Shown piece by piece: positions 1-64,000 of a stretch of DNA of 64,000 nucleotides. The first letter of the stretch is position 1. Each line of letters opens with the position of its first letter. The notes beneath the pieces were generated by a model, which was not told where the DNA came from, ran no database searches, and saw only the letters and a list, made by a program, of their open reading frames with translations. This DNA comes from Natrialba magadii ATCC 43099 (GTDB taxonomy: Archaea; Halobacteriota; Halobacteria; Halobacteriales; Natrialbaceae): assembly GCF_000025625.1 (NCBI RefSeq), contig NC_013924.1:124001-188000 (forward strand), given 5' to 3'. Made by a program: the position numbers and the translations under genes.

Positions 1-67
1 GTGCTGCTGGCCATCGGAAGCAGACGAATCCGACAAAAAGTAGTAAGAGACCGGCACCGACGTTCAT
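1..67 (-). CDS. partial N-terminus of a possible small membrane protein
   Basis: An ATG at 67 on the minus strand opens a frame that runs off the left edge of the window. The 22 visible residues are hydrophobic, with a run of leucines and valines followed by CFRWPAA, as in a first membrane segment. Nothing more can be said about function. The stretch from 68 to about 340 holds no convincing gene, only one copy of a short repeat. Confidence 0.3.
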   Translation of the reverse strand, partial: MNVGAGLLLLFVGFVCFRWPAA

Positions 68-174
68 AAAGACAAATAGTTTTCTGAAGGTATGAATTTT
101 TGTGATTGCCTTTTGTCAACTGATTCATCTGTCCTGGCCGATCACTAATGCTCGCAAACCGTCCCTCAGTCCGT

Positions 175-202
175 GCCACATTCGCGCTGTGAGTTCAGCA
201 CG
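175..202. repeat. short direct repeat, copy A
   Basis: The run GCCACATTCGCGC, a few variable bases and TTCAGCACG occurs here and again at 839-866 in the same orientation. The two copies flank the AT-rich membrane-protein gene at 351-734. They could be remnants of a mobile-element end. No inverted repeat or coding sequence goes with them. Confidence 0.45.
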
Positions 203-350
203 TCTTGCTCAATCTGTTCTGTAGCTGGTAGAAAGCGCGTGCAACATCCAGAGGATACATACAGCGCTCCCTACTCAATACCGGAACCAATTGCCGTTGT
301 ATAACCAGTTTCAGGAGATTGAATGGTGGTTCACTGACCATTGTTTGATA

Positions 351-734
351 TTACAGTAGTGAAGACGGAGGGAATATCCCGATCTGAGCCCGGACACCAT
401 ACTCTATTACAGCAAGTACTGCTAATCCACTAATCAATAGTATCTGGATAATCGGCGAGAAATAAATAACAATTGAGGGTTCCACGCTATATCCATATAT
501 AACTTCGTTCACTACACCGAATTGTATATACAAACTAAACAGGAGTGGAAGTATAATACTGTACCGCAGGAATACATAAACTGGAGATGCGGCGACGATA
601 AAAATTAAAGCTGATAAAACAATGATGCGTAGTCCGGTACTGCCTGAGACCGCATACAATCCATAGACAGCAGTAGCTACGTGAACCAATCCAAAAATAA
701 CAGATAGTGCAAGTATTGTTCCTTCTTTATCCAT
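351..734 (-). CDS. hypothetical four-helix membrane protein
   Basis: This is a 127-residue protein with about four hydrophobic segments (roughly residues 5-28, 35-58, 60-80 and 88-110) and short polar loops. There is no catalytic motif, and I do not recognise the family. The gene is clearly richer in A and T than its neighbours and is flanked on both sides by a short direct repeat (175-202, 839-866), which suggests it arrived by transfer. The ATG at 734 is a reasonable start. It is coded toward the left edge with no operon partner. Confidence 0.55.
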   Translation of the reverse strand: MDKEGTILALSVIFGLVHVATAVYGLYAVSGSTGLRIIVLSALIFIVAASPVYVFLRYSIILPLLFSLYIQFGVVNEVIYGYSVEPSIVIYFSPIIQILLISGLAVLAVIEYGVRAQIGIFPPSSLL

Positions 735-838
735 AACGATGTAACATCAACGGATGTTGAATGGTTCTCGGCAGATATATACTTTCGTTATCATTTTACT
801 GTCCGATTTCATCTCGTCAAAATGGACTGGACTCTACT

Positions 839-866
839 GCCACATTCGCGCCCTGTATTCAGCACG
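839..866. repeat. short direct repeat, copy B
   Basis: Second copy of the repeat described at 175-202, with the same outer blocks and a changed centre. Confidence 0.45.
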
Positions 867-896
867 GTTGCTAAAACCTGTCACTGATTGAGGATT

Positions 897-1397
897 TCAA
901 CAAGGCCTGATAAACCGTTCGTCGGCTTGCTTTGATTGAATCGTTGACTTTGAGGCGGTGAGCCACCCAGTGTCCGCGTCAGATGGAACGTCGAAATCGG
1001 GAACAAAGGGCTTAATGTCTAGCAAGGGTGTCTGGTCGACGACATCGATACTGTTGACGGTCACTGTTGCATCTGTGACGGACTCAATCTCGACAACAGA
1101 GAGGCCGATTGGATTCGGACGCTGTGGGGCTCGCGTCGCAAAGAGTCCCCGCGGTTCGTCATCGAGGAACGGTTCGACCTTCATCGGAGCTGTGTCATCA
1201 GACGCATGAAAGTGATACAGCAAGATGCAATGTGTAAATCCGTCAAGGTCTTGTAGTCCATCCGCGTACGCTTCCTCGAGTTCGACGAGTCCCTCTACAG
1301 CGGCGTCTCCGACAGGTTGAATCGGCATTCCATCTGGCGATTCGAAAGGCGTTCGAATCACTCCGATCGGCTCGTAGACGAATGGATCTTCGGACAT
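897..1397 (-). CDS. trmO: tRNA (N6-threonylcarbamoyladenosine(37)-N6)-methyltransferase TrmO
   Basis: A 166-residue protein of the TsaA/TrmO family, which methylates N6 of the t6A37 base in tRNA using S-adenosylmethionine. It shows the hallmark opening YEPIGVIRTPF (residues 7-17), the middle block GLQDLDGFTHCILLYHFH, and the signature RAPQRPNPIGLSVVEI (about residues 94-109), followed by the DQTPLLDIKPFVPDFD block. Length is normal for the single-domain form. The frame stays open far upstream, but that extension is an arginine-rich shadow of the carotenoid oxygenase gene, so the ATG at 1397 is the start. It lies 137 bases downstream of the carotenoid oxygenase and on the same strand. Confidence 0.9.
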   Translation of the reverse strand: MSEDPFVYEPIGVIRTPFESPDGMPIQPVGDAAVEGLVELEEAYADGLQDLDGFTHCILLYHFHASDDTAPMKVEPFLDDEPRGLFATRAPQRPNPIGLSVVEIESVTDATVTVNSIDVVDQTPLLDIKPFVPDFDVPSDADTGWLTASKSTIQSKQADERFIRPC

Positions 1398-1534
1398 ACC
1401 AATAGGTGGAGCTTCGAGCGAGAAATCAGTTCGTGATCGACACGGAAGTCTCTCGCACGCTTCGCCAATCGTATCCAGTAACTGGCGGAAAGCACTTGCG
1501 AGAAACAGAGCATCCTCGTTCGACCGGACCAGTC

Positions 1535-2953
1535 TCACACCGCCGGAAAGAACCGACCGTGGAAGCCGAACGGAACGGCGTGTGGCAGAGGTGCACGCGC
1601 TCTCTCGACTACCGTTTCCGCATCGAATACGAGCAGCATCGATCGCTCCTGTTTGGTGTCCAGCGCCGTCGCGATCACGACGCCGTCGTCCTCGGCCGTC
1701 CCGCCCGGTCGTCGAACCATCCGCGGCTCTTCGACGTAGACGCCGCGCTCCCACCACTCCGTCGCGGTTCCCCGTTCGACATCGAGTTTGACCAGTCCGT
1801 TTGCACCCTTCCTGTCGGTCGCCTGTGCATACGCGTACCGGTACTGTCGGCCCCGAACCGGTTTGGGAACTGTCGGGAGCTCCATCCCGCCGTCGTATCG
1901 TTCTGAGCGTCGGACGCGTCCCTCGCCGGGATGGAGCCGGAATCTCACAAACCGACCGTCCGGCGCCGCGGCAAAGCCGTCCTCCGAGAGGGCATCGAAG
2001 GTGAGCGCTCGGACGATCTGGTCGTCGTCGAACGCGACGAGGTCGAGAACCAACTCGTCGTCGTCCTCGTAGGCGTTGACGTGGTGGAACGTGAAGAACG
2101 GCGACGTTTCGAGCGTCGCGGCGAGGCTCTCCGTGTCCCAATCGACGACGATGAACCTGGTCGTGGCCGCCTCGTCGTACTCGAGAAGGTCGAGAAATCC
2201 GTCGGTCCACGGGACCAGTGCCTTCGCCATCGCGATCCGGAGCGGCGTCTCCACGATGACGATATGTGACTCGGTGATCGAACAGTCGTGGACGTACCCG
2301 GGGCCAGCGGCCGGCACGGTAGCGACGTGCCGTCGGCCGGCACGTCCGTTGGGGATCCGGTAGAAGTGATACATCGGAGAGAGACCGAACTCCGTGCTGT
2401 AGCCGATCGTTTCCTCGCGATTGGGATCGACCTGGAGGTGGGCTGTCGCCAGATGCTCCGGAATGTCGTCGCGCCAGCGAAATTCGCCGCGGGTCTCGAG
2501 TGTCACCGGATCGAACGCGATCCGCCGCGGTGCCTCGGTGAGCGCGACGAAGTGCTCGCCGAGTTGGGCGACGTGGACGGTCGCGTTGTCCGTCGGTTCG
2601 GGCGGTCCGAGCGACCGGAGCCACCGCAGGGGCCGGCGGAACGAATCGTCGCCCGTTGCGAACTCCGCCGCGCCGTGGCCGGTGTCGGCGGCCGCGTACG
2701 CGTCGGTCCGTAGGAACCGGTTTGTATACGAAACGGTGCCGTCCGCGAACCCGTAGCGGCGGAGCATCGCCAGACCGTCGAACCAGTGGGTCGCACGCTT
2801 GCCGCCGAACTCGAACCGGCCCGGGCCGTTCCGGATCAACGCCCCGGAGAGCCACGACGGCACGGTCCCCTCAACCGGTAGCTGCCGGTCGGCGTACTCG
2901 GTGTCGACCGTTCGAAACCCGAGTTCGTAGGCGCGATCGGTTGCGTTCGACAT
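1535..2953 (-). CDS. carotenoid oxygenase (RPE65/CCD family)
   Basis: A 472-residue iron-dependent carotenoid cleavage dioxygenase. The family forms a seven-bladed beta-propeller with an Fe(II) held by four histidines. The probable ligands are visible in ATAHLQVDP, YVHDCSITESH, FFTFHHVNAYE and, at the extreme C-terminus, PFGFHGRFFP. The early GALIRNGPGRFEFG block is also typical. The substrate cannot be read from sequence. In haloarchaea, C40 carotenes and bacterioruberin precursors are available, and retinal formation is one possible role. Start ATG at 2953. The gene is very GC-rich, which produces many antisense open frames that I ignore. Confidence 0.92.
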   Translation of the reverse strand: MSNATDRAYELGFRTVDTEYADRQLPVEGTVPSWLSGALIRNGPGRFEFGGKRATHWFDGLAMLRRYGFADGTVSYTNRFLRTDAYAAADTGHGAAEFATGDDSFRRPLRWLRSLGPPEPTDNATVHVAQLGEHFVALTEAPRRIAFDPVTLETRGEFRWRDDIPEHLATAHLQVDPNREETIGYSTEFGLSPMYHFYRIPNGRAGRRHVATVPAAGPGYVHDCSITESHIVIVETPLRIAMAKALVPWTDGFLDLLEYDEAATTRFIVVDWDTESLAATLETSPFFTFHHVNAYEDDDELVLDLVAFDDDQIVRALTFDALSEDGFAAAPDGRFVRFRLHPGEGRVRRSERYDGGMELPTVPKPVRGRQYRYAYAQATDRKGANGLVKLDVERGTATEWWERGVYVEEPRMVRRPGGTAEDDGVVIATALDTKQERSMLLVFDAETVVERARAPLPHAVPFGFHGRFFPAV

Positions 2954-3240
2954 ACCGGTATATCGGGCGGATGGACGATCAATCCGCGGGAGGCGCCACC
3001 GACCGAGGAGTCTGGGTTCGCGAGCGGTGAGCCGACTGCTCTCCGTGTGAGTGGGTCGGATACCGTCCTCGAGATGTCACCCGAAGTCCGATCGACGAGG
3101 ATGCACCTGCCTCCGGACGTCCTTTTCGGGTACCTGATCGTCATCGGTCGGTCGACCTCGACCGTACAGGTCGTACACAGTCTCCCGCCCCGAAGTTGCG
3201 TTTCGAGGTCACTGTTCCGTATACTGGGAATCTCGATCAC
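2836..3240 (-). other. coding-like stretch, possible small CDS or relic
   Basis: Reading left from a GTG at 3240, the first about 55 codons have GC-rich third positions and encode GGRLCTTCTVEVDRPMT followed by a GGRC motif, so one Cys-x2-Cys pair and a third Cys. This looks coding. Beyond about 3090 the frame loses that character and runs 118 bases into the carotenoid oxygenase gene. It may be a decayed small protein. I do not recognise a family. No other gene is visible between 2954 and the IS end near 3276. Confidence 0.25.
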
Positions 3241-3412
3241 GGAAGTCGTCCCGAAGCGTCGTTCCGCGTTCGACCGTGATACAGAACAATAGCGCATACC
3301 CGCGTCTCTAGGCGCGGGTCGAGCGGTAGGCATAGTAAACCAACCGCCATGTACCAGCCGTCCTGATTTCCCAATCAAAGCGTCTAAGTTGATACGATGT
3401 GTAAACACAAGT

Positions 3413-3559
3413 ATGGAGGACCGCTTCGAAATCAACGGCCACGAAGTCATCGAAGGCGAGGTCAAACCCACCGGCAATGGAGCCCACGTCCTCGTCCCCA
3501 AAGACTGGCGTGGCGCAGACGTCAAAATCGTTCGCACCAGCCAGCCCAACGAAGGCTAA
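3413..3559 (+). CDS. DUF2080 family transposon-encoded protein
   Basis: A 48-residue protein, MEDRFEINGHEVIEGEV..., with a central TGNGAHVLVPKDW block. This is the small DUF2080 protein often placed directly before tnpB in haloarchaeal IS200/IS605 elements. It resembles a SpoVT/AbrB-like beta-strand protein (inference). Its stop lies 3 bases before the tnpB start, so the two are probably co-translated. Role in the element is unknown. Confidence 0.85.
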   Translation: MEDRFEINGHEVIEGEVKPTGNGAHVLVPKDWRGADVKIVRTSQPNEG

Positions 3560-3562
3560 CAC

Positions 3563-4747
3563 ATGGACGACCTCACGGAGACTCTCACGCTCAAACTCGT
3601 CAACCCCAACACGCACAAAGAGCGGAAACTCCGTGAAACCCGAGACGAATACCAACTCGCACTCCGCGATGCGTTCACCCAAGACTGCGACACGCAATCC
3701 AAAGCCAACGACGTCGTCGTCAACTACGATTTATCCGGCTACGCGAAGAACGCGCTGAAACAGTACGTCCCCAACCTCCTCGACGATGACACATACGGGG
3801 CGGAAGAACTCCGCGAGGGAGACCACCCCATTCGATTCACGAACGAGGGGCCCAAGCTCGACCACAAGCCACAGAACGCTATCGAGTGGTATGTGAAAAT
3901 CCCGCACCACGAGGATTACCACTTGTGGCTCCCCGCACAACCAAAATCGAATCAACGGGAGTGGCTGGAAGCCTTGTGCCGTGGGGACGCTGAGATGGGA
4001 GAGTGTCAACTCATCGAGCGTGGCGGCGAGTGGTATTTCCATGTGAGTGCGACGATGATAGTCGAGCAGTCCAGTTCGGTGTCTGTAGAGGAGCAGACGC
4101 CAATTGGAGTGGATATCGGGGAAGCTGCGTTAGCCACGGTGTGTCACCGTACTGAGTGCGGTTCCCCGGCCAACCCAACCCTCTGGAGCAGCGAAGGCAG
4201 AGAAGTCCGACGACTCCGCGAAACCTACTTCAAAGCCGTCAAACGCTTACAAGAACGCGACAGCGAACGCCTTGCGGAAGAGTACGGCGACGAACTCTGG
4301 GCGAGAATCGACGACATCCTCCACACCGTGTCGAGAGGAATAGTCGAGTCCGCCCAGCAAGTTGACAATCCCGTACTCATCATTGAAGACTTGACGCACA
4401 TCCGTGAGGGTATGGATTACGGCCAATTCATGAACCGGCGGTTACACGGCTGGGCGTTCGCGAAACTCCACGCACAGATATCGTACAAAGCGAAGGAACA
4501 CGGTATCCCCGTGGAAACCGTGGACCCCGAGTACACGTCGAAGGAGTGCCACGCGTGTGGCGAACACGGGTATCGTCTGCGTCAGGCGGTGTTCAAGTGT
4601 TCGAACGCGGAGTGTTGGGTTGGCGAGTATCAGGCGGATATTAACGCCGCACTCAACAGTATCAATCGGTACTACGCCAGTTGTGAGAGCCACGTCCGAA
4701 CAGATTCGGAGTTTTCATCCGACGAGAAGGAAGTGGCGGTGACATGA
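3563..4747 (+). CDS. tnpB: TnpB, RNA-guided endonuclease of IS200/IS605 element
   Basis: A 394-residue protein with an intact RuvC-like catalytic triad: D184 in IGVDIGEAAL, E275 in LIIEDLTHI and D359 in GEYQADINAAL. A four-cysteine zinc ribbon (C329, C332, C346, C351) sits between E275 and D359. TnpB proteins use a guide RNA overlapping the 3' end of their own gene to cut DNA next to a target-adjacent motif, which helps keep the element at its site. It is not the transposase. Its closest relative in this window is the tnpB at 24145-25404. All key residues are present, so it may be active. Confidence 0.92.
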   Translation: MDDLTETLTLKLVNPNTHKERKLRETRDEYQLALRDAFTQDCDTQSKANDVVVNYDLSGYAKNALKQYVPNLLDDDTYGAEELREGDHPIRFTNEGPKLDHKPQNAIEWYVKIPHHEDYHLWLPAQPKSNQREWLEALCRGDAEMGECQLIERGGEWYFHVSATMIVEQSSSVSVEEQTPIGVDIGEAALATVCHRTECGSPANPTLWSSEGREVRRLRETYFKAVKRLQERDSERLAEEYGDELWARIDDILHTVSRGIVESAQQVDNPVLIIEDLTHIREGMDYGQFMNRRLHGWAFAKLHAQISYKAKEHGIPVETVDPEYTSKECHACGEHGYRLRQAVFKCSNAECWVGEYQADINAALNSINRYYASCESHVRTDSEFSSDEKEVAVT

Positions 4748-4943
4748 CTGGCGAGGGGGCGTGTTTGACCGCGCCACAAGACACTCACGCTGACACGAAC
4801 TCTAGCATCCGGCGGTTAGGCTCTGCGGGGAGGGAGTGGCTGACGTGTGAACGTATGCGTCTTGGAACCGTGAACGCGTAACAGCAGCGACGCGGAAATC
4901 CCATGGTGGGATTCCACGGCCTTCAGGCCGTGGAGGAGGTCAA
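4640..4943 (+). ncRNA. predicted omegaRNA (reRNA) at the tnpB 3' end
   Basis: In IS200/IS605 elements the guide RNA overlaps the 3' end of tnpB and runs to the right end of the element, its last bases reading into flanking DNA as the guide. Sense overlapping transcripts of this kind are known for IS1341-type genes in Halobacterium. Here the region includes a 200-base noncoding tail and two stem-loops near 4896-4933. Position is inferred from element structure. The 5' end is a guess. Confidence 0.4.
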
Positions 4944-4996
4944 TGTCTCTCGGTTGCCGTCGTCGTTTGCGATGCGTTCGATTTCCTCGCCCCCGC

Positions 4997-5350
4997 TCAC
5001 GGTTCCTCCGTATCCTCGTTCCCCTTCTCCGTTCGATCGGTGTGCTGACCCCAGAACCCAGGGTATTTCTCGACGACCAGGTCGTCTTCGACGCGGACCT
5101 GGCAGGCAAGTCGGAGCCCGGAATCGGCATCGTGCGGCGGAGTCGACAGTCGAAGTCGTTCCCGGGGCCCGGGCTCTCCCACCTCGCCGGATACCGCAAC
5201 AGCACAGGTGCCACACGTCCCCAACCCGCGACAGTTGAGGGCGTCTGCCCGGCCGTTGTGCGGTGACTCGTCCGCTCGGAGAAGAACGTCCCGGAGCACT
5301 GCACCCCGTTCACACTCGAGGTCCCGGCCACGAATGGTGATTGTTGGCAT
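4997..5350 (-). CDS. 2Fe-2S ferredoxin
   Basis: A 117-residue plant-type [2Fe-2S] ferredoxin. The cluster ligands are C40, C46 and C49 in NCRGLGTCGTC, and C83 in LACQVRVEDD, the normal C-x5-C-x2-C...C arrangement. The N-terminal MPTITIRGRDLECERGAVLRD forms the beta-grasp start. The acidic tail after residue 95 is usual in haloarchaea. I chose the ATG at 5350; the longer frame upstream is arginine-rich and reads into the divergent promoter. The gene points away from the enzyme at 5485, so the 134 bases between them hold both promoters. It is probably an electron carrier; partner unknown. Confidence 0.88.
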   Translation of the reverse strand: MPTITIRGRDLECERGAVLRDVLLRADESPHNGRADALNCRGLGTCGTCAVAVSGEVGEPGPRERLRLSTPPHDADSGLRLACQVRVEDDLVVEKYPGFWGQHTDRTEKGNEDTEEP

Positions 5351-5484
5351 GAGTTGTTTTCGCACTCCGAATACAAAACCGCACTGCCATACCAGCTGTC
5401 GGCGACTATCTGCGGAGTGTCGAGGGTCCAGTGTGGAGACCACCGAACGGTTGAGGGCGATGGGCCACGAAGCAACTGCTACTC

Positions 5485-6753
5485 GTGTCAAACACCGACC
5501 GGACATACGACCTCGTCGTCTGGGGTGCAACCGGCGTCGCCGGCCGTCTCGTTGCCGAGTACCTCACCGAACAGTACACGTCGGACGACCTCTCGCTCGC
5601 CCTTGGCGGTCGTGACGAAACGCGGCTTCGCGAACTGGAAGCTGTGCTCGTGGAGCAGCGCGCCGGATGGGAGGAACTCCCGATCGTCATCGGCGATGCA
5701 ATGGAGCCGGAGAGCCTGCGCGCTATCGCCGAGGATACCCGCGTCGTCTGTACGACTGTCGGCCCGTACACCACGTATGGCACGCCCCTCGTCGAGGCGT
5801 GTATCTCGGCCGGAACGGACTACTGCGACCTCACCGGAGAGATAAACTGGGTTCGGGAGATGATCGACCGCTACCACGACGATGCGGTCGATGCGGGTGC
5901 TCGTATCGTCCACAGTTGCGGGTTCGATTCGATCCCGGCCGATCTCGCCACGTTGCTCGCACAGTCGTTCGCCATGGACGAGTTCGGGACCCCCTGTGAT
6001 CTGGTTCGTATCTACCTCGAGGACGGTCGCGGCGGGGTGAGCGGCGGAACGATGTCGAGCATCGTCGAAGTGTTCCGGGCTGCGTCCACCGATCCGGTCG
6101 CCCGGCAGACGCTTCGGAACCCCTATTCGCTGGCGCCGCCGGGCGAGCGCGACGGCGTCGATCCGGGCGCACAGACCCTCCCGAGAAAAGATCCGCTGCG
6201 AGGGGAGTGGACGGGACCGTCGCCGATGGCGGTCATGAACGAGCGGGTGATTCGACGGAGTAACGCCCTTCTGGAGTATCCGTGGGGTCGCGAGTTCGAG
6301 TGTACGGAGGTCATCCCTGTCGGATCGGGCCCCCTCGGTATGGTGGGTGCAAGCGCTGTCTCGGCTGGCCTCGGGTTGGTGACTGGAGTACTGGCCGTTG
6401 GCCCGACGCGAGAAGCGCTCCGTCGCTTCGCGTTCCCCGATCCGGGCGAGGGACCAACGAGGGAGGAGATCGAGAACGGGTACTTCACGATTCGCGTACT
6501 CGGTCGCGGAACCGCTACTGACGGGCCGTTCGTTGTCGAGAGTCGAATCAGCGCCGACCGGGATCCGGGATATGGTGCGACCGCGAAGATGCTCGGCGAG
6601 GCCGCGATGTGTCTCGTGAACGAGGACATCAACTCGCCGCTTGAGGGTGGTATTCTCACTCCGGCGGCTGCTATCGGTGATCCGCTTGCCGACGGGCTGC
6701 GCCGGGCGGGACTGGTCGTCGAAGTGGACGAGTGGGACTCCGATCAGACGTAG
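5485..6753 (+). CDS. saccharopine dehydrogenase-like / trans-acting enoyl reductase family protein
   Basis: A 422-residue NAD(P)-binding protein. The Rossmann motif VVWGATGVAGRLVAEYL lies at residues 11-27, followed by LALGGRDETRLREL, and the CTTVGPYTTYGTPLVEACISAGTDYCDLTGE block typical of the saccharopine dehydrogenase NADP-binding fold. Members act as oxidoreductases on acyl or prenyl substrates, for example the mycobacterial trans-acting enoyl reductase. A hydrophobic glycine-rich stretch near residues 285-310 could be a membrane-contact helix. The start is a GTG at 5485, since no in-frame ATG fits the conserved N-terminus. The true substrate in haloarchaea is unknown; geranylgeranyl lipid reduction is only a guess. 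Confidence 0.85.
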   Translation: MSNTDRTYDLVVWGATGVAGRLVAEYLTEQYTSDDLSLALGGRDETRLRELEAVLVEQRAGWEELPIVIGDAMEPESLRAIAEDTRVVCTTVGPYTTYGTPLVEACISAGTDYCDLTGEINWVREMIDRYHDDAVDAGARIVHSCGFDSIPADLATLLAQSFAMDEFGTPCDLVRIYLEDGRGGVSGGTMSSIVEVFRAASTDPVARQTLRNPYSLAPPGERDGVDPGAQTLPRKDPLRGEWTGPSPMAVMNERVIRRSNALLEYPWGREFECTEVIPVGSGPLGMVGASAVSAGLGLVTGVLAVGPTREALRRFAFPDPGEGPTREEIENGYFTIRVLGRGTATDGPFVVESRISADRDPGYGATAKMLGEAAMCLVNEDINSPLEGGILTPAAAIGDPLADGLRRAGLVVEVDEWDSDQT

Positions 6754-6840
6754 CGATTGCGGATTCTGTCTCCGTTTCAGAACCACTGATGGGAATCGAT
6801 GGCCAGTGCATATTCATGAGTACAAACTATATCTACTGAT

Positions 6841-7284
6841 ATGACTACTGAGTTATCACAAGAGGAGACCGATTTATTGCTCCGTGATCTGGGTATTGGT
6901 GTCTTAGCGCTCACTAACGGTTCAGAGGCGTATTCAATTCCCGAATCATTCGGTTACGACGGCGAGACACTATACTTTCAGTTTGTCCACACACCAGATA
7001 GCAAGAAAATGGCATTGCTCGAAACGACAGAGACAGCAACGTTCACGGTCTACGACGAACAGCCGACCCAGAGCGTCCTTGTGCAAGGGCCGGTCGAACC
7101 TATCCCTGAGGGAAACGAATCAAAGGCCACCACAGCAATCGCAGAAAACGCCTCTATTCCAACCGTGAATGTCTACCCGGACACGACTCCTGACGAGTTC
7201 ACAATAGATTACTACCGTTTACGCCCAACTGCAATTACCGGCCGACAGTTCAACGTATTCACCCCAGCGCCCGCCGATCAGTAA
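6841..7284 (+). CDS. pyridoxamine 5'-phosphate oxidase family (FMN-binding split barrel) protein
   Basis: A 147-residue split-barrel flavin-binding protein. The N-terminus LLLRDLGIGVLALTNGSEAYSIPESFGYDGETLYFQF matches the family's opening strands, and the middle block TVYDEQPTQSVLVQGPVEPI is the barrel core. Most haloarchaeal members of this size are uncharacterised flavin or F420 binders. A TATA-like CATATTCA sits 25-33 bases before the ATG at 6841, consistent with a leaderless transcript. The gene stands alone. Confidence 0.85.
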   Translation: MTTELSQEETDLLLRDLGIGVLALTNGSEAYSIPESFGYDGETLYFQFVHTPDSKKMALLETTETATFTVYDEQPTQSVLVQGPVEPIPEGNESKATTAIAENASIPTVNVYPDTTPDEFTIDYYRLRPTAITGRQFNVFTPAPADQ

Positions 7285-7470
7285 TCAACGGGTTTGCAGT
7301 ACTCGTTCTGATCATGGTTGGACTTTTCGAAGCCTCAATTTAGACGGATTACTGATATTCAACTTCGTGAGAGTCCGTCTCTCGGATATCGCGCCGAACG
7401 CACCGGACAAGTTGGCCAGAAAGCCTTACTTGTCGCTGGAACTATTTTCTCGTTACGAGACTTATTCACA

Positions 7471-7821
7471 ATGAAGCTCCGTCAACCAACTGACTTTCTT
7501 ATCCTTGCGGCACTCGAAGACAAAGGTCGGAACGTTGCGACGAATTTAGCCTCCCACACGGGAAAAAGTCGCAAGAACATCAACACACGATTGCCGGTGC
7601 TTGAAGACTACGGCCTCGTTCAGAAGATCGGCCCGGCAGAACGATCCGGGCTGTACGAAATCACGTCCGACGGGAAGGCGGCACTCATCTACCAGGACCA
7701 GTATAACCAGGTGGACGACTTCGAGCAGCTCATTGAGGGACCTGGCACCGCCACCGGTGACAACACCGACAATCCTCAAGCGAGTTTCGCTCGCGGCGAA
7801 GACGAAACCGAAGACCCCTGA
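7471..7821 (+). CDS. winged helix-turn-helix transcriptional regulator (PhiH1 repressor-like)
   Basis: A 116-residue protein. Residues 5-75 form a winged helix: FLILAALEDKGRNVATNLA, recognition helix GKSRKNINTRLPVLEDYGLV, then wing QKIGPAERSGLYEITSDGKAAL. The tail is acidic. Haloarchaeal members resemble the repressor of phage PhiH1. The frame extends 51 codons further up, but the ATG at 7471 fits the family N-terminus. It may control the neighbouring FMN-barrel gene, or be a remnant of an integrated element, given the IS debris to its right. Confidence 0.8.
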   Translation: MKLRQPTDFLILAALEDKGRNVATNLASHTGKSRKNINTRLPVLEDYGLVQKIGPAERSGLYEITSDGKAALIYQDQYNQVDDFEQLIEGPGTATGDNTDNPQASFARGEDETEDP

Positions 7822-7948
7822 GCGGGTCTGTTGAAATCTTCATACGGTGAGCGGTTCCGGCGTGTTCCATCGCTCGAAGCTGGCGCAGGGCGGGAGCCAA
7901 TCTGTGGAGTCTGGTACTCGCTCAGTAGCGCAATAGATATTCCGAGTT

Positions 7949-8107
7949 TTAACACGGGCTGAGATGCTCATCTTCAAACCCTTCTGGAAGATCACCGACG
8001 CCGCAGGCTTGAAGCACCTGTCGGATGTAGAAATCCTTCTCCGACGGGTCATCTGCTCGAAGAGCCTCCGCAAGGTGTTTCTTACATTGACAGCTAAGTT
8101 TGGTCAC
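7949..8107 (-). CDS. hypothetical 52-residue protein with CxC motif
   Basis: A GTG at 8107 starts VTKLSCQCKKHLAEALRADD..., which ends PEGFEDEHLSPC. It carries Cys6, Cys8, Cys35 and Cys52, so metal binding is possible. Support for being real comes from good codon use and from a TTATAA box at 8132-8137, about 25-30 bases before the start, as for a leaderless archaeal mRNA. I do not recognise a family. Confidence 0.5.
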   Translation of the reverse strand: MTKLSCQCKKHLAEALRADDPSEKDFYIRQVLQACGVGDLPEGFEDEHLSPC

Positions 8108-8130
8108 ACCGTAACTTTAGTTCCGAGAGC

Positions 8131-8138
8131 ATTATAAC
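8131..8138 (-). promoter_or_regulatory. TATA-like box for the 52-residue protein
   Basis: On the minus strand the bases read GTTATAAT, 24-31 bases upstream of the GTG start at 8107. Spacing fits a leaderless transcript. Confidence 0.45.
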
Positions 8139-8159
8139 GGGTGTTTATACGTGGAGCAG

Positions 8160-8710
8160 GCGCAATACCACGGCCTTCAGGCCGTGGATACGCGCCGTCA
8201 CTCAGTGACACGTTCTACCGATAATCCCATAGCTGAGTTTCCAATCCTAATGCTCAAGTCACAGGAATCACTATACGAGAGCAAGGTCAGGTCGGAACGG
8301 AGCGGATTCCGAACGACCGTCGGAGGCGGCCTGTCCGCCCACGTAACGAGGTCGTTTGAAAATCGAAGACTTTCGCGATCACGAGAGACGGAGTCTCTCG
8401 GACGACAGTATCCGAAACGCCGACGCGGTGAACGTGAAACCTCGAAGGGTTCGCCGTGTGCCCGTCGGTCGAGCAAGCCCAAGATAACTCCGAGTCCGTC
8501 GAAGTCTGCCGGACTCACCGTGGCAAAAACAACACGGTGAGTCCGGGCACGACGGAGGATAGGAGTAACGGCTACTTGGCATGGCCAGACAGCCACCGAC
8601 CACGATGTCTGGGTTAGACGCGAACTCCCGTTAAGTGGCGGAGTCATGGTTGCAAACCTGAAACTCCCACCGCTCGGGATTCCTCCGCGTGAACGCGGAG
8701 GAGGATGTCA
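8160..8710. mobile_element. non-coding palindrome-ended element (PATE/MITE-like relic of IS200/IS605)
   Basis: The left hairpin CCACGGCCTTCAGGCCGTGG (8168-8187) is identical over 20 bases to the right-end hairpin of the IS at 3276-4943. The right side carries a CCTCCGCG hairpin at about 8682-8701 followed by AGGATGTCA, like the end at 33661-33669. About 500 bases of non-coding DNA lie between. This resembles the palindrome-associated elements described in haloarchaea. Ends are approximate. Confidence 0.55.
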
Positions 8711-8726
8711 ATTCTCATCTGGTGGG

Positions 8727-8816
8727 GTTCCAGTTCTGATTAATAAGCAGAACTATGCGATCACTGACGCGGGGAGAAAGATGATCCAAGAGCGACGAGG
8801 ATGGGAAAGCCAATAG
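8727..8816 (+). pseudogene. C-terminal fragment of a winged-helix regulator
   Basis: Directly right of the palindromic element the frame reads VPVLINKQNYAITDAGRKMIQ and ends WESQ then TAG. The YxITxxGRxxI block is the wing and last helix of PadR/MarR-like regulators. No start or recognition helix remains, so it looks like the tail of a gene cut off by the element. Confidence 0.4.
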
Positions 8817-8920
8817 GTTGAATTCTGAAATGTAACCGTATTCGGCTAGGCAGTACGTTCTTCCTTTTCTACTTTTTACCGAAGAGAAGGCTTATGCCAG
8901 CGGAATAGGCTCGGTAGAGT

Positions 8921-9241
8921 ATGTCCACTCAGAATGCTGACTCTCTGCCACATCTCGTTACCATCGTCGGCAGAGGCGTGCCATCGAACTACGAAATCAC
9001 CGTCGACGGCAGCATCGAACTGGTGGGAGCCGACCCACTCGAAGAAGCCACGGTCGTCACAGACAACGCCGCCGAAGGTGCAGTGGATACCGGCGTACTG
9101 CGGTTCCGGTTCTCCGGGCAGATGGCGAACGTGCATGTGACCGACTGGAACGGTGTCCCTGCACCGGAATCGCCCAGTACACCGGAAGTCCACATCGACT
9201 ACGGCGTACCCGACCGACAAGAGAACTACCCAGGAACGTAG
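8921..9241 (+). CDS. hypothetical protein, beta-rich
   Basis: A 106-residue acidic protein with the opening LPHLVTIVGRGVPSNYEITVDGSIEL and a repeated pattern of short beta strands (VLRFRFSGQMANVHVTDWNG). No cysteines, signal peptide or known catalytic motif. Codon use and start context are normal for a haloarchaeal gene. The family is not one I can name. It precedes the RtcB gene by about 75 bases on the same strand, so the two may be co-transcribed. Confidence 0.65.
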   Translation: MSTQNADSLPHLVTIVGRGVPSNYEITVDGSIELVGADPLEEATVVTDNAAEGAVDTGVLRFRFSGQMANVHVTDWNGVPAPESPSTPEVHIDYGVPDRQENYPGT

Positions 9242-9316
9242 CTTCCTCTTTTAACAAAGGTGCCCCTGCGGATCGACGTACCACAGGCTGAATACGGAGC
9301 AAGGCGACAGTCGAGT

Positions 9317-10765
9317 GTGACACTCAGACTCGAGGGCGAGTACACAACCGCCCGAATCATGGTCGACGACGAGTCGCTCGTCGAAGCGAACTGCCTCGAG
9401 CAGATTCGCGAACTCATCGACCATCCGGCGTTTACCGAACCGGTCAGGGTGATGCCGGACGCCCACTGGGGTGCAGGCGCACCCGTCGGGTTCACGATGG
9501 AACTTCCCGACAAGATCGTGCCGAACATCGTCGGTGTCGACGTCGGCTGTGGGATGGCCGCCACCAACATCGGGGCCGAACTCCCACTCGAGGGACCGGA
9601 ACGCGAACGACGCATCCGCGAGCGCGTGCCGATGGGGCGAGACGTCCTCGACTACGACGACGCTCCACATCTCGTCGACGAGTTTCCCTTCGAGCGTGCG
9701 AACGACGTCTTCGACCGGTTCGCCGCCGCTTACGAGGAGCGCTTTGGTCGGCCAATCGACCCACTCGAGTTCGACTTCGATGGCTACGACGGCGACTACT
9801 TCAAACGATTGTGCCGGCGCGTCCTTGCTCGCCAGCGCCAGGGGATCGGACACGTCATTCGGAGCGCGGGCACCCTCGGTGGCGGCAACCACTTCATCGA
9901 GTTCGCGAAGGCACGCGAGACGGGCCACTACTGGCTGGTCGTCCACAGCGGTTCGCGCTACCTGGGGAAATCCATCGCCGAGTTCTGGCAACACAGAGCA
10001 AGTCAGTATCGCCACGCCGACGCCATCCGTGACGCCATTCCCGAACGGTACGACGAGTATCTCGAGTTCGACCTCGAGACGGTGAGCGATCACGGCCTCT
10101 ACGAGTGGGTCACCGGCGGCAAAGGCAAGTCCCATCTCGATAAGGAGCGTCTCCGAGCGGATTTCGAGGGCAAGGAGATTGAGGAAGCGTTCGACGTGCT
10201 TTCGCGACCACAGGACCTGGTCGATGAGCGCAACGAGGAACTCGACTGGCTCGAGGGTAGGGAAGCCCACGGCTACTACGTGGATATGCTCTTCGCCCAG
10301 CAGTATGCCCGGTGGAACCGCGAGCTGATGAGTGAAGCCGTCTGCGACGAACTGAACGTCGACCCGATCGATCGGATCGAGTCGATCCACAACTACATCG
10401 ATTTTCGTGATTTAACGATTCGCAAGGGGGCGACGCCGGCACGTGAGGGCCAACGGTTGATCATCCCGTTCAATATGGCAGAGGGATCAATCCTGGCCCG
10501 CGGAAAGGGGAACCAGGAGTGGAACCAGACGGCACCCCACGGAGCAGGACGCATCATGGGTCGAGGAGAAGCCCACGAGAAACTGAGCGTCGAGGCGTTC
10601 GAAGCGGCGATGGCAGATGTCTACTCGGAGTCGGTCGTCGAGGCTGTCGTCGACGAAGCACCGATGGCGTACAAGCCGACTGAGGCGATTGCAGACGCGA
10701 TCGAACCGACCGCGGAGATCGTCGACTGGCTCGATGTCGTGCACAATCTCAAGGCTAAAGAGTGA
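9317..10765 (+). CDS. rtcB: RtcB family RNA ligase
   Basis: A 482-residue RtcB-type ligase, which joins 2',3'-cyclic phosphate and 5'-OH RNA ends using GTP and Mn(II). Visible family blocks are RVMPDAHWGAGAPVGFTM, NIVGVDVGCGM (metal Asp and Cys), AGTLGGGNHFIEF (metal His and GMP pocket), LVVHSGSRYLGK, FRDLTIRKGATPAREGQ, and HGAGRIMGRGEAH (the His-GMP region). The N-terminal LEGEYTTARIMVDD matches the compact bacterial-like subgroup more than the classical archaeal tRNA-splicing RtcB. I prefer the GTG at 9317; a GTG at 9260 would add 19 residues that do not fit the family. Probably a second RtcB, used in repair or specialised splicing. Confidence 0.9.
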   Translation: MTLRLEGEYTTARIMVDDESLVEANCLEQIRELIDHPAFTEPVRVMPDAHWGAGAPVGFTMELPDKIVPNIVGVDVGCGMAATNIGAELPLEGPERERRIRERVPMGRDVLDYDDAPHLVDEFPFERANDVFDRFAAAYEERFGRPIDPLEFDFDGYDGDYFKRLCRRVLARQRQGIGHVIRSAGTLGGGNHFIEFAKARETGHYWLVVHSGSRYLGKSIAEFWQHRASQYRHADAIRDAIPERYDEYLEFDLETVSDHGLYEWVTGGKGKSHLDKERLRADFEGKEIEEAFDVLSRPQDLVDERNEELDWLEGREAHGYYVDMLFAQQYARWNRELMSEAVCDELNVDPIDRIESIHNYIDFRDLTIRKGATPAREGQRLIIPFNMAEGSILARGKGNQEWNQTAPHGAGRIMGRGEAHEKLSVEAFEAAMADVYSESVVEAVVDEAPMAYKPTEAIADAIEPTAEIVDWLDVVHNLKAKE

Positions 10766-10811
10766 ATGTGCGCGGTCTAGAGTGCCTAGGCGTTGCTCAC
10801 AGGTGGTGCGT

Positions 10812-10839
10812 GGCGGATGCCACGGGGCTTGACCCCGAG
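10812..10839. repeat. GGGGCTTGACCCC hairpin repeat, copy 1 (possible bidirectional terminator)
   Basis: GATGCCACGGGGCTTGACCCCGAG folds into a CGGGG/CCCCG stem. It lies between the convergent ends of the RtcB gene (10765) and the SDR gene (10884). Further copies are at 34953-34980 and 59778-59806, also between convergent genes. Confidence 0.6.
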
Positions 10840-10883
10840 CGGCTGACTTCGAAGCAATGCCTGCGGGACTCGAAACCCCAGAT

Positions 10884-11963
10884 CTAGACCATCGGTTCGT
10901 CGCCGACGGCGGGATTCTCGAGAACGTACGCGACGAGTCGGTCGACGTAGGATTCGAACGCCGGCACCTCGAGCCCGCTCCTCTCAAGCGCCTGCAATGT
11001 CTTCGGACAGGCGTACCGCGTCGGATGGTCGAGATAATCGAGGGTCGCGGACTCGAGTGGTAGCGACGATGAGAGCCGACTCGACACCGTTCGTGCGATC
11101 GGTTTCGTCGTCGGCAGCGTGACAGTGCGGTGGCCGGCTGCCTCGGCGAGGACATCGACGAACCGCGGGATAGGGAGCGGCGTGGGATCGCAGAGTTGGT
11201 AGACCTCACCGACGGTCTCCTCGCGGGCGCTGAGATAAGCGATTGCGTCGACGACGTAGTCCCTGGGGACGACGTTCAGTTCGGCGTCGCTGGATCCTGG
11301 CAGCGTAAACGTCACCGAGAGCCACTCGGGTTGGGCCAGCAAGAGGCGGAGCAGATAGTAGGGGCCGTCGTACTTGTTGGTCTCGCCCGTCTGGCTGTCG
11401 CCGACGACGATCGCGGGCCGGTAGATCGTCGTGGGTAGGCCGGCGTCCATCCGGTTCTGGACCGCGACCTCCGCGCGATACTTGGTTTCCTCGTAGTGGT
11501 TATTGAACGTCTGGCCCTCCTGCAGGTGGTCCTCGGTGAACACGCCATCGTACCGGCCGCTGACGTAGCAGGTGCTGACGTAGTGAAACCGATCCACATC
11601 ACGGTCGTCGGCGAACTCGAGGACGTGTTCGGTCCCGCGGACGTTGACCGCTTCCGCCAGGTCGCGGTCGACGGCGAGGTCGTAGACCGCCGCGAGGTGG
11701 TAGAGTTCGCGGACGTCCTCGAGGGACTCGTCGCCCAGTCCGAGGTCGGGTTCGGTGATGTCGCCCTCGTAGAGCCGAACCGCGTCGCCGTCGACCCTGT
11801 CGATCCCGGCGATGATCTCCTGTGCTCGCTGGCGTGCGGTCTCGAGGTACTGTGGCTGGACCAGGCAGGCGACCGGTGCGTCGCCGCGGGCGAGGACGCG
11901 CTTGAGCAGTGCTGAGCCGAGAAAGCCGGGGAAGCCGGTGATGAGGGCCTCGGTGCGGTTCAC
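10884..11963 (-). CDS. extended SDR, fatty acyl-CoA reductase-like (NAD-binding 4)
   Basis: A 359-residue extended short-chain dehydrogenase. The TGFPGFLGSALLKRVLARGD motif at the N-terminus binds NAD(P), ELYHLAAVYDLAVDRDLAEAVNVRGTEHVLEFA is the standard second block, and YVSTCYVSG followed by YEETKYRAEVAV provides the catalytic Ser, Tyr and Lys (YxxxK). The pattern resembles thioester-reductase or male-sterility type enzymes that reduce acyl thioesters to aldehydes. A GTG at 11963 overlaps the stop of the upstream aldehyde dehydrogenase as GTGA, indicating translational coupling; a GTG at 11972 is an alternative start. Together the pair may interconvert acyl groups, aldehydes and acids (inference). 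Confidence 0.85.
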   Translation of the reverse strand: MNRTEALITGFPGFLGSALLKRVLARGDAPVACLVQPQYLETARQRAQEIIAGIDRVDGDAVRLYEGDITEPDLGLGDESLEDVRELYHLAAVYDLAVDRDLAEAVNVRGTEHVLEFADDRDVDRFHYVSTCYVSGRYDGVFTEDHLQEGQTFNNHYEETKYRAEVAVQNRMDAGLPTTIYRPAIVVGDSQTGETNKYDGPYYLLRLLLAQPEWLSVTFTLPGSSDAELNVVPRDYVVDAIAYLSAREETVGEVYQLCDPTPLPIPRFVDVLAEAAGHRTVTLPTTKPIARTVSSRLSSSLPLESATLDYLDHPTRYACPKTLQALERSGLEVPAFESYVDRLVAYVLENPAVGDEPMV

Positions 11964-13555
11964 GGTAACCACCTGGTGAGCCGCCGCTGAACGTTCGTCA
12001 GTCCGAGCATGAAGCGCGCGAACCAGCGCGGCGAGACGCCTGGCGGGGCGTCCATTGGGCCGATCCGCGAGGTCGCGATCGTCCGGGCGTCGACGTACCG
12101 TTGGAGTCCCTCGGGACCGTGACGGCGGCCGAGTCCCGAATCGCCGAAGCCGCCCATCGGTGCGTCCATCGCCGCCCAGCCGACGGTGTAGGGATCATTG
12201 ATGCAGACGGTACCACAGTCAATCTCGCGGGCGACTGCACGGCCGCGCTCGCGGTCGCCTGTCCAGACGCTGGCGTTCAGACCATACTCGGAGTCGTTCG
12301 CCCGTTCGATCGCTTCGTCGACGCCCGAGACCGGGTGGACGGAAACGACGGGACCGAACGTCTCCTCGCAGGCGACCCGCGAGTCGGGATCGACGTCCGT
12401 CAGGATCGTCGGCTCGTAACAGAACGGGCCAACGTCAGGACGGGTGCGGCCACCCGAAAGCAGCGATGCGCCGTTGGCGACCGCGCTCTCGACGTGCTCG
12501 CGGACGCTGTCGAGGTGATCGCCGTCGATCAGCGAACCGATATCGGAACCGTAGTCGAACTCGAGACCGACTTCGAGACGCCGCGTGGCGCCGACGAAAG
12601 CGTCGAGGAACTCGTCGTACCGTCGTTCGTCGACGTAGATCCGTTCGGGAGCGAGACAGAGCTGTCCCGCATTGGTGAACGCACCCTTGACCGCGCCGCG
12701 AGCGGCCGTCTCGGGATCGGCGTCGTCGAGGACGAGCATCGGGTTTTTCCCGCCGAGTTCGAGCGAGCAGTCGATCAGATTCCGGCCGGCCTGTTCGGCG
12801 ACCGTTCGGCCCGTCTCGGTGCCGCCGGTAAAGGCGACGTAGTCGACTTCGTCGATCAGCGCGGGCCCGACTGTTGCCCCGTCGCCGGTAATGATCTGGA
12901 AGAGGTCGTCCGGCAGACCGGCCTCCGTCAGCAGATCCGCAAGCGCCAGCGCGATAAACGGCGTGCGCTCGTCGGGTTTGCAGACGACGGCGTTGCCGGC
13001 AAGCAGGGCAGGGATCGCGTCGGTCATCGCGAGCGTCAGCGGGTAGTTCCACGGCGAGATCACGCCGACGACGCCGAGGGGATCGTACGTGACCGTCGCG
13101 TCCGAGGCCAGCGGAACCGCACCAGTTCGATCCGCGTCCGCGAGTATCGAGGGTCCGTTCGCCGCGTAGTACGAACACGTCAATGGGACGTCGAGCACCT
13201 CCTCGACGGCATGGTGGCGGGATTTGCCCGTCTCGAGTTGCACCACGTCGAGCAGCTCCTCACGACGTTCCAGTACGAGATCACCGAATCGCTCGAGGAT
13301 TGCCGCCCGCTCATCGACCGTCACCCGTTCCCACTCTGTCTGGGCCGAACGAGCACGTTCGACCGCAACCGCGACGTCGTTGGCTGTACAGCCCGGAATC
13401 GATCCGATCGGTTCGTCGGTGATCGGCGTCCGAACCTCGAGTGACGACCTGTCGCCGGTGGTCTCGATGCGAGCCGCGAGCTGCTCGAGACGTTCGAGGC
13501 GCGCACTCTTGAGGGTCGTCTCCTCGAGGATCCGCAATCCGCTCGTCCGTGCCAT
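11960..13555 (-). CDS. aldehyde dehydrogenase family protein (succinate-semialdehyde dehydrogenase-like)
   Basis: A 531-residue NAD(P)-dependent aldehyde dehydrogenase. Key blocks are GVISPWNYPL (substrate and cofactor entry), AGNAVVCKPDERTP, VAFTGGTETGRTV, CSLELGGKNPMLVL with the general-base Glu, GAFTNAGQLCLAPERIYV with the catalytic Cys, and EETFGPVVSV. The overall pattern resembles the GabD/SSADH group. It carries a C-terminal extension of about 40 residues with RWFARFMLGLTNVQRRLTRWLP, which may be an amphipathic membrane anchor. ATG at 13555 is chosen; a longer frame begins at 13612. It is the first gene of a pair with the SDR at 10884-11963. Confidence 0.88.
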   Translation of the reverse strand: MARTSGLRILEETTLKSARLERLEQLAARIETTGDRSSLEVRTPITDEPIGSIPGCTANDVAVAVERARSAQTEWERVTVDERAAILERFGDLVLERREELLDVVQLETGKSRHHAVEEVLDVPLTCSYYAANGPSILADADRTGAVPLASDATVTYDPLGVVGVISPWNYPLTLAMTDAIPALLAGNAVVCKPDERTPFIALALADLLTEAGLPDDLFQIITGDGATVGPALIDEVDYVAFTGGTETGRTVAEQAGRNLIDCSLELGGKNPMLVLDDADPETAARGAVKGAFTNAGQLCLAPERIYVDERRYDEFLDAFVGATRRLEVGLEFDYGSDIGSLIDGDHLDSVREHVESAVANGASLLSGGRTRPDVGPFCYEPTILTDVDPDSRVACEETFGPVVSVHPVSGVDEAIERANDSEYGLNASVWTGDRERGRAVAREIDCGTVCINDPYTVGWAAMDAPMGGFGDSGLGRRHGPEGLQRYVDARTIATSRIGPMDAPPGVSPRWFARFMLGLTNVQRRLTRWLP

Positions 13556-14872
13556 ATCTCGATTCTCGACTCGAGAGTACCTGTAGTTTGGGTTAGAAGA
13601 AGGTTCGATCACGTCGGTTCATTCCTGTCTGTTTTGGGAAAGAGGAGCGTCACCAACAGGAGAGCGACGACTGCCGACAGCGCTAAGCCGAGCCACTCGG
13701 CGATCACCGGCAGGAAGAACGCAATGGTCTCCCGACCGATAGTCCACCAGAGCCCGAACGTTAGGACGGCGAAGCCGCCGATGACTGCACGAGTAGTTCG
13801 GTCTCGGTCAGATAGCGGGGCGAACGTTCGCGTCCCCGCGACGACTCCATACCCGAGTCGGAGAGCGAGACCGGCTGCAACACCGACGAGAACCCAGACT
13901 GGGAGACGGATCCATCGTCTTGCGCGCGCCAGTGACACGGCAGGGAGGCCCCTTCGATCCGTCCATGCTTTGACGACGTCGGCGATAAGCTGCACACTCC
14001 GTTCGCTGTTTGTGAGGATGACGATACCATCACCAGTCTCGGGGATGGCGTGGAACCAGCTCCACGAGCCGGCTCCCTGTCCGCCGTTCATCACCGCTCG
14101 CGCCCCGTCAGAGAGCGTTTCGACGAAGTGTTCGAGTCCTGCGCCGTCGCTGGCGAGGCTGTAGAACCCCGTCGTTTCGACGGTCGGAGTGTATATCTCG
14201 GCGACGTTCTCCGGAGCGAGCACGCTCCGCCCCACCGGTCCGCCGCTCGTCTCCGTGCCAGCGGCGACGAAGCGGGCGATATCTTCGGCGGTCGCGTACA
14301 GTTCGCCGTGGGCGTTGGAGGGGCCATGTGACGCAGTGACCGGCGTTCCGTCCACGAAGTGCTCGGTGGCCAGCTCAGAACGGAGTCGTTCGGTCACGAC
14401 GAAGGTGACACCGTCCATCTCGAGCGGATCGAGGAGTACGTCGTCCACGTACGCCGCGAAGTCACGGCCACTGACATCCTCGACGAGGAGTTCCAGTAGC
14501 GCGTATCCGGGATTCGAGTACCGGAACTCACCGGGTTCGCTCGTTGGTCTCGCCGCCGGCCCGTCCGCGTTTCCGGACAGTGCCTCCCGGAGCGGCGGCT
14601 CTTCGTCCAATGGGACTGTCTCGTAGCCTCCCGCCGGCATCCCGGCGCTGTGGCTCAACAATCTCCGTGGCGTCACTTCTTCCCACGAATACTCGGTGTC
14701 CGGAGGGTCCCAGCTTGTGAGGTGCTGGCCAACTGGATCGTCGAGCCCAATCTCGTCCTGCTCAACGAGCTTCAGCACCGCCCATGCAGTGAGCGATTTC
14801 GTAATTGATTCCACTCGGAACTGGGTGTCCTCGGTCGCCGGGCGTCCTTCCGCCGGGTCAGCGCTGCCATAG

Positions 14873-15573
14873 CAGTAGTTGGCAATGTAGGTTATGTTAT
14901 TCAGTTCGGGAGTGAGTGGAAACGACCTCTTTCAGACGCTAAACCCCAAGTAAAAATCGCTCTGAACCATCTCACTAAATTCTGACAACTACCCCTTGGG
15001 AACTTCCTAAATTTCGAGTGACTACGGGTCGTAAATCATGTTACTCAGGAACACGACTGCCTTCCAATATTTCCCGTGCTTTCCGAGGTCATGGTCGTCA
15101 TCCCGGTCGGCACCAATCGCGTTCGCCACTGTCCACATGTTGTACAGCAGCACCGCGTACCCGAACAGGAACATCCGGTGTTCAATCTGGCTTGATCCTG
15201 ACTGTGGTAGAAACCGGTTCTTGATCGCTCGATATGAGGTTTCTACACCCCATCTTCCGCGGAATGTCTCAGCCAGTACCTCCGCGCCGTTTCGCTCCTT
15301 GGTGGCGAACTCTCGCGGGTCGCGGTTGGTGTAGAACTGCGTCAGCGCGTCGGTCGGGTCGTCGATAATCAGCATACTGGCATTAGTACTACCTAGCGTG
15401 CAAGATGTCGAGAATATATGCATTAATCAGGCTCTGATTTTTACTAATATTATTTTGGATCAAAATCTGTTGTGTCTTGAACTAAGCACTGGAATACGAA
15501 CAATGACCGGCAAGGATTCCGCAGTGTCCGGGTCGGTCAGACTGAATAAAGTAGGTCACATTGCCAACAACTG
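14873..15573 (-). mobile_element. 701-bp internally deleted IS (IS4-superfamily) with TIRs and ATAG duplication
   Basis: Both ends begin CAGT(A/T)GTTGGCAATGT reading inward, an imperfect terminal inverted repeat of about 30 bases. The direct repeat ATAG flanks it at 14869-14872 and 15574-15577. Only the C-terminal part of a transposase remains inside, so the element is defective and could move only with help in trans. Confidence 0.8.
15022..15423 (-). pseudogene. transposase C-terminal fragment (IS4-like DDE)
   Basis: 133 open codons contain KERNGAEVLAETFRGRWGVE followed by TSYRAIKNRFLP, the conserved block with the third catalytic acidic residue of IS4-type DDE transposases. A full protein would be 350-450 residues; the N-terminal two-thirds with the first two Asp residues is missing. 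The fragment fills most of the 701-bp element. Confidence 0.75.
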
Positions 15574-15713
15574 ATAGGTGCCAGTCCACGTCACCTCACC
15601 GTTCTCGATCAGCGCGATCGACGCTCCAGGGACGTCGTATCGGCCGAGCAAGTCCGGAACGAGTTCGTCAAGGTGCGCCGAGAGCGACTCATCAATCTCC
15701 TGCGGAAGAGCGT

Positions 15714-15965
15714 ACGATGTATTGGGATGAGCGTACCGTCGGTTAGCACACGCCCCTCGAGGAACTCGAAAGTCTACCCGTCGATTCGGAGTTCGTCACG
15801 CCCGCTGTGGTTTCGCGCGGTATCCGTGTCGGCCTGGGTTTCCCCGATCAACCGGGCCGACCAAGCCAACACCGAAGGGTCAATCTGGCTCCAGTTACCT
15901 CGAATAAATTTTCATTCACTGCAAGTAGAATACCAGTTTTACGTGACATTCGTGGTAGTAGTTCT
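15714..15965. other. gene-free stretch with a decayed frame and the surface-protein promoter
   Basis: On the minus strand a frame reads QIDPSVLAWSARLIGETQAD, then ARNHSGRDELRIDG, a stop, and FEFLEGRVLTDGTLIP. It looks like a broken coding remnant that I cannot name. The right part should contain the promoter of the surface protein starting at 15966. No intact gene is visible. Confidence 0.35.
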
Positions 15966-18900
15966 ATGTCACATCGTAGCGTTTTCCTGGCAGCCTGTAT
16001 CGGCATACTGGTTGTCTGCTGTGCAATCGCACTCGTTCCCGCGGGGGTCAGTGCAACCGACGACGATACACCCGACCCTGACGAGTACGACTCACTCGTG
16101 GACGGAATGGACGGAAATGGCACGGCAGATGACCCTTTCCACGTCACGAACGTGACGGAGTTGCAGGCGATGGAGGCGAACCTATCGGCGCACTACAAAC
16201 TAGTTTCGCCGATCGACGCGAGCGAGACGGCCGACTGGAACGACGGTGATGGTTTCGATCCGATCGGCGCGTGCGACTTCAACGCAACAATCGACGAATG
16301 TGAGGAAACCCCGTTTGAAGGGTCGTTTGACGGCGGGCTGTATCCGATTGCCGACCTCACGATCGACCGTGAGAACGAGTCTGAGGTGGGGCTTTTCGGA
16401 TACGTCTTTCCCGACGGTGAAGTTGTCGATATCAAACTGCGTGACGCCCGCGTGACCGGCAACGTCGAGGTAGGTACCGTCACGGGACTGAACTTCGGGT
16501 CGATCGAGGGTGCGGACGTTACCGGAACCACTTCAGGCGACCTCGACGCTTTCCCGGGACGGATCGGCGGACTGGCCGGGTACAACGGCGGCGAAGTGCG
16601 CGACTCGTTCGTCGACAACGATGTGATCGGACCGAGCTTCACGGGCGGTGCCGTCGGCTCGAACAACGGGACCATTGTCCAGACCCACGCGAGCGGCGAT
16701 GTCGAGGCGTTGGACATCTCTGGGGGCCTTGTTGGTACGAACGTCGGGGACGGCGAGGTCGGACACTCGACTGCCAGCGGCGACGTGAACGGCACTTTCA
16801 GTGGATTTGGTGGATTTGTCGGTACCCACGTGGCTGGAGAGGGGATCATCTACGAATCGTACGCGACCGGTGACGTCTCCGGTGAAACTATCAGCGCGGC
16901 CGGCGGGTTCGCTGGATCGAACTCCGCCCTCACCGGCGAGGCCGTAATCTACGACGCGTACGCGACTGGGAACGTGAACGGCGAGGACCGTCTTGGTGGC
17001 TTCGTCGGCGACCTCGGATCCAGTGCGTTCGTGGAGATGTCATACGCAACCGGATCCGTTTCCGGTGCGCCAGACGAAGCGAGCGTTGGCGGCTTCGCCG
17101 GCAACGTCCCCGACCGAGACGCCGTCGCGATCACTGGCTCGTACTACGACGAGGTAACAAGCCAGCAGGATGAGGGTATTGGCGTCGGTGACGGTGACGT
17201 GACCGGGCTGCCGACCCAGAACATGACGGATGACGCGGCGGCCGAGAATATGACCGCGTTCGACTTCGCTGCGATCTGGACGACGCTCCCCGACGACTAC
17301 CCGACGCTGCAGGCGCTCGATCCGGAACCGATGCCGCCAGACCCGCCGAACTTCGCCGTGACGATCGACGAAACGACCAGTCCCGTCACCGAGGGTTCAC
17401 CCCTCAACGTGAACACGACCATCGAAAACGTCGGTGAACAGGCGACCGAGCAAACCGTGTCGCTAGAGGTTGCCGGCGACCAACGAGACGTGACGACGGT
17501 GGCGCTCGGCGGTGACGAGTACGAAACCGTGGTACTCACCTGGGAGACCGAGGTGAACGCCGCCGGTGACTACGACGCCACTGTCTCCAGTGATGACGAC
17601 TCCGAGACCGTGCCCATCACCGTCGAAGAACAGCCCGACGATGCCGTCTTCGACGTGACGATCGACGAGACCAACAGTCCCGTCACGGAAGGAGGCAATC
17701 TGCTGGTGAATGCTACCGTTGAGAACACCGGCAATCTTGCCGACGAACAGGACGTCAATCTGACGATCAACGGTGACGAAGTGGATGCAACGGTCGTCAG
17801 CCTCGACGGTGACGAAACCGAAGAGATAACGTTCACCTGGGAGACCGAGGAGAACGACGCCGATGACTACGACGCCACCGTCTCCAGTGATGATAACTCC
17901 GAGACCGTGCCCATCACCGTCGAAGAACAGCCCGACGATGCCTTCTTCGACGTGACGATCGACGAGACCAGCAGTCCCGTCACTGAGGGCGAGGAACTTG
18001 AGGTCGGTGCCACGATTGAAAACACCGGCGATCTTGCTGACGAACAGGACATCAAACTCTCCATCAACGATAGCGAGATGGACGTCACGACGGTGGACCT
18101 CGACGGTAACGAGACCGAAGAGGTCACGCTTATTTGGGAGACTGAAAAATCCGAGGCCGGTGACTATGTGGCCAACATTTCAAGTAATAACGACCTCGAC
18201 ATGGCAAATGTATCGGTCGGAGAGAAACCGGACCCACCAACGCCCACTCCACCGACACCGGATCCTGCGTTCTTCGATGTGACTGTTGATAATACAACCA
18301 GTCCCGTTACAGAGGGTGAAAAGTTACTAGTCAACGCCACGATCGAGAACACCGGCGACCGGTCCGACAAACAGGACATCAACCTAACAATCAACGGTAA
18401 CGAGGTCAACGTCACATCGATCGAACTCGACAGCGATGAAAGCGAAAAAGTGACACTTACGTGGGAAACTGAAAAATCCAATACTGGGGAGTACGTCGTT
18501 ACAGTTTCAACGAAAGATAATACTGATATGGAAAATGTCACCGTAAACGCAATTAAACCTGCATTCTTCACCGTCGATATCAAAGAAGTCACTGACTCGG
18601 TTCATATCAATGAAGAAGTGTGTGAAAAAGCATATATTACGAATGTCGGTGAGGAAGTAGACACCCAGAACGTTGTGTTGGATATTGACAAACAAGAAGG
18701 TGTCGACAGCACAACAGTCACGCTGAAGCCCAGCAAGTCACAGAAGGTGACACTCTGCCACGAATGGATTACTGCGGATGCAGACAAGGACGTCCCTATG
18801 ACTGTTCGTAGCGATAACAGTGCGGAGACGGTCAGTGTCAGTATCATCGGATCCGAGCCGGTGAAAGAAGACGATGATGAGGAAACAGAACCTGATGTGT

Positions 18901-19001
18901 TAGACGATGATGAAACAGCTGACGGGACACCAGGGTTTGGTGTTGTAGGCACCCTCATTGTGGTTCTCATGGCGGTAGCACTTGCTCATCGACGCCGCTG
19001 A
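15966..19001 (+). CDS. secreted surface protein: GLUG repeats, CARDB repeats, PGF-CTERM anchor
   Basis: A 1011-residue cell-surface protein. Residues 1-32 (SVFLAACIGILVVCCAIALV, then PAGVSATDD) are a signal peptide. Residues about 130-420 hold GLUG-type repeats (GGLAGYNGG, GGAVGSNNG, GGLVGTNVG, GGFVGTHVAG), expected to form a beta-helix. Residues about 460-960 hold four clear and one diverged CARDB-like beta-sandwich repeats, each starting F(D/A)VTIDETxSPVTEG and containing LTWETE. The C-terminus GTPGFGVVGTLIVVLMAVAL plus AHRRR is a PGF-CTERM signal, cleaved by archaeosortase A and lipid-anchored. Many NxT/S sites suggest glycosylation. The ATG at 15966 is chosen because it starts the signal peptide. 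Likely adhesion or S-layer-associated role. Confidence 0.9.
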   Translation: MSHRSVFLAACIGILVVCCAIALVPAGVSATDDDTPDPDEYDSLVDGMDGNGTADDPFHVTNVTELQAMEANLSAHYKLVSPIDASETADWNDGDGFDPIGACDFNATIDECEETPFEGSFDGGLYPIADLTIDRENESEVGLFGYVFPDGEVVDIKLRDARVTGNVEVGTVTGLNFGSIEGADVTGTTSGDLDAFPGRIGGLAGYNGGEVRDSFVDNDVIGPSFTGGAVGSNNGTIVQTHASGDVEALDISGGLVGTNVGDGEVGHSTASGDVNGTFSGFGGFVGTHVAGEGIIYESYATGDVSGETISAAGGFAGSNSALTGEAVIYDAYATGNVNGEDRLGGFVGDLGSSAFVEMSYATGSVSGAPDEASVGGFAGNVPDRDAVAITGSYYDEVTSQQDEGIGVGDGDVTGLPTQNMTDDAAAENMTAFDFAAIWTTLPDDYPTLQALDPEPMPPDPPNFAVTIDETTSPVTEGSPLNVNTTIENVGEQATEQTVSLEVAGDQRDVTTVALGGDEYETVVLTWETEVNAAGDYDATVSSDDDSETVPITVEEQPDDAVFDVTIDETNSPVTEGGNLLVNATVENTGNLADEQDVNLTINGDEVDATVVSLDGDETEEITFTWETEENDADDYDATVSSDDNSETVPITVEEQPDDAFFDVTIDETSSPVTEGEELEVGATIENTGDLADEQDIKLSINDSEMDVTTVDLDGNETEEVTLIWETEKSEAGDYVANISSNNDLDMANVSVGEKPDPPTPTPPTPDPAFFDVTVDNTTSPVTEGEKLLVNATIENTGDRSDKQDINLTINGNEVNVTSIELDSDESEKVTLTWETEKSNTGEYVVTVSTKDNTDMENVTVNAIKPAFFTVDIKEVTDSVHINEEVCEKAYITNVGEEVDTQNVVLDIDKQEGVDSTTVTLKPSKSQKVTLCHEWITADADKDVPMTVRSDNSAETVSVSIIGSEPVKEDDDEETEPDVLDDDETADGTPGFGVVGTLIVVLMAVALAHRRR

Positions 19002-19024
19002 CATTCCTTATCTATTGGAAGATT

Positions 19025-19733
19025 GGCACTGTCTAGCTCAGCACCTCTTCGGCTGGTGTTCGACCCTTGAGTGCTTGATTCGGTCGATCCGCATTGAGAC
19101 AGTCTGAAACCACTTTTCGACGTGGTTTCGGTCGCTGTAGTTGAGTTGATCGCTCAATTCGTGACGAGCGCGGGCAGTCAGATAGCCGCCAGCATCGACG
19201 AAAAACTCTGTATCGTCGATATCGTGTTTCTCGGTAAGACGGTGCAGAAACGCCCGCGGGGTCAGTCCCGAGGCAGCTGTAGATGCCGATTTCGAGCAGC
19301 AGCTTTGATTCTGTGTCGATCGCGCGTACAGCTACTTTTTCGCGCCGTCAACCACGATCTGTTTCTCGTCGACCGCGACCCGCGACGGCGCTGCCGTCCT
19401 CAGAACGTTTTGCGTTCTGATGGGCCGCACGAGAACTCCGTTCTCGTGGACGTCGGCGGGTCGATCTGGGCTTCCGAAAGCTTGTGTGTCCAGTTCCAAA
19501 CTGCACCGTGAGAGCGGTCAATACCCAGTAAATCAAGGACTGCGACGACCTCTCGAACTGACAATCCCATCGAATGCAGTCGTACCCCGAACACCCTGAC
19601 GGATGTCGGGGTGCGCTCGTTCTCCCAAACCTCATTACAGTCCACGTCTAAGATCTCTGAGCAGGTTGTCGAGTTGCATAGGCACTTCTCGCCACCACCT
19701 GCTCATTCCTCAAACTCTCATCTAGACAGTGCC
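19025..19733 (-). mobile_element. degenerate IS6-family element
   Basis: Perfect 12-base inverted ends GGCACTGTCTAG (19025-19036 and 19722-19733). Inside, the minus strand reads a transposase start VFGVRLHSMGLSVREVVAVL, DLLGIDRSHGAVWNWTHKLS, then loses frame; later pieces include the DEKQIV-like region and, near the left end, NHVEKWFQTVS-like and AEEVLS remnants in other frames. IS6-family elements are about 700-800 bp with one transposase gene, so the length fits. It is inactive by frameshift. I see no convincing target duplication. Confidence 0.7.
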
Positions 19734-19741
19734 CAGTGGAT

Positions 19742-19827
19742 CTATAGTAGCCATTGCAAGTCAATGCACACCTGATTGCCAGACGACTCGGCGATCAGTG
19801 TGTAACTAGTTGCAGTTGTTACTATAG
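19742..19827. repeat. MITE copy 1 (86 bp, CTATAGTA termini)
   Basis: The inverted ends are CTATAGTAGCCATTGCAA and, on the other strand, CTATAGTAACAACTGCAA. The centre forms a long stem (CTGATTGCC...GGCGATCAG). Intact relatives lie at 53306-53391 and, split by an IS630, at 40278-41416. A half copy lies at 48157-48174. Confidence 0.75.
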
Positions 19828-19838
19828 AAGCATGGGTG

Positions 19839-20117
19839 ATGGACGAGAATAACGTATGTACTGTTGATGATCCATGGGTGTTCGAAGAATATGAGCCAGA
19901 AGATGAAACTGAAACTCCCGCCGACGAATTGACCGGTCTATTAGCTGAGTGGGCTGAGATGATTGAAGAAGCGCACGGCATGGAGGTGTTAGATATCTCT
20001 GATTCGAGTGATCGTGCGTGGTATTTTTACTTCACCTTCCGACAGGAGCCACGAGTCAGTTTGAGAATTCGTTCGACTGGATGCCTACCTCCAACGGTGG
20101 AGGGTTTATCCGTTTGA
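19839..20117 (+). CDS. hypothetical acidic protein
   Basis: A 92-residue acidic protein beginning MDENNVCTVDDPWVFEEYEP, with a likely helix ELTGLLAEWAEMIEEAHGM. It starts 11 bases after the MITE and ends 17 bases before the histidine kinase, so it may be co-transcribed with it. I do not recognise the family. The last 30 residues look less conserved in character, so the frame may be disturbed at its 3' end. Confidence 0.45.
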   Translation: MDENNVCTVDDPWVFEEYEPEDETETPADELTGLLAEWAEMIEEAHGMEVLDISDSSDRAWYFYFTFRQEPRVSLRIRSTGCLPPTVEGLSV

Positions 20118-20134
20118 GGTGCATTGACGGGATA

Positions 20135-22495
20135 ATGAGTTCGACGCCGTTGACGGATACCCTCCGCGAAACTCTCGCAACCTTCGAGGAAGGCGGGGCT
20201 CCTCAAACAACGACCGAGGTCGCCGAACAGTTCGACCTCGGTCGGCGGAGTGCCTACGAACGACTGGAGCGACTCGTCGACCACGACCAACTCGAAACCA
20301 AGAAAGTCGGGGGAAACGGGCGCGTCTGGTGGCGGCCAGCGACGGTCGGCGGAGCGACTACACAAGATGCGGTGGATAGCGACCTCGGAAAAGTCTTTGA
20401 TCGAATCTCGGACAGTTTCTACGCCCTCGACGAAGAACTTCGCTTTCGCTATCTGAACGACACCGCAGCAGACCTTTTTGGACTGGATGAGGGTGCAATT
20501 GGGTCGGACATTCGTAACGAGAACGTCACGGAGACGTACGAGAACGCACTGTGTGAGGCTCTTGAAACACAAGAGCCCGTAACCTTCGAAGACTACTATC
20601 CGCCGTTAGACAAGTGGTTCCAGAACGTCATCTATTCCTCAGAATCGGGTCTGTCGGTCTATACCCGCAACATCACCGAGCGGAAGCGACGTGAACAAGA
20701 ACTGGCTCGCTACGAAACGATCGTCGAAACGAGTCCGATCGGCATCACGATCGTTGACAGTGACGGCAAGATGCAGTTCGCCAACGACCGCGCTGAGGAA
20801 ATATACGGTCGAAGCAAAGCCCAGATCAACGACCTCAGCTTCGACGATTCCGACTGGAACGAAGTCGACGTCGACAGCACTCCCCTCCCAGACGACGAAA
20901 AGCCCTTCCCGCAAATTATCGAGTCCAAGGATTCGGTGTTCGATCATGTTAGCGGCGTGTCTCGTCCAGATGGAGAGCGCGTCTGGGTCTCCGTCAACGG
21001 GGCACCGGTCTACGACGAGCGTGGGGAAATCGAGAGTGTCGTGTTCAGTATCGAAGACGTCACTGAACGGCGGGAACGACAACGCGCTCTCGAGGAGAGC
21101 GAACGTCGCTACCGGACGCTCGCCGAAAACTTCCAGAACGGGCTCGTCACCCAGTTTGACGAGGAGCTTCGGTACACGCTCGCCGCGGGGCAGGCATTCG
21201 ACTACCTCCCCCACTCGCCGGACGACGTCGAAGGTCAGCACCTCCACGAGGTATGGGACACCGACGTGGCCGACACGATCGAACCCGTCTACCAGACCGT
21301 CCTTGAAGGCGAGAAGCAGTCGATCGAGGGCACGTCCGAAGGGTGCGAGTGGATTGTCCAGGTCGTCCCCCTCACGGATCAGGATGGCGAGATTCACGGG
21401 GGAACAGCAATAGCCCTGGACATCACCGAGCGCAAAGAACGCGAACGTGCGCTCGAAGAATCCGAACGGCGGTACCGGACGCTCGCCGAAAACTTCCCAA
21501 ACGGTGCAGTTGGTCTCTTCGACGATGATCTGCGGTATACGGCCGTCGGCGGGGAGTTGCTGGACACGGTCGGCGTCTCTCCAGAAGATTGGGTTGGAAA
21601 CAGTGTCTACGACACCTACCCGGACGAGCTCGTTGAGGAGGTCAAACAATACTTCGAGGCCGCGCTGGAGGGCAAGATGAACTCGTTCGAGGTCGAGTAC
21701 CACAATCGCAACCTGTTCGTGAACACCTTACCCGTCAGAAACGTCGACGATGAGGTCTACGCAGGGATGCTCGTCGTCCAAGACGTGACCGAACGACGGG
21801 AGTACCAGCGCAAACTCGAGGCGTCGAACGAACGCCTCGAACAGTTTGCCTACGCAGTTTCACACGACCTCCAGGAGCCACTCCGAATGGTGACGAGCTA
21901 CCTCCAGTTGCTCGACCAGCGGTACGGCGATGCGCTCGGCGAAGACGGCGAGGAGTTCATCGAGTTCGCCGTCGACGGCGCCGAACGAATGCGAGCGATG
22001 ATCGATGGGTTACTCGAGTACTCGCGGGTCGAAACGCAAGGGGAGCCGTTCGAGCCGGTCGATCTCGACGCCATTCTGGAAGAGGTCCGCGACGACCTCC
22101 AGTTGCGGATCGCCGAGACGGAAGCCGAGATTACGGCCGACGACCTGCCGACAGTGGCCGGTGACGCCAGCCAGTTGCGCCAGGTGTTCCAGAACCTGTT
22201 GAACAACGCGATCGAGTACAGCGGCGACGAGCCACCACGGATCGACATCGACGCCGAGCGTGTGGGTGGCCAGTGGCAGATTACAGTCAGTGATCACGGG
22301 ATTGGGATCAATCCCGACAACCAGGATCGCGTGTTCGAAGTGTTCCAGCGACTCCACACCAGCAACGAGCACCCGGGAACTGGCATCGGCCTGGCCCTCT
22401 GTCAACGGATCGTCGAACGCCACGATGGTGAACTATGGGTCGAGTCCGAACCCGGCGACGGCTCGGCGTTCTCGTTCACACTCCCTGTACCGTGA
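20135..22495 (+). CDS. multi-PAS sensor histidine kinase with N-terminal winged helix
   Basis: A 786-residue cytoplasmic sensor kinase without membrane helices. Residues 5-65 form a winged helix-turn-helix (TTEVAEQFDLGRRSAYERLE, RLVDHDQLETKKVG). Four PAS domains follow (near residues 85-190, 200-315, 330-435 and 450-555); repeats three and four share ESERRYRTLAENF. Then comes HisKA with the phospho-acceptor His577 in SHDLQEPLRM, and a HATPase_c domain with NAIEYS, DHGIGI and GTGIGLALCQ. Start ATG at 20135, downstream of a longer open frame. No response regulator is adjacent. The fusion of a DNA-binding-like domain to a kinase is seen in other haloarchaeal sensors; whether it binds DNA is unknown. 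Confidence 0.92.
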   Translation: MSSTPLTDTLRETLATFEEGGAPQTTTEVAEQFDLGRRSAYERLERLVDHDQLETKKVGGNGRVWWRPATVGGATTQDAVDSDLGKVFDRISDSFYALDEELRFRYLNDTAADLFGLDEGAIGSDIRNENVTETYENALCEALETQEPVTFEDYYPPLDKWFQNVIYSSESGLSVYTRNITERKRREQELARYETIVETSPIGITIVDSDGKMQFANDRAEEIYGRSKAQINDLSFDDSDWNEVDVDSTPLPDDEKPFPQIIESKDSVFDHVSGVSRPDGERVWVSVNGAPVYDERGEIESVVFSIEDVTERRERQRALEESERRYRTLAENFQNGLVTQFDEELRYTLAAGQAFDYLPHSPDDVEGQHLHEVWDTDVADTIEPVYQTVLEGEKQSIEGTSEGCEWIVQVVPLTDQDGEIHGGTAIALDITERKERERALEESERRYRTLAENFPNGAVGLFDDDLRYTAVGGELLDTVGVSPEDWVGNSVYDTYPDELVEEVKQYFEAALEGKMNSFEVEYHNRNLFVNTLPVRNVDDEVYAGMLVVQDVTERREYQRKLEASNERLEQFAYAVSHDLQEPLRMVTSYLQLLDQRYGDALGEDGEEFIEFAVDGAERMRAMIDGLLEYSRVETQGEPFEPVDLDAILEEVRDDLQLRIAETEAEITADDLPTVAGDASQLRQVFQNLLNNAIEYSGDEPPRIDIDAERVGGQWQITVSDHGIGINPDNQDRVFEVFQRLHTSNEHPGTGIGLALCQRIVERHDGELWVESEPGDGSAFSFTLPVP

Positions 22496-22658
22496 TCCAC
22501 AGATACGTCGTTCGGCTGTTCCGACCGGTCTCGAGGTGTCGGCCGTGTCGTCGTGATGGGTGTCACATTCGTGACCGGTGTCTTGTACAGACGGGACAGA
22601 CCGAATCAGAGACACTGATTCCAAACGGCCATGTAGCAGCAATCGAATTACACGAGCG

Positions 22659-23819
22659 ATGAAACGACTTCTCTTGGTTGTCCTTGTTGCAGCAATGCTC
22701 GTTCTTGCGGGCTGTGCTGATGGGGCTGGAACAGATACCGATGAGTCAGACATAGAAACAGATGGCAGCCTCGAAGACGCCGATTCAAACGGGGCTGAAG
22801 ATGATACAGCAGCCGATTCAAACGGGGCTGAAGATGATACAGCAGCCGATGAGGACGACACAGATTCAGAAGAGACTACCGACACCGAAGCAGACGAACC
22901 TGATTCAGGAGCCAGTCCCGATGTCGACGGTGAACTCGAGATCCACCACATCGACGTCGGCCAGGCTGACGCCACGCTCCTGATCGACCCCTCCGGTGAG
23001 ACGATGCTCATCGATTCCGGCGACTGGCGTCAAGGAGGTACCGACGTGATCGACTACCTCGAGGACGAGGACGTCGATCGAATCGACCATCTCGTCGCAA
23101 CACACGCACATGCCGACCACATCGGCGGCCACGATGCGATCATCGAACACTACGAAACCGAACGTGACGGCATCGGCGCAGCTTACGACTCTGGCGTTGC
23201 TCATACGAGCCAGACGTACGAGCGATATCTCGATGCCATCGAAGACCACGACGTCGAACTGCTGGTCGTCGAAGACGGCGATCACATTGAGTTTGGCGAC
23301 GCGACCATCGACGTCCGCAACCCGCCGGCAGGTGACTCGGAGTCCGATCTTCACTACAACAGTGTAGCACTCGCCATCGAGTTCGGTGAGTTTTCCTATC
23401 TCACCACCGGCGATGCAGAAGCCGACGCTGAACAGCGGATGGTCGACGAACACGGAGCGCAACTCGAGTCGGATGCCTACCAGGCGGGCCACCACGGCTC
23501 GACGACGTCCTCGACAACACCGTTCATGGACCAGGTGGCACCGGACGTGGCAGTCATCTCGAGTGCGTACGACTCCCAGTACGGGCATCCACACGACGAG
23601 GTCCTCGAGGACTACGCCGATCGAGATATCGAAACGTACTGGACCGCCGTTCACGGCGATGTCGTCCTCACGACTGACGGGAGCGATGTCGAACTCGAGA
23701 CGGAACACGAGTTCTCGACTGATGCGTCGGAGCTCCTCGAGGAGAAACCAGCTGATGACGATACACAAGCGTCGCTCACCCATCCGATTGACGTGGCTAC
23801 AGCACCACTAGTTGGCTAA
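22659..23819 (+). CDS. secreted ComEC-like metallo-beta-lactamase lipoprotein
   Basis: A 386-residue protein. Residues 1-20 form a lipoprotein signal with lipobox LAGC (Cys20). An acidic low-complexity linker follows, including a 33-base tandem duplication (22783-22848, DSNGAEDDTAA twice). From residue about 88 comes a metallo-beta-lactamase domain like the C-terminal part of ComEC/Rec2: IHHIDVGQADATLLI, then the metal motif THAHADHIGG, LTTGDAEADAE and QAGHHGS. The protein should act outside the cell, tethered to the membrane, as a phosphodiesterase or nuclease on DNA or nucleotides (inference). Its stop overlaps the start of the DUF3006 gene (TAATG). Confidence 0.9.
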   Translation: MKRLLLVVLVAAMLVLAGCADGAGTDTDESDIETDGSLEDADSNGAEDDTAADSNGAEDDTAADEDDTDSEETTDTEADEPDSGASPDVDGELEIHHIDVGQADATLLIDPSGETMLIDSGDWRQGGTDVIDYLEDEDVDRIDHLVATHAHADHIGGHDAIIEHYETERDGIGAAYDSGVAHTSQTYERYLDAIEDHDVELLVVEDGDHIEFGDATIDVRNPPAGDSESDLHYNSVALAIEFGEFSYLTTGDAEADAEQRMVDEHGAQLESDAYQAGHHGSTTSSTTPFMDQVAPDVAVISSAYDSQYGHPHDEVLEDYADRDIETYWTAVHGDVVLTTDGSDVELETEHEFSTDASELLEEKPADDDTQASLTHPIDVATAPLVG

Positions 23820-24073
23820 TGACCGAGACCTACACCGCAACACTCGATCGGATCGTCGACGAACAGACAGCGGTGCTCTTGCTTGAAGAGGACGACGAGA
23901 CTGTCGACCAACTCGACGTCGACGTAACGACGCTGCCACCGGAGGCTCAGCACGAAGGGGCAGTTCTGGAGATCGGTGTCGAAGCAAGCGAACTCTGTGA
24001 AGTCGAATACCTCCCTGAGGACACACACTCTCGCAACGAGTCTGCACAGGAGCGACTCGATCGGCTCTCTTGA
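23819..24073 (+). CDS. DUF3006 domain-containing protein
   Basis: An 84-residue acidic protein: TYTATLDRIVDEQTAVLLLE, later LPPEAQHEGAVLEIGV. This matches the small DUF3006 family, a beta-barrel-like domain commonly encoded next to ComEC-like metallo-beta-lactamases in bacteria and archaea. The start codon shares a base with the preceding stop, so translation is coupled. Its function is unknown; a role as a partner or inhibitor of the hydrolase is plausible. The IS at 24070 begins right at the stop codon. Confidence 0.85.
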   Translation: MTETYTATLDRIVDEQTAVLLLEEDDETVDQLDVDVTTLPPEAQHEGAVLEIGVEASELCEVEYLPEDTHSRNESAQERLDRLS

Positions 24074-24370
24074 CCTCCTCCCGCGCCTAAAGTCGCGGGA
24101 ATCCCACCATGGGATTTCAGGCCCAGCGTTGTGGCCTGTTGGTTTCAAGACGCATACGGTCCACACGTCTTCTGCTGGGTTTCAGCATCGGCGTGGCTGT
24201 CTTGTGGCCCGGTCAAAGAGGCCCCATCCGTAGCCGAGTCATCGTCACCAGCCTTCTGCCGGGAAGCCCGGTCACTTCGGCGGTGACTCTCTCCACTACG
24301 GTAGCGATCTGCAATGTTTATCGCCCCGTTCACGTCAGCTTGGTACTCACCGAGCCAACAGTCGTCGTTC
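24070..24370 (-). ncRNA. predicted omegaRNA of the second tnpB
   Basis: By the same logic as at 4640-4943, the guide RNA should overlap the tnpB 3' end and extend to the right end of the element. The conserved GAAATCCCATGGTGGGATTC stem and the terminal hairpin lie in this region. Its 5' boundary is not determined. Confidence 0.4.
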
Positions 24371-25404
24371 GAACACCGGAACGTCGCCTGTCGCGGCCGG
24401 GAGCCATGTTCACCGCAGGCGTGGCACGCTTTTGATGTGTTCCGGGGATTCACCGTCTCGACGGGAATCCCTTTCTCGGCGGCTTTGTACCGGATTTGTG
24501 CGTGGAGCTTCGCAAAGCCCCACCCGTGCAACCGCCGGTTCATATACTTGCCGTAGTCCATGTTCTCGCGGATGTACGTCAGGTCTTCCAGTACCAATAC
24601 TGGATTCTCGACAGACTCAGCGTACTCGATGACCTCGCGGGTCACACGGTGGAATAGATTGTCGATCTGGCTCCAAAGTGTGTCACCGTAGGACTCCGCG
24701 ATTCGCTCACTGCCGCGCTTTTGAAGCCGCCGCTTGGCGGTGAAGTAGGTTTTGCGGAGCCGACGGACGGCTTTGCCGTCGTTGGCCCATAGTTCGGGGC
24801 GAACCGGAGAACCGCTCTCGTCGCGGTGACACACCGTGACGAGACTCGCTTCTCCGATGTCCACACCAATCGGCGTCCGCTCGTCGACGGACGCCTGAGA
24901 TTGTTCCTCCACGTCGCGGGTAGCGGTGACGTGGAAGTACCACGTCCCGTCCCGTTCGATGAGTCGGCATTCACCCATTTCAGCGTCGTCTGCGTATAAC
25001 GCCTCGAGCCACTCCCGTTGGTTTGGATTGATTTGTACTGGAATCCAGAGATGGTAGTCTTCGTGGTGTGGGATTTTGACGTACCACTCGAGGGCGTTCT
25101 GTGGCTGGTGGTCGAGCTTCGGCCCCTCGTTGGTGAACCGAACCGGGTGATCGTTGTGAAGCTCGTCAGCGTTGTAGCTGTCCCCACAGAGTTGCGGGAC
25201 GTACTTCTTGAGGGCGTTCTTCGCGTATCCCGACAGGTCGTAATTGACCACCACATCGTTCGCTTCGGTCTGGGTGGTGCAATTCGCGTTAAACGCGGCT
25301 TTGAGGGCGTCTTGGTACGCCTGTTTTGTCTCACAGAGTTTGCGGTGCTTGTGGGCGTTCAGCTCCACAAGTTTGAGTTCCAGCGTCTCAGTGAGTTCGG
25401 TCAC
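24145..25404 (-). CDS. tnpB: TnpB, RNA-guided endonuclease
   Basis: A 419-residue TnpB close to the one at 3563-4747. Catalytic residues are present: Asp in IGVDIGEASLVTV, Glu in LVLEDLTYIREN, a zinc ribbon (CHACGEHGSRPRQATFRCSN, then DDCW) and Asp in GEYQADVNGAI. The start is a GTG at 25404, which aligns with the ATG of the other copy (TELTETLELKLVE against DDLTETLTLKLVN). A C-terminal extension of about 45 residues continues into the right-end region. It lies 61 bases downstream of tnpA. Confidence 0.92.
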   Translation of the reverse strand: MTELTETLELKLVELNAHKHRKLCETKQAYQDALKAAFNANCTTQTEANDVVVNYDLSGYAKNALKKYVPQLCGDSYNADELHNDHPVRFTNEGPKLDHQPQNALEWYVKIPHHEDYHLWIPVQINPNQREWLEALYADDAEMGECRLIERDGTWYFHVTATRDVEEQSQASVDERTPIGVDIGEASLVTVCHRDESGSPVRPELWANDGKAVRRLRKTYFTAKRRLQKRGSERIAESYGDTLWSQIDNLFHRVTREVIEYAESVENPVLVLEDLTYIRENMDYGKYMNRRLHGWGFAKLHAQIRYKAAEKGIPVETVNPRNTSKACHACGEHGSRPRQATFRCSNDDCWLGEYQADVNGAINIADRYRSGESHRRSDRASRQKAGDDDSATDGASLTGPQDSHADAETQQKTCGPYAS

Positions 25405-25465
25405 GTGTCTCCCACCTCGTGTCGTCCCGAGAAACGCGGCGCGTTTCTCGTGTGCCAAACAGAAC

Positions 25466-25849
25466 TCATGAGTTCTGTTGACGCTGGATGTAGTCTTGCA
25501 CCGTCTCGCTTGAGACGTGTCCCGCTGTTCCGGCATAGTAGCCGCGTGCCCACTTGATTTTCTCGCCGTCGTGGTCGGCGTGGCGGTGGTTGTACTTCCG
25601 GGAACTAATGCCTTTGAACCAGTTGGCGAGGAGTGAGGGAGCGTGCTTTGGTGGGCTACTGACGAATAGGTGTACGTGGTCGGATTGGACGGTAAGGTCG
25701 ATGATCTCCAACCCTTTTTCGTCGGCGATCTCGTGGAGGATTCGACGCACACGGTTGGCGACCTCGTTAACCAGCACCGAGTTTCGGCACTTCGGGACCC
25801 ACACTATGTGATAGTTAAGGTTGTAGGTCGCGTGCCGTTTGGTCTTCAT
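25466..25849 (-). CDS. tnpA: IS200/IS605 family Y1 transposase TnpA
   Basis: A 127-residue HUH single-strand transposase. MKTKRHATYNLNYHIVWVPK is the standard family start, QSDHVHLFVSSPP contains the HUH metal-binding pair, and the catalytic tyrosine lies in the C-terminal helix SSETVQDYIQRQ. It cuts and rejoins single-stranded element ends recognised by their hairpins. Length is normal, so it is probably active. It is the only TnpA in the window. Confidence 0.93.
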   Translation of the reverse strand: MKTKRHATYNLNYHIVWVPKCRNSVLVNEVANRVRRILHEIADEKGLEIIDLTVQSDHVHLFVSSPPKHAPSLLANWFKGISSRKYNHRHADHDGEKIKWARGYYAGTAGHVSSETVQDYIQRQQNS

Positions 25850-26023
25850 CCGTACTACACACTATGATCGAGTCTACTGTTAAAACTACCGAAAACGCGG
25901 GAAATCCAGCGGTTCGTAGCAACGTAGTTCGGACGAACTATGCCTACCGCTCGACCCGCGCCTGAAGACGCGGGTATGCGCTCGAACTATGTATCACAGT
26001 TATCAGATGAATAGGAGCTGATT

Positions 26024-26905
26024 TTACCGAACCTCCGAACTCGAGGCCTTCGAAAGCAGATGTACGGCTCCGGCACCGAACACGAGTCCCAGTCCGGCGA
26101 GAACGGCGACGGCGGGAACAATCGTGTCGAGCGCGCCGCCGAACGCCGTCACCTCGAGGACGGTCATCACGTCTTCGTCGAGCATAATCGCACGTGCGGC
26201 ATCGACGCCGTACGTGACAGGATTGATTCGAGCGAACAACTGAATCCAGTTCGGGAGCACCTCGAGGGGGAGAAAAGCACTCGAGAGGAACAGGAGTGGG
26301 AACTGCAAGAGGTTCGCGCCGATGATCGTCGACTCCTGGTCTCGAGTCAGCACCGCGAGCATGTTCGAGAACGCGATAAACCAGAACGAAAAGAGGATGC
26401 CGACGGCCATGATCCCGGCGGCACCGACGACGCCGGTCGTGATCTCCGCGCCGAGGAGCACACCCAGTCCGAGGATGATCGCTATCTGGAGGGCGATACG
26501 GAACACCTCTGCGAGGGTTTTGCCGACGAATACGGCGGTTCGGTTCATCGGCGAGACGAGCACCTTCTCGAACATGCCGTTCTCGATGTCGTTGACCAGC
26601 CCGATTCCCGAGGTGACCGCCGATGCGAGCGCGACCTGGATCGCGATCGCCGGGACGAGAAAGGTGGTGTAGTCGACTCCCGACCCCAACCCCTCGCTCA
26701 CCGCCCCGCCGGCGACGTTGCCGAACACCTCCGTGAACAACACGAGGAAGATGAACGGCTGTGCGAGCGAGACGACGAGGACGAACGGGTTCCGGACGGC
26801 CTTGAGGTTCCAGCGCTTGAAATTGACCCAGACGTCTCCGGTGAACGTGTTTGCGGATCTCGCCACCTCGCGGTCGGTGGTTCCCGATTCGGTCGGCGTG
26901 CTCAC
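26024..26905 (-). CDS. ABC-2 type transporter permease (DrrB-like)
   Basis: A 293-residue membrane protein with about six transmembrane segments and the ABC-2 signature region FEKVLVSPMNRTAVFVGKTL, plus the late block LPNWIQLFARINPVTYGVDA typical of drug and lipid exporters. It starts with GTG at 26905, overlapping the stop of the ATPase gene as GTGA, so the two subunits are translationally coupled. The complex should export hydrophobic compounds or antibiotics; the substrate is unknown. Confidence 0.9.
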   Translation of the reverse strand: MSTPTESGTTDREVARSANTFTGDVWVNFKRWNLKAVRNPFVLVVSLAQPFIFLVLFTEVFGNVAGGAVSEGLGSGVDYTTFLVPAIAIQVALASAVTSGIGLVNDIENGMFEKVLVSPMNRTAVFVGKTLAEVFRIALQIAIILGLGVLLGAEITTGVVGAAGIMAVGILFSFWFIAFSNMLAVLTRDQESTIIGANLLQFPLLFLSSAFLPLEVLPNWIQLFARINPVTYGVDAARAIMLDEDVMTVLEVTAFGGALDTIVPAVAVLAGLGLVFGAGAVHLLSKASSSEVR

Positions 26906-27972
26906 GGTAACTCCTCCATTATGGCCGCGCCATCGTCGGTGTCGACGCGCTCACCCGTAATCGCGAGGAAGACATCGTCCAGTGTCGGCGCCCGAACATT
27001 AAATCCGGTGACGATCAGTCCCGCGTCCCGCAGTGCAACGAGGAGATCCGTTCCCGACTGACGGGCCGCTTTCGCGGTGACGCTGATTCCCGTCTCGGTC
27101 TCCTCGACGGTCGCGGCATCGAAGTCGTCGAACTCGCGTGCGATTGTTGCAGCGCGCGCCCTGGCCTCGGGTCCATCGCCCAGTTCGATATCGAGGACGT
27201 CGCCGCCGACCTCCCGCTTGAGATCGGCGGGAGATCCGTCGGCGACAATCCCGCCGTCGAGAATGACTGCCAGCCGCTCACAGAGCGTGTCGGCCTCCTC
27301 GAGGTACTGCGTGGTGAGGAAGATTGTCGTCCCCTGCTCGTTGATTCGCTGGAAGTATTCCCAGAGACGATTGCGTGCCGCCGGATCGAGACCGGTCGTC
27401 GGTTCGTCGAGAAAGACCAGCGGCGGCCGGTGGACGAGCGCAGTGGCGGCGTCCAGTCGCTTTTTCATCCCGCCGGAAAACTCCTCCGAGCGCTTGTTGG
27501 CGACCGCCTCGAGGTCGACGAGGTCGAGCAGTTCGGCGGTTCGCTCGTCCCGTTCGCCTCGCGGGACGCCGTAAGCTTCACACGCGAATCGAATGTTCTC
27601 CTCGGCCGTGAGTTCCGGATCGATGCTGGTCTCTTGGGCCATGTAGCCGATCGATTCCCGAATCTTTCGCGGCTCGGTTTGGACATCGAACCTGTTGACA
27701 CGGACCTCGCCGGCGGTCGGCGACAGCAGTGTCGCGAGCACTTTGATCACCGTCGTCTTGCCTGCGCCGTTAGGACCGAGAAACCCGAAGAATTCGCCAT
27801 CACCGACGCTCAGATCGACGCCGCTAACGGCTTCAGTTCCGTCAGCGTACGTGAGCTCGAGTTCAGAGATATCGATCGAGGTGTGTTTGGCAGACTCGAC
27901 TCGACTCACACTCGAGTCCCGTGAGTGCTCACGGAGCGTTTCAGCACCTCCTATCAATTGTTCGTCTGACAT
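26902..27972 (-). CDS. ABC transporter ATP-binding protein (DrrA/daunorubicin resistance type)
   Basis: A 356-residue ATPase. Walker A is GPNGAGKTT, the Q-loop lies in YMAQETSID, the ABC signature in EEFSGGMKKRLDAATAL, Walker B in PPLVFLDEPTTGLD, and the H-loop region reads LTTQYLEEAD. The C-terminal 70 residues (GISVTAKAARQSGTDLLVAL, then APTLDDVFLAITGE) are the DrrA-type tail. It has an N-terminal extension of about 30 residues. First gene of a two-gene operon with the permease at 26024-26905. Confidence 0.93.
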   Translation of the reverse strand: MSDEQLIGGAETLREHSRDSSVSRVESAKHTSIDISELELTYADGTEAVSGVDLSVGDGEFFGFLGPNGAGKTTVIKVLATLLSPTAGEVRVNRFDVQTEPRKIRESIGYMAQETSIDPELTAEENIRFACEAYGVPRGERDERTAELLDLVDLEAVANKRSEEFSGGMKKRLDAATALVHRPPLVFLDEPTTGLDPAARNRLWEYFQRINEQGTTIFLTTQYLEEADTLCERLAVILDGGIVADGSPADLKREVGGDVLDIELGDGPEARARAATIAREFDDFDAATVEETETGISVTAKAARQSGTDLLVALRDAGLIVTGFNVRAPTLDDVFLAITGERVDTDDGAAIMEELP

Positions 27973-28090
27973 ACAGTAGATACGGGCGCAGACGAGAAAT
28001 ACCTGCGACTTCGAAATGCCATGGTCGCTTCAAGGAGGTCGCTGTCTCTCGTTTCACAGCCAAATCAAAGCACCTTCTCCAACCCCCGAC

Positions 28091-29494
28091 TCACTCGCTC
28101 TGCTCGTTCGTTGAGGAAGAGGCCTCCGTGCTACCGCTTCGGTGACTCGAGAAGAGTGTACTGAGATCATCCATATCGAAAAGTGACCAACTACTGTCGA
28201 GAGTTTCCGCGAGGCCGTCGACAAATCCGCTCTTTGAGAAGAGAGCAAACTGTTCATCTCGGCTAGCAGATCCCCATCGAACGTTCTCTGCCTTCGCACG
28301 AAGATCGTCGACGAGCGTGTGTCCAACTGGATCGGCTGTCCATTTACACTCGGCAAGGAGGATACGATCGTCGTCAGGTGCGAGACCGACGATGTCGATC
28401 TCGTCTTCGGCATACCACCACCGTCCAACTTCCGAGTAGGGCTCAAAATCGCTGCGTCGGATACTCTCCCAGACTGCCTCGAGACAGACATCCTCGAACG
28501 TTGTCGCGACGTGTGTCGGAAGATCGGGTTCGATCGTGCCTTCGAAAACGGTTGACGGTGCTTCTTCGATACTTGATCGATTTGGCTCAACGTATCGGAA
28601 CCAGAATCGGAGAAACTCGTCGGCAACGCGGTATCGTGACCGCTTCGACTTCTTGGCCGATGCCGTCACTGGAATCTCTCGATCGATCAGTCGGAGTCGT
28701 CGGAGTGTCTGTAGGTACTTCGAGAGCGGTCCCGAATCGATTCCCGTTGCCCCCGAAATCTCGTTCGGCGTTGTGTGACCAAGCGCGACTGCTTCGAGGA
28801 TACTCATATATCGGGCGGGGTTTCGTAGTTCGGTGCGCAAGAGGAACTCCGGTTCGTTGTAGAGGGCGGCTGTCGGCGAAAGAACTTGTGACTGAACGTT
28901 CTCGGCGAGCGATTGCTCGTAGTCAAAGAGCGTGAGATACATCGGTGTTCCACCGGTGATTGAGTATGAGCGAATCGAGTCGATGATGTCGTACGTGATG
29001 ACCTCTCTGGCCTGTTGGAACGAGAACGGCCGGAGGTCGAGTTGCCCCGTCCGCCGACCGTACAGTGGGCTTTCATGACCGAGTACCTCAGATTCCATGG
29101 TACTCACACTCGAGCCACAGAGAACAAGCATCGAGTCTGTATGCTGGAGTTGTTCGTCGACAAACGACTGCAGATAGGATGGTATCGAGTCGTTCTCTTC
29201 GATGAGGTAGGGGAATTCGTCGATAACCACCACAACGTTCTCTGTCGCAAGCTTCTCACCAAGATATTCGAAGGCCTCATCCCAGCCATCGATTCGTGGC
29301 ACACGGTCGTCGAATGCTTCAGCAACCTGTTCAACGAATTTCTCTCGCTGGCGATGTTCGGCTTCCTGCGCTGCGAGGAAGTAGATATGATTGTACTCAG
29401 AACAGAACTCTTTGAGTAGCTCGGTTTTCCCGACACGACGTCGTCCGTAAACGACATAGAACGCGTGGCCAGGTGACGTAAAGGCGCTGTTCAA
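28091..29494 (-). CDS. archaeal ATPase with DUF234 (AAA + nuclease-like domain)
   Basis: A 467-residue protein. The AAA domain shows Walker A YGRRRVGKTELLKEF, Walker B NVVVVIDEFPYLIEEN and sensor LVLCGSS. Residues about 225-290 form a winged helix (TTPNEISGATGIDSGPLSKY), and the C-terminal DUF234 region has the restriction-endonuclease-like EIDIVGLAPDDDRILLAECK core (D...E-x-K). The conserved N-terminal FYDRGDELAVLN lies just upstream of the TTG at 29494, but no ATG or GTG fits it in frame; an ATG at 29528 is out of frame. The 5' end may therefore be frameshifted. Members occur as stand-alone, possibly defence-related or selfish genes. Confidence 0.82.
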   Translation of the reverse strand: MNSAFTSPGHAFYVVYGRRRVGKTELLKEFCSEYNHIYFLAAQEAEHRQREKFVEQVAEAFDDRVPRIDGWDEAFEYLGEKLATENVVVVIDEFPYLIEENDSIPSYLQSFVDEQLQHTDSMLVLCGSSVSTMESEVLGHESPLYGRRTGQLDLRPFSFQQAREVITYDIIDSIRSYSITGGTPMYLTLFDYEQSLAENVQSQVLSPTAALYNEPEFLLRTELRNPARYMSILEAVALGHTTPNEISGATGIDSGPLSKYLQTLRRLRLIDREIPVTASAKKSKRSRYRVADEFLRFWFRYVEPNRSSIEEAPSTVFEGTIEPDLPTHVATTFEDVCLEAVWESIRRSDFEPYSEVGRWWYAEDEIDIVGLAPDDDRILLAECKWTADPVGHTLVDDLRAKAENVRWGSASRDEQFALFSKSGFVDGLAETLDSSWSLFDMDDLSTLFSSHRSGSTEASSSTNEQSE

Positions 29495-29607
29495 TACAGC
29501 GAGTTCGTCTCCTCGGTCGTAGAAGTCATACTCTACATAATGGTTATTGCGATAATGACTTGGCTATTTCGGTGGGTGGGAATCTCAGCGAGGAGGTCTG
29601 TCAGGTA

Positions 29608-29627
29608 CCCACCGCTTTAGCGGTGGG
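29608..29627. repeat. CCCACCGCTTTAGCGGTGGG hairpin (IS200/IS605 right-end-like relic)
   Basis: A perfect 8-base stem preceded by GAGGAGGTCTGTCAGG. Its form matches the right-end hairpins of the IS200/IS605 elements, but no coding sequence remains. It could also terminate the Bat-type regulator gene ending at 29720. Confidence 0.4.
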
Positions 29628-29719
29628 CGTGTCACTGGACTCCCGCTCTGACCACCAGACTCGCACCTACATTGCCAACCCCGTTGTGTCTGGCAATAAC
29701 TCCCATCCAGCTCGACGTG

Positions 29720-30451
29720 TCAGTCGTCTCCGACCGGTTTTACGCTCCGTGCTCCCGAACGCAACACGTCGCCCTGGGCCTCGGTCAGCAGTCGGACGAA
29801 CTGCCCGGCGTTCGTGACGAGTTTGTTCTCAGCCTTCCGCAGGTGTTCCTCGAAAGTCGCCCGCGCAACAGTCGTCTCCTCGGCGAGCTCTGTGATCGAT
29901 GCGCCCCGTGGTTGGTTGTAGTAGCCTGCGTCCAGCGCGATCCGTAAGGCCTCGAGTTGGCGCTCGGTGAGGCCGTCGAACAGTCGATCGACCGAGAACA
30001 GCGAACTGTGAGGGACGTGTCGTTCCTCGATCGAGGTCTTCGAGAGGACGTCGATCTCACGGTCCGCGTCGAGTTCGGCGAGCAACGCCGTTACGTCGGC
30101 CTCGTCGAAGCCAATCACCGAATAGTGCTCCCAGCCGTTGCGGTACACCGTCGGCGGCAGGTGCACACAGTTGTGACGCTCGAACCGACGGATGATCGAC
30201 TCCTCGATGGGACAGGCACACGACTGGACGATCACATGCAGGTCTGAGCCGTCGGCCGTGGTGTGCAAGACCGTTCCGAGCGCGTCGATTTGCTTGAGCA
30301 ACTCGTCGTCGCTGGCGTCCGAAGCGGTGATCTCGAGGACCTGACAATCCTGGAGATACCACTCCCGGATCGAAACCCCGGGAAACTGCTCGGAGAGCCC
30401 CCGATAGGGACACTCGTGGCGGAGTTTGAACGAGACTTCGTACATACTCAT
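29720..30451 (-). CDS. Bat-type (bacterio-opsin activator) helix-turn-helix regulator
   Basis: A 243-residue regulator. The N-terminal 150 residues form an uncharacterised sensor region (SMYEVSFKLRHECPYRGLSE start, with Cys residues in VQSCACPIEES). The C-terminal HTH_10 domain reads FDGLTERQLEALRIALDAGY, then RGASITELAEETTVARATFE, then EHLRKAENKLV. Start ATG at 30451 is chosen over a longer frame. It is divergent from the rhodanese-metallo-beta-lactamase operon at 30538 and shares with it an 86-base region containing a clean palindrome (30479-30503). This suggests it senses sulfur or redox state and controls that operon (inference). Confidence 0.88.
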   Translation of the reverse strand: MSMYEVSFKLRHECPYRGLSEQFPGVSIREWYLQDCQVLEITASDASDDELLKQIDALGTVLHTTADGSDLHVIVQSCACPIEESIIRRFERHNCVHLPPTVYRNGWEHYSVIGFDEADVTALLAELDADREIDVLSKTSIEERHVPHSSLFSVDRLFDGLTERQLEALRIALDAGYYNQPRGASITELAEETTVARATFEEHLRKAENKLVTNAGQFVRLLTEAQGDVLRSGARSVKPVGDD

Positions 30452-30478
30452 AGCTCGTACGTGGGCCCGTTTCTCAAT

Positions 30479-30503
30479 AACGGTGCCGGTCATAACTGGC
30501 ACC
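30479..30503. promoter_or_regulatory. palindromic operator between divergent genes
   Basis: CGGTGCC and GGCACCG form an inverted repeat around GGTCATAACT. It sits in the middle of the 86-base gap between the Bat-type regulator (start 30451) and the rhodanese-hydrolase gene (start 30538). Position and symmetry suit a dimeric repressor or activator site. Confidence 0.5.
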
Positions 30504-30537
30504 GGTGATATGCCCCTCCTGTCCCTACCAGCCATCG

Positions 30538-31650
30538 ATGACAGAGATCACGCCGGAAACCGTCGCTGAACGACTCGAGCAGGGAGACGACGATGTCACC
30601 CTGGTCGACGTCCGTGACGCCGAGTCGTTCGCGGAGTGGCACGTCCCCGGAAGCGAGCACATCGACGTCTACGACGAACTACAAGACGACCCTGAGGCAG
30701 CGGGCGATCTATTGGCCGAACTGCCGGAAGACGAGGAGATCGTCACCGTCTGTGCGGCGGGCGTCCTCGCCGGAGACGCGGCCGACCTCCTCCAGGAACG
30801 CGGCTACGACGCGAGTGTCCTCGCCGAGGGAATGAACGGCTGGGCACGCGTCCACCGCCACGCCGAACTCGAGTGCGACCTCGAGGGTGACCTGATTCAG
30901 GTCGCCCGCCCTGGAACGGGGTGTCTCTCCCACGTCCTGGTCTCTGAGGGAGAGGCTGCCGTTTTCGAACCCTCTCAGTACATCGAGGAGTACGAGGCAA
31001 TCCTTGAGGAGTACGACGCTGATCTGGTGGGCGTCTTCGACACGCACGCCCACGCCGACCACGTCTCCGGTGGGCAGACACTCGCCGAGGCCCACGACGT
31101 CCCGTACTACCTCCATCCCGCCGACGACGACGGAATCGGTGCTACCCACGTCGAGGACGGCGACCGCCGTGCGGTCGGTGCCGTCGAGGTCGAAGTGGTA
31201 CATACGCCAGGTCATAGCCCGGGTAGTGTCACCTTCGCCGTCGAATCGGAGGCGCTTTTGACCGGTGATACACTCTTTCACGACAGTGTTGGTCGGGTCG
31301 AACTCGGCGTTGACGCCGGACTCGAGGACACGGACGTCGAGGACAACGCCGGGACGCTTTACGAGAGCTTAGAGCGCCTGCGTACCTTCGAGGGCGACCC
31401 GCTCGTGTTGCCGGCCCATGACTCCGGAAGCCCCCAGCCACCTGTGGCTGCCCGCCTGAGCGAGGTAAAAGAGCGCAACGAAGCGTTCTGCCAGGACCGG
31501 GAGACGTTAGTTGCAGCACTGGCTGGCGACATTCCTGACCAGCCAGCGAACTTCGAGCGCATCAAGCTTGCCAATGTTGGCACCGAGGAAGTTTCCGACG
31601 AAGAGGCGGACGAACTCGAGCTCGGACCCAACCGCTGTGCGGCCGAATAA
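30538..31650 (+). CDS. rhodanese-metallo-beta-lactamase fusion (persulfide dioxygenase-like)
   Basis: A 370-residue two-domain enzyme. Residues 1-105 are a rhodanese domain (VTLVDVRDAESFAEWHVPGS, catalytic Cys in VTVCAAGVLAGD). Residues about 118-330 are a glyoxalase II/ETHE1-like metallo-beta-lactamase: GCLSHVLVSEGEAAVFEPSQ, metal motif DTHAHADHVSGG, then TPGHSPGSVTF and LTGDTLF. ETHE1-type enzymes oxidise glutathione or low-molecular persulfides to sulfite. Domain order here (rhodanese first) differs from bacterial CstB-like fusions. Start ATG at 30538. The MFS gene follows after 3 bases. Confidence 0.9.
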   Translation: MTEITPETVAERLEQGDDDVTLVDVRDAESFAEWHVPGSEHIDVYDELQDDPEAAGDLLAELPEDEEIVTVCAAGVLAGDAADLLQERGYDASVLAEGMNGWARVHRHAELECDLEGDLIQVARPGTGCLSHVLVSEGEAAVFEPSQYIEEYEAILEEYDADLVGVFDTHAHADHVSGGQTLAEAHDVPYYLHPADDDGIGATHVEDGDRRAVGAVEVEVVHTPGHSPGSVTFAVESEALLTGDTLFHDSVGRVELGVDAGLEDTDVEDNAGTLYESLERLRTFEGDPLVLPAHDSGSPQPPVAARLSEVKERNEAFCQDRETLVAALAGDIPDQPANFERIKLANVGTEEVSDEEADELELGPNRCAAE

Positions 31651-31653
31651 CCC

Positions 31654-32949
31654 ATGAGCGGCGAGTACGCACAGGGTATCCGCCGGAACTGGCGACAGTT
31701 TGCCCTCCAGATCATGACGGTCTTCGCCGTTGGGCTCACGATGGGGTCCCAGCGAAACGTCGTGCCTATCATGGGCGAGGAGACCTTCGGCGTCGAGTCG
31801 CTCCTGGTGATCGGCTCGTTCGTCGTGAGCTTCGGGATCGTCAAGGCTGTACTCAACCTGTATTCGGGGAAGTGGGCCGAAACCTACGGCCGCAAGCCGA
31901 TCCTGATCGCGGGCTGGGTCGCCGCGATTCCGATCCCGTTCATTCTGATCTTTGCCCCGGGCTGGAGCTGGATCGCCGTCGGGAACGTCTTACTCGGGGT
32001 CAATCAGGGGGTCGCCTGGAGCATGAGCATGATCTCGAAGATCGAACTCGCCGGCCCCGACCAGCGGGGGCTCGCGGCCGGGCTCGACGAGGCCTTCGGC
32101 TACACTGGCGTCGCCGTCGGCGCGTGGCTGACGGGCGTGATCGCTGCCCAGTATAGTCTCCGGCCAGAGCCGTTCTACTTCCTTGCGGCAGTGATCGTCG
32201 TCGCCTTGCTCATCGCGACCGTCCTGATTGAGGAGACGCTCCCCTACGCGAAAGCAGAGGCGGCGGGTCTCGACGACAATAGCGATGGCGATGGCGATAG
32301 CGACGGCGACGGCGTCGGCGTCGAAACTGACGGCGAAACGAGTGAGGCCGATCTCTCGTTCATCGAAATCGTCAAGCGCGCGACCTACAAGGACCGGACG
32401 CTCTTTACGGCAGCGCAGGCGGGCCACGTCGAGAACTTCGTCGACACGCTCGTCTGGATCGCCTTCCCGATATTCCTGATCGGCCAGGGCTTGGACGTCG
32501 CCCAGGTCGGGGTTGTGGTCGGCGTCCACAGCGCCGCGTACTTCCTGCAGGTCTACACCGGCCGACTCGGTGACCGGGTGGGACGCAAGCCGCCAATCGT
32601 TATTGGCTTCTTCCTCGCCGGCGCGGGCGTCCTCGGGATGGTGCTCGTCGAAGGGTACTACCTTTGGATCCTCTTCTCGGCGCTTTCCGGCGTCGGGATG
32701 GCACTGCACTACCCCAATCTGATTGCGGTGGCAAGCGACGCGGCCCACCCGCTGTGGCGCTCGACTGGCCTCGGGGTCTACCGCCTCTGGCGAGATTTAG
32801 GCTACGCCGTCGGTGCTATCCTCATTGGCCTCTCGGTCGACCTACTCTCGATCGAGGCCGCCTTCTACGGCACCGCCATCGCGATGTTCCTCTCCGGTGG
32901 CCTCGTCGTTGCCTGGATGGAAGAGACCCACCCGGGCTTACAGTCTTGA
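31654..32949 (+). CDS. MFS transporter
   Basis: A 431-residue major facilitator with about 12 membrane helices. The loop motif NLYSGKWAETYGRKP (residues about 68-82) and its repeat YTGRLGDRVGRKPPIV in the second half are the conserved MFS loop 2-3 signatures. An acidic central loop (DNSDGDGDSDGDGVGVETDG) separates the halves. The gene begins 3 bases after the rhodanese-hydrolase stop and is surely co-transcribed. Substrate unknown; context suggests export of sulfite, thiosulfate or another sulfur product (inference). Confidence 0.9.
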   Translation: MSGEYAQGIRRNWRQFALQIMTVFAVGLTMGSQRNVVPIMGEETFGVESLLVIGSFVVSFGIVKAVLNLYSGKWAETYGRKPILIAGWVAAIPIPFILIFAPGWSWIAVGNVLLGVNQGVAWSMSMISKIELAGPDQRGLAAGLDEAFGYTGVAVGAWLTGVIAAQYSLRPEPFYFLAAVIVVALLIATVLIEETLPYAKAEAAGLDDNSDGDGDSDGDGVGVETDGETSEADLSFIEIVKRATYKDRTLFTAAQAGHVENFVDTLVWIAFPIFLIGQGLDVAQVGVVVGVHSAAYFLQVYTGRLGDRVGRKPPIVIGFFLAGAGVLGMVLVEGYYLWILFSALSGVGMALHYPNLIAVASDAAHPLWRSTGLGVYRLWRDLGYAVGAILIGLSVDLLSIEAAFYGTAIAMFLSGGLVVAWMEETHPGLQS

Positions 32950-32962
32950 CCGGGCCATCTAA

Positions 32963-33002
32963 AGAAAACAGCGAGAGTTCCACGGGTCACCCGACCCGTG
33001 GT
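32963..33002 (+). terminator. hairpin after the MFS gene
   Basis: CCACGGGT and ACCCGTGG (32980-33001) form a stem followed by a T-rich run. It lies 14 bases after the MFS stop. The preceding GAAAACAGCGAGAG also occurs before the hairpin at 45349, so it may be an IS right-end relic reused as a terminator. Confidence 0.4.
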
Positions 33003-33225
33003 CGTTTACTTTTGAGTCAGACTGCACAGCACAATTCCCTCGCTGACATGATCGATAAACCAAAGCAATATCACACTAGTGAGGGGAAGCGATGGCAGTT
33101 ACCGAGGTCTCCGAAACTACAGTCGTGGGATAAGAATCCTCGTGTCGAAGTTAACACACTATGTCTGGATTTTCGCCACTTATTAACAAACCTTTTTATG
33201 CTATTCTGTCTGCGTTAATAACGCA

Positions 33226-33378
33226 ATGGCAGTCAAATGTTCAACGTGCGACGAAGAGTTTGAATCGGCAGCAGGACTCAGCCAACACCTTCCACTCCAC
33301 CACCACACCTGTGGAGTCTGCAGCGAGGAATTCGACGATACAGAGTCGCTGCGCGATCATATCCACGAATCGCACTAA
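33226..33378 (+). CDS. small C2H2-type zinc-finger protein
   Basis: A 50-residue protein: MAVKCSTCDEEFESAAGLSQ, then HLPLHHH, then TCGVCSEEFDDTESLRDHIH. It contains two C-x2-C / H-x3-5-H fingers (C5, C8 with H21 and H25-27; C29, C32 with H45 and H50). A TTTTTATG box lies 26-33 bases before the ATG, matching a leaderless promoter. Such microproteins are common in haloarchaea; some regulate transcription or biofilm formation. Its partner is unknown. Confidence 0.8.
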   Translation: MAVKCSTCDEEFESAAGLSQHLPLHHHTCGVCSEEFDDTESLRDHIHESH

Positions 33379-33410
33379 CAGAACAACCGTTTTACAGTGG
33401 TTCAAGGAGA

Positions 33411-33669
33411 AAGCCCGCGGCTAAAGCCGTGGGATGAATCCGACATCTCCTGAAACAACGACGTTGGTTCGTACCGTAAATTGTGCTACCGAGTCTCGGG
33501 TAAGGATATGCACGCCAGCGGGGCAGTAGATGAAGCCCGCTATCCGAGTCGGGGGCCAAACTGGCACGGCCCACGACCCCACCGTGCGATGCAACGAGTG
33601 GGGACCCTCTCCGCCGGAGCACAGTCTGTGACTGTGGAACCCCACGACTTCAGTCGTGGGAGGATGTCA
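33411..33669. mobile_element. 259-bp palindrome-ended non-coding element (PATE/MITE-like)
   Basis: The left end has CCCGCGGCTAAAGCCGTGGG (33414-33433). The right end has CCCCACGACTTCAGTCGTGGG-like symmetry (33640-33660) followed by AGGATGTCA, the same ending as the element at 8160-8710. No ORF is contained. It appears to be a deletion derivative of an IS200/IS605 element. Confidence 0.55.
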
Positions 33670-33751
33670 GATTACAACTTCTGTGACCGATTCGAAGGAC
33701 GAATTCGATAATTCTGAGACTCCTTGGATCCCCGACGAAATTCACAGACGC

Positions 33752-34863
33752 ATGACCGGCGAGTGTTTTAACTTGGACAAATCCTATCGGAAAGTAATGG
33801 GTACACGAGCGGGCGCTCCTGACGGGGAATTTTGGGGGGATGTCGATGATGAGGTGGCGCTCCACCGGTATCGGACGCTCGTCAACACGATCGACGACGG
33901 CGTGTATCAGCTTGATTCGGATGGACACTTCGTTGCGGTCAACGATGTAATCGTGGAAACGATGGGATATTCACGCGACGAACTCCTCGGCGAACACGTC
34001 TCGCTCGTTCTCACCGATCACGACGTCGACCGGATCGGACGTTCACCGGCCAGGACGTGACTTTCGTTCAGTCCGTCGCCAACATTCTCACCGAGGCTAT
34101 CGAACGCCACCGATATCAGCAGGAACTCGAACAACTGATAGCCGACCTCGAGGAGTCGAACGAACGACTCGAGAGATCCAACGACCGACTCGAGCAGTTC
34201 GCCTACGCCGCCAGCCACGATCTACAGGAACCGCTCCGGATGGTCTCGACCTATCTCCAGCTGATCGACCGCCGATACCGAGATGCGTTCGACGAGGACG
34301 GCGAAGAGTTCCTCGAGTTTGCGATCGACGGTGCCGACCGCATGCGGAGTATGATCGAGGGGTTACTCGCGTATTCGCGGGTCGAAACCCGAGGAGATCC
34401 GTTCGAACCGGTCGACCTGAACGACGTTCTCGACGCTGTTCGTGAAGATTTACAGATGCAGATCGAAGAGAGTGATGCCGAGGTCGCGACCGAGAATCTT
34501 CCGCGTGTACATGGCGACGCCGGGCAACTACGTCAGGTCTTCCAGAATCTTCTGAGTAATGCGATTGAGTACAGCGGCGACGAACCACCACGGGTCGACG
34601 TCACCGCCGAGCGCGAGGGCAACGAGTGGATTCTCTCGATCCGAGACGAAGGGATCGGGATCGACTCCGACGGGCAGGAGCGCATCTTCGAGGTGTTTGA
34701 GCGCCTGCATACGCACGAAGAACATCCGGGTGCGGGTATCGGACTCGCACTCTGTCAACGGATTGTAGAACGCCACGGCGGCGAAATCGGGGTCGAGTCG
34801 GAACCTGGCGAGGGATCGACGTTCTCGCTCATGTTACCAGCAGCAAGTGATGTCGATGAGTGA
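33752..34863 (+). pseudogene. frameshifted, internally deleted PAS/GAF histidine kinase
   Basis: From 33752 the frame encodes the start of a PAS domain (YRTLVNTIDDGVYQLDSDGH, then ETMGYSRDELLGEHVSLVLT) and stops at 34060. The second frame, entered near 34030, begins in the tail of a GAF domain (FTGQDVTFVQSVANILTEAI) and continues through HisKA (AASHDLQEPLRM) and HATPase_c (DEGIGI, GAGIGLALCQ) to 34863. The PAS end and most of the GAF are missing, so a deletion with loss of frame joined them at about 34030-34042. A shorter product could start at the GTG at 34057 and keep the kinase core. The kinase core is paralogous to those at 20135-22495 and 41508-42593. Confidence 0.8.
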
Positions 34864-34952
34864 GTGAGCCAGCCGTCTTGAACCGGACACGAGTGCGATT
34901 GGCATCGATTGCGGATACCCCCGGCTCGTGTGACTTTTCACAGAAGAATCGA

Positions 34953-34980
34953 GGCGGATGCCACGGGGCTTGACCCCGAG
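34953..34980. repeat. GGGGCTTGACCCC hairpin repeat, copy 2
   Basis: GGCGGATGCCACGGGG continues CTTGACCCCGAGGCGATT. It sits between the convergent ends of the kinase pseudogene (34863) and the lipoprotein gene (35077). It shares its left flank with copy 1 and its right flank with copy 3. Confidence 0.6.
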
Positions 34981-35076
34981 GCGATTTGCAACCAGTCTAC
35001 ACACTCGCAATTCAACGTCCCGTCGGCAAATACAGGAATTCCGGTGCGTTCGACCGTGAGACGATCAGCGACCGTT

Positions 35077-36522
35077 TTAGGACTCGAGTGCGGGCACTGC
35101 CAGCGAGATGACGAACGGGTACGACGAGGAGTCGGGGCTACTGTCCGGCGTCTCGAGGTCACCGCCCCACTCAATCGACAGCGCATCTTCAAGCTGGTAG
35201 TGGCCGGACTCGAAGCCCCATTCCTCGTGGATCTCGTAGGTCTCGTGTATCGATTCGCCGGGCTCGAGGGTGGTGGTGATCCCAATGTCGTTAACGCCGA
35301 TCGAGGGGTCGCCGTCGCCTTCGCCGACGTGGACGTGACCATCCTCTTCGTAGGTATCGGTCCAGAGGATCGCCCGGCCATCGTCCGCATCGATGTTGCC
35401 GTCAATCAGTGGGTACGCACTGAGGATGCCGAACGGTTCCGGTGCGCCACTGAACACCAGTATCGGCTCGTCTTCGGCCGTGAGTTCGAGAGTGAACCGC
35501 CGCTCGTCGGGGTCGACATCGGTGATCTGGAGGTCGATCGGTACCACATCGTGGTCGACAGTCTCGAAAGTGGGGTCGTAGACGTCGCCGTCAACCCGGA
35601 CGTAGGCGTCTTCCTCGAGTACTGCGTTGATTCCGTCGGGTCGTTTGTCGGTCCGCAGTGGTCCGTGATCGGCGGCGGCACGGAGTGCGTCGACGACCGG
35701 ATTGGAATAGGACTCGACGTCGGTGACCGGACGACCGTACCGTTGCTCGTCGGTGACCTCCGTCGCCGTAATCGTGTAGGGCGATCCCGGATCCTCGTGG
35801 TCACGTTCGAGTTCGATGTACCCCTCAGGATCTGGACCGTCCACACCGTCACTAGGATACGCGACGTAGTCGTATTCATCGAGGAACTCCTCGAGGTGCT
35901 CGTCCAGTACAGTCGATCGGTAGTCGTAATCGCTTGCACCACCCTCGTTGTCCGAACCGCGAAACGATTCGAGGACGGTGTTGACCGCCGTGACGATTTC
36001 CCGGTTGTCGACGTCGAGTACCCGGATCGTATCATCCATCGCAGAAATCGTTCGGTCGTGATCGACCTCGCTCTCGGGGACATCGTGACCCGAAACGACG
36101 TATTCGGGCATCGTATACGCGATGTCGTAGATCGTCCCGTCGTGGTCGACGTACTGGAGACCAACCAGTTCCTCGAGTAGGGTGTCGTCGGCCTCGTCAG
36201 TCTCGTACTCGCCGTCGTCGATGGCCGTCTCGACAGCCCCAGCTATGGGTGTTTCGAGTTCTGTAGCGGTGGTGATCTGGTTCGGTCCTGCTTCATCGGC
36301 GTGCTGGCTGTTCATCGAGAGGACGTACTCGGGGTACGAGAGTGTCGCATCGAACGTCGATGGGACATCGGCCGGGTCATCGTCGTCGCCGTTGCTGTCG
36401 CCTGGACCATCGTCAGTTTCCGACTCGGAGGGATCATCCTCGGTTACGGGGTCGGAGGACTCAGAGAGACAGCCGGCGACTGCCACGAGACCGGCCGTCG
36501 TGAGGACCGTGCGGCGGTTCAT
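35077..36522 (-). CDS. haloarchaeal lipoprotein of unknown function
   Basis: A 481-residue exported protein. The start MNRRTVLTTAGLVAVAGCLS carries a Tat-like RR motif and a lipobox ending in Cys18, so it should be a Tat-exported lipoprotein. An acidic linker (residues 20-55) is followed by about 420 residues with no motif I recognise. The block TLEPGESIHETYEIHEEWG near the C-terminus looks like an immunoglobulin-like beta sandwich. Gene stands alone, convergent to the broken kinase. Confidence 0.8.
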   Translation of the reverse strand: MNRRTVLTTAGLVAVAGCLSESSDPVTEDDPSESETDDGPGDSNGDDDDPADVPSTFDATLSYPEYVLSMNSQHADEAGPNQITTATELETPIAGAVETAIDDGEYETDEADDTLLEELVGLQYVDHDGTIYDIAYTMPEYVVSGHDVPESEVDHDRTISAMDDTIRVLDVDNREIVTAVNTVLESFRGSDNEGGASDYDYRSTVLDEHLEEFLDEYDYVAYPSDGVDGPDPEGYIELERDHEDPGSPYTITATEVTDEQRYGRPVTDVESYSNPVVDALRAAADHGPLRTDKRPDGINAVLEEDAYVRVDGDVYDPTFETVDHDVVPIDLQITDVDPDERRFTLELTAEDEPILVFSGAPEPFGILSAYPLIDGNIDADDGRAILWTDTYEEDGHVHVGEGDGDPSIGVNDIGITTTLEPGESIHETYEIHEEWGFESGHYQLEDALSIEWGGDLETPDSSPDSSSYPFVISLAVPALES

Positions 36523-36734
36523 GTTTTATCATTTAGACTGGCTCGCAATATGTTTTCTGCCGACAATAGTGGCTGTGCAAATTGAGCGTCGATTTGGTAC
36601 TGACTCGGATAACCGGTGGATTGCTCACTGCCCGACACAGTGGCGTACGGCAGAACTATTTTGTTTATTCAACCTGCCTATGCGCGAATAAAGGTCGGTT
36701 CTTTTACCTATATTCCTGTCTTACAGACTTCAGC

Positions 36735-39683
36735 ATGGATTCGACTGCCGGACAGAACACCGAATTGCAAACGAGAGTCCGGCAACAGGAAGTTGCCGCC
36801 GAAATCGGTCAGCAAGCACTCGAAACCAACAATCTCGACCAGTTATTGCACGAGGCTACGGTTGCTATTGCCGAGACACTTGATAGTGACTACGCCAAGG
36901 TGCTGGAATTGCTCCCTGGTGAGGACGAAATGATCTTACGGCAGGGCGTCGGTTGGCGCGATGGTCTCGTCGGCGACGCGACGGTGCCGGCGGCTGTGGA
37001 CTCGCAAGCGGGCTACACGCTGCTCTCAGAGGAGCCAATCATCGTAGACGACCTTCGAACCGATGAACGGTTTTCCGGGCCTGAGTTGCTTACCAGTCAC
37101 AACGTCGTCAGCGGTATCAGCGTTATCATCGGCTCTGTCGAGGATCCATGGGGTGCCCTCGGTGTACACACGGCTGAGTGCCACGAATTCACTGACCACG
37201 ACGTGAACTTCGTCCAGAGCATCGCTAACGTGCTGGCGGCGGTGATCACGGAAATACATGCGAAGCAACAGCTCCACGAACGGGAGAACGATCTCAAAGA
37301 GACGTTTGACCGCATCACGGACGGTTTCATTGGGGTGGATGCTGACTGGGTCATCACATATACCAACGACCGCGGGAAGGAACTGATTACTCTCGATGAC
37401 GAGGAACTGGTCGGCCGAAACTTCTGGGATGTGTTCGAACCGGCGCTCGGAACGACGTTCGAGAAGCACTACCGCGAGGTTGTCACCACCCAGGAGCCCA
37501 CCATATTTGAGGAGTACTACCCGCCGCTGGATGGCTGGTTCGAGGTCCACGTTTATCCGTCCGCATCGGGTCTATCAATTTACTTCCGCGACATAACTGA
37601 ACGCCGGGAGCACGAACGCGACCGGGCACTGTTTCGCACGTTACTTGATCACTCCAGCGACGCCGTCTTCGTCGAAGATCCTGAGACTGGCGAGATTCTC
37701 GACGTCAACGACACCGCCATCCGACAGCTCGGCTACCCTCGCGAGGAACTACTGGATCTAACGATAGCCGACATCGACACCGAGCTCCCCACGCAGGAGG
37801 ACTACCGGGAATTCGTGATGGATCTCAAAGCCGATGGGCACACTACCTTTAACGGGACGCATCAACGGAAGGACGGCTCTACGTTCCCGGTGGAAGTCAA
37901 CGTCTCGTACATCGAGCTGGATCAGCTAGATCGGGCGTACGTACTCGCGCTCTCGCGCGATATCACCGAACGAACGCAGGCGAAAGAACGCATTCGTGAG
38001 AACGAGGCGGCGCTCGAACGACTCAACGTCACAACCCAGGAACTGATCGAGGCTGATCCCGAGGACATAAAGCGCCGGACCGCCGACATCGCCCAGTCGG
38101 TCCTCAACGTCGAGTACGCCGCGCTTTGGCACTACGACGAGGCGATCGGCGAACTCGACGAATACGCCAGTCAAACGAGCCCCGACATAGACGCTGATGC
38201 AGTTCACCTACCAGACCAGCTTTCCGAGCAGGCCTGGCAGGCATTCATCAGTGATGATGTAGACGTCGGAAACGACGTCAAAAGTAGTGAAAGCGAGGGC
38301 GGAGAGTTCCCACTGCGGAGTCGTGTCTTCGCCCCGTTGGGCAGACATGGCGTTATTTGTGTCGGCTCCACTCGAGTCAACACGTTCGACGATAGGTTAG
38401 TTGATCTCGTAGAGACGGTCGCCACCACAGTCGAGACCGCGTTGGACCGTGCCGCCGGCAAAGCGGAGTTGGAACAGCAGAACGAGGAGTTAGTCCGGCT
38501 TGACCGGCTCAACATACTGATCAGGGAGATTGATCAGGCGCTCGTCCAGGCGGAAACAGTCGAATCCATCGATGAAGCCGTCTGCGACCGCCTGGCCGAA
38601 TCTGGGCTGTTCGAGTTCGCTTGGACCGGCGAGTTCGACGCAGCCGCCGGCACGGTTACCCCTCGGGAGTGGGCGGGGATTGATACGGCATCTCTGGAAC
38701 AGCTCACTACAGGTGAGGAGTCTGCCATTGGTGAGAGCCAGGTCGTCGACGCAGTCCGGTCGGGCGAGGTTCAAGTCGTCGCTGACACCGCAACAGATCC
38801 ACGGGCAACGCCATGGCGAGAAGCCGCGCTTGAATCCGGTGGGCGGTCGTGTTTTTGTATCCCGCTCGTGTACGATGAGTCTATCTACGGTGTCCTGGTT
38901 GTATACGGCAGGACGCCACAGCCCGACGAACGGAACGTGGACGTCCTCTCGGAACTCGGACAGACGATTGCCCACGCGATTCACGCGGTCGAAACCAGAG
39001 TGGCTCAGCGAACCGACAGCGTTGTCGAACTCACGCTTCAAACGACGGCGGAAACGCCACTCGTTCGGCTCGCTCTGGAGGCAGACTGTGTACTCAAGTT
39101 TGAGGGAGTAGTGCCGAGAGCCGACGGGGACGTGACTGTGTTCTTCACTACGAGAGATGTCTCCCCCGACGAGATGATTGATGCCGGCGAGCGATCGCTC
39201 GTCATCAAGAAAGTATCCCATCTAGCGGAACAGAACGGCGGTTTCCTGTTCAAAGCACAGCTGGCTAACTCGACGCTTGCCAGGAGATTCCTCGACCGGG
39301 GCGCGACGATCCGTTCGCTAAACATCGATGCGGGGACGGCTACTGCCGTCGTGGAGTTACCGGAGACAGCTGACGTCCGCGAGTTCGTTGCGGGGCTGAA
39401 GCAAGACGTGCCCGACTGTAATTTGCTCGCTCGCCAGTCTCGAACCAGGTCACCCGATACGGAACAGCGGCTCCAAACCGCATTCGATCAGCGTCTCACC
39501 CCTCGTCAACAAGAGATACTCCAACTGGCCTACCGGAGTGGGTACTTCGAGTCCCCCCGCGTCCAAACGGGGAAGGAACTCTCCGACGCGCTGGACCTCT
39601 CGCAATCGACGTTCAACTATCACCTCAGAGGTGGCGAACGCACACTCCTGGCGATGGTGTTTGATCACGTCCCAGATGCGTAG
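36735..39683 (+). CDS. GAF/PAS multi-sensor regulator with Bat-type HTH output
   Basis: A 982-residue one-component regulator. Order: GAF (about 10-190, ends DHDVNFVQSIANVLAAVI), PAS (about 195-310, DRITDGFIGVDADWVITYTN), PAS (about 315-430, LLDHSSDAVFVEDPETGEIL), GAF (about 440-575), GAF (about 590-750), a bacterioopsin-activator GAF-like region (about 755-890), and the C-terminal HTH_10 (FDQRLTPRQQEILQLAYRSG, then DALDLSQSTFNYHLRGGERT). Start ATG at 36735. Such Bat-like proteins respond to light, oxygen or redox and control carotenoid, opsin or stress genes. Target is unknown. Confidence 0.9.
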   Translation: MDSTAGQNTELQTRVRQQEVAAEIGQQALETNNLDQLLHEATVAIAETLDSDYAKVLELLPGEDEMILRQGVGWRDGLVGDATVPAAVDSQAGYTLLSEEPIIVDDLRTDERFSGPELLTSHNVVSGISVIIGSVEDPWGALGVHTAECHEFTDHDVNFVQSIANVLAAVITEIHAKQQLHERENDLKETFDRITDGFIGVDADWVITYTNDRGKELITLDDEELVGRNFWDVFEPALGTTFEKHYREVVTTQEPTIFEEYYPPLDGWFEVHVYPSASGLSIYFRDITERREHERDRALFRTLLDHSSDAVFVEDPETGEILDVNDTAIRQLGYPREELLDLTIADIDTELPTQEDYREFVMDLKADGHTTFNGTHQRKDGSTFPVEVNVSYIELDQLDRAYVLALSRDITERTQAKERIRENEAALERLNVTTQELIEADPEDIKRRTADIAQSVLNVEYAALWHYDEAIGELDEYASQTSPDIDADAVHLPDQLSEQAWQAFISDDVDVGNDVKSSESEGGEFPLRSRVFAPLGRHGVICVGSTRVNTFDDRLVDLVETVATTVETALDRAAGKAELEQQNEELVRLDRLNILIREIDQALVQAETVESIDEAVCDRLAESGLFEFAWTGEFDAAAGTVTPREWAGIDTASLEQLTTGEESAIGESQVVDAVRSGEVQVVADTATDPRATPWREAALESGGRSCFCIPLVYDESIYGVLVVYGRTPQPDERNVDVLSELGQTIAHAIHAVETRVAQRTDSVVELTLQTTAETPLVRLALEADCVLKFEGVVPRADGDVTVFFTTRDVSPDEMIDAGERSLVIKKVSHLAEQNGGFLFKAQLANSTLARRFLDRGATIRSLNIDAGTATAVVELPETADVREFVAGLKQDVPDCNLLARQSRTRSPDTEQRLQTAFDQRLTPRQQEILQLAYRSGYFESPRVQTGKELSDALDLSQSTFNYHLRGGERTLLAMVFDHVPDA

Positions 39684-39925
39684 TTGGATACCAGTCGCTA
39701 TTCCTCTCACTATTGCGTTCTGTACTCTCTTTCCTAGTTACCTATGTATCGTCGTATATCCTCTTTACCGGCGTTTGAGTAGATGGAGAGCGGTTCTGAG
39801 AGAAAGAGCGTGTGATTGTGATCGATGTGCGTTCGCAATAGTGCGATGTGGTGGTGAGGACGTGCGCAGGGTTCCGAGACTATTCTTTCGTTGCTACCCT
39901 CCCTGATTGAGGGTGTAAGCTTCCC

Positions 39926-40261
39926 ATGATGACCGAAGAAGCGAATTCACCATCGTCGATGGATATCGTGTTGAACGTCTTGGAAAACCGGTATCGTCGC
40001 CGCATGCTTGTGGCGCTGTTGGAGCATAATCCGCAGGATGCCGATAACCCACAGCTCCCAGCAGACAGTGAACTCGCAGCTGAGGACCTGGAAACGCGTC
40101 GAATTCACATGAGGCATTCCCACCTTCCCAAACTGGAAGAGTCAGGATTCATCGAGTGGGACCGGGACACCAATTCAGTACGGAAGGGACCCCATTTCGA
40201 CGAGATCCAACCCCTGCTGGAGGTGCTGCAGAACCACGCCAACAAACTACCCGACGGCTGA
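39926..40261 (+). CDS. winged-helix protein, DUF7344-like
   Basis: A 111-residue protein with the block MDIVLNVLENRYRRRMLVAL, typical of haloarchaeal ArsR-like winged helices, followed by RIHMRHSHLPKLEESGFIEW, the recognition helix and wing entry. No metal-binding cysteines. Two consecutive ATGs at 39926 and 39929 could start it. The 240 bases upstream contain nothing else recognisable. The MITE begins 17 bases after its stop. Confidence 0.78.
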   Translation: MMTEEANSPSSMDIVLNVLENRYRRRMLVALLEHNPQDADNPQLPADSELAAEDLETRRIHMRHSHLPKLEESGFIEWDRDTNSVRKGPHFDEIQPLLEVLQNHANKLPDG

Positions 40262-40344
40262 CTGTGACTGGAGTGGGCTATAGTAGCCACTGCAAGTCAC
40301 TGCACACCTGATCGCCAGATGACTCGGCGATCAGTGTGTAACTA

Positions 40345-41399
40345 TAGTAGACGTTAGAAATAATTGCTCACTTTTGGGACGGTGATCTGATCAATAGCTG
40401 TATCGATCGCTGTTGTAAGCTCGTTGAGTGAGCCAAAGAAACGATTGCTGAGTGCCGCTTGGAGCTGTCTCCAGCACTCTTCGACGGGATTCAGCTCTGG
40501 CGAGTACGCCGGCAATGTCACGAAGGCGAGGTCGTCACGGGCCGCCAGGTCCGTGACGGCCGACGCCCGAAAATACGGCGCTCCATCCAACACAATAATC
40601 AAGTCCTCTTCGAACTCATTACATGATGCAAGAATGAAGTGTTTTGCGTGATCAGCCGTTACATACTCTTCGAATCGAGCGAAAAAGCGATCACCGTCCT
40701 CGGTGATCGCACCTAAGAGACACGTCCAGTCGCGTTGTCCGGACAATTCAACAGACGGTCGCGTGCCGCGAGGAAACCACGCGGCACGCGGCTCAACTTG
40801 GACGGATTTCTTGGTTTGATCGATACAGACTACTGTGGCGTCCATTTCCCGCCGCTTTTTTTGAGTTCTTCGCGGAACGCTTCTTGTTCCTCAGCCTCAG
40901 ATTCGGCGGCTGTACGGCGTGGTTTTTGATAGCTCAATCCCGCTTCTTTGAGCAACCGCCGGCAGCTTGGGATTGAGTACTCGACATCGTAGGTCTCGGC
41001 GAGATGCTGCTGGACAAGCGCCGGCGTCCACGCCGGCGCGTCAAAACCAACTTCTTCAGGAGACCTGTGGACTGTTTCTTCGAACTCTTGTTGCTCTTTT
41101 TCTGAGAGCTTTCGTTTTCTCCCGGATCGATGAGCATCAGAAACGGCTTGCTCAAGCGGTTCGTCCGTATCGAGTCGCATGAGCCAACTGTAGATTGTTC
41201 GTCGACCAGTGTCGTGCCATTCCGCAAGTTCGGTCTGATTCACGCCGTTCTTGTACGCAATCGCCGCTAACAATCGTTGTGTCGGCTTAGCTCCCTCAAC
41301 CCTATCAAGGGCGTCTTGAAGTTCTTCGACGGAGATCTCGTCGAGATGATCCATTAGAAGTAGCAACAATCTATGGGCGGAAAGATCTAACGGTTACTA
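40345..41399 (-). mobile_element. IS630-family insertion sequence (1055 bp)
   Basis: The ends are TAGTAGACGTTAGAAA and, on the other strand, TAGTAACCGTTAGATC. The element is flanked by the dinucleotide TA (40343-40344, 41400-41401), the target duplicated by IS630/Tc1 elements. Length and the two-frame transposase fit the family. It sits inside MITE copy 2. Confidence 0.9.
40354..41369 (-). CDS. IS630 transposase in two overlapping frames
   Basis: The first frame (41369 to 40830, 179 residues) has a helix-turn-helix (NGVNQTELAEWHDTGRRTIY) and ends KSGGKWTPQ. The second frame (40845 to 40354) supplies the DDE core: D in VVCIDQTKKS, D in LIIVLDGAPYF and E in LNPVEECWRQL, with spacing normal for IS630. 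The second frame lies -1 relative to the first. A run of seven A (GAACTC then AAAAAAAGC, near 40852-40865) just before the overlap is a likely slip site, so a fused protein of about 330 residues is probably made by programmed frameshifting. Decay by mutation is the alternative. Confidence 0.85.
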
Positions 41400-41507
41400 T
41401 AGTTGCAGTTGTTACAATACCGCCGGTTGAAATATTGATCCCCAAGAAAGTTGCGTTGCAACCAGAACGGGAACAACGTTATTAGCGTCAGTCAACTGCA
41501 AACAGAT

Positions 41508-42593
41508 ATGAACGGCCGGGAGCCAGAGACGCTCATTTCAGCGGCTGTGAATACACTCCCGATCAACTTTGCAATCCTCGATAACGAGGGGACAATCCTG
41601 TATACAAATCGTGCATGGCAGGAGTTCGGCGAGGCGAATGATATCGACCTTCGGCCAGAAACAGTCGGCACTAATTATCTCAAGATTACCAAACAAGCGG
41701 AGACAGAGAGAGCCCAAGCTGCTGCCGCTGGATTGTCCGAGATTCTAACGGGAGAACGAGAACTCTTCGAGTTCGAATATCCGTGCCACTCTCCCGACGA
41801 ACAACGGTGGTTTCTCATGCGAGCAGCATCGTTCACTGACGGTAACCAGAGATACGTTGCTGTCGCGCATTTCGACATCACCAACCGGTACACGTACCAG
41901 CGGCAGTTAGAAGAGTCCAACGAACGCCTCCAGCAGTTCGCCTACGCTGCCTCCCACGACCTCCAGGAGCCGTTACGGATGGTCACGGGCTACCTCCGAC
42001 TGCTCGAGAATCGGTATAGCGACGACCTCGACGAAGACGCCGAAGAGTTCATCGAGTTCGCAGTTGACGGTGCCGAGCGGATGGAGGCAATGATTGAGGG
42101 GCTCCTGACGTACTCAAGAGTCGAAACACAGGGTGAGTCTTTCGATTCAGTTGATCTCGAGGCAGTACTGAACGATGTCTTGACGGATCTCAGCGTTCGA
42201 ATCGACGAAACCGGTGCTGAAGTCACCGCTGAACTGCTGCCGACTGTTGACGGTGACGCCAGCCAACTCCGCCAACTCTTCCAGAACCTGTTAGAAAACG
42301 CGCTTCAGTACAGCGGCGAGCAGAAGCCCCGAGTGTCAATCTCTGCGATGCGTAACGAAGACGAGTGGGAAATCTCGATCAGTGACGAGGGGATTGGTAT
42401 CGAGCAAGACGATGCAGACCGTGTTTTTGAGGTGTTACAGCGACTCCACAGTCACGAGGAGTACGAAGGATCAGGGATTGGCCTCGCACTTTGTCGACGG
42501 GTTGTCGAACGCCACGGAGGCGAAATTTACGTCGACTCCGAACCCGAAGAGGGAGCGACGTTTTCGTTCACGCTTCCGGCAACCAATACGTGA
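41508..42593 (+). CDS. PAS-domain sensor histidine kinase
   Basis: A 361-residue cytoplasmic kinase. Residues 8-130 form one PAS domain (NFAILDNEGTILYTNRAWQE), HisKA follows with the phospho-acceptor His150 in AASHDLQEPLRM, and HATPase_c has NALQYS, DEGIGI and GSGIGLALCR. Start ATG at 41508; a frame open from 41451 adds 19 residues of poor character. The kinase core is a close paralog of those at 20135-22495 and 33752-34863. No receiver protein is nearby. Confidence 0.9.
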   Translation: MNGREPETLISAAVNTLPINFAILDNEGTILYTNRAWQEFGEANDIDLRPETVGTNYLKITKQAETERAQAAAAGLSEILTGERELFEFEYPCHSPDEQRWFLMRAASFTDGNQRYVAVAHFDITNRYTYQRQLEESNERLQQFAYAASHDLQEPLRMVTGYLRLLENRYSDDLDEDAEEFIEFAVDGAERMEAMIEGLLTYSRVETQGESFDSVDLEAVLNDVLTDLSVRIDETGAEVTAELLPTVDGDASQLRQLFQNLLENALQYSGEQKPRVSISAMRNEDEWEISISDEGIGIEQDDADRVFEVLQRLHSHEEYEGSGIGLALCRRVVERHGGEIYVDSEPEEGATFSFTLPATNT

Positions 42594-42661
42594 TCACCTT
42601 TTTGAGAGATTGCTATCTTTGACCAGCAAGAGACTCTCACGACCGAAGTCGCGGGTGGACG

Positions 42662-45280
42662 TTACTCAGCGACCGGGAACTCGCTGTCGACCACCTGCGC
42701 TTTCAGTTCGGTGAGTGCCTCGCGCACACCGGCCCGCGTCGCGTAGGGTTGCGTGCTCTCGAGCAGTATCTCGCCGTCTGCGTCGACTAACTGCCACCCC
42801 CACCCGTCCGCGGTCGCACAGAGCTCGAAGGTGACGTTGTCGTGTTCGCGGACGGTTGCCTCATCGAGCAGTTCCTGCACCGCAGAGAGCGTGTCCCGGG
42901 CGGCCGAATCCGACTCGTGAGTGTTAGCCCCACTCGCAACGGGAGTGCCATCGGCGGCGAGCAACCGCCACCGCCAGCGACCGGACTCGGTCTCGACGAG
43001 GTCGAACGACGGCTCCCCGATGCCAATCGAATCGGCTAGCGGCGCAAGCCGGCGGACGTTCTCGAGAGCCGCCACGAGATCCGCCCGCGTGTCGACGACC
43101 TCACTCGAGTGGGCGCGCACGTCGCGCTCACGGGTGATGAGCTCCCAGCGCCACCCATCGGCGTCGTCGAGGCGCAGCGCTGCGTCGTCGATCGTGAAGA
43201 CCCTGGCGTCCGCAATGCCTTGCTGCAGGGTTTCAACTGCCCCCACTGCAGCCTCGCGTTCGGGATACGAGACCGTGGACGCTGCGAGTACCTCGCGGTC
43301 GCGGTCGAGTAGCCGCCAGTGCCAGTCACCGCTGTCGTAGAGCTGGACGGTGACCTCCCCGAGCGTGACGTCCTGGGCGGCGGCCGCTGTCTCACGGACG
43401 GTCTCGAGTTCGTCGGCGAGAGCATCCCGTGTCGGGAACGGGTCGTCGCCAACCGCGATGGTGTCGCCGGTCGGGTGCACGAGCCGCCAGCGCCAGTCGT
43501 GGCTCGCACTGAGCTGGAACGCGGGCTGGTCCATCGTCTGGACGTCGGCCGTGACGTGCTCGAGTAGTCGCTCCATCGCGCGGCGGGCGTCGTCTCGCGT
43601 CGGATAGGTCGTCGTCCCTGCGGCGAGGCAGGTGCCGGTGCGATCGATCAGTCGCCAGCCCCACTCTGCGTCTTCGGTGCCGAACAGTTCGAACGCCGCC
43701 GTCTCGATTTCCAGGACGTCGGCGTCGGGCGCCTGTTCTTTCAGGGTCAACATTGCCTCAGCGGCCTCGCTCCGCGAGGCGTGGTCTGTGTTGCTGTCGG
43801 CGAGGACGCTGCCGTCCTCGTCGAGTAACCGCCACCGCCACGTGCCGTCTCCGGCCTCGTAGACCTGGAACGCGGCGGTTTCGAACTCGATCAGCTCCGC
43901 CTCACGGGCCTGCTCGCGGATCCGCTCGATCGCGTCCGCGGCCGCCGCTGCGTCGGTGTAGGGGACGGTGCTCGCAGCGATAGCCTCGCGGTCTGCGGTG
44001 ACGAGGCGCCAGTGCCAGGCGTCGGTGGTTGCGTCCGGCTGCGTTTCGGCACCTGCATCCTCGCCGTCGATGGCTTCCGTGTCACCGCCGCTCCCGGTCC
44101 GAGACCAGTTCTCGCTCTCGGCCCCGGGATAGCACTCGTAGATTGCGTCGTCGACCGCGACGACGTCCGCGTCAGGGACGGCCGCGCTGAACGTCTCGGT
44201 CATCCGGTCCGTACGTTCGGGCTCCGAATAGCCGTCGGGGGCGCGGGCGAGTACGCGGTCGGTCGCGTCGACGAGTCGCCAGCGCCAGCCCGACTCGTCC
44301 CGGTAGTGTTCGTAGGTCGGCTCCCCGGCGACGGTGATGGCCGCCGAATCGAACGCCGGCAGGACCGATTCCGCTGCGGCCTCTGCCGCCCGGCGCGTCT
44401 CGAACGTCGCGGCCGCGTCGGCAATGATCTCGTCGCTCTCGTCGACGATGCGCCACGCCCAGCCGTCCTCGCGGTCGTACAGTTCGACTCCGGCGGTCTC
44501 GATGTCGAGCAGCGGCGCCTCCGTGACACGCTCGGCAAACGTCCGGGCGGCATCCGCGGCCTCATCCTGGCTCGTGAAGCCGCGCTCGCTCGTCGCCAGC
44601 ACGGTCCGTTCGTCGTCGACCAGCCGCCAGTGCCAGCCGTCGGGCTCTTCGCTGTAGGTGATCGCCGCGCCCTCGACCTCGACGAGGTCGGCTGTGGATC
44701 CGTGCTCTTGCAGTTGACTGACGGCCGACAGGGCGGCGTCACGGTCCTCGAACAACTGATTGCTCGTGCTGACCGCGGTGCCGTCAGCCCGCACCAGCGA
44801 CCACCGCCACTCCCCGTCGCGGGATTCCGTTACACGAACCATCGCTCGAGGGAGTTCCGTCACCCCAGCCGTCTCGATCGCGGTCTGGAGTTGTTCGGTG
44901 CGAGTGGTCGCGGCGGACTGCGTGTCAGCACCGACATCACCCGTCGCCAGGGGGGAGATCTGGACGACGTGCCATTGCCATCCACCGGTCTCGTCCTGAC
45001 GGACAGCGAGTTCGGTGCGCGGCGAGTCGTCACCGCTCGGGAGTACCGGCGCGGCGGACGGCTCGAGCTCGTCGTCCGTTCGGTACTTGCTCCCCGCCGT
45101 GATGCCGAGAGCGACCAGCCCAACGATGAGCAAGAGAGCGGTCGCGAGCACGCCGCTCTGGAGGTCCGGGCTCTGGGCGGGCCACCAGGCGGGAGCGGAC
45201 GCATCAGCCGAGATTCCGATGAGTAGCAGCCCCAGACCACCACCACCGGTTCGAAAACCGCGCTTGCGAACGAGGGACAT
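42662..45280 (-). CDS. membrane protein with about 13 tandem UPF0339/DUF1508-like repeats
   Basis: An 872-residue protein. Two N-terminal hydrophobic segments (residues about 13-28 and 43-61) should anchor it. From residue about 95, roughly 13 repeats of about 60 residues follow, each with a (G/D)xWxWRLV start, a short D-x-D/E turn, (V/I)LAxS, then Y..R..A...(A/I)E.(V/L). This is the beta-beta-alpha pattern of the small YegP/UPF0339 (DUF1508) domain, normally found in one or two copies. Trp-x-Trp pairs recur in every repeat. Start ATG at 45280. Function unknown; the repeats may form an extended surface or ligand-binding rod. Confidence 0.82.
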   Translation of the reverse strand: MSLVRKRGFRTGGGGLGLLLIGISADASAPAWWPAQSPDLQSGVLATALLLIVGLVALGITAGSKYRTDDELEPSAAPVLPSGDDSPRTELAVRQDETGGWQWHVVQISPLATGDVGADTQSAATTRTEQLQTAIETAGVTELPRAMVRVTESRDGEWRWSLVRADGTAVSTSNQLFEDRDAALSAVSQLQEHGSTADLVEVEGAAITYSEEPDGWHWRLVDDERTVLATSERGFTSQDEAADAARTFAERVTEAPLLDIETAGVELYDREDGWAWRIVDESDEIIADAAATFETRRAAEAAAESVLPAFDSAAITVAGEPTYEHYRDESGWRWRLVDATDRVLARAPDGYSEPERTDRMTETFSAAVPDADVVAVDDAIYECYPGAESENWSRTGSGGDTEAIDGEDAGAETQPDATTDAWHWRLVTADREAIAASTVPYTDAAAAADAIERIREQAREAELIEFETAAFQVYEAGDGTWRWRLLDEDGSVLADSNTDHASRSEAAEAMLTLKEQAPDADVLEIETAAFELFGTEDAEWGWRLIDRTGTCLAAGTTTYPTRDDARRAMERLLEHVTADVQTMDQPAFQLSASHDWRWRLVHPTGDTIAVGDDPFPTRDALADELETVRETAAAAQDVTLGEVTVQLYDSGDWHWRLLDRDREVLAASTVSYPEREAAVGAVETLQQGIADARVFTIDDAALRLDDADGWRWELITRERDVRAHSSEVVDTRADLVAALENVRRLAPLADSIGIGEPSFDLVETESGRWRWRLLAADGTPVASGANTHESDSAARDTLSAVQELLDEATVREHDNVTFELCATADGWGWQLVDADGEILLESTQPYATRAGVREALTELKAQVVDSEFPVAE

Positions 45281-45330
45281 TCGTATCCGATCCGGAGCAT
45301 CAACTGACCCATAAGAATGTCCACCTTACA

Positions 45331-45380
45331 CGGAAAACAGCGAGAGAGCCCACGAGTTCAGTCGTGGGAGGGAGTCAGAA
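45331..45380 (+). repeat. IS200/IS605 right-end-like relic
   Basis: GGAAAACAGCGAGAGAG precedes the hairpin CCCACGAGTTCAGTCGTGGG (45349-45368) and then AGGGAGTCAGA. This resembles the right ends at 33640-33669 and the motif at 32963. The following stretch to 45640 holds no gene. Confidence 0.45.
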
Positions 45381-45682
45381 GACGAGCACGGGCAGCGGCG
45401 AGCCGGTGTGGTCATCGTTCCGACAGCGAGTGTCGGAGCACTCGTCACTCACGGGAACAACGGGGGACTCTCTCGTGTCAACGGTACTCTACGCGTTGAG
45501 AAATTGCGTCATCGCGTCTGCTCCGTTCTGTATGCTATCCTTGTCCCCTTCTCGTGAGGTGTCCCTCAGTCACCTCGGAGACCCCACTGGTGAGAGCGAG
45601 TTCGCTACGCTGTGGGGCTAACTGTGGCGAAAATATCGGAATCGGAGCAAAGTTTATGACCGTAGCTGAATCTGCCTGTTGT

Positions 45683-46984
45683 ATGATACCAGATACCATT
45701 ACCCAGACCATCGAAGCGGAGGGTATCGGAGAGGTCATCGTCGAGTTCCCCGACATCGACGGGGTCGCCCGCTCGAAGCGTGTTGACGCTGATTACTTCA
45801 TCGAAAAATTCGAGACCGGCTTCTCGATGAACATGCTGCTTCTGGGCGTCTCCTCGATGACAGACGTCCCCGAAGGGAGCGGCCTCGGTGAGTCGCTCAA
45901 CTTCGCCGACGGAACCATCCACCCCGTTCCCGAGACGTTTCGCGTCGTCCCGTGGCGCGATGACACCGCCTGTGTCCGCTGTACGTACTCCTTTCGCGGC
46001 GACACCGCCGGCGCATACACCCGCGACCTGTTGGCCCGCGTCGTCGACAACGGACCGGACCTCGATATCGGCGTCGGAGCGGAACTGGAGTTCCACCTCC
46101 TCCGTGAGAACGAAGACAAGAGCAAAGACGAGATCGAACCGCTGACCGACGGGAACCACGAGTGCATCACGCGGGCGACAGAGGCAGCCACCGCTGTCTA
46201 CGATCACCTCCGGTCGTGGAGTGACGCAATGGACATCCCCTTGCAGGTGTTGATGCACGAGTTCGGTGCAGGACAGTTCGAGGTCCTCTTCGAACACGCC
46301 GGGCCGATGCGAACCGCAGACCGAGCGTTCACGTTCCGCGAACTCGTCAAGCGCGCTGCCGACGCGGAGGACCTCACCGGCACGTTCATGGCCGTCCCGT
46401 TCACCGACGCCTCCGCGAACGGCTTCCACCTGCACGTCTCGGCGTTCGACGGCGAGGACAACGCGTTCGCCGACGGCGATACTCTCTCCGCGACGGGGCG
46501 AGCGTTCGTCGGGGGGCTACTCGAGCACGCCGACGCGCTGGTGGCCCTCGGCTGTCCGACCATCAACTCGTTCAAGCGATTCACGCCGGGTAGCTTCTCA
46601 CCGTACACCCGGTCGTGGGGGTACAACAACCGCACGGCGGCCGTCCGCATTCCCGAATCCAAGCCGCTTCGAGTCGAAAACCGCATCCCCGGTGCCGACG
46701 CCAACCCGTACCTCGTCGTCGCGGCGACGCTCGCCGCAGGGTTTCATGGCGTTCGCGAGAACATCGACCCCGGCGAGCCCGTGGACGGTGACGCCGCGGG
46801 GCAGCGCCCACCGCTCGAAGATTCGCCGGAGGTAGCCCTCCGGGCGCTGGAGAACGACGATGTCCTGACAGAGGCGCTGGGCGAGGAGTTCATCCAGGCC
46901 TACACCGCGGTTAAACGCCGCGAACGAGAGAAGTTCAACGACCACGTCACCGACTGGGAACGGCGGTATCTCGGCGTCCTGTGA
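45683..46984 (+). CDS. glutamine synthetase family protein
   Basis: A 433-residue enzyme of the glutamine synthetase fold. Visible metal and substrate blocks: GAELEFHLL (first Glu pair), HEFGAGQFEVLFEHA, NGFHLHVSAFDG (His ligand region), NSFKRFTPGSFSPYTRSWGY leading to NNRTAAVRIP, and RVENRIPGADANPYLVVAAT. It is shorter and more diverged than the main haloarchaeal GlnA and lacks an adenylylation tyrosine block, so it may act on another amine, like gamma-glutamylputrescine synthetase. A TTTATGA box lies about 25-30 bases before the ATG at 45683, supporting that leaderless start over the longer frame. Confidence 0.88.
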   Translation: MIPDTITQTIEAEGIGEVIVEFPDIDGVARSKRVDADYFIEKFETGFSMNMLLLGVSSMTDVPEGSGLGESLNFADGTIHPVPETFRVVPWRDDTACVRCTYSFRGDTAGAYTRDLLARVVDNGPDLDIGVGAELEFHLLRENEDKSKDEIEPLTDGNHECITRATEAATAVYDHLRSWSDAMDIPLQVLMHEFGAGQFEVLFEHAGPMRTADRAFTFRELVKRAADAEDLTGTFMAVPFTDASANGFHLHVSAFDGEDNAFADGDTLSATGRAFVGGLLEHADALVALGCPTINSFKRFTPGSFSPYTRSWGYNNRTAAVRIPESKPLRVENRIPGADANPYLVVAATLAAGFHGVRENIDPGEPVDGDAAGQRPPLEDSPEVALRALENDDVLTEALGEEFIQAYTAVKRREREKFNDHVTDWERRYLGVL

Positions 46985-47064
46985 ATTACGGGTATTTCCC
47001 GCGGACAGAATTTTTCTATTTTTGAAACGGGGGCTATTCATCCCTGTGGCATGTAGTACCACGC

Positions 47065-47940
47065 ATGAATTCGAAACGTGAGACCCAACCGATTCTGGTC
47101 GCGGTGGCAAATCCCGACCACGTCGAGCAACTGGTCAGGACGGCCGGCGATCTCGCCGAAACTACCGGCGCCGCCGTCCAGATCGTTTCGGTCGTCGTCA
47201 AGTCACCACAGTCTCCCTTCTCGATGTACTCGGACGAACGAATCATCGAGCAGTTTTCGGGAAATAGCCGGGAACTCCTCGATAAGGCGACCGCTGTCGC
47301 ACCCGACGCTGTCACGACAGAGAGCGAACTGGTCGTCGGCCGATCGGTCGCCGACGGGGTGCTCACGCAAATCGCCGCCACGGATGCACGAGCCGTGGTC
47401 ATCGGGTGGCAAGACCGATCGGGCCGAACCGATGCCATCCTCGGGACGAACGTGGATCGGCTGATCAGGCGCGCGCCGTGTGATCTCTACGTCGAACAGA
47501 TCGGGCACGAGGCCAACGGCGTCGAGTCGATCCTGCTTCCGGTGGCCGGAGGACCGCACGTGCGTCCGGCAGCCACGGCAGCGAAGGCGATCGCTGCACG
47601 GAACGACGCCAGCGTCCACGTCCTGTCGGTTGTTGCGGCCGACGTGGACGACGAAACAGCGCGTGCGTCCGTCGAGAACGCACACACTGCCCTTCGTGAG
47701 AGTCCAGGCCCCGCAATTGAAACCGAGACGCAGGTCCGCGAAGCCGATGAGATCGTCGACGGGATCCTGGACGCGGCGGCCGCCCACGACGTGCTCGTGC
47801 TGGGCGCGACCCGTCAAGGTGTAATGCGTCGGATCGTCGGCTCGATCCCGCAATCGGTCGTCCACCGAACCGACCGGACGGTTATCCTCGCTCGGGCCGG
47901 TGAGACGGTCGGTGGATCCGTGTTCGATCGGTTCGGCTAG
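47065..47940 (+). CDS. universal stress protein, two UspA domains
   Basis: A 291-residue tandem UspA protein. Domain 1 spans residues 8-145 (ILVAVANPDHVEQLVRTAGD ... VVIGWQDRSGRTDAILGTNV) and domain 2 residues 150-280 (ILLPVAGGPHVRPAATAAKA ... LVLGATRQGVMRRIVGSIPQ). The second domain keeps the G-x2-G-x9-G(S/T)-like ATP loop in GATRQGVMRRIVGSIPQSVV. These proteins often sit beside membrane transporters; here the antiporters at 49448-52997 lie beyond an IS. Confidence 0.88.
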   Translation: MNSKRETQPILVAVANPDHVEQLVRTAGDLAETTGAAVQIVSVVVKSPQSPFSMYSDERIIEQFSGNSRELLDKATAVAPDAVTTESELVVGRSVADGVLTQIAATDARAVVIGWQDRSGRTDAILGTNVDRLIRRAPCDLYVEQIGHEANGVESILLPVAGGPHVRPAATAAKAIAARNDASVHVLSVVAADVDDETARASVENAHTALRESPGPAIETETQVREADEIVDGILDAAAAHDVLVLGATRQGVMRRIVGSIPQSVVHRTDRTVILARAGETVGGSVFDRFG

Positions 47941-48133
47941 CACCGACATGGATGGCGACACGACGGGTCGTCTTTTGCCGACTGCAGCAGCCTGGCCCGG
48001 GTCTCATCTGGTCGCATGCCGTTGTGGGTGAACCACCCCTGCCTACTCACTCGCTTTCGCTCGTTCCTTGAGGCAGGGCTTCCTGTTTCGACGACGTTCC
48101 AATCTACACTCGAATTCCCAATGATAGTGAAAG

Positions 48134-49306
48134 TTATCTTCGTATTAACTCCGATACTATAGTAGCCACTGCAAACCAATTCTGCACCACACAAACCGCC
48201 GCCTTCCGATCAGCGTGGTCTTGGAACCCACACTCTTGACAGCGGAACCGCTTCTTCTGCCTGTTCGACCGCGACGTATGCTGACACTCTGTCCGAGGAC
48301 ACCGCTGACTCGTGTATTCCGGGTCAACCTCATCTGACGGAATCCCTCTCCACGAAGCCTTGTACGATACCATCTCCCGGAGTGCAGCGAACGGCAAACT
48401 GTGCAGGCGGCGGTTCATTCGCGTGCCGTAGTCGATAGAGTCTCGCATGTCTTTGAGGTCTTCAAAGACAATGACAGGATCCGTGAATTGCGACACCCAG
48501 TCGACTACCTGACGCGATACCTTATGCAGACAGTCGTGAACGTAGTCGCGTTCCTCGGTCTGCACGACGGATTCAAACGCTGTTTGCCCTGCGTTCTGCA
48601 TCCGCTTCCGTTTCGTGAAGAACTCGTGGCGTCGTTCCTTGATTTCAGGGTACTCGATTACCACGGAGTCCAACATTGCCCCGTCTCGATTCATTGCTGT
48701 GAGGGCAATACAATCTTCATTCACGTCAACGCCGACGATCGTCTCTGCATCGTTCTTGCTGGCGACGTGGTGCTGTTCGTGTGTGACGGTGACGTGAAGC
48801 CGCCACTCGCTGTGTTTGTGAACGACTTCGGCGGTTCCAACCCGCCACTCGTCGTTTTCGAGAGCGGTTCGCACCCGGTCGAAATGATCAGGGCTGCCAC
48901 GAAGCTCTCCTTTGACGTGGTTTCGTGGGGCGGCACTGATGCGGAACCGAACCGTATCCTCGTCTTCGAGGAACAGTCGGTATCCTTCCCCGTGGTTCAT
49001 CACCATCGGGTACAGCTTGTCGATGTACGGGTAAGGCCGTCCCCAGCCGTCGTCTTTGTGTTCGTGGTAGGTTTCGATCTCGCCAAGTATTTTGTCAACA
49101 ATTTGTTGGCTGGTGTTCTTGACGTGGGTGGCGTTATCCACGACGACCGATCTAAGATCGTCCCAGTCCCAGCCGTGGCGGTCGAGACGGTTGACTTCGT
49201 TACGGATACGGCGGGCTTCGAGACACCCGTTTCGCAAGTCGTCAGGACTCCCCGTGTCGATGTGTAACCCGAATGAGAGGGTGTGGGTGAGTTCAGACGA
49301 CTGCAT
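48134..49306 (-). CDS. tnpB: TnpB-like protein (IS1341 subgroup)
   Basis: A 390-residue protein with D in IVGVDVNEDCIALT, E in IVFEDLKDMRDS, a zinc ribbon (CPRTECQHTSRSNRQKKRFR, then CQECG) and the last D in FQDHADRKAAVCVVQNW. All three catalytic acids are present. The final residues (FAVATIVSELIRR) are encoded by a MITE end (48157-48174) and its flank, so the native C-terminus has been replaced. Whether this alters guide-RNA production is unclear, since that RNA normally lies here. Confidence 0.85.
   Translation of the reverse strand: MQSSELTHTLSFGLHIDTGSPDDLRNGCLEARRIRNEVNRLDRHGWDWDDLRSVVVDNATHVKNTSQQIVDKILGEIETYHEHKDDGWGRPYPYIDKLYPMVMNHGEGYRLFLEDEDTVRFRISAAPRNHVKGELRGSPDHFDRVRTALENDEWRVGTAEVVHKHSEWRLHVTVTHEQHHVASKNDAETIVGVDVNEDCIALTAMNRDGAMLDSVVIEYPEIKERRHEFFTKRKRMQNAGQTAFESVVQTEERDYVHDCLHKVSRQVVDWVSQFTDPVIVFEDLKDMRDSIDYGTRMNRRLHSLPFAALREMVSYKASWRGIPSDEVDPEYTSQRCPRTECQHTSRSNRQKKRFRCQECGFQDHADRKAAVCVVQNWFAVATIVSELIRR
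48157..48174 (-). repeat. MITE half copy fused to the tnpB 3' end
   Basis: CTATAGTAGCCACTGCAA, identical to the left terminus of MITE copy 2, forms the 3' end of the tnpB reading frame. The rest of the MITE is absent. Confidence 0.65.
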
Positions 49307-49447
49307 CGGATTCTATTACAGTCTAAGAATTGTTAAGTATAATAGTTTGACGCGCTTCACCCCCGCCCACGATGGGGCGGGGCACTCGCGCTATTATCTA
49401 TTGTAGATTCCACTGGTATAAAGAGGTGGTTTCAGGGTGTTGGGAGG

Positions 49448-51250
49448 TCACCTGACGCGTTCCCCGCTATACGATATCGATTCCCCGGCGGACGGACTAG
49501 GTGGCGCGCGTTCCACGTCGAGTTCGCGCATGCTCTCTGTCCGCAGTCCGTCGAGATCGTACTCCCCGCTCAGGAGTGCTTCGAGGCTGTCGGCGAGTTG
49601 GTCGGCTGCGAGAAGGTCCGGCACGATGACGTATGTAGCACCTTGCTCGATGAGTTCAGCAGCCATCGGCAGTTCTCTGGTCCGGACGATGACATCAACG
49701 GTATCGGTAAACGACAGGAAGTACTCCGTTAGAGGTTTCGACTCGACCGTCGAGATGACCAGCCGCGAGTCTTCGAGATTGGCCACACCCGCCGTTTCCG
49801 GTTCGATAGCATCGCCGAACACGTAGGCGTCACAGTCGGCTCGGAGATTGGGCAGCGCCTGCGGGTTGTTCTCAATCACGACGTAGGGCTGATTGACCTC
49901 CTCACAGAACTCGACGAGCCGTCGACCCTGCCGGCCGTAGCCGACGATAATGACGTGATCTGAGATATTCTCGGGGACTGAGTTCCAGTCGTGGACATCG
50001 TGGTACGGCTGTCCGAGCCAGCCGCGACTGACCATAAACCCGTAAATTTCCTCGTCGTACGTGTGAGTGAGATTCGAGAGGATCATCGACACCGCGGCCG
50101 CAAGGATGATCGCATAGAACACCGGCCTGATCAAGAGGCCAAGGACGAGCGCCTCGATTGCCACGATAACACTGAACTCGCCGACGTGATCCAGGTCGAG
50201 CCCCGTGACCGTCGCCGATCGCCTGTCGTACCCGTTGTACACGAGCAAGATGCCGGTAACTATCGGCTTGACCACGACCGTCAGAACCACGAGTCCGAGA
50301 GCGATCGTGGCGACAGGGACGAAGGGGGCAAAAGCAGCTGTCGGATCAGATACGACCGCGGTCGGCGAGGGGAGGGTCACCAGCGCCCCGACGGTAGCGA
50401 AGAAGATAGCGACGAAGAACTCCTGGATCGAGGTCAACCCGTTGAACACCTCCGAGTACTCGACGGGATTGTTCCTGACTGCCAACCCGGCTGCGAACGC
50501 GCCGACTACGATCGAAGTCTCGAGGAACTCCGCCGCCGCAAGGAAGACGATCAACAGCGCCACGATGCTGACGAGCATCGCCTCGTCGGAACCGCGAGCG
50601 AGGCGTTCGACGATACCGAAGAGATACCGGTTGACGACGATCGCCGTGGCGAGGAGGATGACGCCGTACCCGAGTTGTGTCGCAATCGGATCCAGTGCGA
50701 AGGTGCCGGCGCTGACGACAAGGAGGAGGAACACTGCCAGGAGGTCGTTGAACGAATCGATTTCTCTCGAGAGGTAGTCGTGGACAATGTCGGACTGCGG
50801 TTTGGTAAACAGCGCGGTCCCGACGATCGACGACGAGAGTGCGGCCGCGATCCCGACGAAGAGCGCCTGCTCGACCGTCAGTGGCTCCTCGAGGGCCACG
50901 TCGGCGAATATCTCGAGTTCCAGTGCGACGCCGACCAGGAGCGCAAAGCAGATTCCGAGCGTACCGAGCGCGAGCGCCTGTACGATTGCGACGACCTCGG
51001 TGTCCGAGACGACCGTGCGAACGCGCTCGGTGTGAATCTGTACGCTAAACGTGAAGACGAGAAACGCGATCCCGAGCCGGGCGAGTTCGAGCATAGTCTC
51101 TTCCTCGATGACACCCAGCTGTCCGACGAGTAGCCCGGCCAGGATGAGCGACGGGACCAGCGACAGCCGCAGCCCCTTCGCAATCAGCAACAGTGGTCCG
51201 ACGACGACAAACAGGATCGCCAAGGCGGTGAGCAACGCAACGTCAGTCAT
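49448..51250 (-). CDS. CPA2 cation/proton antiporter with TrkA-N domain (second gene)
   Basis: A 600-residue membrane protein. About 12 helices span residues 1-400 (Na+/H+ exchanger fold, with SSSIVGTALFTK and LDHVGEFSVIVAIEAL), and residues about 420-540 form a TrkA-N/RCK domain with the NAD-binding motif HVIIVGYGRQGRRLVEFCEE. The family (KefB/KefC-like) exchanges K+ or Na+ for H+, gated by nucleotide. The ATG at 51250 overlaps the stop of the upstream antiporter by 8 bases, so the pair is coupled. The RCK motif keeps GxGxxG, so nucleotide binding is likely. Confidence 0.9.
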   Translation of the reverse strand: MTDVALLTALAILFVVVGPLLLIAKGLRLSLVPSLILAGLLVGQLGVIEEETMLELARLGIAFLVFTFSVQIHTERVRTVVSDTEVVAIVQALALGTLGICFALLVGVALELEIFADVALEEPLTVEQALFVGIAAALSSSIVGTALFTKPQSDIVHDYLSREIDSFNDLLAVFLLLVVSAGTFALDPIATQLGYGVILLATAIVVNRYLFGIVERLARGSDEAMLVSIVALLIVFLAAAEFLETSIVVGAFAAGLAVRNNPVEYSEVFNGLTSIQEFFVAIFFATVGALVTLPSPTAVVSDPTAAFAPFVPVATIALGLVVLTVVVKPIVTGILLVYNGYDRRSATVTGLDLDHVGEFSVIVAIEALVLGLLIRPVFYAIILAAAVSMILSNLTHTYDEEIYGFMVSRGWLGQPYHDVHDWNSVPENISDHVIIVGYGRQGRRLVEFCEEVNQPYVVIENNPQALPNLRADCDAYVFGDAIEPETAGVANLEDSRLVISTVESKPLTEYFLSFTDTVDVIVRTRELPMAAELIEQGATYVIVPDLLAADQLADSLEALLSGEYDLDGLRTESMRELDVERAPPSPSAGESISYSGERVR

Positions 51251-52997
51251 GGTCACCACCCGGTCGATCCGAAATGTCGGGGAACAGTCGTCCGCTTTGC
51301 AGCAGTTCCATGTCGCCGGCGATCTCCCGGTCGAAAGCCGCTCTGTTCTCTAAGTATGATTCGAGATACTCAATGAACTGTGTGACGCCGAGCTGAGGGG
51401 CCATGATGACGTAATCGGCACCGTGATCATACAGCCGTCCGGCCTCATCGGCAGTGGCGGCCTCGACGAACACGGTCGTTTCCTCCGACGTTTCGTCGAG
51501 AAGTATCTCGTTGATCGCCACCTGATCCGACGACGAGAACACGAAATCGGCGTACTTGACCCTGGCGTCCTTGCGAATCTTCTCGTACCGGAAGTCGCCG
51601 AACAGGGCTTCGTACCCGGCGTCTTCGATCGCCTCGACGTGCTCGACGTTCCGGTCAACGACCACGATGTTGTCGTACTGCTCCTCGAGGATCCGTAACG
51701 CTCTGCGAGCGATCTCGTCGTAGCCGACCACGACGACGTGGTCTCGGTACTCTGTCTTGGCCGGCTCGACGGGATCGGTCTGCTCCCACCGAGAGAGATA
51801 GGGTTTCGCGCGCTCGAACAGCTGCTTGTTGTACTGCATGAAGTACACCGAGACGCTCATCGTCAGCAGCGCGACGAGGGTGATGAAGCCGAGTTCCTCC
51901 TGGCCGATGAACTGCGGGTCGGTCTCGACTGCGGCGACGGCGACGACGATTCCGAACTCGCTGACCTGAACCATGCCGATGCTGCCGAGGAACGTCGTCT
52001 CGAGGTCGAACCGCTGCCAGTACAGAAGCGAAAAGAAGACGACGAACTTGACGACCATCAACACCGCGCCCACGACGATCGCTTCCTGCCAGTACTCGAG
52101 AAGGTGCCTGGCCTCGAAGTCGAGCGCGACCGAGACGAAGAAGATCATCACGAACAGATCAGTCAATGGGTTGACCCGGCCCTGGAGATCCTTGCTGTAG
52201 GGCAACTGAGCGATCGCCAGCCCGGCGAGGAACGCGCCCATCTCGACCGAGAGGTAGGCATCGATCCCGAACGGTGCGAGGAGAACGTCGATCTGGTCGG
52301 AGACGAGAACGAACAGGAAGAGCCACGAGATGGCGACGAGGAACAGGAACGTCGTATCGTCGGCGATCCGTCGAAAGAGCGGCGGCAGTACGTACCTGGA
52401 CGCGGCGATCGCCGCGACGGTAGTGACCGTGACGAGAACCATCACGACTGCGAGCGTGGCCGCGATGTCGGCGGCGTCCTCGGGCCGGCCTGCGGCCAGC
52501 ACCGCGAGAATGATGACGACGACGATGTCCTGGGCGAGGAGTACGCCAACGTCCATCTTGCCGTGCAGCGACGTTGCCTCGCCCTTGTCGTTTAACATCT
52601 TGATGACCACGGCCGTCGAACTGTACATTACCGCCAGTCCGATGATCACCGACTCCTCGACGGAAAACGGGAGGGCAGCCGCAAGACCGAACCCGACGAG
52701 GCCGATTGCGGCCATCTGCGGAATTGAGATCTTTACGATCGGGGCGATGAGATGGCGAATGTCGTCGATGCGCATTTTGATCCCGAGCAGGAACAGCAGG
52801 AACGCGAGCCCGAGTTCGGCCATCGTGTCTGTTATGATGCTCGGTTCCACGAGCCCCAGTCCGACTGGACCGATCACCACGCCGGTGAGGATGTATCCGA
52901 TGATCGTCGGCTGTCCTAGCCGGACCGCCAACACGCCGACGAGTGCAGCAGCGACGAGGATAATTGCAACGTCACTTGCGAGGCCGACATCGACCAT
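51243..52997 (-). CDS. CPA2 cation/proton antiporter with TrkA-N domain (first gene)
   Basis: A 584-residue antiporter. Helices span residues 1-395 with the early GQPTIIGYILTGVVIGPVGL block, the MYSSTAVVIKMLND discontinuous-helix motif and LLAQDIVVVIIL. The TrkA-N domain begins HVVVVGYDEIARRALRILEE; here GYDEIA replaces the standard GxGxxG, so nucleotide binding may be lost or changed. It is the first gene of the pair. The two proteins are distinct paralogs and could form a heterodimer with one binding-competent RCK (inference). Confidence 0.9.
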   Translation of the reverse strand: MVDVGLASDVAIILVAAALVGVLAVRLGQPTIIGYILTGVVIGPVGLGLVEPSIITDTMAELGLAFLLFLLGIKMRIDDIRHLIAPIVKISIPQMAAIGLVGFGLAAALPFSVEESVIIGLAVMYSSTAVVIKMLNDKGEATSLHGKMDVGVLLAQDIVVVIILAVLAAGRPEDAADIAATLAVVMVLVTVTTVAAIAASRYVLPPLFRRIADDTTFLFLVAISWLFLFVLVSDQIDVLLAPFGIDAYLSVEMGAFLAGLAIAQLPYSKDLQGRVNPLTDLFVMIFFVSVALDFEARHLLEYWQEAIVVGAVLMVVKFVVFFSLLYWQRFDLETTFLGSIGMVQVSEFGIVVAVAAVETDPQFIGQEELGFITLVALLTMSVSVYFMQYNKQLFERAKPYLSRWEQTDPVEPAKTEYRDHVVVVGYDEIARRALRILEEQYDNIVVVDRNVEHVEAIEDAGYEALFGDFRYEKIRKDARVKYADFVFSSSDQVAINEILLDETSEETTVFVEAATADEAGRLYDHGADYVIMAPQLGVTQFIEYLESYLENRAAFDREIAGDMELLQSGRLFPDISDRPGGDHD

Positions 52998-53226
52998 CTC
53001 TTATTTCACCTGTACTCCCAATTACCTTCGTAAAATTAAAAGTCCACCGCGCTCAGTTGCCGAGGCCAGAAACAGTGACCGTTTGATGTGCAGCCGTTAT
53101 GGACCAGTTAGTCAGTCGCTCGAGTGCCAGTCCACCCAAAACGGCGTCACAATTTGGGCAAACGATCAGTGATTGCTACCGATTGGGAAGAGTTGTGGAT
53201 TGGCTTGCGGAGCTTACGCGCTTCCT

Positions 53227-53246
53227 CCCACGGCTAAAGCCGTGGG
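53227..53246. repeat. CCCACGGCTAAAGCCGTGGG hairpin (IS right-end relic)
   Basis: Perfect 8-base stem preceded by CTTCCT. It lies in the gene-free stretch 52998-53633 and resembles the IS200/IS605 end hairpins. Apart from this and the MITE I see nothing in that stretch. Confidence 0.45.
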
Positions 53247-53305
53247 CTTCCGCGCTGTTACCGCTGTGACAGAGCGCGTCGGCAGCCGTAAACGGGCCAC
53301 GCACA

Positions 53306-53409
53306 CTATAGTAGCGACTGCAAGTCACTGCACACCTGATCGCCAGCCTGCTCGGCGATCAGTGTGTCAATAGTTGCAGTTGTTACTATAGTTGCAGGTG
53401 TTACTATAG
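53306..53409. repeat. MITE copy 3 with a duplicated right terminus
   Basis: 53306-53391 is a full MITE (CTATAGTAGCGACTGCAA ... TTGTTACTATAG). The last 18 bases are repeated once more as TTGCAGGTGTTACTATAG (53392-53409), suggesting a tandem or nested terminal duplication. Confidence 0.75.
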
Positions 53410-54258
53410 GAACACCACCTCCAGTTACAAACGAGAACACATTTTCGATTTACCACCTTGTTCGCAACCACGAAACGGCCTCAGTAGCACATTCGTCTAC
53501 TTGCCAAGAAAATACGCGAAACCCCGCAATTACTCATTATCTTGCATAGCGTCTCTATACCTACACTCATGCCATCGAGAGTGATCCACAGCCAAATCGT
53601 ACAGTTTCTGAGTACCTTCCGCGAGGTTCGACCATGAGCATGTCCTCAAGTGCCGCCCGCGTCGGCCATCAGGTTCGAAGCGGAGCGGGCCACAGGGCAT
53701 CCCGAGTCCGAAAGCCCGTGTTTACCTACTGACGGCCGTGTTCGTGGCGTTCCTCCTGTTCGCCTTGGGAGAGGCGATGGCGATGGTCGTCACCGCGTGG
53801 TTTGGCGGCTACGCCTTTCCCATCCACCGCGTCCATCACATCATGATCGGCGGAACCTTGGCAGTATTCGCGGCGACCATCGTCGTGCAGTTATACCGGC
53901 CCACGAAGCACGTGGGAGCGTTACAGGCGGCACTCGCGTTCATCATCGCGGCGTTCGTGCTCACTGCAATTGCATCGGGACTGGCGGCCGCCGGTGAACT
54001 CCTGGTGTTCCTCGTTCCAGTCGTACTAATCACCCTGTTGCATCCTGCCCGCAGCGAGCTCGTGCCCCGACTCAAGGGAGCGGATCGCCGTGTACTCGCC
54101 ATTGCGGCCGTCGGCGCGATGGACTCGCGGCGCTCGCCGTCACCGAGTTCGTGAACCATATCACGCTGGCCGACGAGCACGTCCTGATGGGCCACTACGA
54201 GTTCACGCTGTTTGGACTGGTCTCGATCGGCCTGTTCGGCCTGCTTGGCACAGTCAAC

Positions 54259-55868
54259 TGCCCCGCGCACGGTGGCGCGGGGCTTGTCAGTGAACTCGGC
54301 CTCTGCCCCAGTATTGGGGGAACCAGTGTATCTGGCTAACTCGGCGTCCTCGCTCCTGACTTCAGAGCGTATTGACTGACGCTCCTCCGACCGGACGACT
54401 GATGGCCCCGCCGGAGATACAGTTCTGCAATGTTTTTCGCCGCGTTGTAATCTGCGTGATTCGTCTTCCCACACGACTGGCACTCGAACTGCCGAGCGTA
54501 CCGGTTATCGTCGTGCGTGAATCCACACTCGTTACACCGTTTCGACGTATTTCGAGGATTTGTCGTATCAACGAACAGGCCCTCGTACTCGGCTTTGTAC
54601 TCCACGAAATCTTTCAGTTTGCGGAACGCCCACTCCGAATGCCACGCCGCTTCTGGCAAGTCCTCTCGAATCCCGTCCAGTTCCTCGAACACGATACCAT
54701 CGCAGTTGTGTTCAAGGGCTTCTTCTATGATACCGTTCGCCACGCTGTGCAAAACGTGTTTGACGTATCGGTTTTCCCTGCCGGATAGGGATTCGATGGT
54801 TCGGTGGGCGGATTGCGTCCCGGTCTGCTGGAGACTGCCACGTGTGTTCTCACATTCACGGCGGTAGTGGTTGAGTTCACCCGCGTCGAAGAACCTGGCT
54901 GTACTCGTCACAGCGATTTGGTTGACGCCGAGGTCAACACCGAGAACCGTTCCGTTCTCGGTCGCTGCCTCGGGTTCGCCGTCTTCCGTTGGTGTTCGAT
55001 AGCCAAGATGGATGTACCAGTCACCATCTCGGTAGTGGAGTGTGGATTCTGTGTACTCCCACTCATCACTATAGAGGTAGTCGTATTGATAGCCGTCTTC
55101 GTTTTCGGGAAGGCATAGGTCGGCGTGGACGCGGCTGTGGTCTCCGAGCGTGGTGAGTGTAACCTTTTCTTGGTCGGGGAAGACGGTGAGGGTACGTCGG
55201 TCGAATGTCATCGACCGGGTTGTGAATTGTGGTTGGCTGGCTTTCTTCCCGTTTTTGCGGCGTTCGATGCAGGACTTGATTGCACCGGAGACTTCGTGGC
55301 AGGCGAGCGTGGCGTGTTGGTCGCCTAACTTGGTCTCCTGCTTGATTTTGTGTTTGGCGAGTTGTCGGACATCGGACTTGGTGTGACAGTCGTTCCACGC
55401 GAGAGTGCTAGCGATGTTACAACCGTCGAGCCACTCCTCGATCGTGTTGAGGAGCAGTTGCTCATCCTCGTCACTACGGAGAGTGAGGCGAGTAATGAGT
55501 GTTCGACGGTGATACTCGTCCGACGCCATATGTTCAATAGGCTCTGGTGAATCGCCATACTGCGCCGAGTTGTACTGTCTTGCCCTCTTGCTAAGACCGG
55601 CAAATTAGTTTGTCATTGTTGGGTTTGTCGAGGTTGCAGCCATGATTGTTCCAGCGTGGGCCTCGAGCGACCTATTTTCTTACCCGAAGTCGCCGCGGTC
55701 TAGTGATTCACCAGAGCCGTTCAATAAAGAGTTATAGGTTGATAAAATTCGGGGTGGTGTCGGCTTCAACCCCGCCCACGGTGTTGACGCAAATCAAAGG
55801 TTTGCGAAAGCCGAAAACCGCAGGTTTTCGGAAGGGCGGGGAATCCGCCTTGCTACCTAGTTTGAAGC
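54259..55868 (-). mobile_element. IS1341-type element inserted in a membrane-protein gene
   Basis: It lies between the two coding halves described above, giving ends accurate to a few bases. The right end (54263-54290) carries CCCCGCGCACGGTGGCGCGGGG, a strong hairpin. The left end (about 55770-55868) holds an AACCCCGCC...GGCGGGGAA long-range pairing. No target duplication is visible, as expected for IS200/IS605 elements. Only tnpB is present. Confidence 0.75.
54336..55529 (-). CDS. tnpB: TnpB-like protein (third subgroup)
   Basis: A 397-residue protein with D in TVLGVDLGVNQIAVT, E in GIVFEELDGIRED, a zinc ribbon (CNECGFTHDDNRYARQFECQ, then SCG) and the last D in NHADYNAAKNIAELY. The N-terminal half resembles OrfB/IS605 helix-turn-helix regions (STLAWNDCHTKSDVRQLAKH). 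All catalytic acids are present. It differs strongly from the other three tnpB genes here, so it arrived independently. Confidence 0.88.
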   Translation of the reverse strand: MASDEYHRRTLITRLTLRSDEDEQLLLNTIEEWLDGCNIASTLAWNDCHTKSDVRQLAKHKIKQETKLGDQHATLACHEVSGAIKSCIERRKNGKKASQPQFTTRSMTFDRRTLTVFPDQEKVTLTTLGDHSRVHADLCLPENEDGYQYDYLYSDEWEYTESTLHYRDGDWYIHLGYRTPTEDGEPEAATENGTVLGVDLGVNQIAVTSTARFFDAGELNHYRRECENTRGSLQQTGTQSAHRTIESLSGRENRYVKHVLHSVANGIIEEALEHNCDGIVFEELDGIREDLPEAAWHSEWAFRKLKDFVEYKAEYEGLFVDTTNPRNTSKRCNECGFTHDDNRYARQFECQSCGKTNHADYNAAKNIAELYLRRGHQSSGRRSVSQYALKSGARTPS

Positions 55869-56187
55869 CAACTGGCTGGCGAATCCCGCTCTACGCCGCC
55901 GGCACACTGGCGCTCCTCTTTGCTGCCAGTTCGCTTGCCTTCCCCGGGGCCGAACAGGGATCGAGCCTCGGTACCATCAGCGCATTCGCAGTGATACTCT
56001 GGGCGATTGCGCTACTCGGCGTCTCCGAGTACGTCGAGCGCGGCAACTCGAGTGAACAGCCGGCTGACGACGCGTCATCAACCTGAACTCGAGACCGAAG
56101 AAGAACGTTGCAAGCTCGTGGGTGATCGACGTCTCCCCGAGCAACCCAATTTTGAGCGCCAAACGTGTCTCTACACCTGCACCCGCG

Positions 56188-56352
56188 TCAATGGTTTTGG
56201 TGGATGTGATCCTGTAGCTCGTCTACCCCGTTGAATTGCTCGTTGCACTGTAACAAATGCGCCTCGAAAATGGTACCTCGGTCGGATTCTTTCAGCGCTT
56301 CGCGATCGTCATCAGTGACGATCGGTTTGCGGACGCCCGATCGGTTGCACAT
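56188..56352 (-). CDS. small degenerate zinc-finger protein
   Basis: A 54-residue protein that ends AHLLQCNEQFNGVDELQDHI then HQNH. The C-terminal half has the spacing of a haloarchaeal C2H2 microprotein (compare CGVCSEEFDDTESLRDHIHE at 33226-33378), but the first finger Cys is replaced by Leu (position 33), leaving C36 and the His pair. It starts 48 bases after the S14-like gene on the same strand, so it is probably the last gene of that operon. The loss of a zinc ligand parallels that in S14. Confidence 0.6.
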   Translation of the reverse strand: MCNRSGVRKPIVTDDDREALKESDRGTIFEAHLLQCNEQFNGVDELQDHIHQNH

Positions 56353-56400
56353 CGATGAACAGAGTCCGGTACTCCCCTGTCAAACGAGATCAGTCAATGG

Positions 56401-56598
56401 TTAGTCATACTTTCGAAAGCCCATATCACGGGCCATCTCTCGAAACGACTGTCGACACAACCAGATATCGTACGTTCCGATCAAGCCCTGTTCTCGACCG
56501 GTGTCTCTACAAACGCGTTGATTCCCGGTGCGTCCACCCGTTGTGTCGGTACCGCTGTTCGACTCGCTTGTGACGTTGGATGTACCGCCGTCGGTCAT
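56401..56598 (-). CDS. ribosomal protein S14 paralog lacking two zinc cysteines
   Basis: A 65-residue protein whose C-terminal half is clearly ribosomal protein S14 (uS14): [20 protein letters not shown] continued by [17 protein letters not shown]14 zinc forms have two C-x2-C pairs. Here C30 is followed by Thr33 and C48 by Ser51, so half the ligands are gone and zinc binding is unlikely. The N-terminus is acidic and unstructured. The canonical archaeal S14 gene lies in the spc operon between L5 and S8; neither is nearby, so this is an extra copy. Its ATG overlaps the preceding stop. The operon is headed by a CobW GTPase, as in zinc-starvation operons of bacteria. Confidence 0.85.
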
Positions 56599-56852
56599 GC
56601 CAGCTCCTCCGCTCTCCGTCTTAGCGACGGTTCGATCGCCGTATCCTCGGAGAGATCCTCAAGAACGGTCGTGGCGTTACAGTCGGCTAATCCGTTGAGT
56701 GCGTGCCGACGGAATTCTCCCCGGAGGCCACCCATTTGGACGAGTATTGCGAGGTTCGTCGTCTCCCCCTTTTGGACGAGTGCATCGATTGCGTCGTAGC
56801 GTTGCGGTCGTGAAACGTTCTTCTTGACTGCTGTTTGGAATGTTGTAGACAT
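56595..56852 (-). CDS. hypothetical helical protein in the CobW operon
   Basis: An 85-residue protein: [40 protein letters not shown] and [20 protein letters not shown]. The paired helices resemble HEAT-type repeats. No metal motif beyond a single Cys. It overlaps the S14-like gene by 4 bases and follows the DUF7511-like gene by 11 bases, so it is part of the operon. I do not recognise a named family. Confidence 0.7.
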
Positions 56853-56863
56853 CGTTCAGTGGG

Positions 56864-57076
56864 TTATCGTGCGTTCTCGAGTGAACAATACGAGCCTTCG
56901 CGGGCCGAGATCCACGCCGTCACCAGCGAGTCCTCGGACGCGATCGAGTAAATCGTACACAGATCCGGCTCTGAGTCTGTCGTTTCGACGACCGCGAGAC
57001 ACTCCGGTGCTGGATGCTCGGCGGCCGGAGGCGATCCGGTTGCTGTCACCTGCTTTTCGGAGTTTTGGCGAGTCAA
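56864..57076 (-). CDS. DUF7511-like small protein
   Basis: A 70-residue protein ending CTIYSIASEDSLVTAWISAR then EGSYCSLENAR. The DxCTIY...TAWISA pattern is that of the small haloarchaeal DUF7511 family. Its ATG overlaps the CobW stop as ATGA, so the two are coupled. Function unknown. Confidence 0.75.
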   Translation of the reverse strand: MTRQNSEKQVTATGSPPAAEHPAPECLAVVETTDSEPDLCTIYSIASEDSLVTAWISAREGSYCSLENAR

Positions 57077-58347
57077 TCTGCGATTCCGATCTCTTCTTGG
57101 CCATTGTGGTCAGGAGCCTCTGCTTCGTCTTCGTCGGTACCTTCGGGTGGTTCAAACGTTGGGAACCGATCGTCGAATGTGTCCCAGTCAGCGTCCATCT
57201 CCTCGTCGGTGAGCAGACAGAGTTCGAGGTGTTCACGGATCGAGTCGTGGTCCATCTCGGTGCCGATCAACACCAACTGGCTGCCGCGGTCACCCCACTC
57301 GTCGTCCCAGGTCTCCTCGAGTTCGGGGTACGCCTCAAACTGTTCCTCGCGTTCTTCGGACGGAAGGGTGGCGATCCAGTTCCCGGCGGGTGCAACCCGA
57401 ATCGACTGGCCAGCGACGTTCAACATGAGCGCCATCTCCTCGCGCCCCGCGAGCCAGAAGTGACCTTTCGATCGGACGACGTTCTCCGGAAACACGTCGA
57501 GCAGTTCGGCGAACCGCTCGGGGTGGAAGGGGCGTCGCGCCTCGAAGACGAACGAGGTTACGCCGTGTTCTTCTTCGGCGGACTCGTGGGGTTCCTGGAG
57601 TTCCCGCATCCAACCCGCCGATTGGCTGGCTTCCTCGAAGTCGAACCGTCCCGTGTCTACCACTTCGTCGACGTCGACTCGACCGTGGGTTGTCCGGACG
57701 ATCTCGGCACGAGGCTGGAGCATCTCGAGGGTCTCTTCAATCTCGCTGAGCGTCTCCTCGTTGACGAGGTCGCACTTGTTCAAAAGCAAGACGTCACAGA
57801 ACTCCACCTGTTCGACGAGCAGGTCGCCCAGGTGTTTTTTCGTCCCGTCGTCGTCGAGAATCTCGTCGGATTGCATCGCCTCGTGAAACTGATGGGCATC
57901 GACGACTGTCACCGTCGTGTCGAGGTGACAGTTCTCGAGCGGCTCAATACCCGTTTCATCGTAGAACTCCGTGGGATCGAGGTCCGACTGATCGAACCCG
58001 AGCGTCAGCGTCTGGGCAACAGGGAGTGGTTCGGCGACGCCTGTCGACTCGACGACGATCGCGTCGAACTCCCGCTCACGGGTGAGTCCACCGATCGCGT
58101 CGAGCAGGTCGCCACGAAGCTCACAGCAGATACAGCCGTTCGAGAGCTCGACTATCTCCTCTTCGTCCGCCGAGATGTCTGAGGACTCGGCGACGAGGTC
58201 CGCGTCGACGTTCACCTCACCCATGTCGTTGACGAGCACGGCGAGTTCGCGGTCGCCGCTCTCACGAAGGAGATTGTTGAGCGTGGTTGTCTTGCCGGCG
58301 CCAAGCGTCCCGGAAAGCACCGTCACGGGAATCGTCTGCTCTTCCAT
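57073..58347 (-). CDS. CobW/G3E-family GTPase (zinc metallochaperone-like)
   Basis: A 424-residue GTPase. Walker A is GTLGAGKTTTLNNLL (residues 13-27), the metal motif is SNGCICCELRGD (C72, C74, C75), Walker B follows in FDAIVVESTGVAEP, and the guanine specificity motif is LLLNKCDLV. The C-terminal CobW_C domain spans residues about 260-390 (GVTSFVFEARRPFHPERFAE), with an acidic tail. Relatives such as ZNG1, YciC and ZigA deliver zinc to client proteins under limitation. It heads the operon continuing to 56188. A TTATAT box 28-33 bases upstream fits a leaderless start at 58347. Confidence 0.92.
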   Translation of the reverse strand: MEEQTIPVTVLSGTLGAGKTTTLNNLLRESGDRELAVLVNDMGEVNVDADLVAESSDISADEEEIVELSNGCICCELRGDLLDAIGGLTREREFDAIVVESTGVAEPLPVAQTLTLGFDQSDLDPTEFYDETGIEPLENCHLDTTVTVVDAHQFHEAMQSDEILDDDGTKKHLGDLLVEQVEFCDVLLLNKCDLVNEETLSEIEETLEMLQPRAEIVRTTHGRVDVDEVVDTGRFDFEEASQSAGWMRELQEPHESAEEEHGVTSFVFEARRPFHPERFAELLDVFPENVVRSKGHFWLAGREEMALMLNVAGQSIRVAPAGNWIATLPSEEREEQFEAYPELEETWDDEWGDRGSQLVLIGTEMDHDSIREHLELCLLTDEEMDADWDTFDDRFPTFEPPEGTDEDEAEAPDHNGQEEIGIAD

Positions 58348-58374
58348 ACGATACCAACATCGTAGCCTTCAGTA

Positions 58375-58380
58375 ATATAA
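58375..58380 (-). promoter_or_regulatory. TATA-like box of the CobW operon
   Basis: TTATAT on the minus strand, 28-33 bases before the ATG at 58347. The surrounding AT-rich stretch (58371-58405), which lies in the 104-base gap to the divergent FAD protein, has partly symmetric GTTATTAT and CTTATTAAC halves that could be a regulator site. Confidence 0.45.
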
Positions 58381-58451
58381 GTTATTATCTTCCCCATAGC
58401 TCTTATTAACATGCAGCGGCTCTGTCCCGATACCGACACGACGCATCTCGC

Positions 58452-59720
58452 ATGACGACACCCAACTCAACTCGGAAATTCGGCTGTACTATCATCGGCG
58501 GAGGGATCCATGGCACGTATCTCGCCCAACGTCTCATCGAAGACACTTCGTTCGACAGCTCCGACATTTGCATCGTCGATCCACGCGACCGATTGCTGGC
58601 GTCGTTTCGTGAGAAGGCAACGGCTTGCGGTATGGAGGCTCTCCGATCGACATTCGTTCACCACGTCGGGACCGAGCCGTTCGGGCTTGAGAGCTTCGCC
58701 GAAGCGAACGACCGTGAGGACGAACTCGTTCCGACGGTCGACTACCCGCCAAGGCCGTCGCTCGACCTCTTTTTGGACTACGCGGAACACGTGATCGATC
58801 GAAAGGACCTCGACTCGTTGCATCGTCGGGCTGCGGTCGACAGGATTCACGAACGCTCTGGAGAGACAGGACTTCGACTCGAGACGACCGTCGGACCAAT
58901 CGATACCCAACACTGCGTCCTGGCGATTGGTCACGGCGGTCGGTATCGCTGGCCCGACTGGACGACCGATCTCGACAGGGTCGAACACGTCTGGGACGGA
59001 TTCGATCCCGACGCGTCGGTTGATCGAACCATCGTGGTCGGCGGCGGAATCACGGCCGCACAACTCGCATGTGAGTTGAGCAAGACACAATCGGTAGCCC
59101 TGCTCTCACGGCATCCACTCGAGTGGGAGGTCTCCGAAGCCGATCCGTCGTGGATCAACTGGTCGCACGTCGAAGAAAATCTCCACGTCCACCCGCCGGG
59201 CTCAAGGGAACGGTTCGAGGTGATTTCGGCTGCCAGAAACACCGCGACGGTTCCGCCGTCTCTCTACACCGAGTTCGAGAATCGAATCGACGACGGTGTG
59301 CTCACACTCTCGCAGGGAGCCGTCGACTCGGCGACGAACAAAGACGAGTCGGTTCGACTCTCCCTGGACCACGGGTTGCAGGTACTGGGCGACCGAGTTG
59401 TCCTCGCGACCGGCTTCGAACCGGTGTTCGATCACCCCTTCGCCGATCGAATCGCAAACGAACTTGACCTGGCTCGGGGCCATCGAGGGATGCCCGTTCT
59501 CGACGACGACACACTGGCCTGGCGGTGCGACGACAGCCGGTTCGTTCCGCTGTATGTGTCCGGGGCGCTCGCCCTTGGATCGGTCGGTCCATACGCACCC
59601 AACATTCCGGGCGCCAGACGGGCCGGTGATCGGATCACGGCTGCCATCACAGGGCGCCTTCGTCATTCCGAGACGGACGACACGAGCGAATCGGTGTCCG
59701 GAACGGGAGTGTCCGATTGA
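58452..59720 (+). CDS. FAD/NAD(P)-binding oxidoreductase, cysteine-poor paralog
   Basis: A 422-residue two-Rossmann flavoprotein. FAD motif CTIIGGGIHGTYLAQRL (residues 12-28), second dinucleotide motif TIVVGGGITAAQLACELS (about residues 194-211), and the late ATG motif VVLATGFEPVF. It is a close paralog of 59807-61057: both share TFVHHVGTEPFGL-like and GGGITAAQLA blocks and the VPVLDDDTL region. Where the paralog has two CxxC pairs (C37, C40, C55, C58), this one has S37, C40, A56 and C59. It is divergent from the CobW operon and probably shares its control region. Substrate unknown. Confidence 0.85.
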   Translation: MTTPNSTRKFGCTIIGGGIHGTYLAQRLIEDTSFDSSDICIVDPRDRLLASFREKATACGMEALRSTFVHHVGTEPFGLESFAEANDREDELVPTVDYPPRPSLDLFLDYAEHVIDRKDLDSLHRRAAVDRIHERSGETGLRLETTVGPIDTQHCVLAIGHGGRYRWPDWTTDLDRVEHVWDGFDPDASVDRTIVVGGGITAAQLACELSKTQSVALLSRHPLEWEVSEADPSWINWSHVEENLHVHPPGSRERFEVISAARNTATVPPSLYTEFENRIDDGVLTLSQGAVDSATNKDESVRLSLDHGLQVLGDRVVLATGFEPVFDHPFADRIANELDLARGHRGMPVLDDDTLAWRCDDSRFVPLYVSGALALGSVGPYAPNIPGARRAGDRITAAITGRLRHSETDDTSESVSGTGVSD

Positions 59721-59777
59721 TTAAGTACGGTACGACGACGAACAGGGTTCGATTCAGTTCACAAGCGCCGCAAGGTT

Positions 59778-59806
59778 GATGCTCCGGGGCTTGACCCCGA
59801 GGCGAT
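59778..59806. repeat. GGGGCTTGACCCC hairpin repeat, copy 3
   Basis: GATGCTCCGGGGCTTGACCC then CGAGGCGATT, between the convergent ends of the two FAD-protein genes (59720 and 59807). Confidence 0.6.
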
Positions 59807-61057
59807 TCACAGCTTGGTTGTTTGTTTCTCCGCATTGAGTTCTGACTCCAGGAATCCGACGATCAATTTGCCCGCTCGCCTGGCACCGATCACATTGCGA
59901 GCGAACGGGCCGAGGACTTGCTGTGCAGCGACACCCGAAACCGCAATCCGCGAGGGTGTCCCGTCCTGACGCATCCACCGGAGCGTGTCGTCGTCCAGGA
60001 CGGGCGCCCCCCGGTAGCCCGTCTGCAGCGTCGGTTGCTTGCGCAGGTGGTGAAACAACGAACCGTCGTACGGCGATCCGAACCCCGTCGCACAGATCAG
60101 GTTGTCGAGACAGAACGCGCTGTCATCCCGGCAGGTGACGACGACCGTTCCGCCGGCTTCGGTCGCGACCGCGATCTCAGATCGTTCGAGTTCGATCCAC
60201 CTCCGCTCGAGCGCTCGCTGTACTCGACGAAATACGTATGGAGGCATCGTCCCATCGTATCGGACGTCCGAAACCAGTTCCTCGCGAGCACGTGATCCGG
60301 GAGGATGACCGTGAAGGGCCTCGATACCGCCCGAGAAATGCATCCAGTCAGTGCTCGCCTCGAGTGTCTCGACGCGAAACGGGCTTCGAGCGAACAACAC
60401 CACGTCGCGGCCCGGCTGGGCAAGCGTCGTTGCGAGTTGTGCCGCGGTAATCCCGCCGCCAACGATTCCGACGGTCGACATCTCCTCAATCGCATCGGGA
60501 TCGAATCCAGGATCCCAGACGTGTGTCACTGGTTCCGTCGAGGCCAGGTCTGTAGCCCACTCTGGGTAGGTAAACGAGCGACCGTGTCCGACAGCGAGGA
60601 GACACCACTGAGAGTTGATGTGCCCGCGATTCGTCTCGATCTCGACGCCATCCCGCCGATCGGTGATGTCCGTGACCCGGGCATCAAATCGAATCGACTC
60701 AAGGTCGTGCTGATCGCAGAGCCACGCAGCGTGGTCGAAAAACAGCGACACAGTCGGCCGATCCGCGCCGACCGTGCTCGATACGAGTTCGTCCTCGCGA
60801 CTCTGCGCTCGAGCGAAGTCTCTGAGGGAGAACGGATCGGTATCGACGTGATGGACAAATGGTGATCGAAACTCGACCATCCCACACTGGCGGCACTTTC
60901 GACGAAACGACTCGAGAAGACCTGCGGGGTCGATGACACACAACTCGCACGGGTCGACCAGCTCCGCTTGCAACAGCCGAACGGCAAGGTGAACCCCGTG
61001 GACACCGCCACCAACGATCGTGACAACCGGTTCAGGGTCTGTCTCGGTCCGTATCAT
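59807..61057 (-). CDS. FAD/NAD(P)-binding oxidoreductase with two CxxC pairs
   Basis: A 416-residue flavoprotein. FAD motif TIVGGGVHGVHLAVRLL (residues 13-29), second motif VGIVGGGITAAQLATTL, and the LICATGFGSPYDGS block. Immediately after the FAD strand it has CELC (C37, C40) and CRQC (C55, C58), a possible four-cysteine metal site, which its paralog at 58452-59720 has half lost. It lies 68 bases downstream of the P-loop ATPase gene and is probably in its operon. The general fold is that of flavin monooxygenases or ferredoxin-NADP reductase-like enzymes. Substrate unknown. Confidence 0.85.
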   Translation of the reverse strand: MIRTETDPEPVVTIVGGGVHGVHLAVRLLQAELVDPCELCVIDPAGLLESFRRKCRQCGMVEFRSPFVHHVDTDPFSLRDFARAQSREDELVSSTVGADRPTVSLFFDHAAWLCDQHDLESIRFDARVTDITDRRDGVEIETNRGHINSQWCLLAVGHGRSFTYPEWATDLASTEPVTHVWDPGFDPDAIEEMSTVGIVGGGITAAQLATTLAQPGRDVVLFARSPFRVETLEASTDWMHFSGGIEALHGHPPGSRAREELVSDVRYDGTMPPYVFRRVQRALERRWIELERSEIAVATEAGGTVVVTCRDDSAFCLDNLICATGFGSPYDGSLFHHLRKQPTLQTGYRGAPVLDDDTLRWMRQDGTPSRIAVSGVAAQQVLGPFARNVIGARRAGKLIVGFLESELNAEKQTTKL

Positions 61058-61125
61058 CGTCTTCCGGTTGCCAACCGACGAAAGCGCTGTACTCGACTCG
61101 AGGCGACACGAACGTCAGCTCCCAT

Positions 61126-61869
61126 TCAATCCAGTCGGTGGCGCGCCAGCACGTGTCCGGTATGACACCGGCAGTTGCACTCGAAATAGGCCGCACTGTA
61201 CCCGGCCGCTTCGAAGGTGTTGATGAGCGGATCGGCGTCGGCTCGCTCCTCGACCTCGACGTTGACGATCGACCGTTCGCCGCAGTCGAGCGCCTCGAGC
61301 GCGCACTCTGTGTCCTGTCGTTCGGACTGAAGGGCCTCGATGAGTATTGCCTCGACTGTCCACTCCGGAAGTTCCGGCACTCGAGAGTCGTCGATCGCCG
61401 ACGAAATCGCCTCGTCGTCGTAAACGTACTCCGCGAGAGCCGGTCCGTCGAACGTTCGAAGTTGAGTTCTCGCCGACTCGTGAAAGCGATTGACCACGAG
61501 GAAACAGTCGACGTCGTGTTGTCTGGCGCGGCGCTCGTAGGTCACGACGCGCTCGAGCGTCGCAGGCGTTGCGACGATGAACACGGTATCCACCTGTTCC
61601 GCTCGCGCTTCGATTGCCTCCGGATTCGGCGGACAATCTTCGACCGCCCACTCAATTCCGAGTCCATCGTCGGTACTCGCCGCATCGTCGGTCACCAGCT
61701 GCGTTGCCTCACCGATCACCCGAACGTCCGTTCGCTCGGTCAGGCGACTTGCGACGAGCGCAGCGACCGTCGTTTTGCCGACACCACGGTCGCCGACGAA
61801 CGCGATGTGACGTGTCTCAGGGCCACACTCGTTCTCGATCGCCCCGGTCTCGGTTGGCTTCGTCGACAC
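61126..61869 (-). CDS. P-loop ATPase/GTPase with cysteine-rich tail (CooC/MinD-like)
   Basis: A 247-residue protein. Walker A GDRGVGKTTVAALVASRL lies at about residues 25-42, a Walker-B-like strand is VDTVFIVATPATLERVVTYE, and VVNRFHES sits where NKxD-type motifs occur. Cysteines cluster at the C-terminus (ECNCRCHTGH), with further ones in NECGPE, EDCPPN and DCGE. The fold suggests a metal-insertion or cofactor-carrier ATPase. The GTG at 61869 is preferred; a TTG at 61881 is possible. A TTAGTAT-like box lies about 25 bases upstream. First gene before the FAD protein at 59807. Confidence 0.78.
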   Translation of the reverse strand: MSTKPTETGAIENECGPETRHIAFVGDRGVGKTTVAALVASRLTERTDVRVIGEATQLVTDDAASTDDGLGIEWAVEDCPPNPEAIEARAEQVDTVFIVATPATLERVVTYERRARQHDVDCFLVVNRFHESARTQLRTFDGPALAEYVYDDEAISSAIDDSRVPELPEWTVEAILIEALQSERQDTECALEALDCGERSIVNVEVEERADADPLINTFEAAGYSAAYFECNCRCHTGHVLARHRLD

Positions 61870-62332
61870 AGTTGTTATCAATTATACGTCCCATACTAAT
61901 CAAGATTATCATTCTGTGGCTCAAAGTTAGTAACCCGCCACGAAATACGTAGCGAGTTGAGCACCACTCGAGTTCGGATGCTGCGACCATCGCTGGGCCA
62001 TGAACGACCCTGCGGCCTCAACGACTGAAACGCCAGCAGACTCGCGAATGGAGCCGAGGTCCTCGCTCCATGCGTTCGTTCGTCGACGCGGCAGCGTCGA
62101 AGTCTGTACCCGCTATGCAGCCACATATACCGATTGTATCTACCCACACGCGTTTCCTACGTACAACTGCTGTACACCGTCGAATCACAACATCACGATC
62201 TGAGTCGGCACCGTAGCAGTCTCAAAAGGATACATTCGGTACGCACTGACGGTCGGATTCCGCTTGATGCAGCGATGGTTTCCGGTTGTGTGCGCCTTTT
62301 ACGCACCGGTCGTGAAGGCCGCGAACAGCACA
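61870..62332. other. gene-free intergenic region between divergent genes
   Basis: It contains the promoters of the P-loop ATPase (left) and the ABC exporter (right). I see no ORF with coding character, no strong hairpin and no repeat from elsewhere in the window. Confidence 0.5.
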
Positions 62333-64000
62333 ATGGCCGGATCCGATCCTCACGGCAGTTTCGACGATATCCGCGAGGAGATCGACGGCAATCCGATGCT
62401 GATGCTGTTCCAGTACGCAATGCCCTACTGGATCCCATTGAGCATTGGCTTTGTCTCGACGATGATCAACCGCGCCGCGCGGCTGTTCCCGGCGCTGATG
62501 CTCGCGGCTGCGATCGATCTCGTCATCACGCAATCGGGCGGCGTCGATCAGTTACTCGCAGCGACGGGTCTCGTCCCTACCGAACCGATTCCCGCGTCAC
62601 AGACCGGCGAGCGACTCTCCCTGCTGTACTATCTGGGGGCGCTCACGGTCGCAGCCTACATCGTGCAGGCCATCACTCACTACATGTCGCGGTACTTCTT
62701 CCAGACGACGGCCCAGCATATCCAGCACGACCTCAGGCTCGACACGTACGACCACATGCAGCGGCTGTCACTCTCGTTCTTCAACAACCACCAGACCGGC
62801 GGGATGATGGCGATCCTGAACAGCGACGTCAACCGCCTCGAGGAGTTCTTCAACAACGAGATCCGCCAGATCACGGAGGCGGTGATGATCTTCTCGCTGG
62901 TTGGCGGCTACATGCTCTACACGGAGCCGTGGCTCGGCGCGTTGGTATTGTTCCCCGTGCCGATTATCGCTCTTATGACGGCGAAGTTCATCATCTGGAT
63001 CGAGCCAAAGTACAAGCGCATCCGCGAACGCGTCGCGCAACTGAACACGCGGCTGTCGAACAACCTTGGCGGCGCAGCCATCGTGAAGTCCTTCGATCGG
63101 TACGCGGTCGAGAACAGTCGTGTCGCCGAACAGAGCGAGGGATACCGCGACGAGAAGATCAGCGCGATTACGGTCCGAAAGGCGTTTTTCGCGTCGCTTC
63201 GGCTTCTCGTCGGCGTGATGTTCGTCTCGATTCTCGTCGCCGGCGGCTACTCCGTGGTCACCGCCGGCGGGCTGACCGCCGGGACGTTCGTCGTCTTCTT
63301 CATGTACTTGCGGGAACTCGACGGCCCGATGACCCGGATCGGCAAGACCGCGAACAACTACCAGAAAGCCAAATCCAGCGCCGAGCGGGTCTTCGGCATC
63401 CTCGCAACCGACGCCAACGTCCAGTCGCCGTCCGACCCCATCACCCCCGATGCAGTCGAGGGTGAGGTCGCCTTCGAGAACGTCGAATTCAGCTACACCG
63501 AGAACGGCGAACGGATCCTCGACGGGATCGACCTCGAGGTCGAACCAGGCGAGACGGTCGGCTTCGCAGGAACCAGCGGTTCCGGGAAATCGACGCTGCT
63601 AAAATTGGTGCCGCGATTCTACGACGTCGACGAGGACGGTGTCCGTCTCGATACCGACAGCCACACCCGCGCTGACGGCGGTCTCGACGTCGACAGCGAG
63701 GCCAGCGATACTGACTGGGATGGAAGCGGCTGGGCCAAGCCCGATCACAACCGCCCCCGCCGCGACGCATCCGACCATGGTGCAAGCGCGGTGCGAATCG
63801 ACGGCGTCGACGTCCGTGAGTACGACCTCCAGATGCTGCGCGACCGGGTCGGCGTCGTCGAACAGGACCCCTACATGTTCTCCGGAACGATTCGGGAGAA
63901 CATCGCCTACGGCGACGGTGAGCGATTCCGAACAGTGCTTGCGGCTGACGACACCGACGAGGTCCCAGACACTGTCGAGACGGAAATCCGCGAGGCAGCA
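62333..64000 (+). CDS. ABC exporter, fused membrane and ATPase domains (3' end outside window)
   Basis: 556 visible residues of a type IV ABC exporter (MsbA/LmrA-like). The membrane domain (about residues 10-340) includes SRYFFQTTAQHIQHDLRLDT, then YDHMQRLSLSFFNNHQTGGM and NTRLSNNLGGAAIVKSFDRY. The ATPase domain starts at about 380 (VAFENVEFSYTENGERILDG), Walker A is GTSGSGKSTLLKLV, and the Q-loop region is VGVVEQDPYMFSGTIRENIA. Between Walker A and the Q-loop there is an acidic insertion of about 55 residues (RLDTDSHTRADGGLDVDSEA and following), unusual for the family. The frame is open to the window edge. Start ATG at 62333. Substrate unknown. Confidence 0.9.
   Translation, partial: MAGSDPHGSFDDIREEIDGNPMLMLFQYAMPYWIPLSIGFVSTMINRAARLFPALMLAAAIDLVITQSGGVDQLLAATGLVPTEPIPASQTGERLSLLYYLGALTVAAYIVQAITHYMSRYFFQTTAQHIQHDLRLDTYDHMQRLSLSFFNNHQTGGMMAILNSDVNRLEEFFNNEIRQITEAVMIFSLVGGYMLYTEPWLGALVLFPVPIIALMTAKFIIWIEPKYKRIRERVAQLNTRLSNNLGGAAIVKSFDRYAVENSRVAEQSEGYRDEKISAITVRKAFFASLRLLVGVMFVSILVAGGYSVVTAGGLTAGTFVVFFMYLRELDGPMTRIGKTANNYQKAKSSAERVFGILATDANVQSPSDPITPDAVEGEVAFENVEFSYTENGERILDGIDLEVEPGETVGFAGTSGSGKSTLLKLVPRFYDVDEDGVRLDTDSHTRADGGLDVDSEASDTDWDGSGWAKPDHNRPRRDASDHGASAVRIDGVDVREYDLQMLRDRVGVVEQDPYMFSGTIRENIAYGDGERFRTVLAADDTDEVPDTVETEIREAA

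Follow-up and report, generated by a model that had tools for sequence, protein, structure and literature searches.

DUF1508 (UPF0339) is a module without known function, although it is present in E. coli and in many archaea. Its solved relatives hold one unit (HVO_2922, 6q2z) or two units (YegP, 2k8e). Another protein to consider is Cis12 (All3315, PDB 7b5h chain AD) from Anabaena, whose 610-1100 extension forms the wide connector between the contractile injection system (CIS) and the thylakoid membrane. The authors of this structure identified no TM domain in Cis12, and neither DUF1508 nor YegP is mentioned in the main text of their article (PMC8894136). In the open-licence literature that was searched, neither a 13-unit array nor the occurrence of DUF1508 in Cis12 was found described.

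The protein described here is encoded by Natrialba magadii ATCC 43099, within the stretch of 64,000 nucleotides that was analysed (NC_013924.1, positions 124,001 to 188,000; hereafter the window). It shares unit sequence and fold with the DUF1508/UPF0339 family (YegP, HVO_2922) but, unlike the solved relatives, carries 13 position-specific units and an anchor. The array is a new form of a domain family that is known but so far unexplained, and the fold-back model proposed below is testable.

The array gene and its thirteen units

The gene starts with ATG and is located, with all its features, in Table 1. It sits on a contig of 254,950 bases (C3) of a genome of 4.44 Mb in four contigs; we take it to be plasmid-borne and this replicon to be the second plasmid of N. 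magadii. Pfam DUF1508 (PF07411) matches the protein with an E-value of 1.1e-77 (256 bits, for a curated cut-off of 22), in 12 stretches at a permissive limit. The score with NCBIfam HVO_2922 (NF041908) is 264 bits for a cut-off of 90, but this equivalog covers single-domain proteins of about 54-60 aa, whereas the window protein, at 872 aa, carries 13 units. One of these units is matched by 6q2z, a solved protein with a single unit (E 1.8e-8). Weak Pfam matches to FtsQ_DivIB_C, MalF_P2 and DDE_Tnp_IS240 were attributed to the repetitive sequence.

The initial annotation had counted about 13 units, and all of them were found by a unit profile that drew solely on 12 units from the chromosomal paralogue (13 of 13, E 3e-6 to 9e-24). 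An extra match (aa 61-91, E 0.19) amounts to noise, and none of 500 residue shuffles matches the profile. The WxW motifs stand at aa 101, 158, 216, 274, 332, 422, 481, 540, 596, 653, 710, 769 and 827. Between proteins, same-numbered units share an identity of 0.58 vs 0.28 for different units (fixed profile columns), which indicates that the array did not arise by recent amplification of a repeat. Conservation is highest in unit 7, which is also the best match for most of the units found in relatives with one, three or five of them; these comparisons suggest that it is probably the least derived unit.

Table 1. Position of the array gene and of its anchor, units and linker in the window
Feature	Residues	Window positions	Strand	Evidence
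Whole gene, 13-unit DUF1508 array protein (short-anchor, type II copy)	872 aa	42662..45280	-	ORF, Pfam, NCBIfam and unit profile
Membrane anchor	13-62	45095..45244	-	Hydropathy: marginal TM aa 13-31, clear TM aa 44-62
Unit 1	87-143	44852..45022	-	WxW and unit profile; weakest profile match of the 13
Unit 2	144-201	44678..44851	-	WxW and unit profile
Unit 3	202-259	44504..44677	-	WxW and unit profile
Unit 4	260-317	44330..44503	-	WxW and unit profile
Unit 5	318-376	44153..44329	-	WxW and unit profile
Unit 6	377-466	43883..44152	-	WxW and AF2; linker splits strands one and two
Variable linker within unit 6	387-420	44021..44122	-	Low pLDDT; spacing varies among relatives
Unit 7, most conserved, proposed apex	467-525	43706..43882	-	Same-position identity 0.81; invariant columns
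Unit 8	526-581	43538..43705	-	WxW and unit profile
Unit 9	582-638	43367..43537	-	WxW and unit profile
Unit 10	639-695	43196..43366	-	WxW and unit profile
Unit 11	696-754	43019..43195	-	WxW and unit profile
Unit 12	755-812	42845..43018	-	WxW and unit profile
Unit 13	813-872	42665..42844	-	WxW and unit profile

The array gene is flanked by a convergent histidine kinase gene (41451-42593, +) and a divergent glutamine-synthetase-like gene (45554-46984, +), with a universal stress protein gene also nearby, and no operon partner is evident among these neighbours. Upstream of the gene (45285-45545), stretches of 27-44 bases resemble six other places in the same genome and are perhaps remnants of mobile elements. 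The window also includes a TnpB-like gene (48134-49306) and a transposase in two overlapping frames (40354-41369, -), with a DDE_3 part and a helix-turn-helix part, which may be a frameshifted copy or a case of programmed frameshifting. A phage origin of the array was rejected, 50,697 phage records giving 0 matches; in the plasmid records searched, matches were confined to 5 records and were weak or partial.

Family, unit number and gene neighbourhood

The chromosomal paralogue has 1001 aa, four TMs and 13 colinear units, and is 49% identical to the window protein over the full length. Between both genes, dN is 0.38 and dS, near saturation, is 1.04, which fits a window gene kept under purifying selection. 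The window protein is a diverged, short-anchored second copy of the haloarchaeal DUF7139-DUF1508 family. Like the type I (four-TM) proteins of this family, it possesses 13 colinear position-specific units, but it is devoid of their DUF7139 four-TM domain, the first two TMs being absent, and lies outside the coenzyme A (CoA) locus. DUF7139 (PF23600) matches 23 of the 27 aligned members and gives no match in the window protein; the possibility of a paralogue-type N-terminus hidden upstream was discarded, as the first 190 aa of the paralogue found nothing in window 45000-46000. In a tree of 59 rows, built by a quick method and showing long branches for the window copy and others, the six short-anchor copies included, the window copy among them, form one group (SH-aLRT 100).

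The array family is wider and more regular than the initial annotation reported. At E <= 1e-40, 89 of the 119 Natrialbaceae genomes carry an array, and arrays are also found in Haloferax, Halosimplex, Halomarina, Halorubellus, Salinarchaeum and others. DUF7139 itself is present in 231 of the 243 genomes of the order, most of the matches listed being in frames of about 250-400 aa. The number of units is near-fixed at 13: exactly 13 units were counted at 77 of 80 Natrialbaceae loci and, in one frame, at 51 of 56 loci of named haloarchaea, two sets that overlap in genomes. At L184 of the first set, which is the same gene as L073 of the second, 12 units were detected and unit 1 is eroded. Also in the first set, L193 is split into two frames with 5 and 9 unit hits; in the second, the arrays of L077 and L097 are split, the first part of L095 is out of frame (its N-terminus being found outside that frame), and L093, at a contig end, gave no frame. 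In the four-TM copy L114:3037-4392 (-) of genome G277, the remaining exception of the first set, an in-frame deletion has taken out units 3-11, and a single open frame holds what is left, units 1, 2, 12 and 13.

Multi-unit DUF1508 proteins from 12 genomes have 1, 2, 3, 5 or 13 units. The five-unit proteins (L037, L041) have DUF7139, DUF1508 units and a linker as in the rest of the family, but their units are little diverged and the linker lies between units 1 and 2. A rule of odd numbers above two units was dropped, given this different layout and the few independent families. Besides the two arrays, the only DUF1508 match in the N. magadii genome is an Amphi-Trp domain protein that ends in a single unit (L010:3716-5380, -).

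All 68 type I loci of Natrialbaceae have a pantoate kinase and/or a phosphopantothenate synthetase gene within about 2.5 kb (both genes for 54, the kinase only for 12, the synthetase only for 2). The order pantoate kinase, 13-unit membrane protein, phosphopantothenate synthetase (e.g., L009:10564-15823) is conserved on Natrialbaceae chromosomes. Since both enzyme genes are close together in 9 of 14 array-free genomes, the array sits inside an operon-like pair. This neighbourhood makes a role of the four-TM form in CoA synthesis possible. Downstream of the arrays of Halosimplex L088, L089 and L096, genes were read by eye as those of a putative ABC transporter ATPase and permease.

Membrane anchor, predicted fold and coevolution

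Hydropathy confirms the membrane anchor. Of the two hydrophobic segments that had been proposed, aa 44-62 is a clear TM (mean 2.6) and aa 13-31 only a marginal one (1.19). In four-TM relatives, the loop between TM2 and TM3 is richer in Lys/Arg than both outer loops (66 of 66 examined), with a mean net charge of +2.7 vs -0.3 and -1.5, from which an N-in/C-in orientation is predicted. Furthermore, most short-anchor copies carry basic residues (Lys/Arg) directly after the last TM. Together, these charges suggest that the array is probably in the cytoplasm; the topology signal of the window copy itself, with its single clear TM, is weaker.

The AF2 model of the full chain (52 sequences) has a pLDDT of 81.9 and a pTM of 0.66, at which the global shape of the chain is unsure. 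Each unit shows the order strand-strand-strand-helix-strand, or most of it. In unit 6, the linker separates the first strand from the second and is predicted to be disordered at about aa 393-417 (pLDDT < 50). Unit 7 has a pLDDT of 79-88, for 84-98 in its neighbours, which fits an unpaired unit. By VIA, the model has a YegP-like fold: YegP (2k8e) aligns over 110 residues (Z 13.9, 2.2 A, range aa 377..585) and 6q2z over 54 residues (Z 7.2, rmsd 2.9). With the Pfam match, this upholds the assignment of the units to DUF1508/UPF0339 made in the initial annotation, neither a lack of match nor a different fold having been found. No other fold family stood out in the VIA comparisons of the full chain and of a fragment made of units 7-10; matches of the type of reverse transcriptase or TolB (Z < 6) were regarded as widespread small folds.

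Pairing of units was read from the VIA alignment ranges, which give the first and last aligned residues only. Judging by its length, the match of the two YegP repeats over 377..585 fits units 6 and 8 of the model, with unit 7 skipped. Further matches, compact and 54-57 residues long, run over 260..697 (units 4 and 10), 317..642 (5 and 9) and 145..815 (2 and 12). Some rows depart from this pairing: 2k49 (467..546) connects unit 7 with unit 8, and prolyl oligopeptidase (319..670) connects unit 5 with unit 10. The isolated fragment of units 7-10 has a pLDDT of 73.6 and a pTM of 0.33, whereas the blocks of the same residues average about 91 in the full chain, and YegP matches one unit only of the fragment model (48 residues, Z 6.3).

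Coevolution between units was scored as mutual information with APC, linker columns left out, against a null of unit relabelling; many of the sequences used are also those on which AF2 draws. In 66 sequences, the unit pairs with i+j=14 form the top antidiagonal (8.3 vs a mean of 4.6 per thousand, p 1.5e-4). This antidiagonal stands at 7.9 vs 4.9 in 93 four-TM sequences (p 0.004), where it is also enriched for units 3-11 only (p 0.003), and has a p of 0.015 in all 108 sequences. For the inner units of these 108 sequences, sums 14 and 15 taken together are not significant (p 0.11). In the offset-resolved analysis, i+j=14 gives 2.46 vs 2.02 (p 0.008) and i+j=15 equals it at 2.47; across the runs, i+j=15 scores almost as high as i+j=14. 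The sum of 14 could correspond to a paired layer and that of 15 to the next layer. The leading residue pairs in the four-TM set are 369-630, 126-845, 268-679 and 230-726.

The family profile matches Cis12 (E 1.5e-5) and Foldseek aligns the model with 7b5h_AD (E 2.7e-6), the matched stretch being residues ~627 to 1161 (profile, VIA), which lies close to the 610-1100 extension. The VIA comparison with 7b5h gives a Z of 7.7 and an rmsd of 19.4 over 187 residues, so the likeness is limited to local units. Further matches of the family profile, to the Algoriphagus baseplate proteins 9wsz/7aeb, are weak (E 0.35). The Cis12 extension, which serves as membrane connector, looks like a tandem DUF1508-like array, remote kin of the window array by profile and fold, but it belongs to a baseplate protein and has fewer recognisable units. 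An insertion that returns both its ends to the baseplate would suit a hairpin array.

A proposed fold-back array and the alternatives

The reading that we favour, with about even chances of being correct, is a cytoplasmic array folded back on itself, in which unit i would pair with unit 14-i and unit 7, at the tip, would hold a docking site. The pairs 1-13, 2-12, 3-11, 4-10, 5-9 and 6-8 would resemble the repeat pair of YegP; the array would have both its ends at the membrane, and unit 7 would stay unpaired. The number of units would be fixed at 13 because the loss or gain of a unit would break the register of six nested pairs. Such a stiff stalk or scaffold could hold the conserved tip (units 6-8) off the membrane for docking of a partner. 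Most simply, this partner could be another DUF1508 module, whether unit 7 from another chain or an HVO_2922-type domain with one unit; the Amphi-Trp protein with its terminal DUF1508 unit is a candidate in the same genome. For the four-TM orthologues, the gene neighbourhood would suggest a tie to CoA synthesis. We infer this fold-back from the VIA matches that bridge i and 14-i, the coevolution at i+j=14 and the poor folding of the units 7-10 fragment. The natural deletion in L114, which leaves 1, 2, 12 and 13, also counts for nested pairing. The near-tie of i+j=15, the 2k49 and prolyl oligopeptidase rows and the pTM of 0.66 count against it, and so do the five-unit relatives, which need no nested pairing. 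A bolder form, to which we give somewhat less credit, is a self-zipped palindrome of six YegP-like pairs whose unpaired conserved apex would capture a cytoplasmic DUF1508 partner, with 13 locked by register and the wide connector of Cis12 following the same hairpin principle.

The initial annotation had thought of an extended surface rod, an idea that loses ground, or of a multivalent binder, which the protein may be. An extended string of DUF1508 units, as beads or neighbour pairs, acting as a multivalent binder and with 13 fixed by common descent only, would agree with the small size of units that mostly occur alone or in twos, with the shared ancestry of all array sequences, and with a pTM that permits flexible placement of the units. 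This is unlikely, because same-numbered units stay distinct across families, compact structural matches bridge distant units, four neighbouring units form no YegP pair in the fragment model and coevolution prefers i+j=14/15; both the model and coevolution speak for a fold-back of the chain. That the protein is an adhesin or rod of the cell surface, as the anchor and the long repeat region could evoke, is rather improbable given the loop charges of all 66 four-TM members, which predict N-in/C-in, the Lys/Arg that follow the last TM in most short-anchor members and the presence of just 2 N-glycosylation sequons in the repeat region of the window protein.

There are two further proposals. The array could tether or regulate pantoate kinase and phosphopantothenate synthetase, as its insertion in this operon-like pair and the 68 adjoining type I loci would allow, but none of the 12 loci of the short-anchor clade, the window copy included, is beside either gene, the arrays of Haloferax, Halosimplex and Halomarina are located elsewhere, and gene order may be inherited without function; such a role is improbable. 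As for the membrane connector of a haloarchaeal CIS, suggested by the matches in the Cis12 extension, hardly any weight can be given to it: among 41 genomes, 15 of the 25 with an array have no Phage_sheath_1 match, so arrays occur in CIS-free genomes, and membership in such a system was rejected on this co-occurrence. Besides, no CIS genes were found among the scanned window genes near the array, and PMC11566945 names another anchor candidate.

The array links DUF1508 to the archaeal CoA gene pair, and through it the connector domain of a solved injection machine, so far unexplained, gains a family relation. The unit number, held at 13 across haloarchaeal families, suggests that DUF1508 is used as a pairing block, and the model provides a testable rule as to which units would pair, why there would be 13 of them and what the tip may bind.
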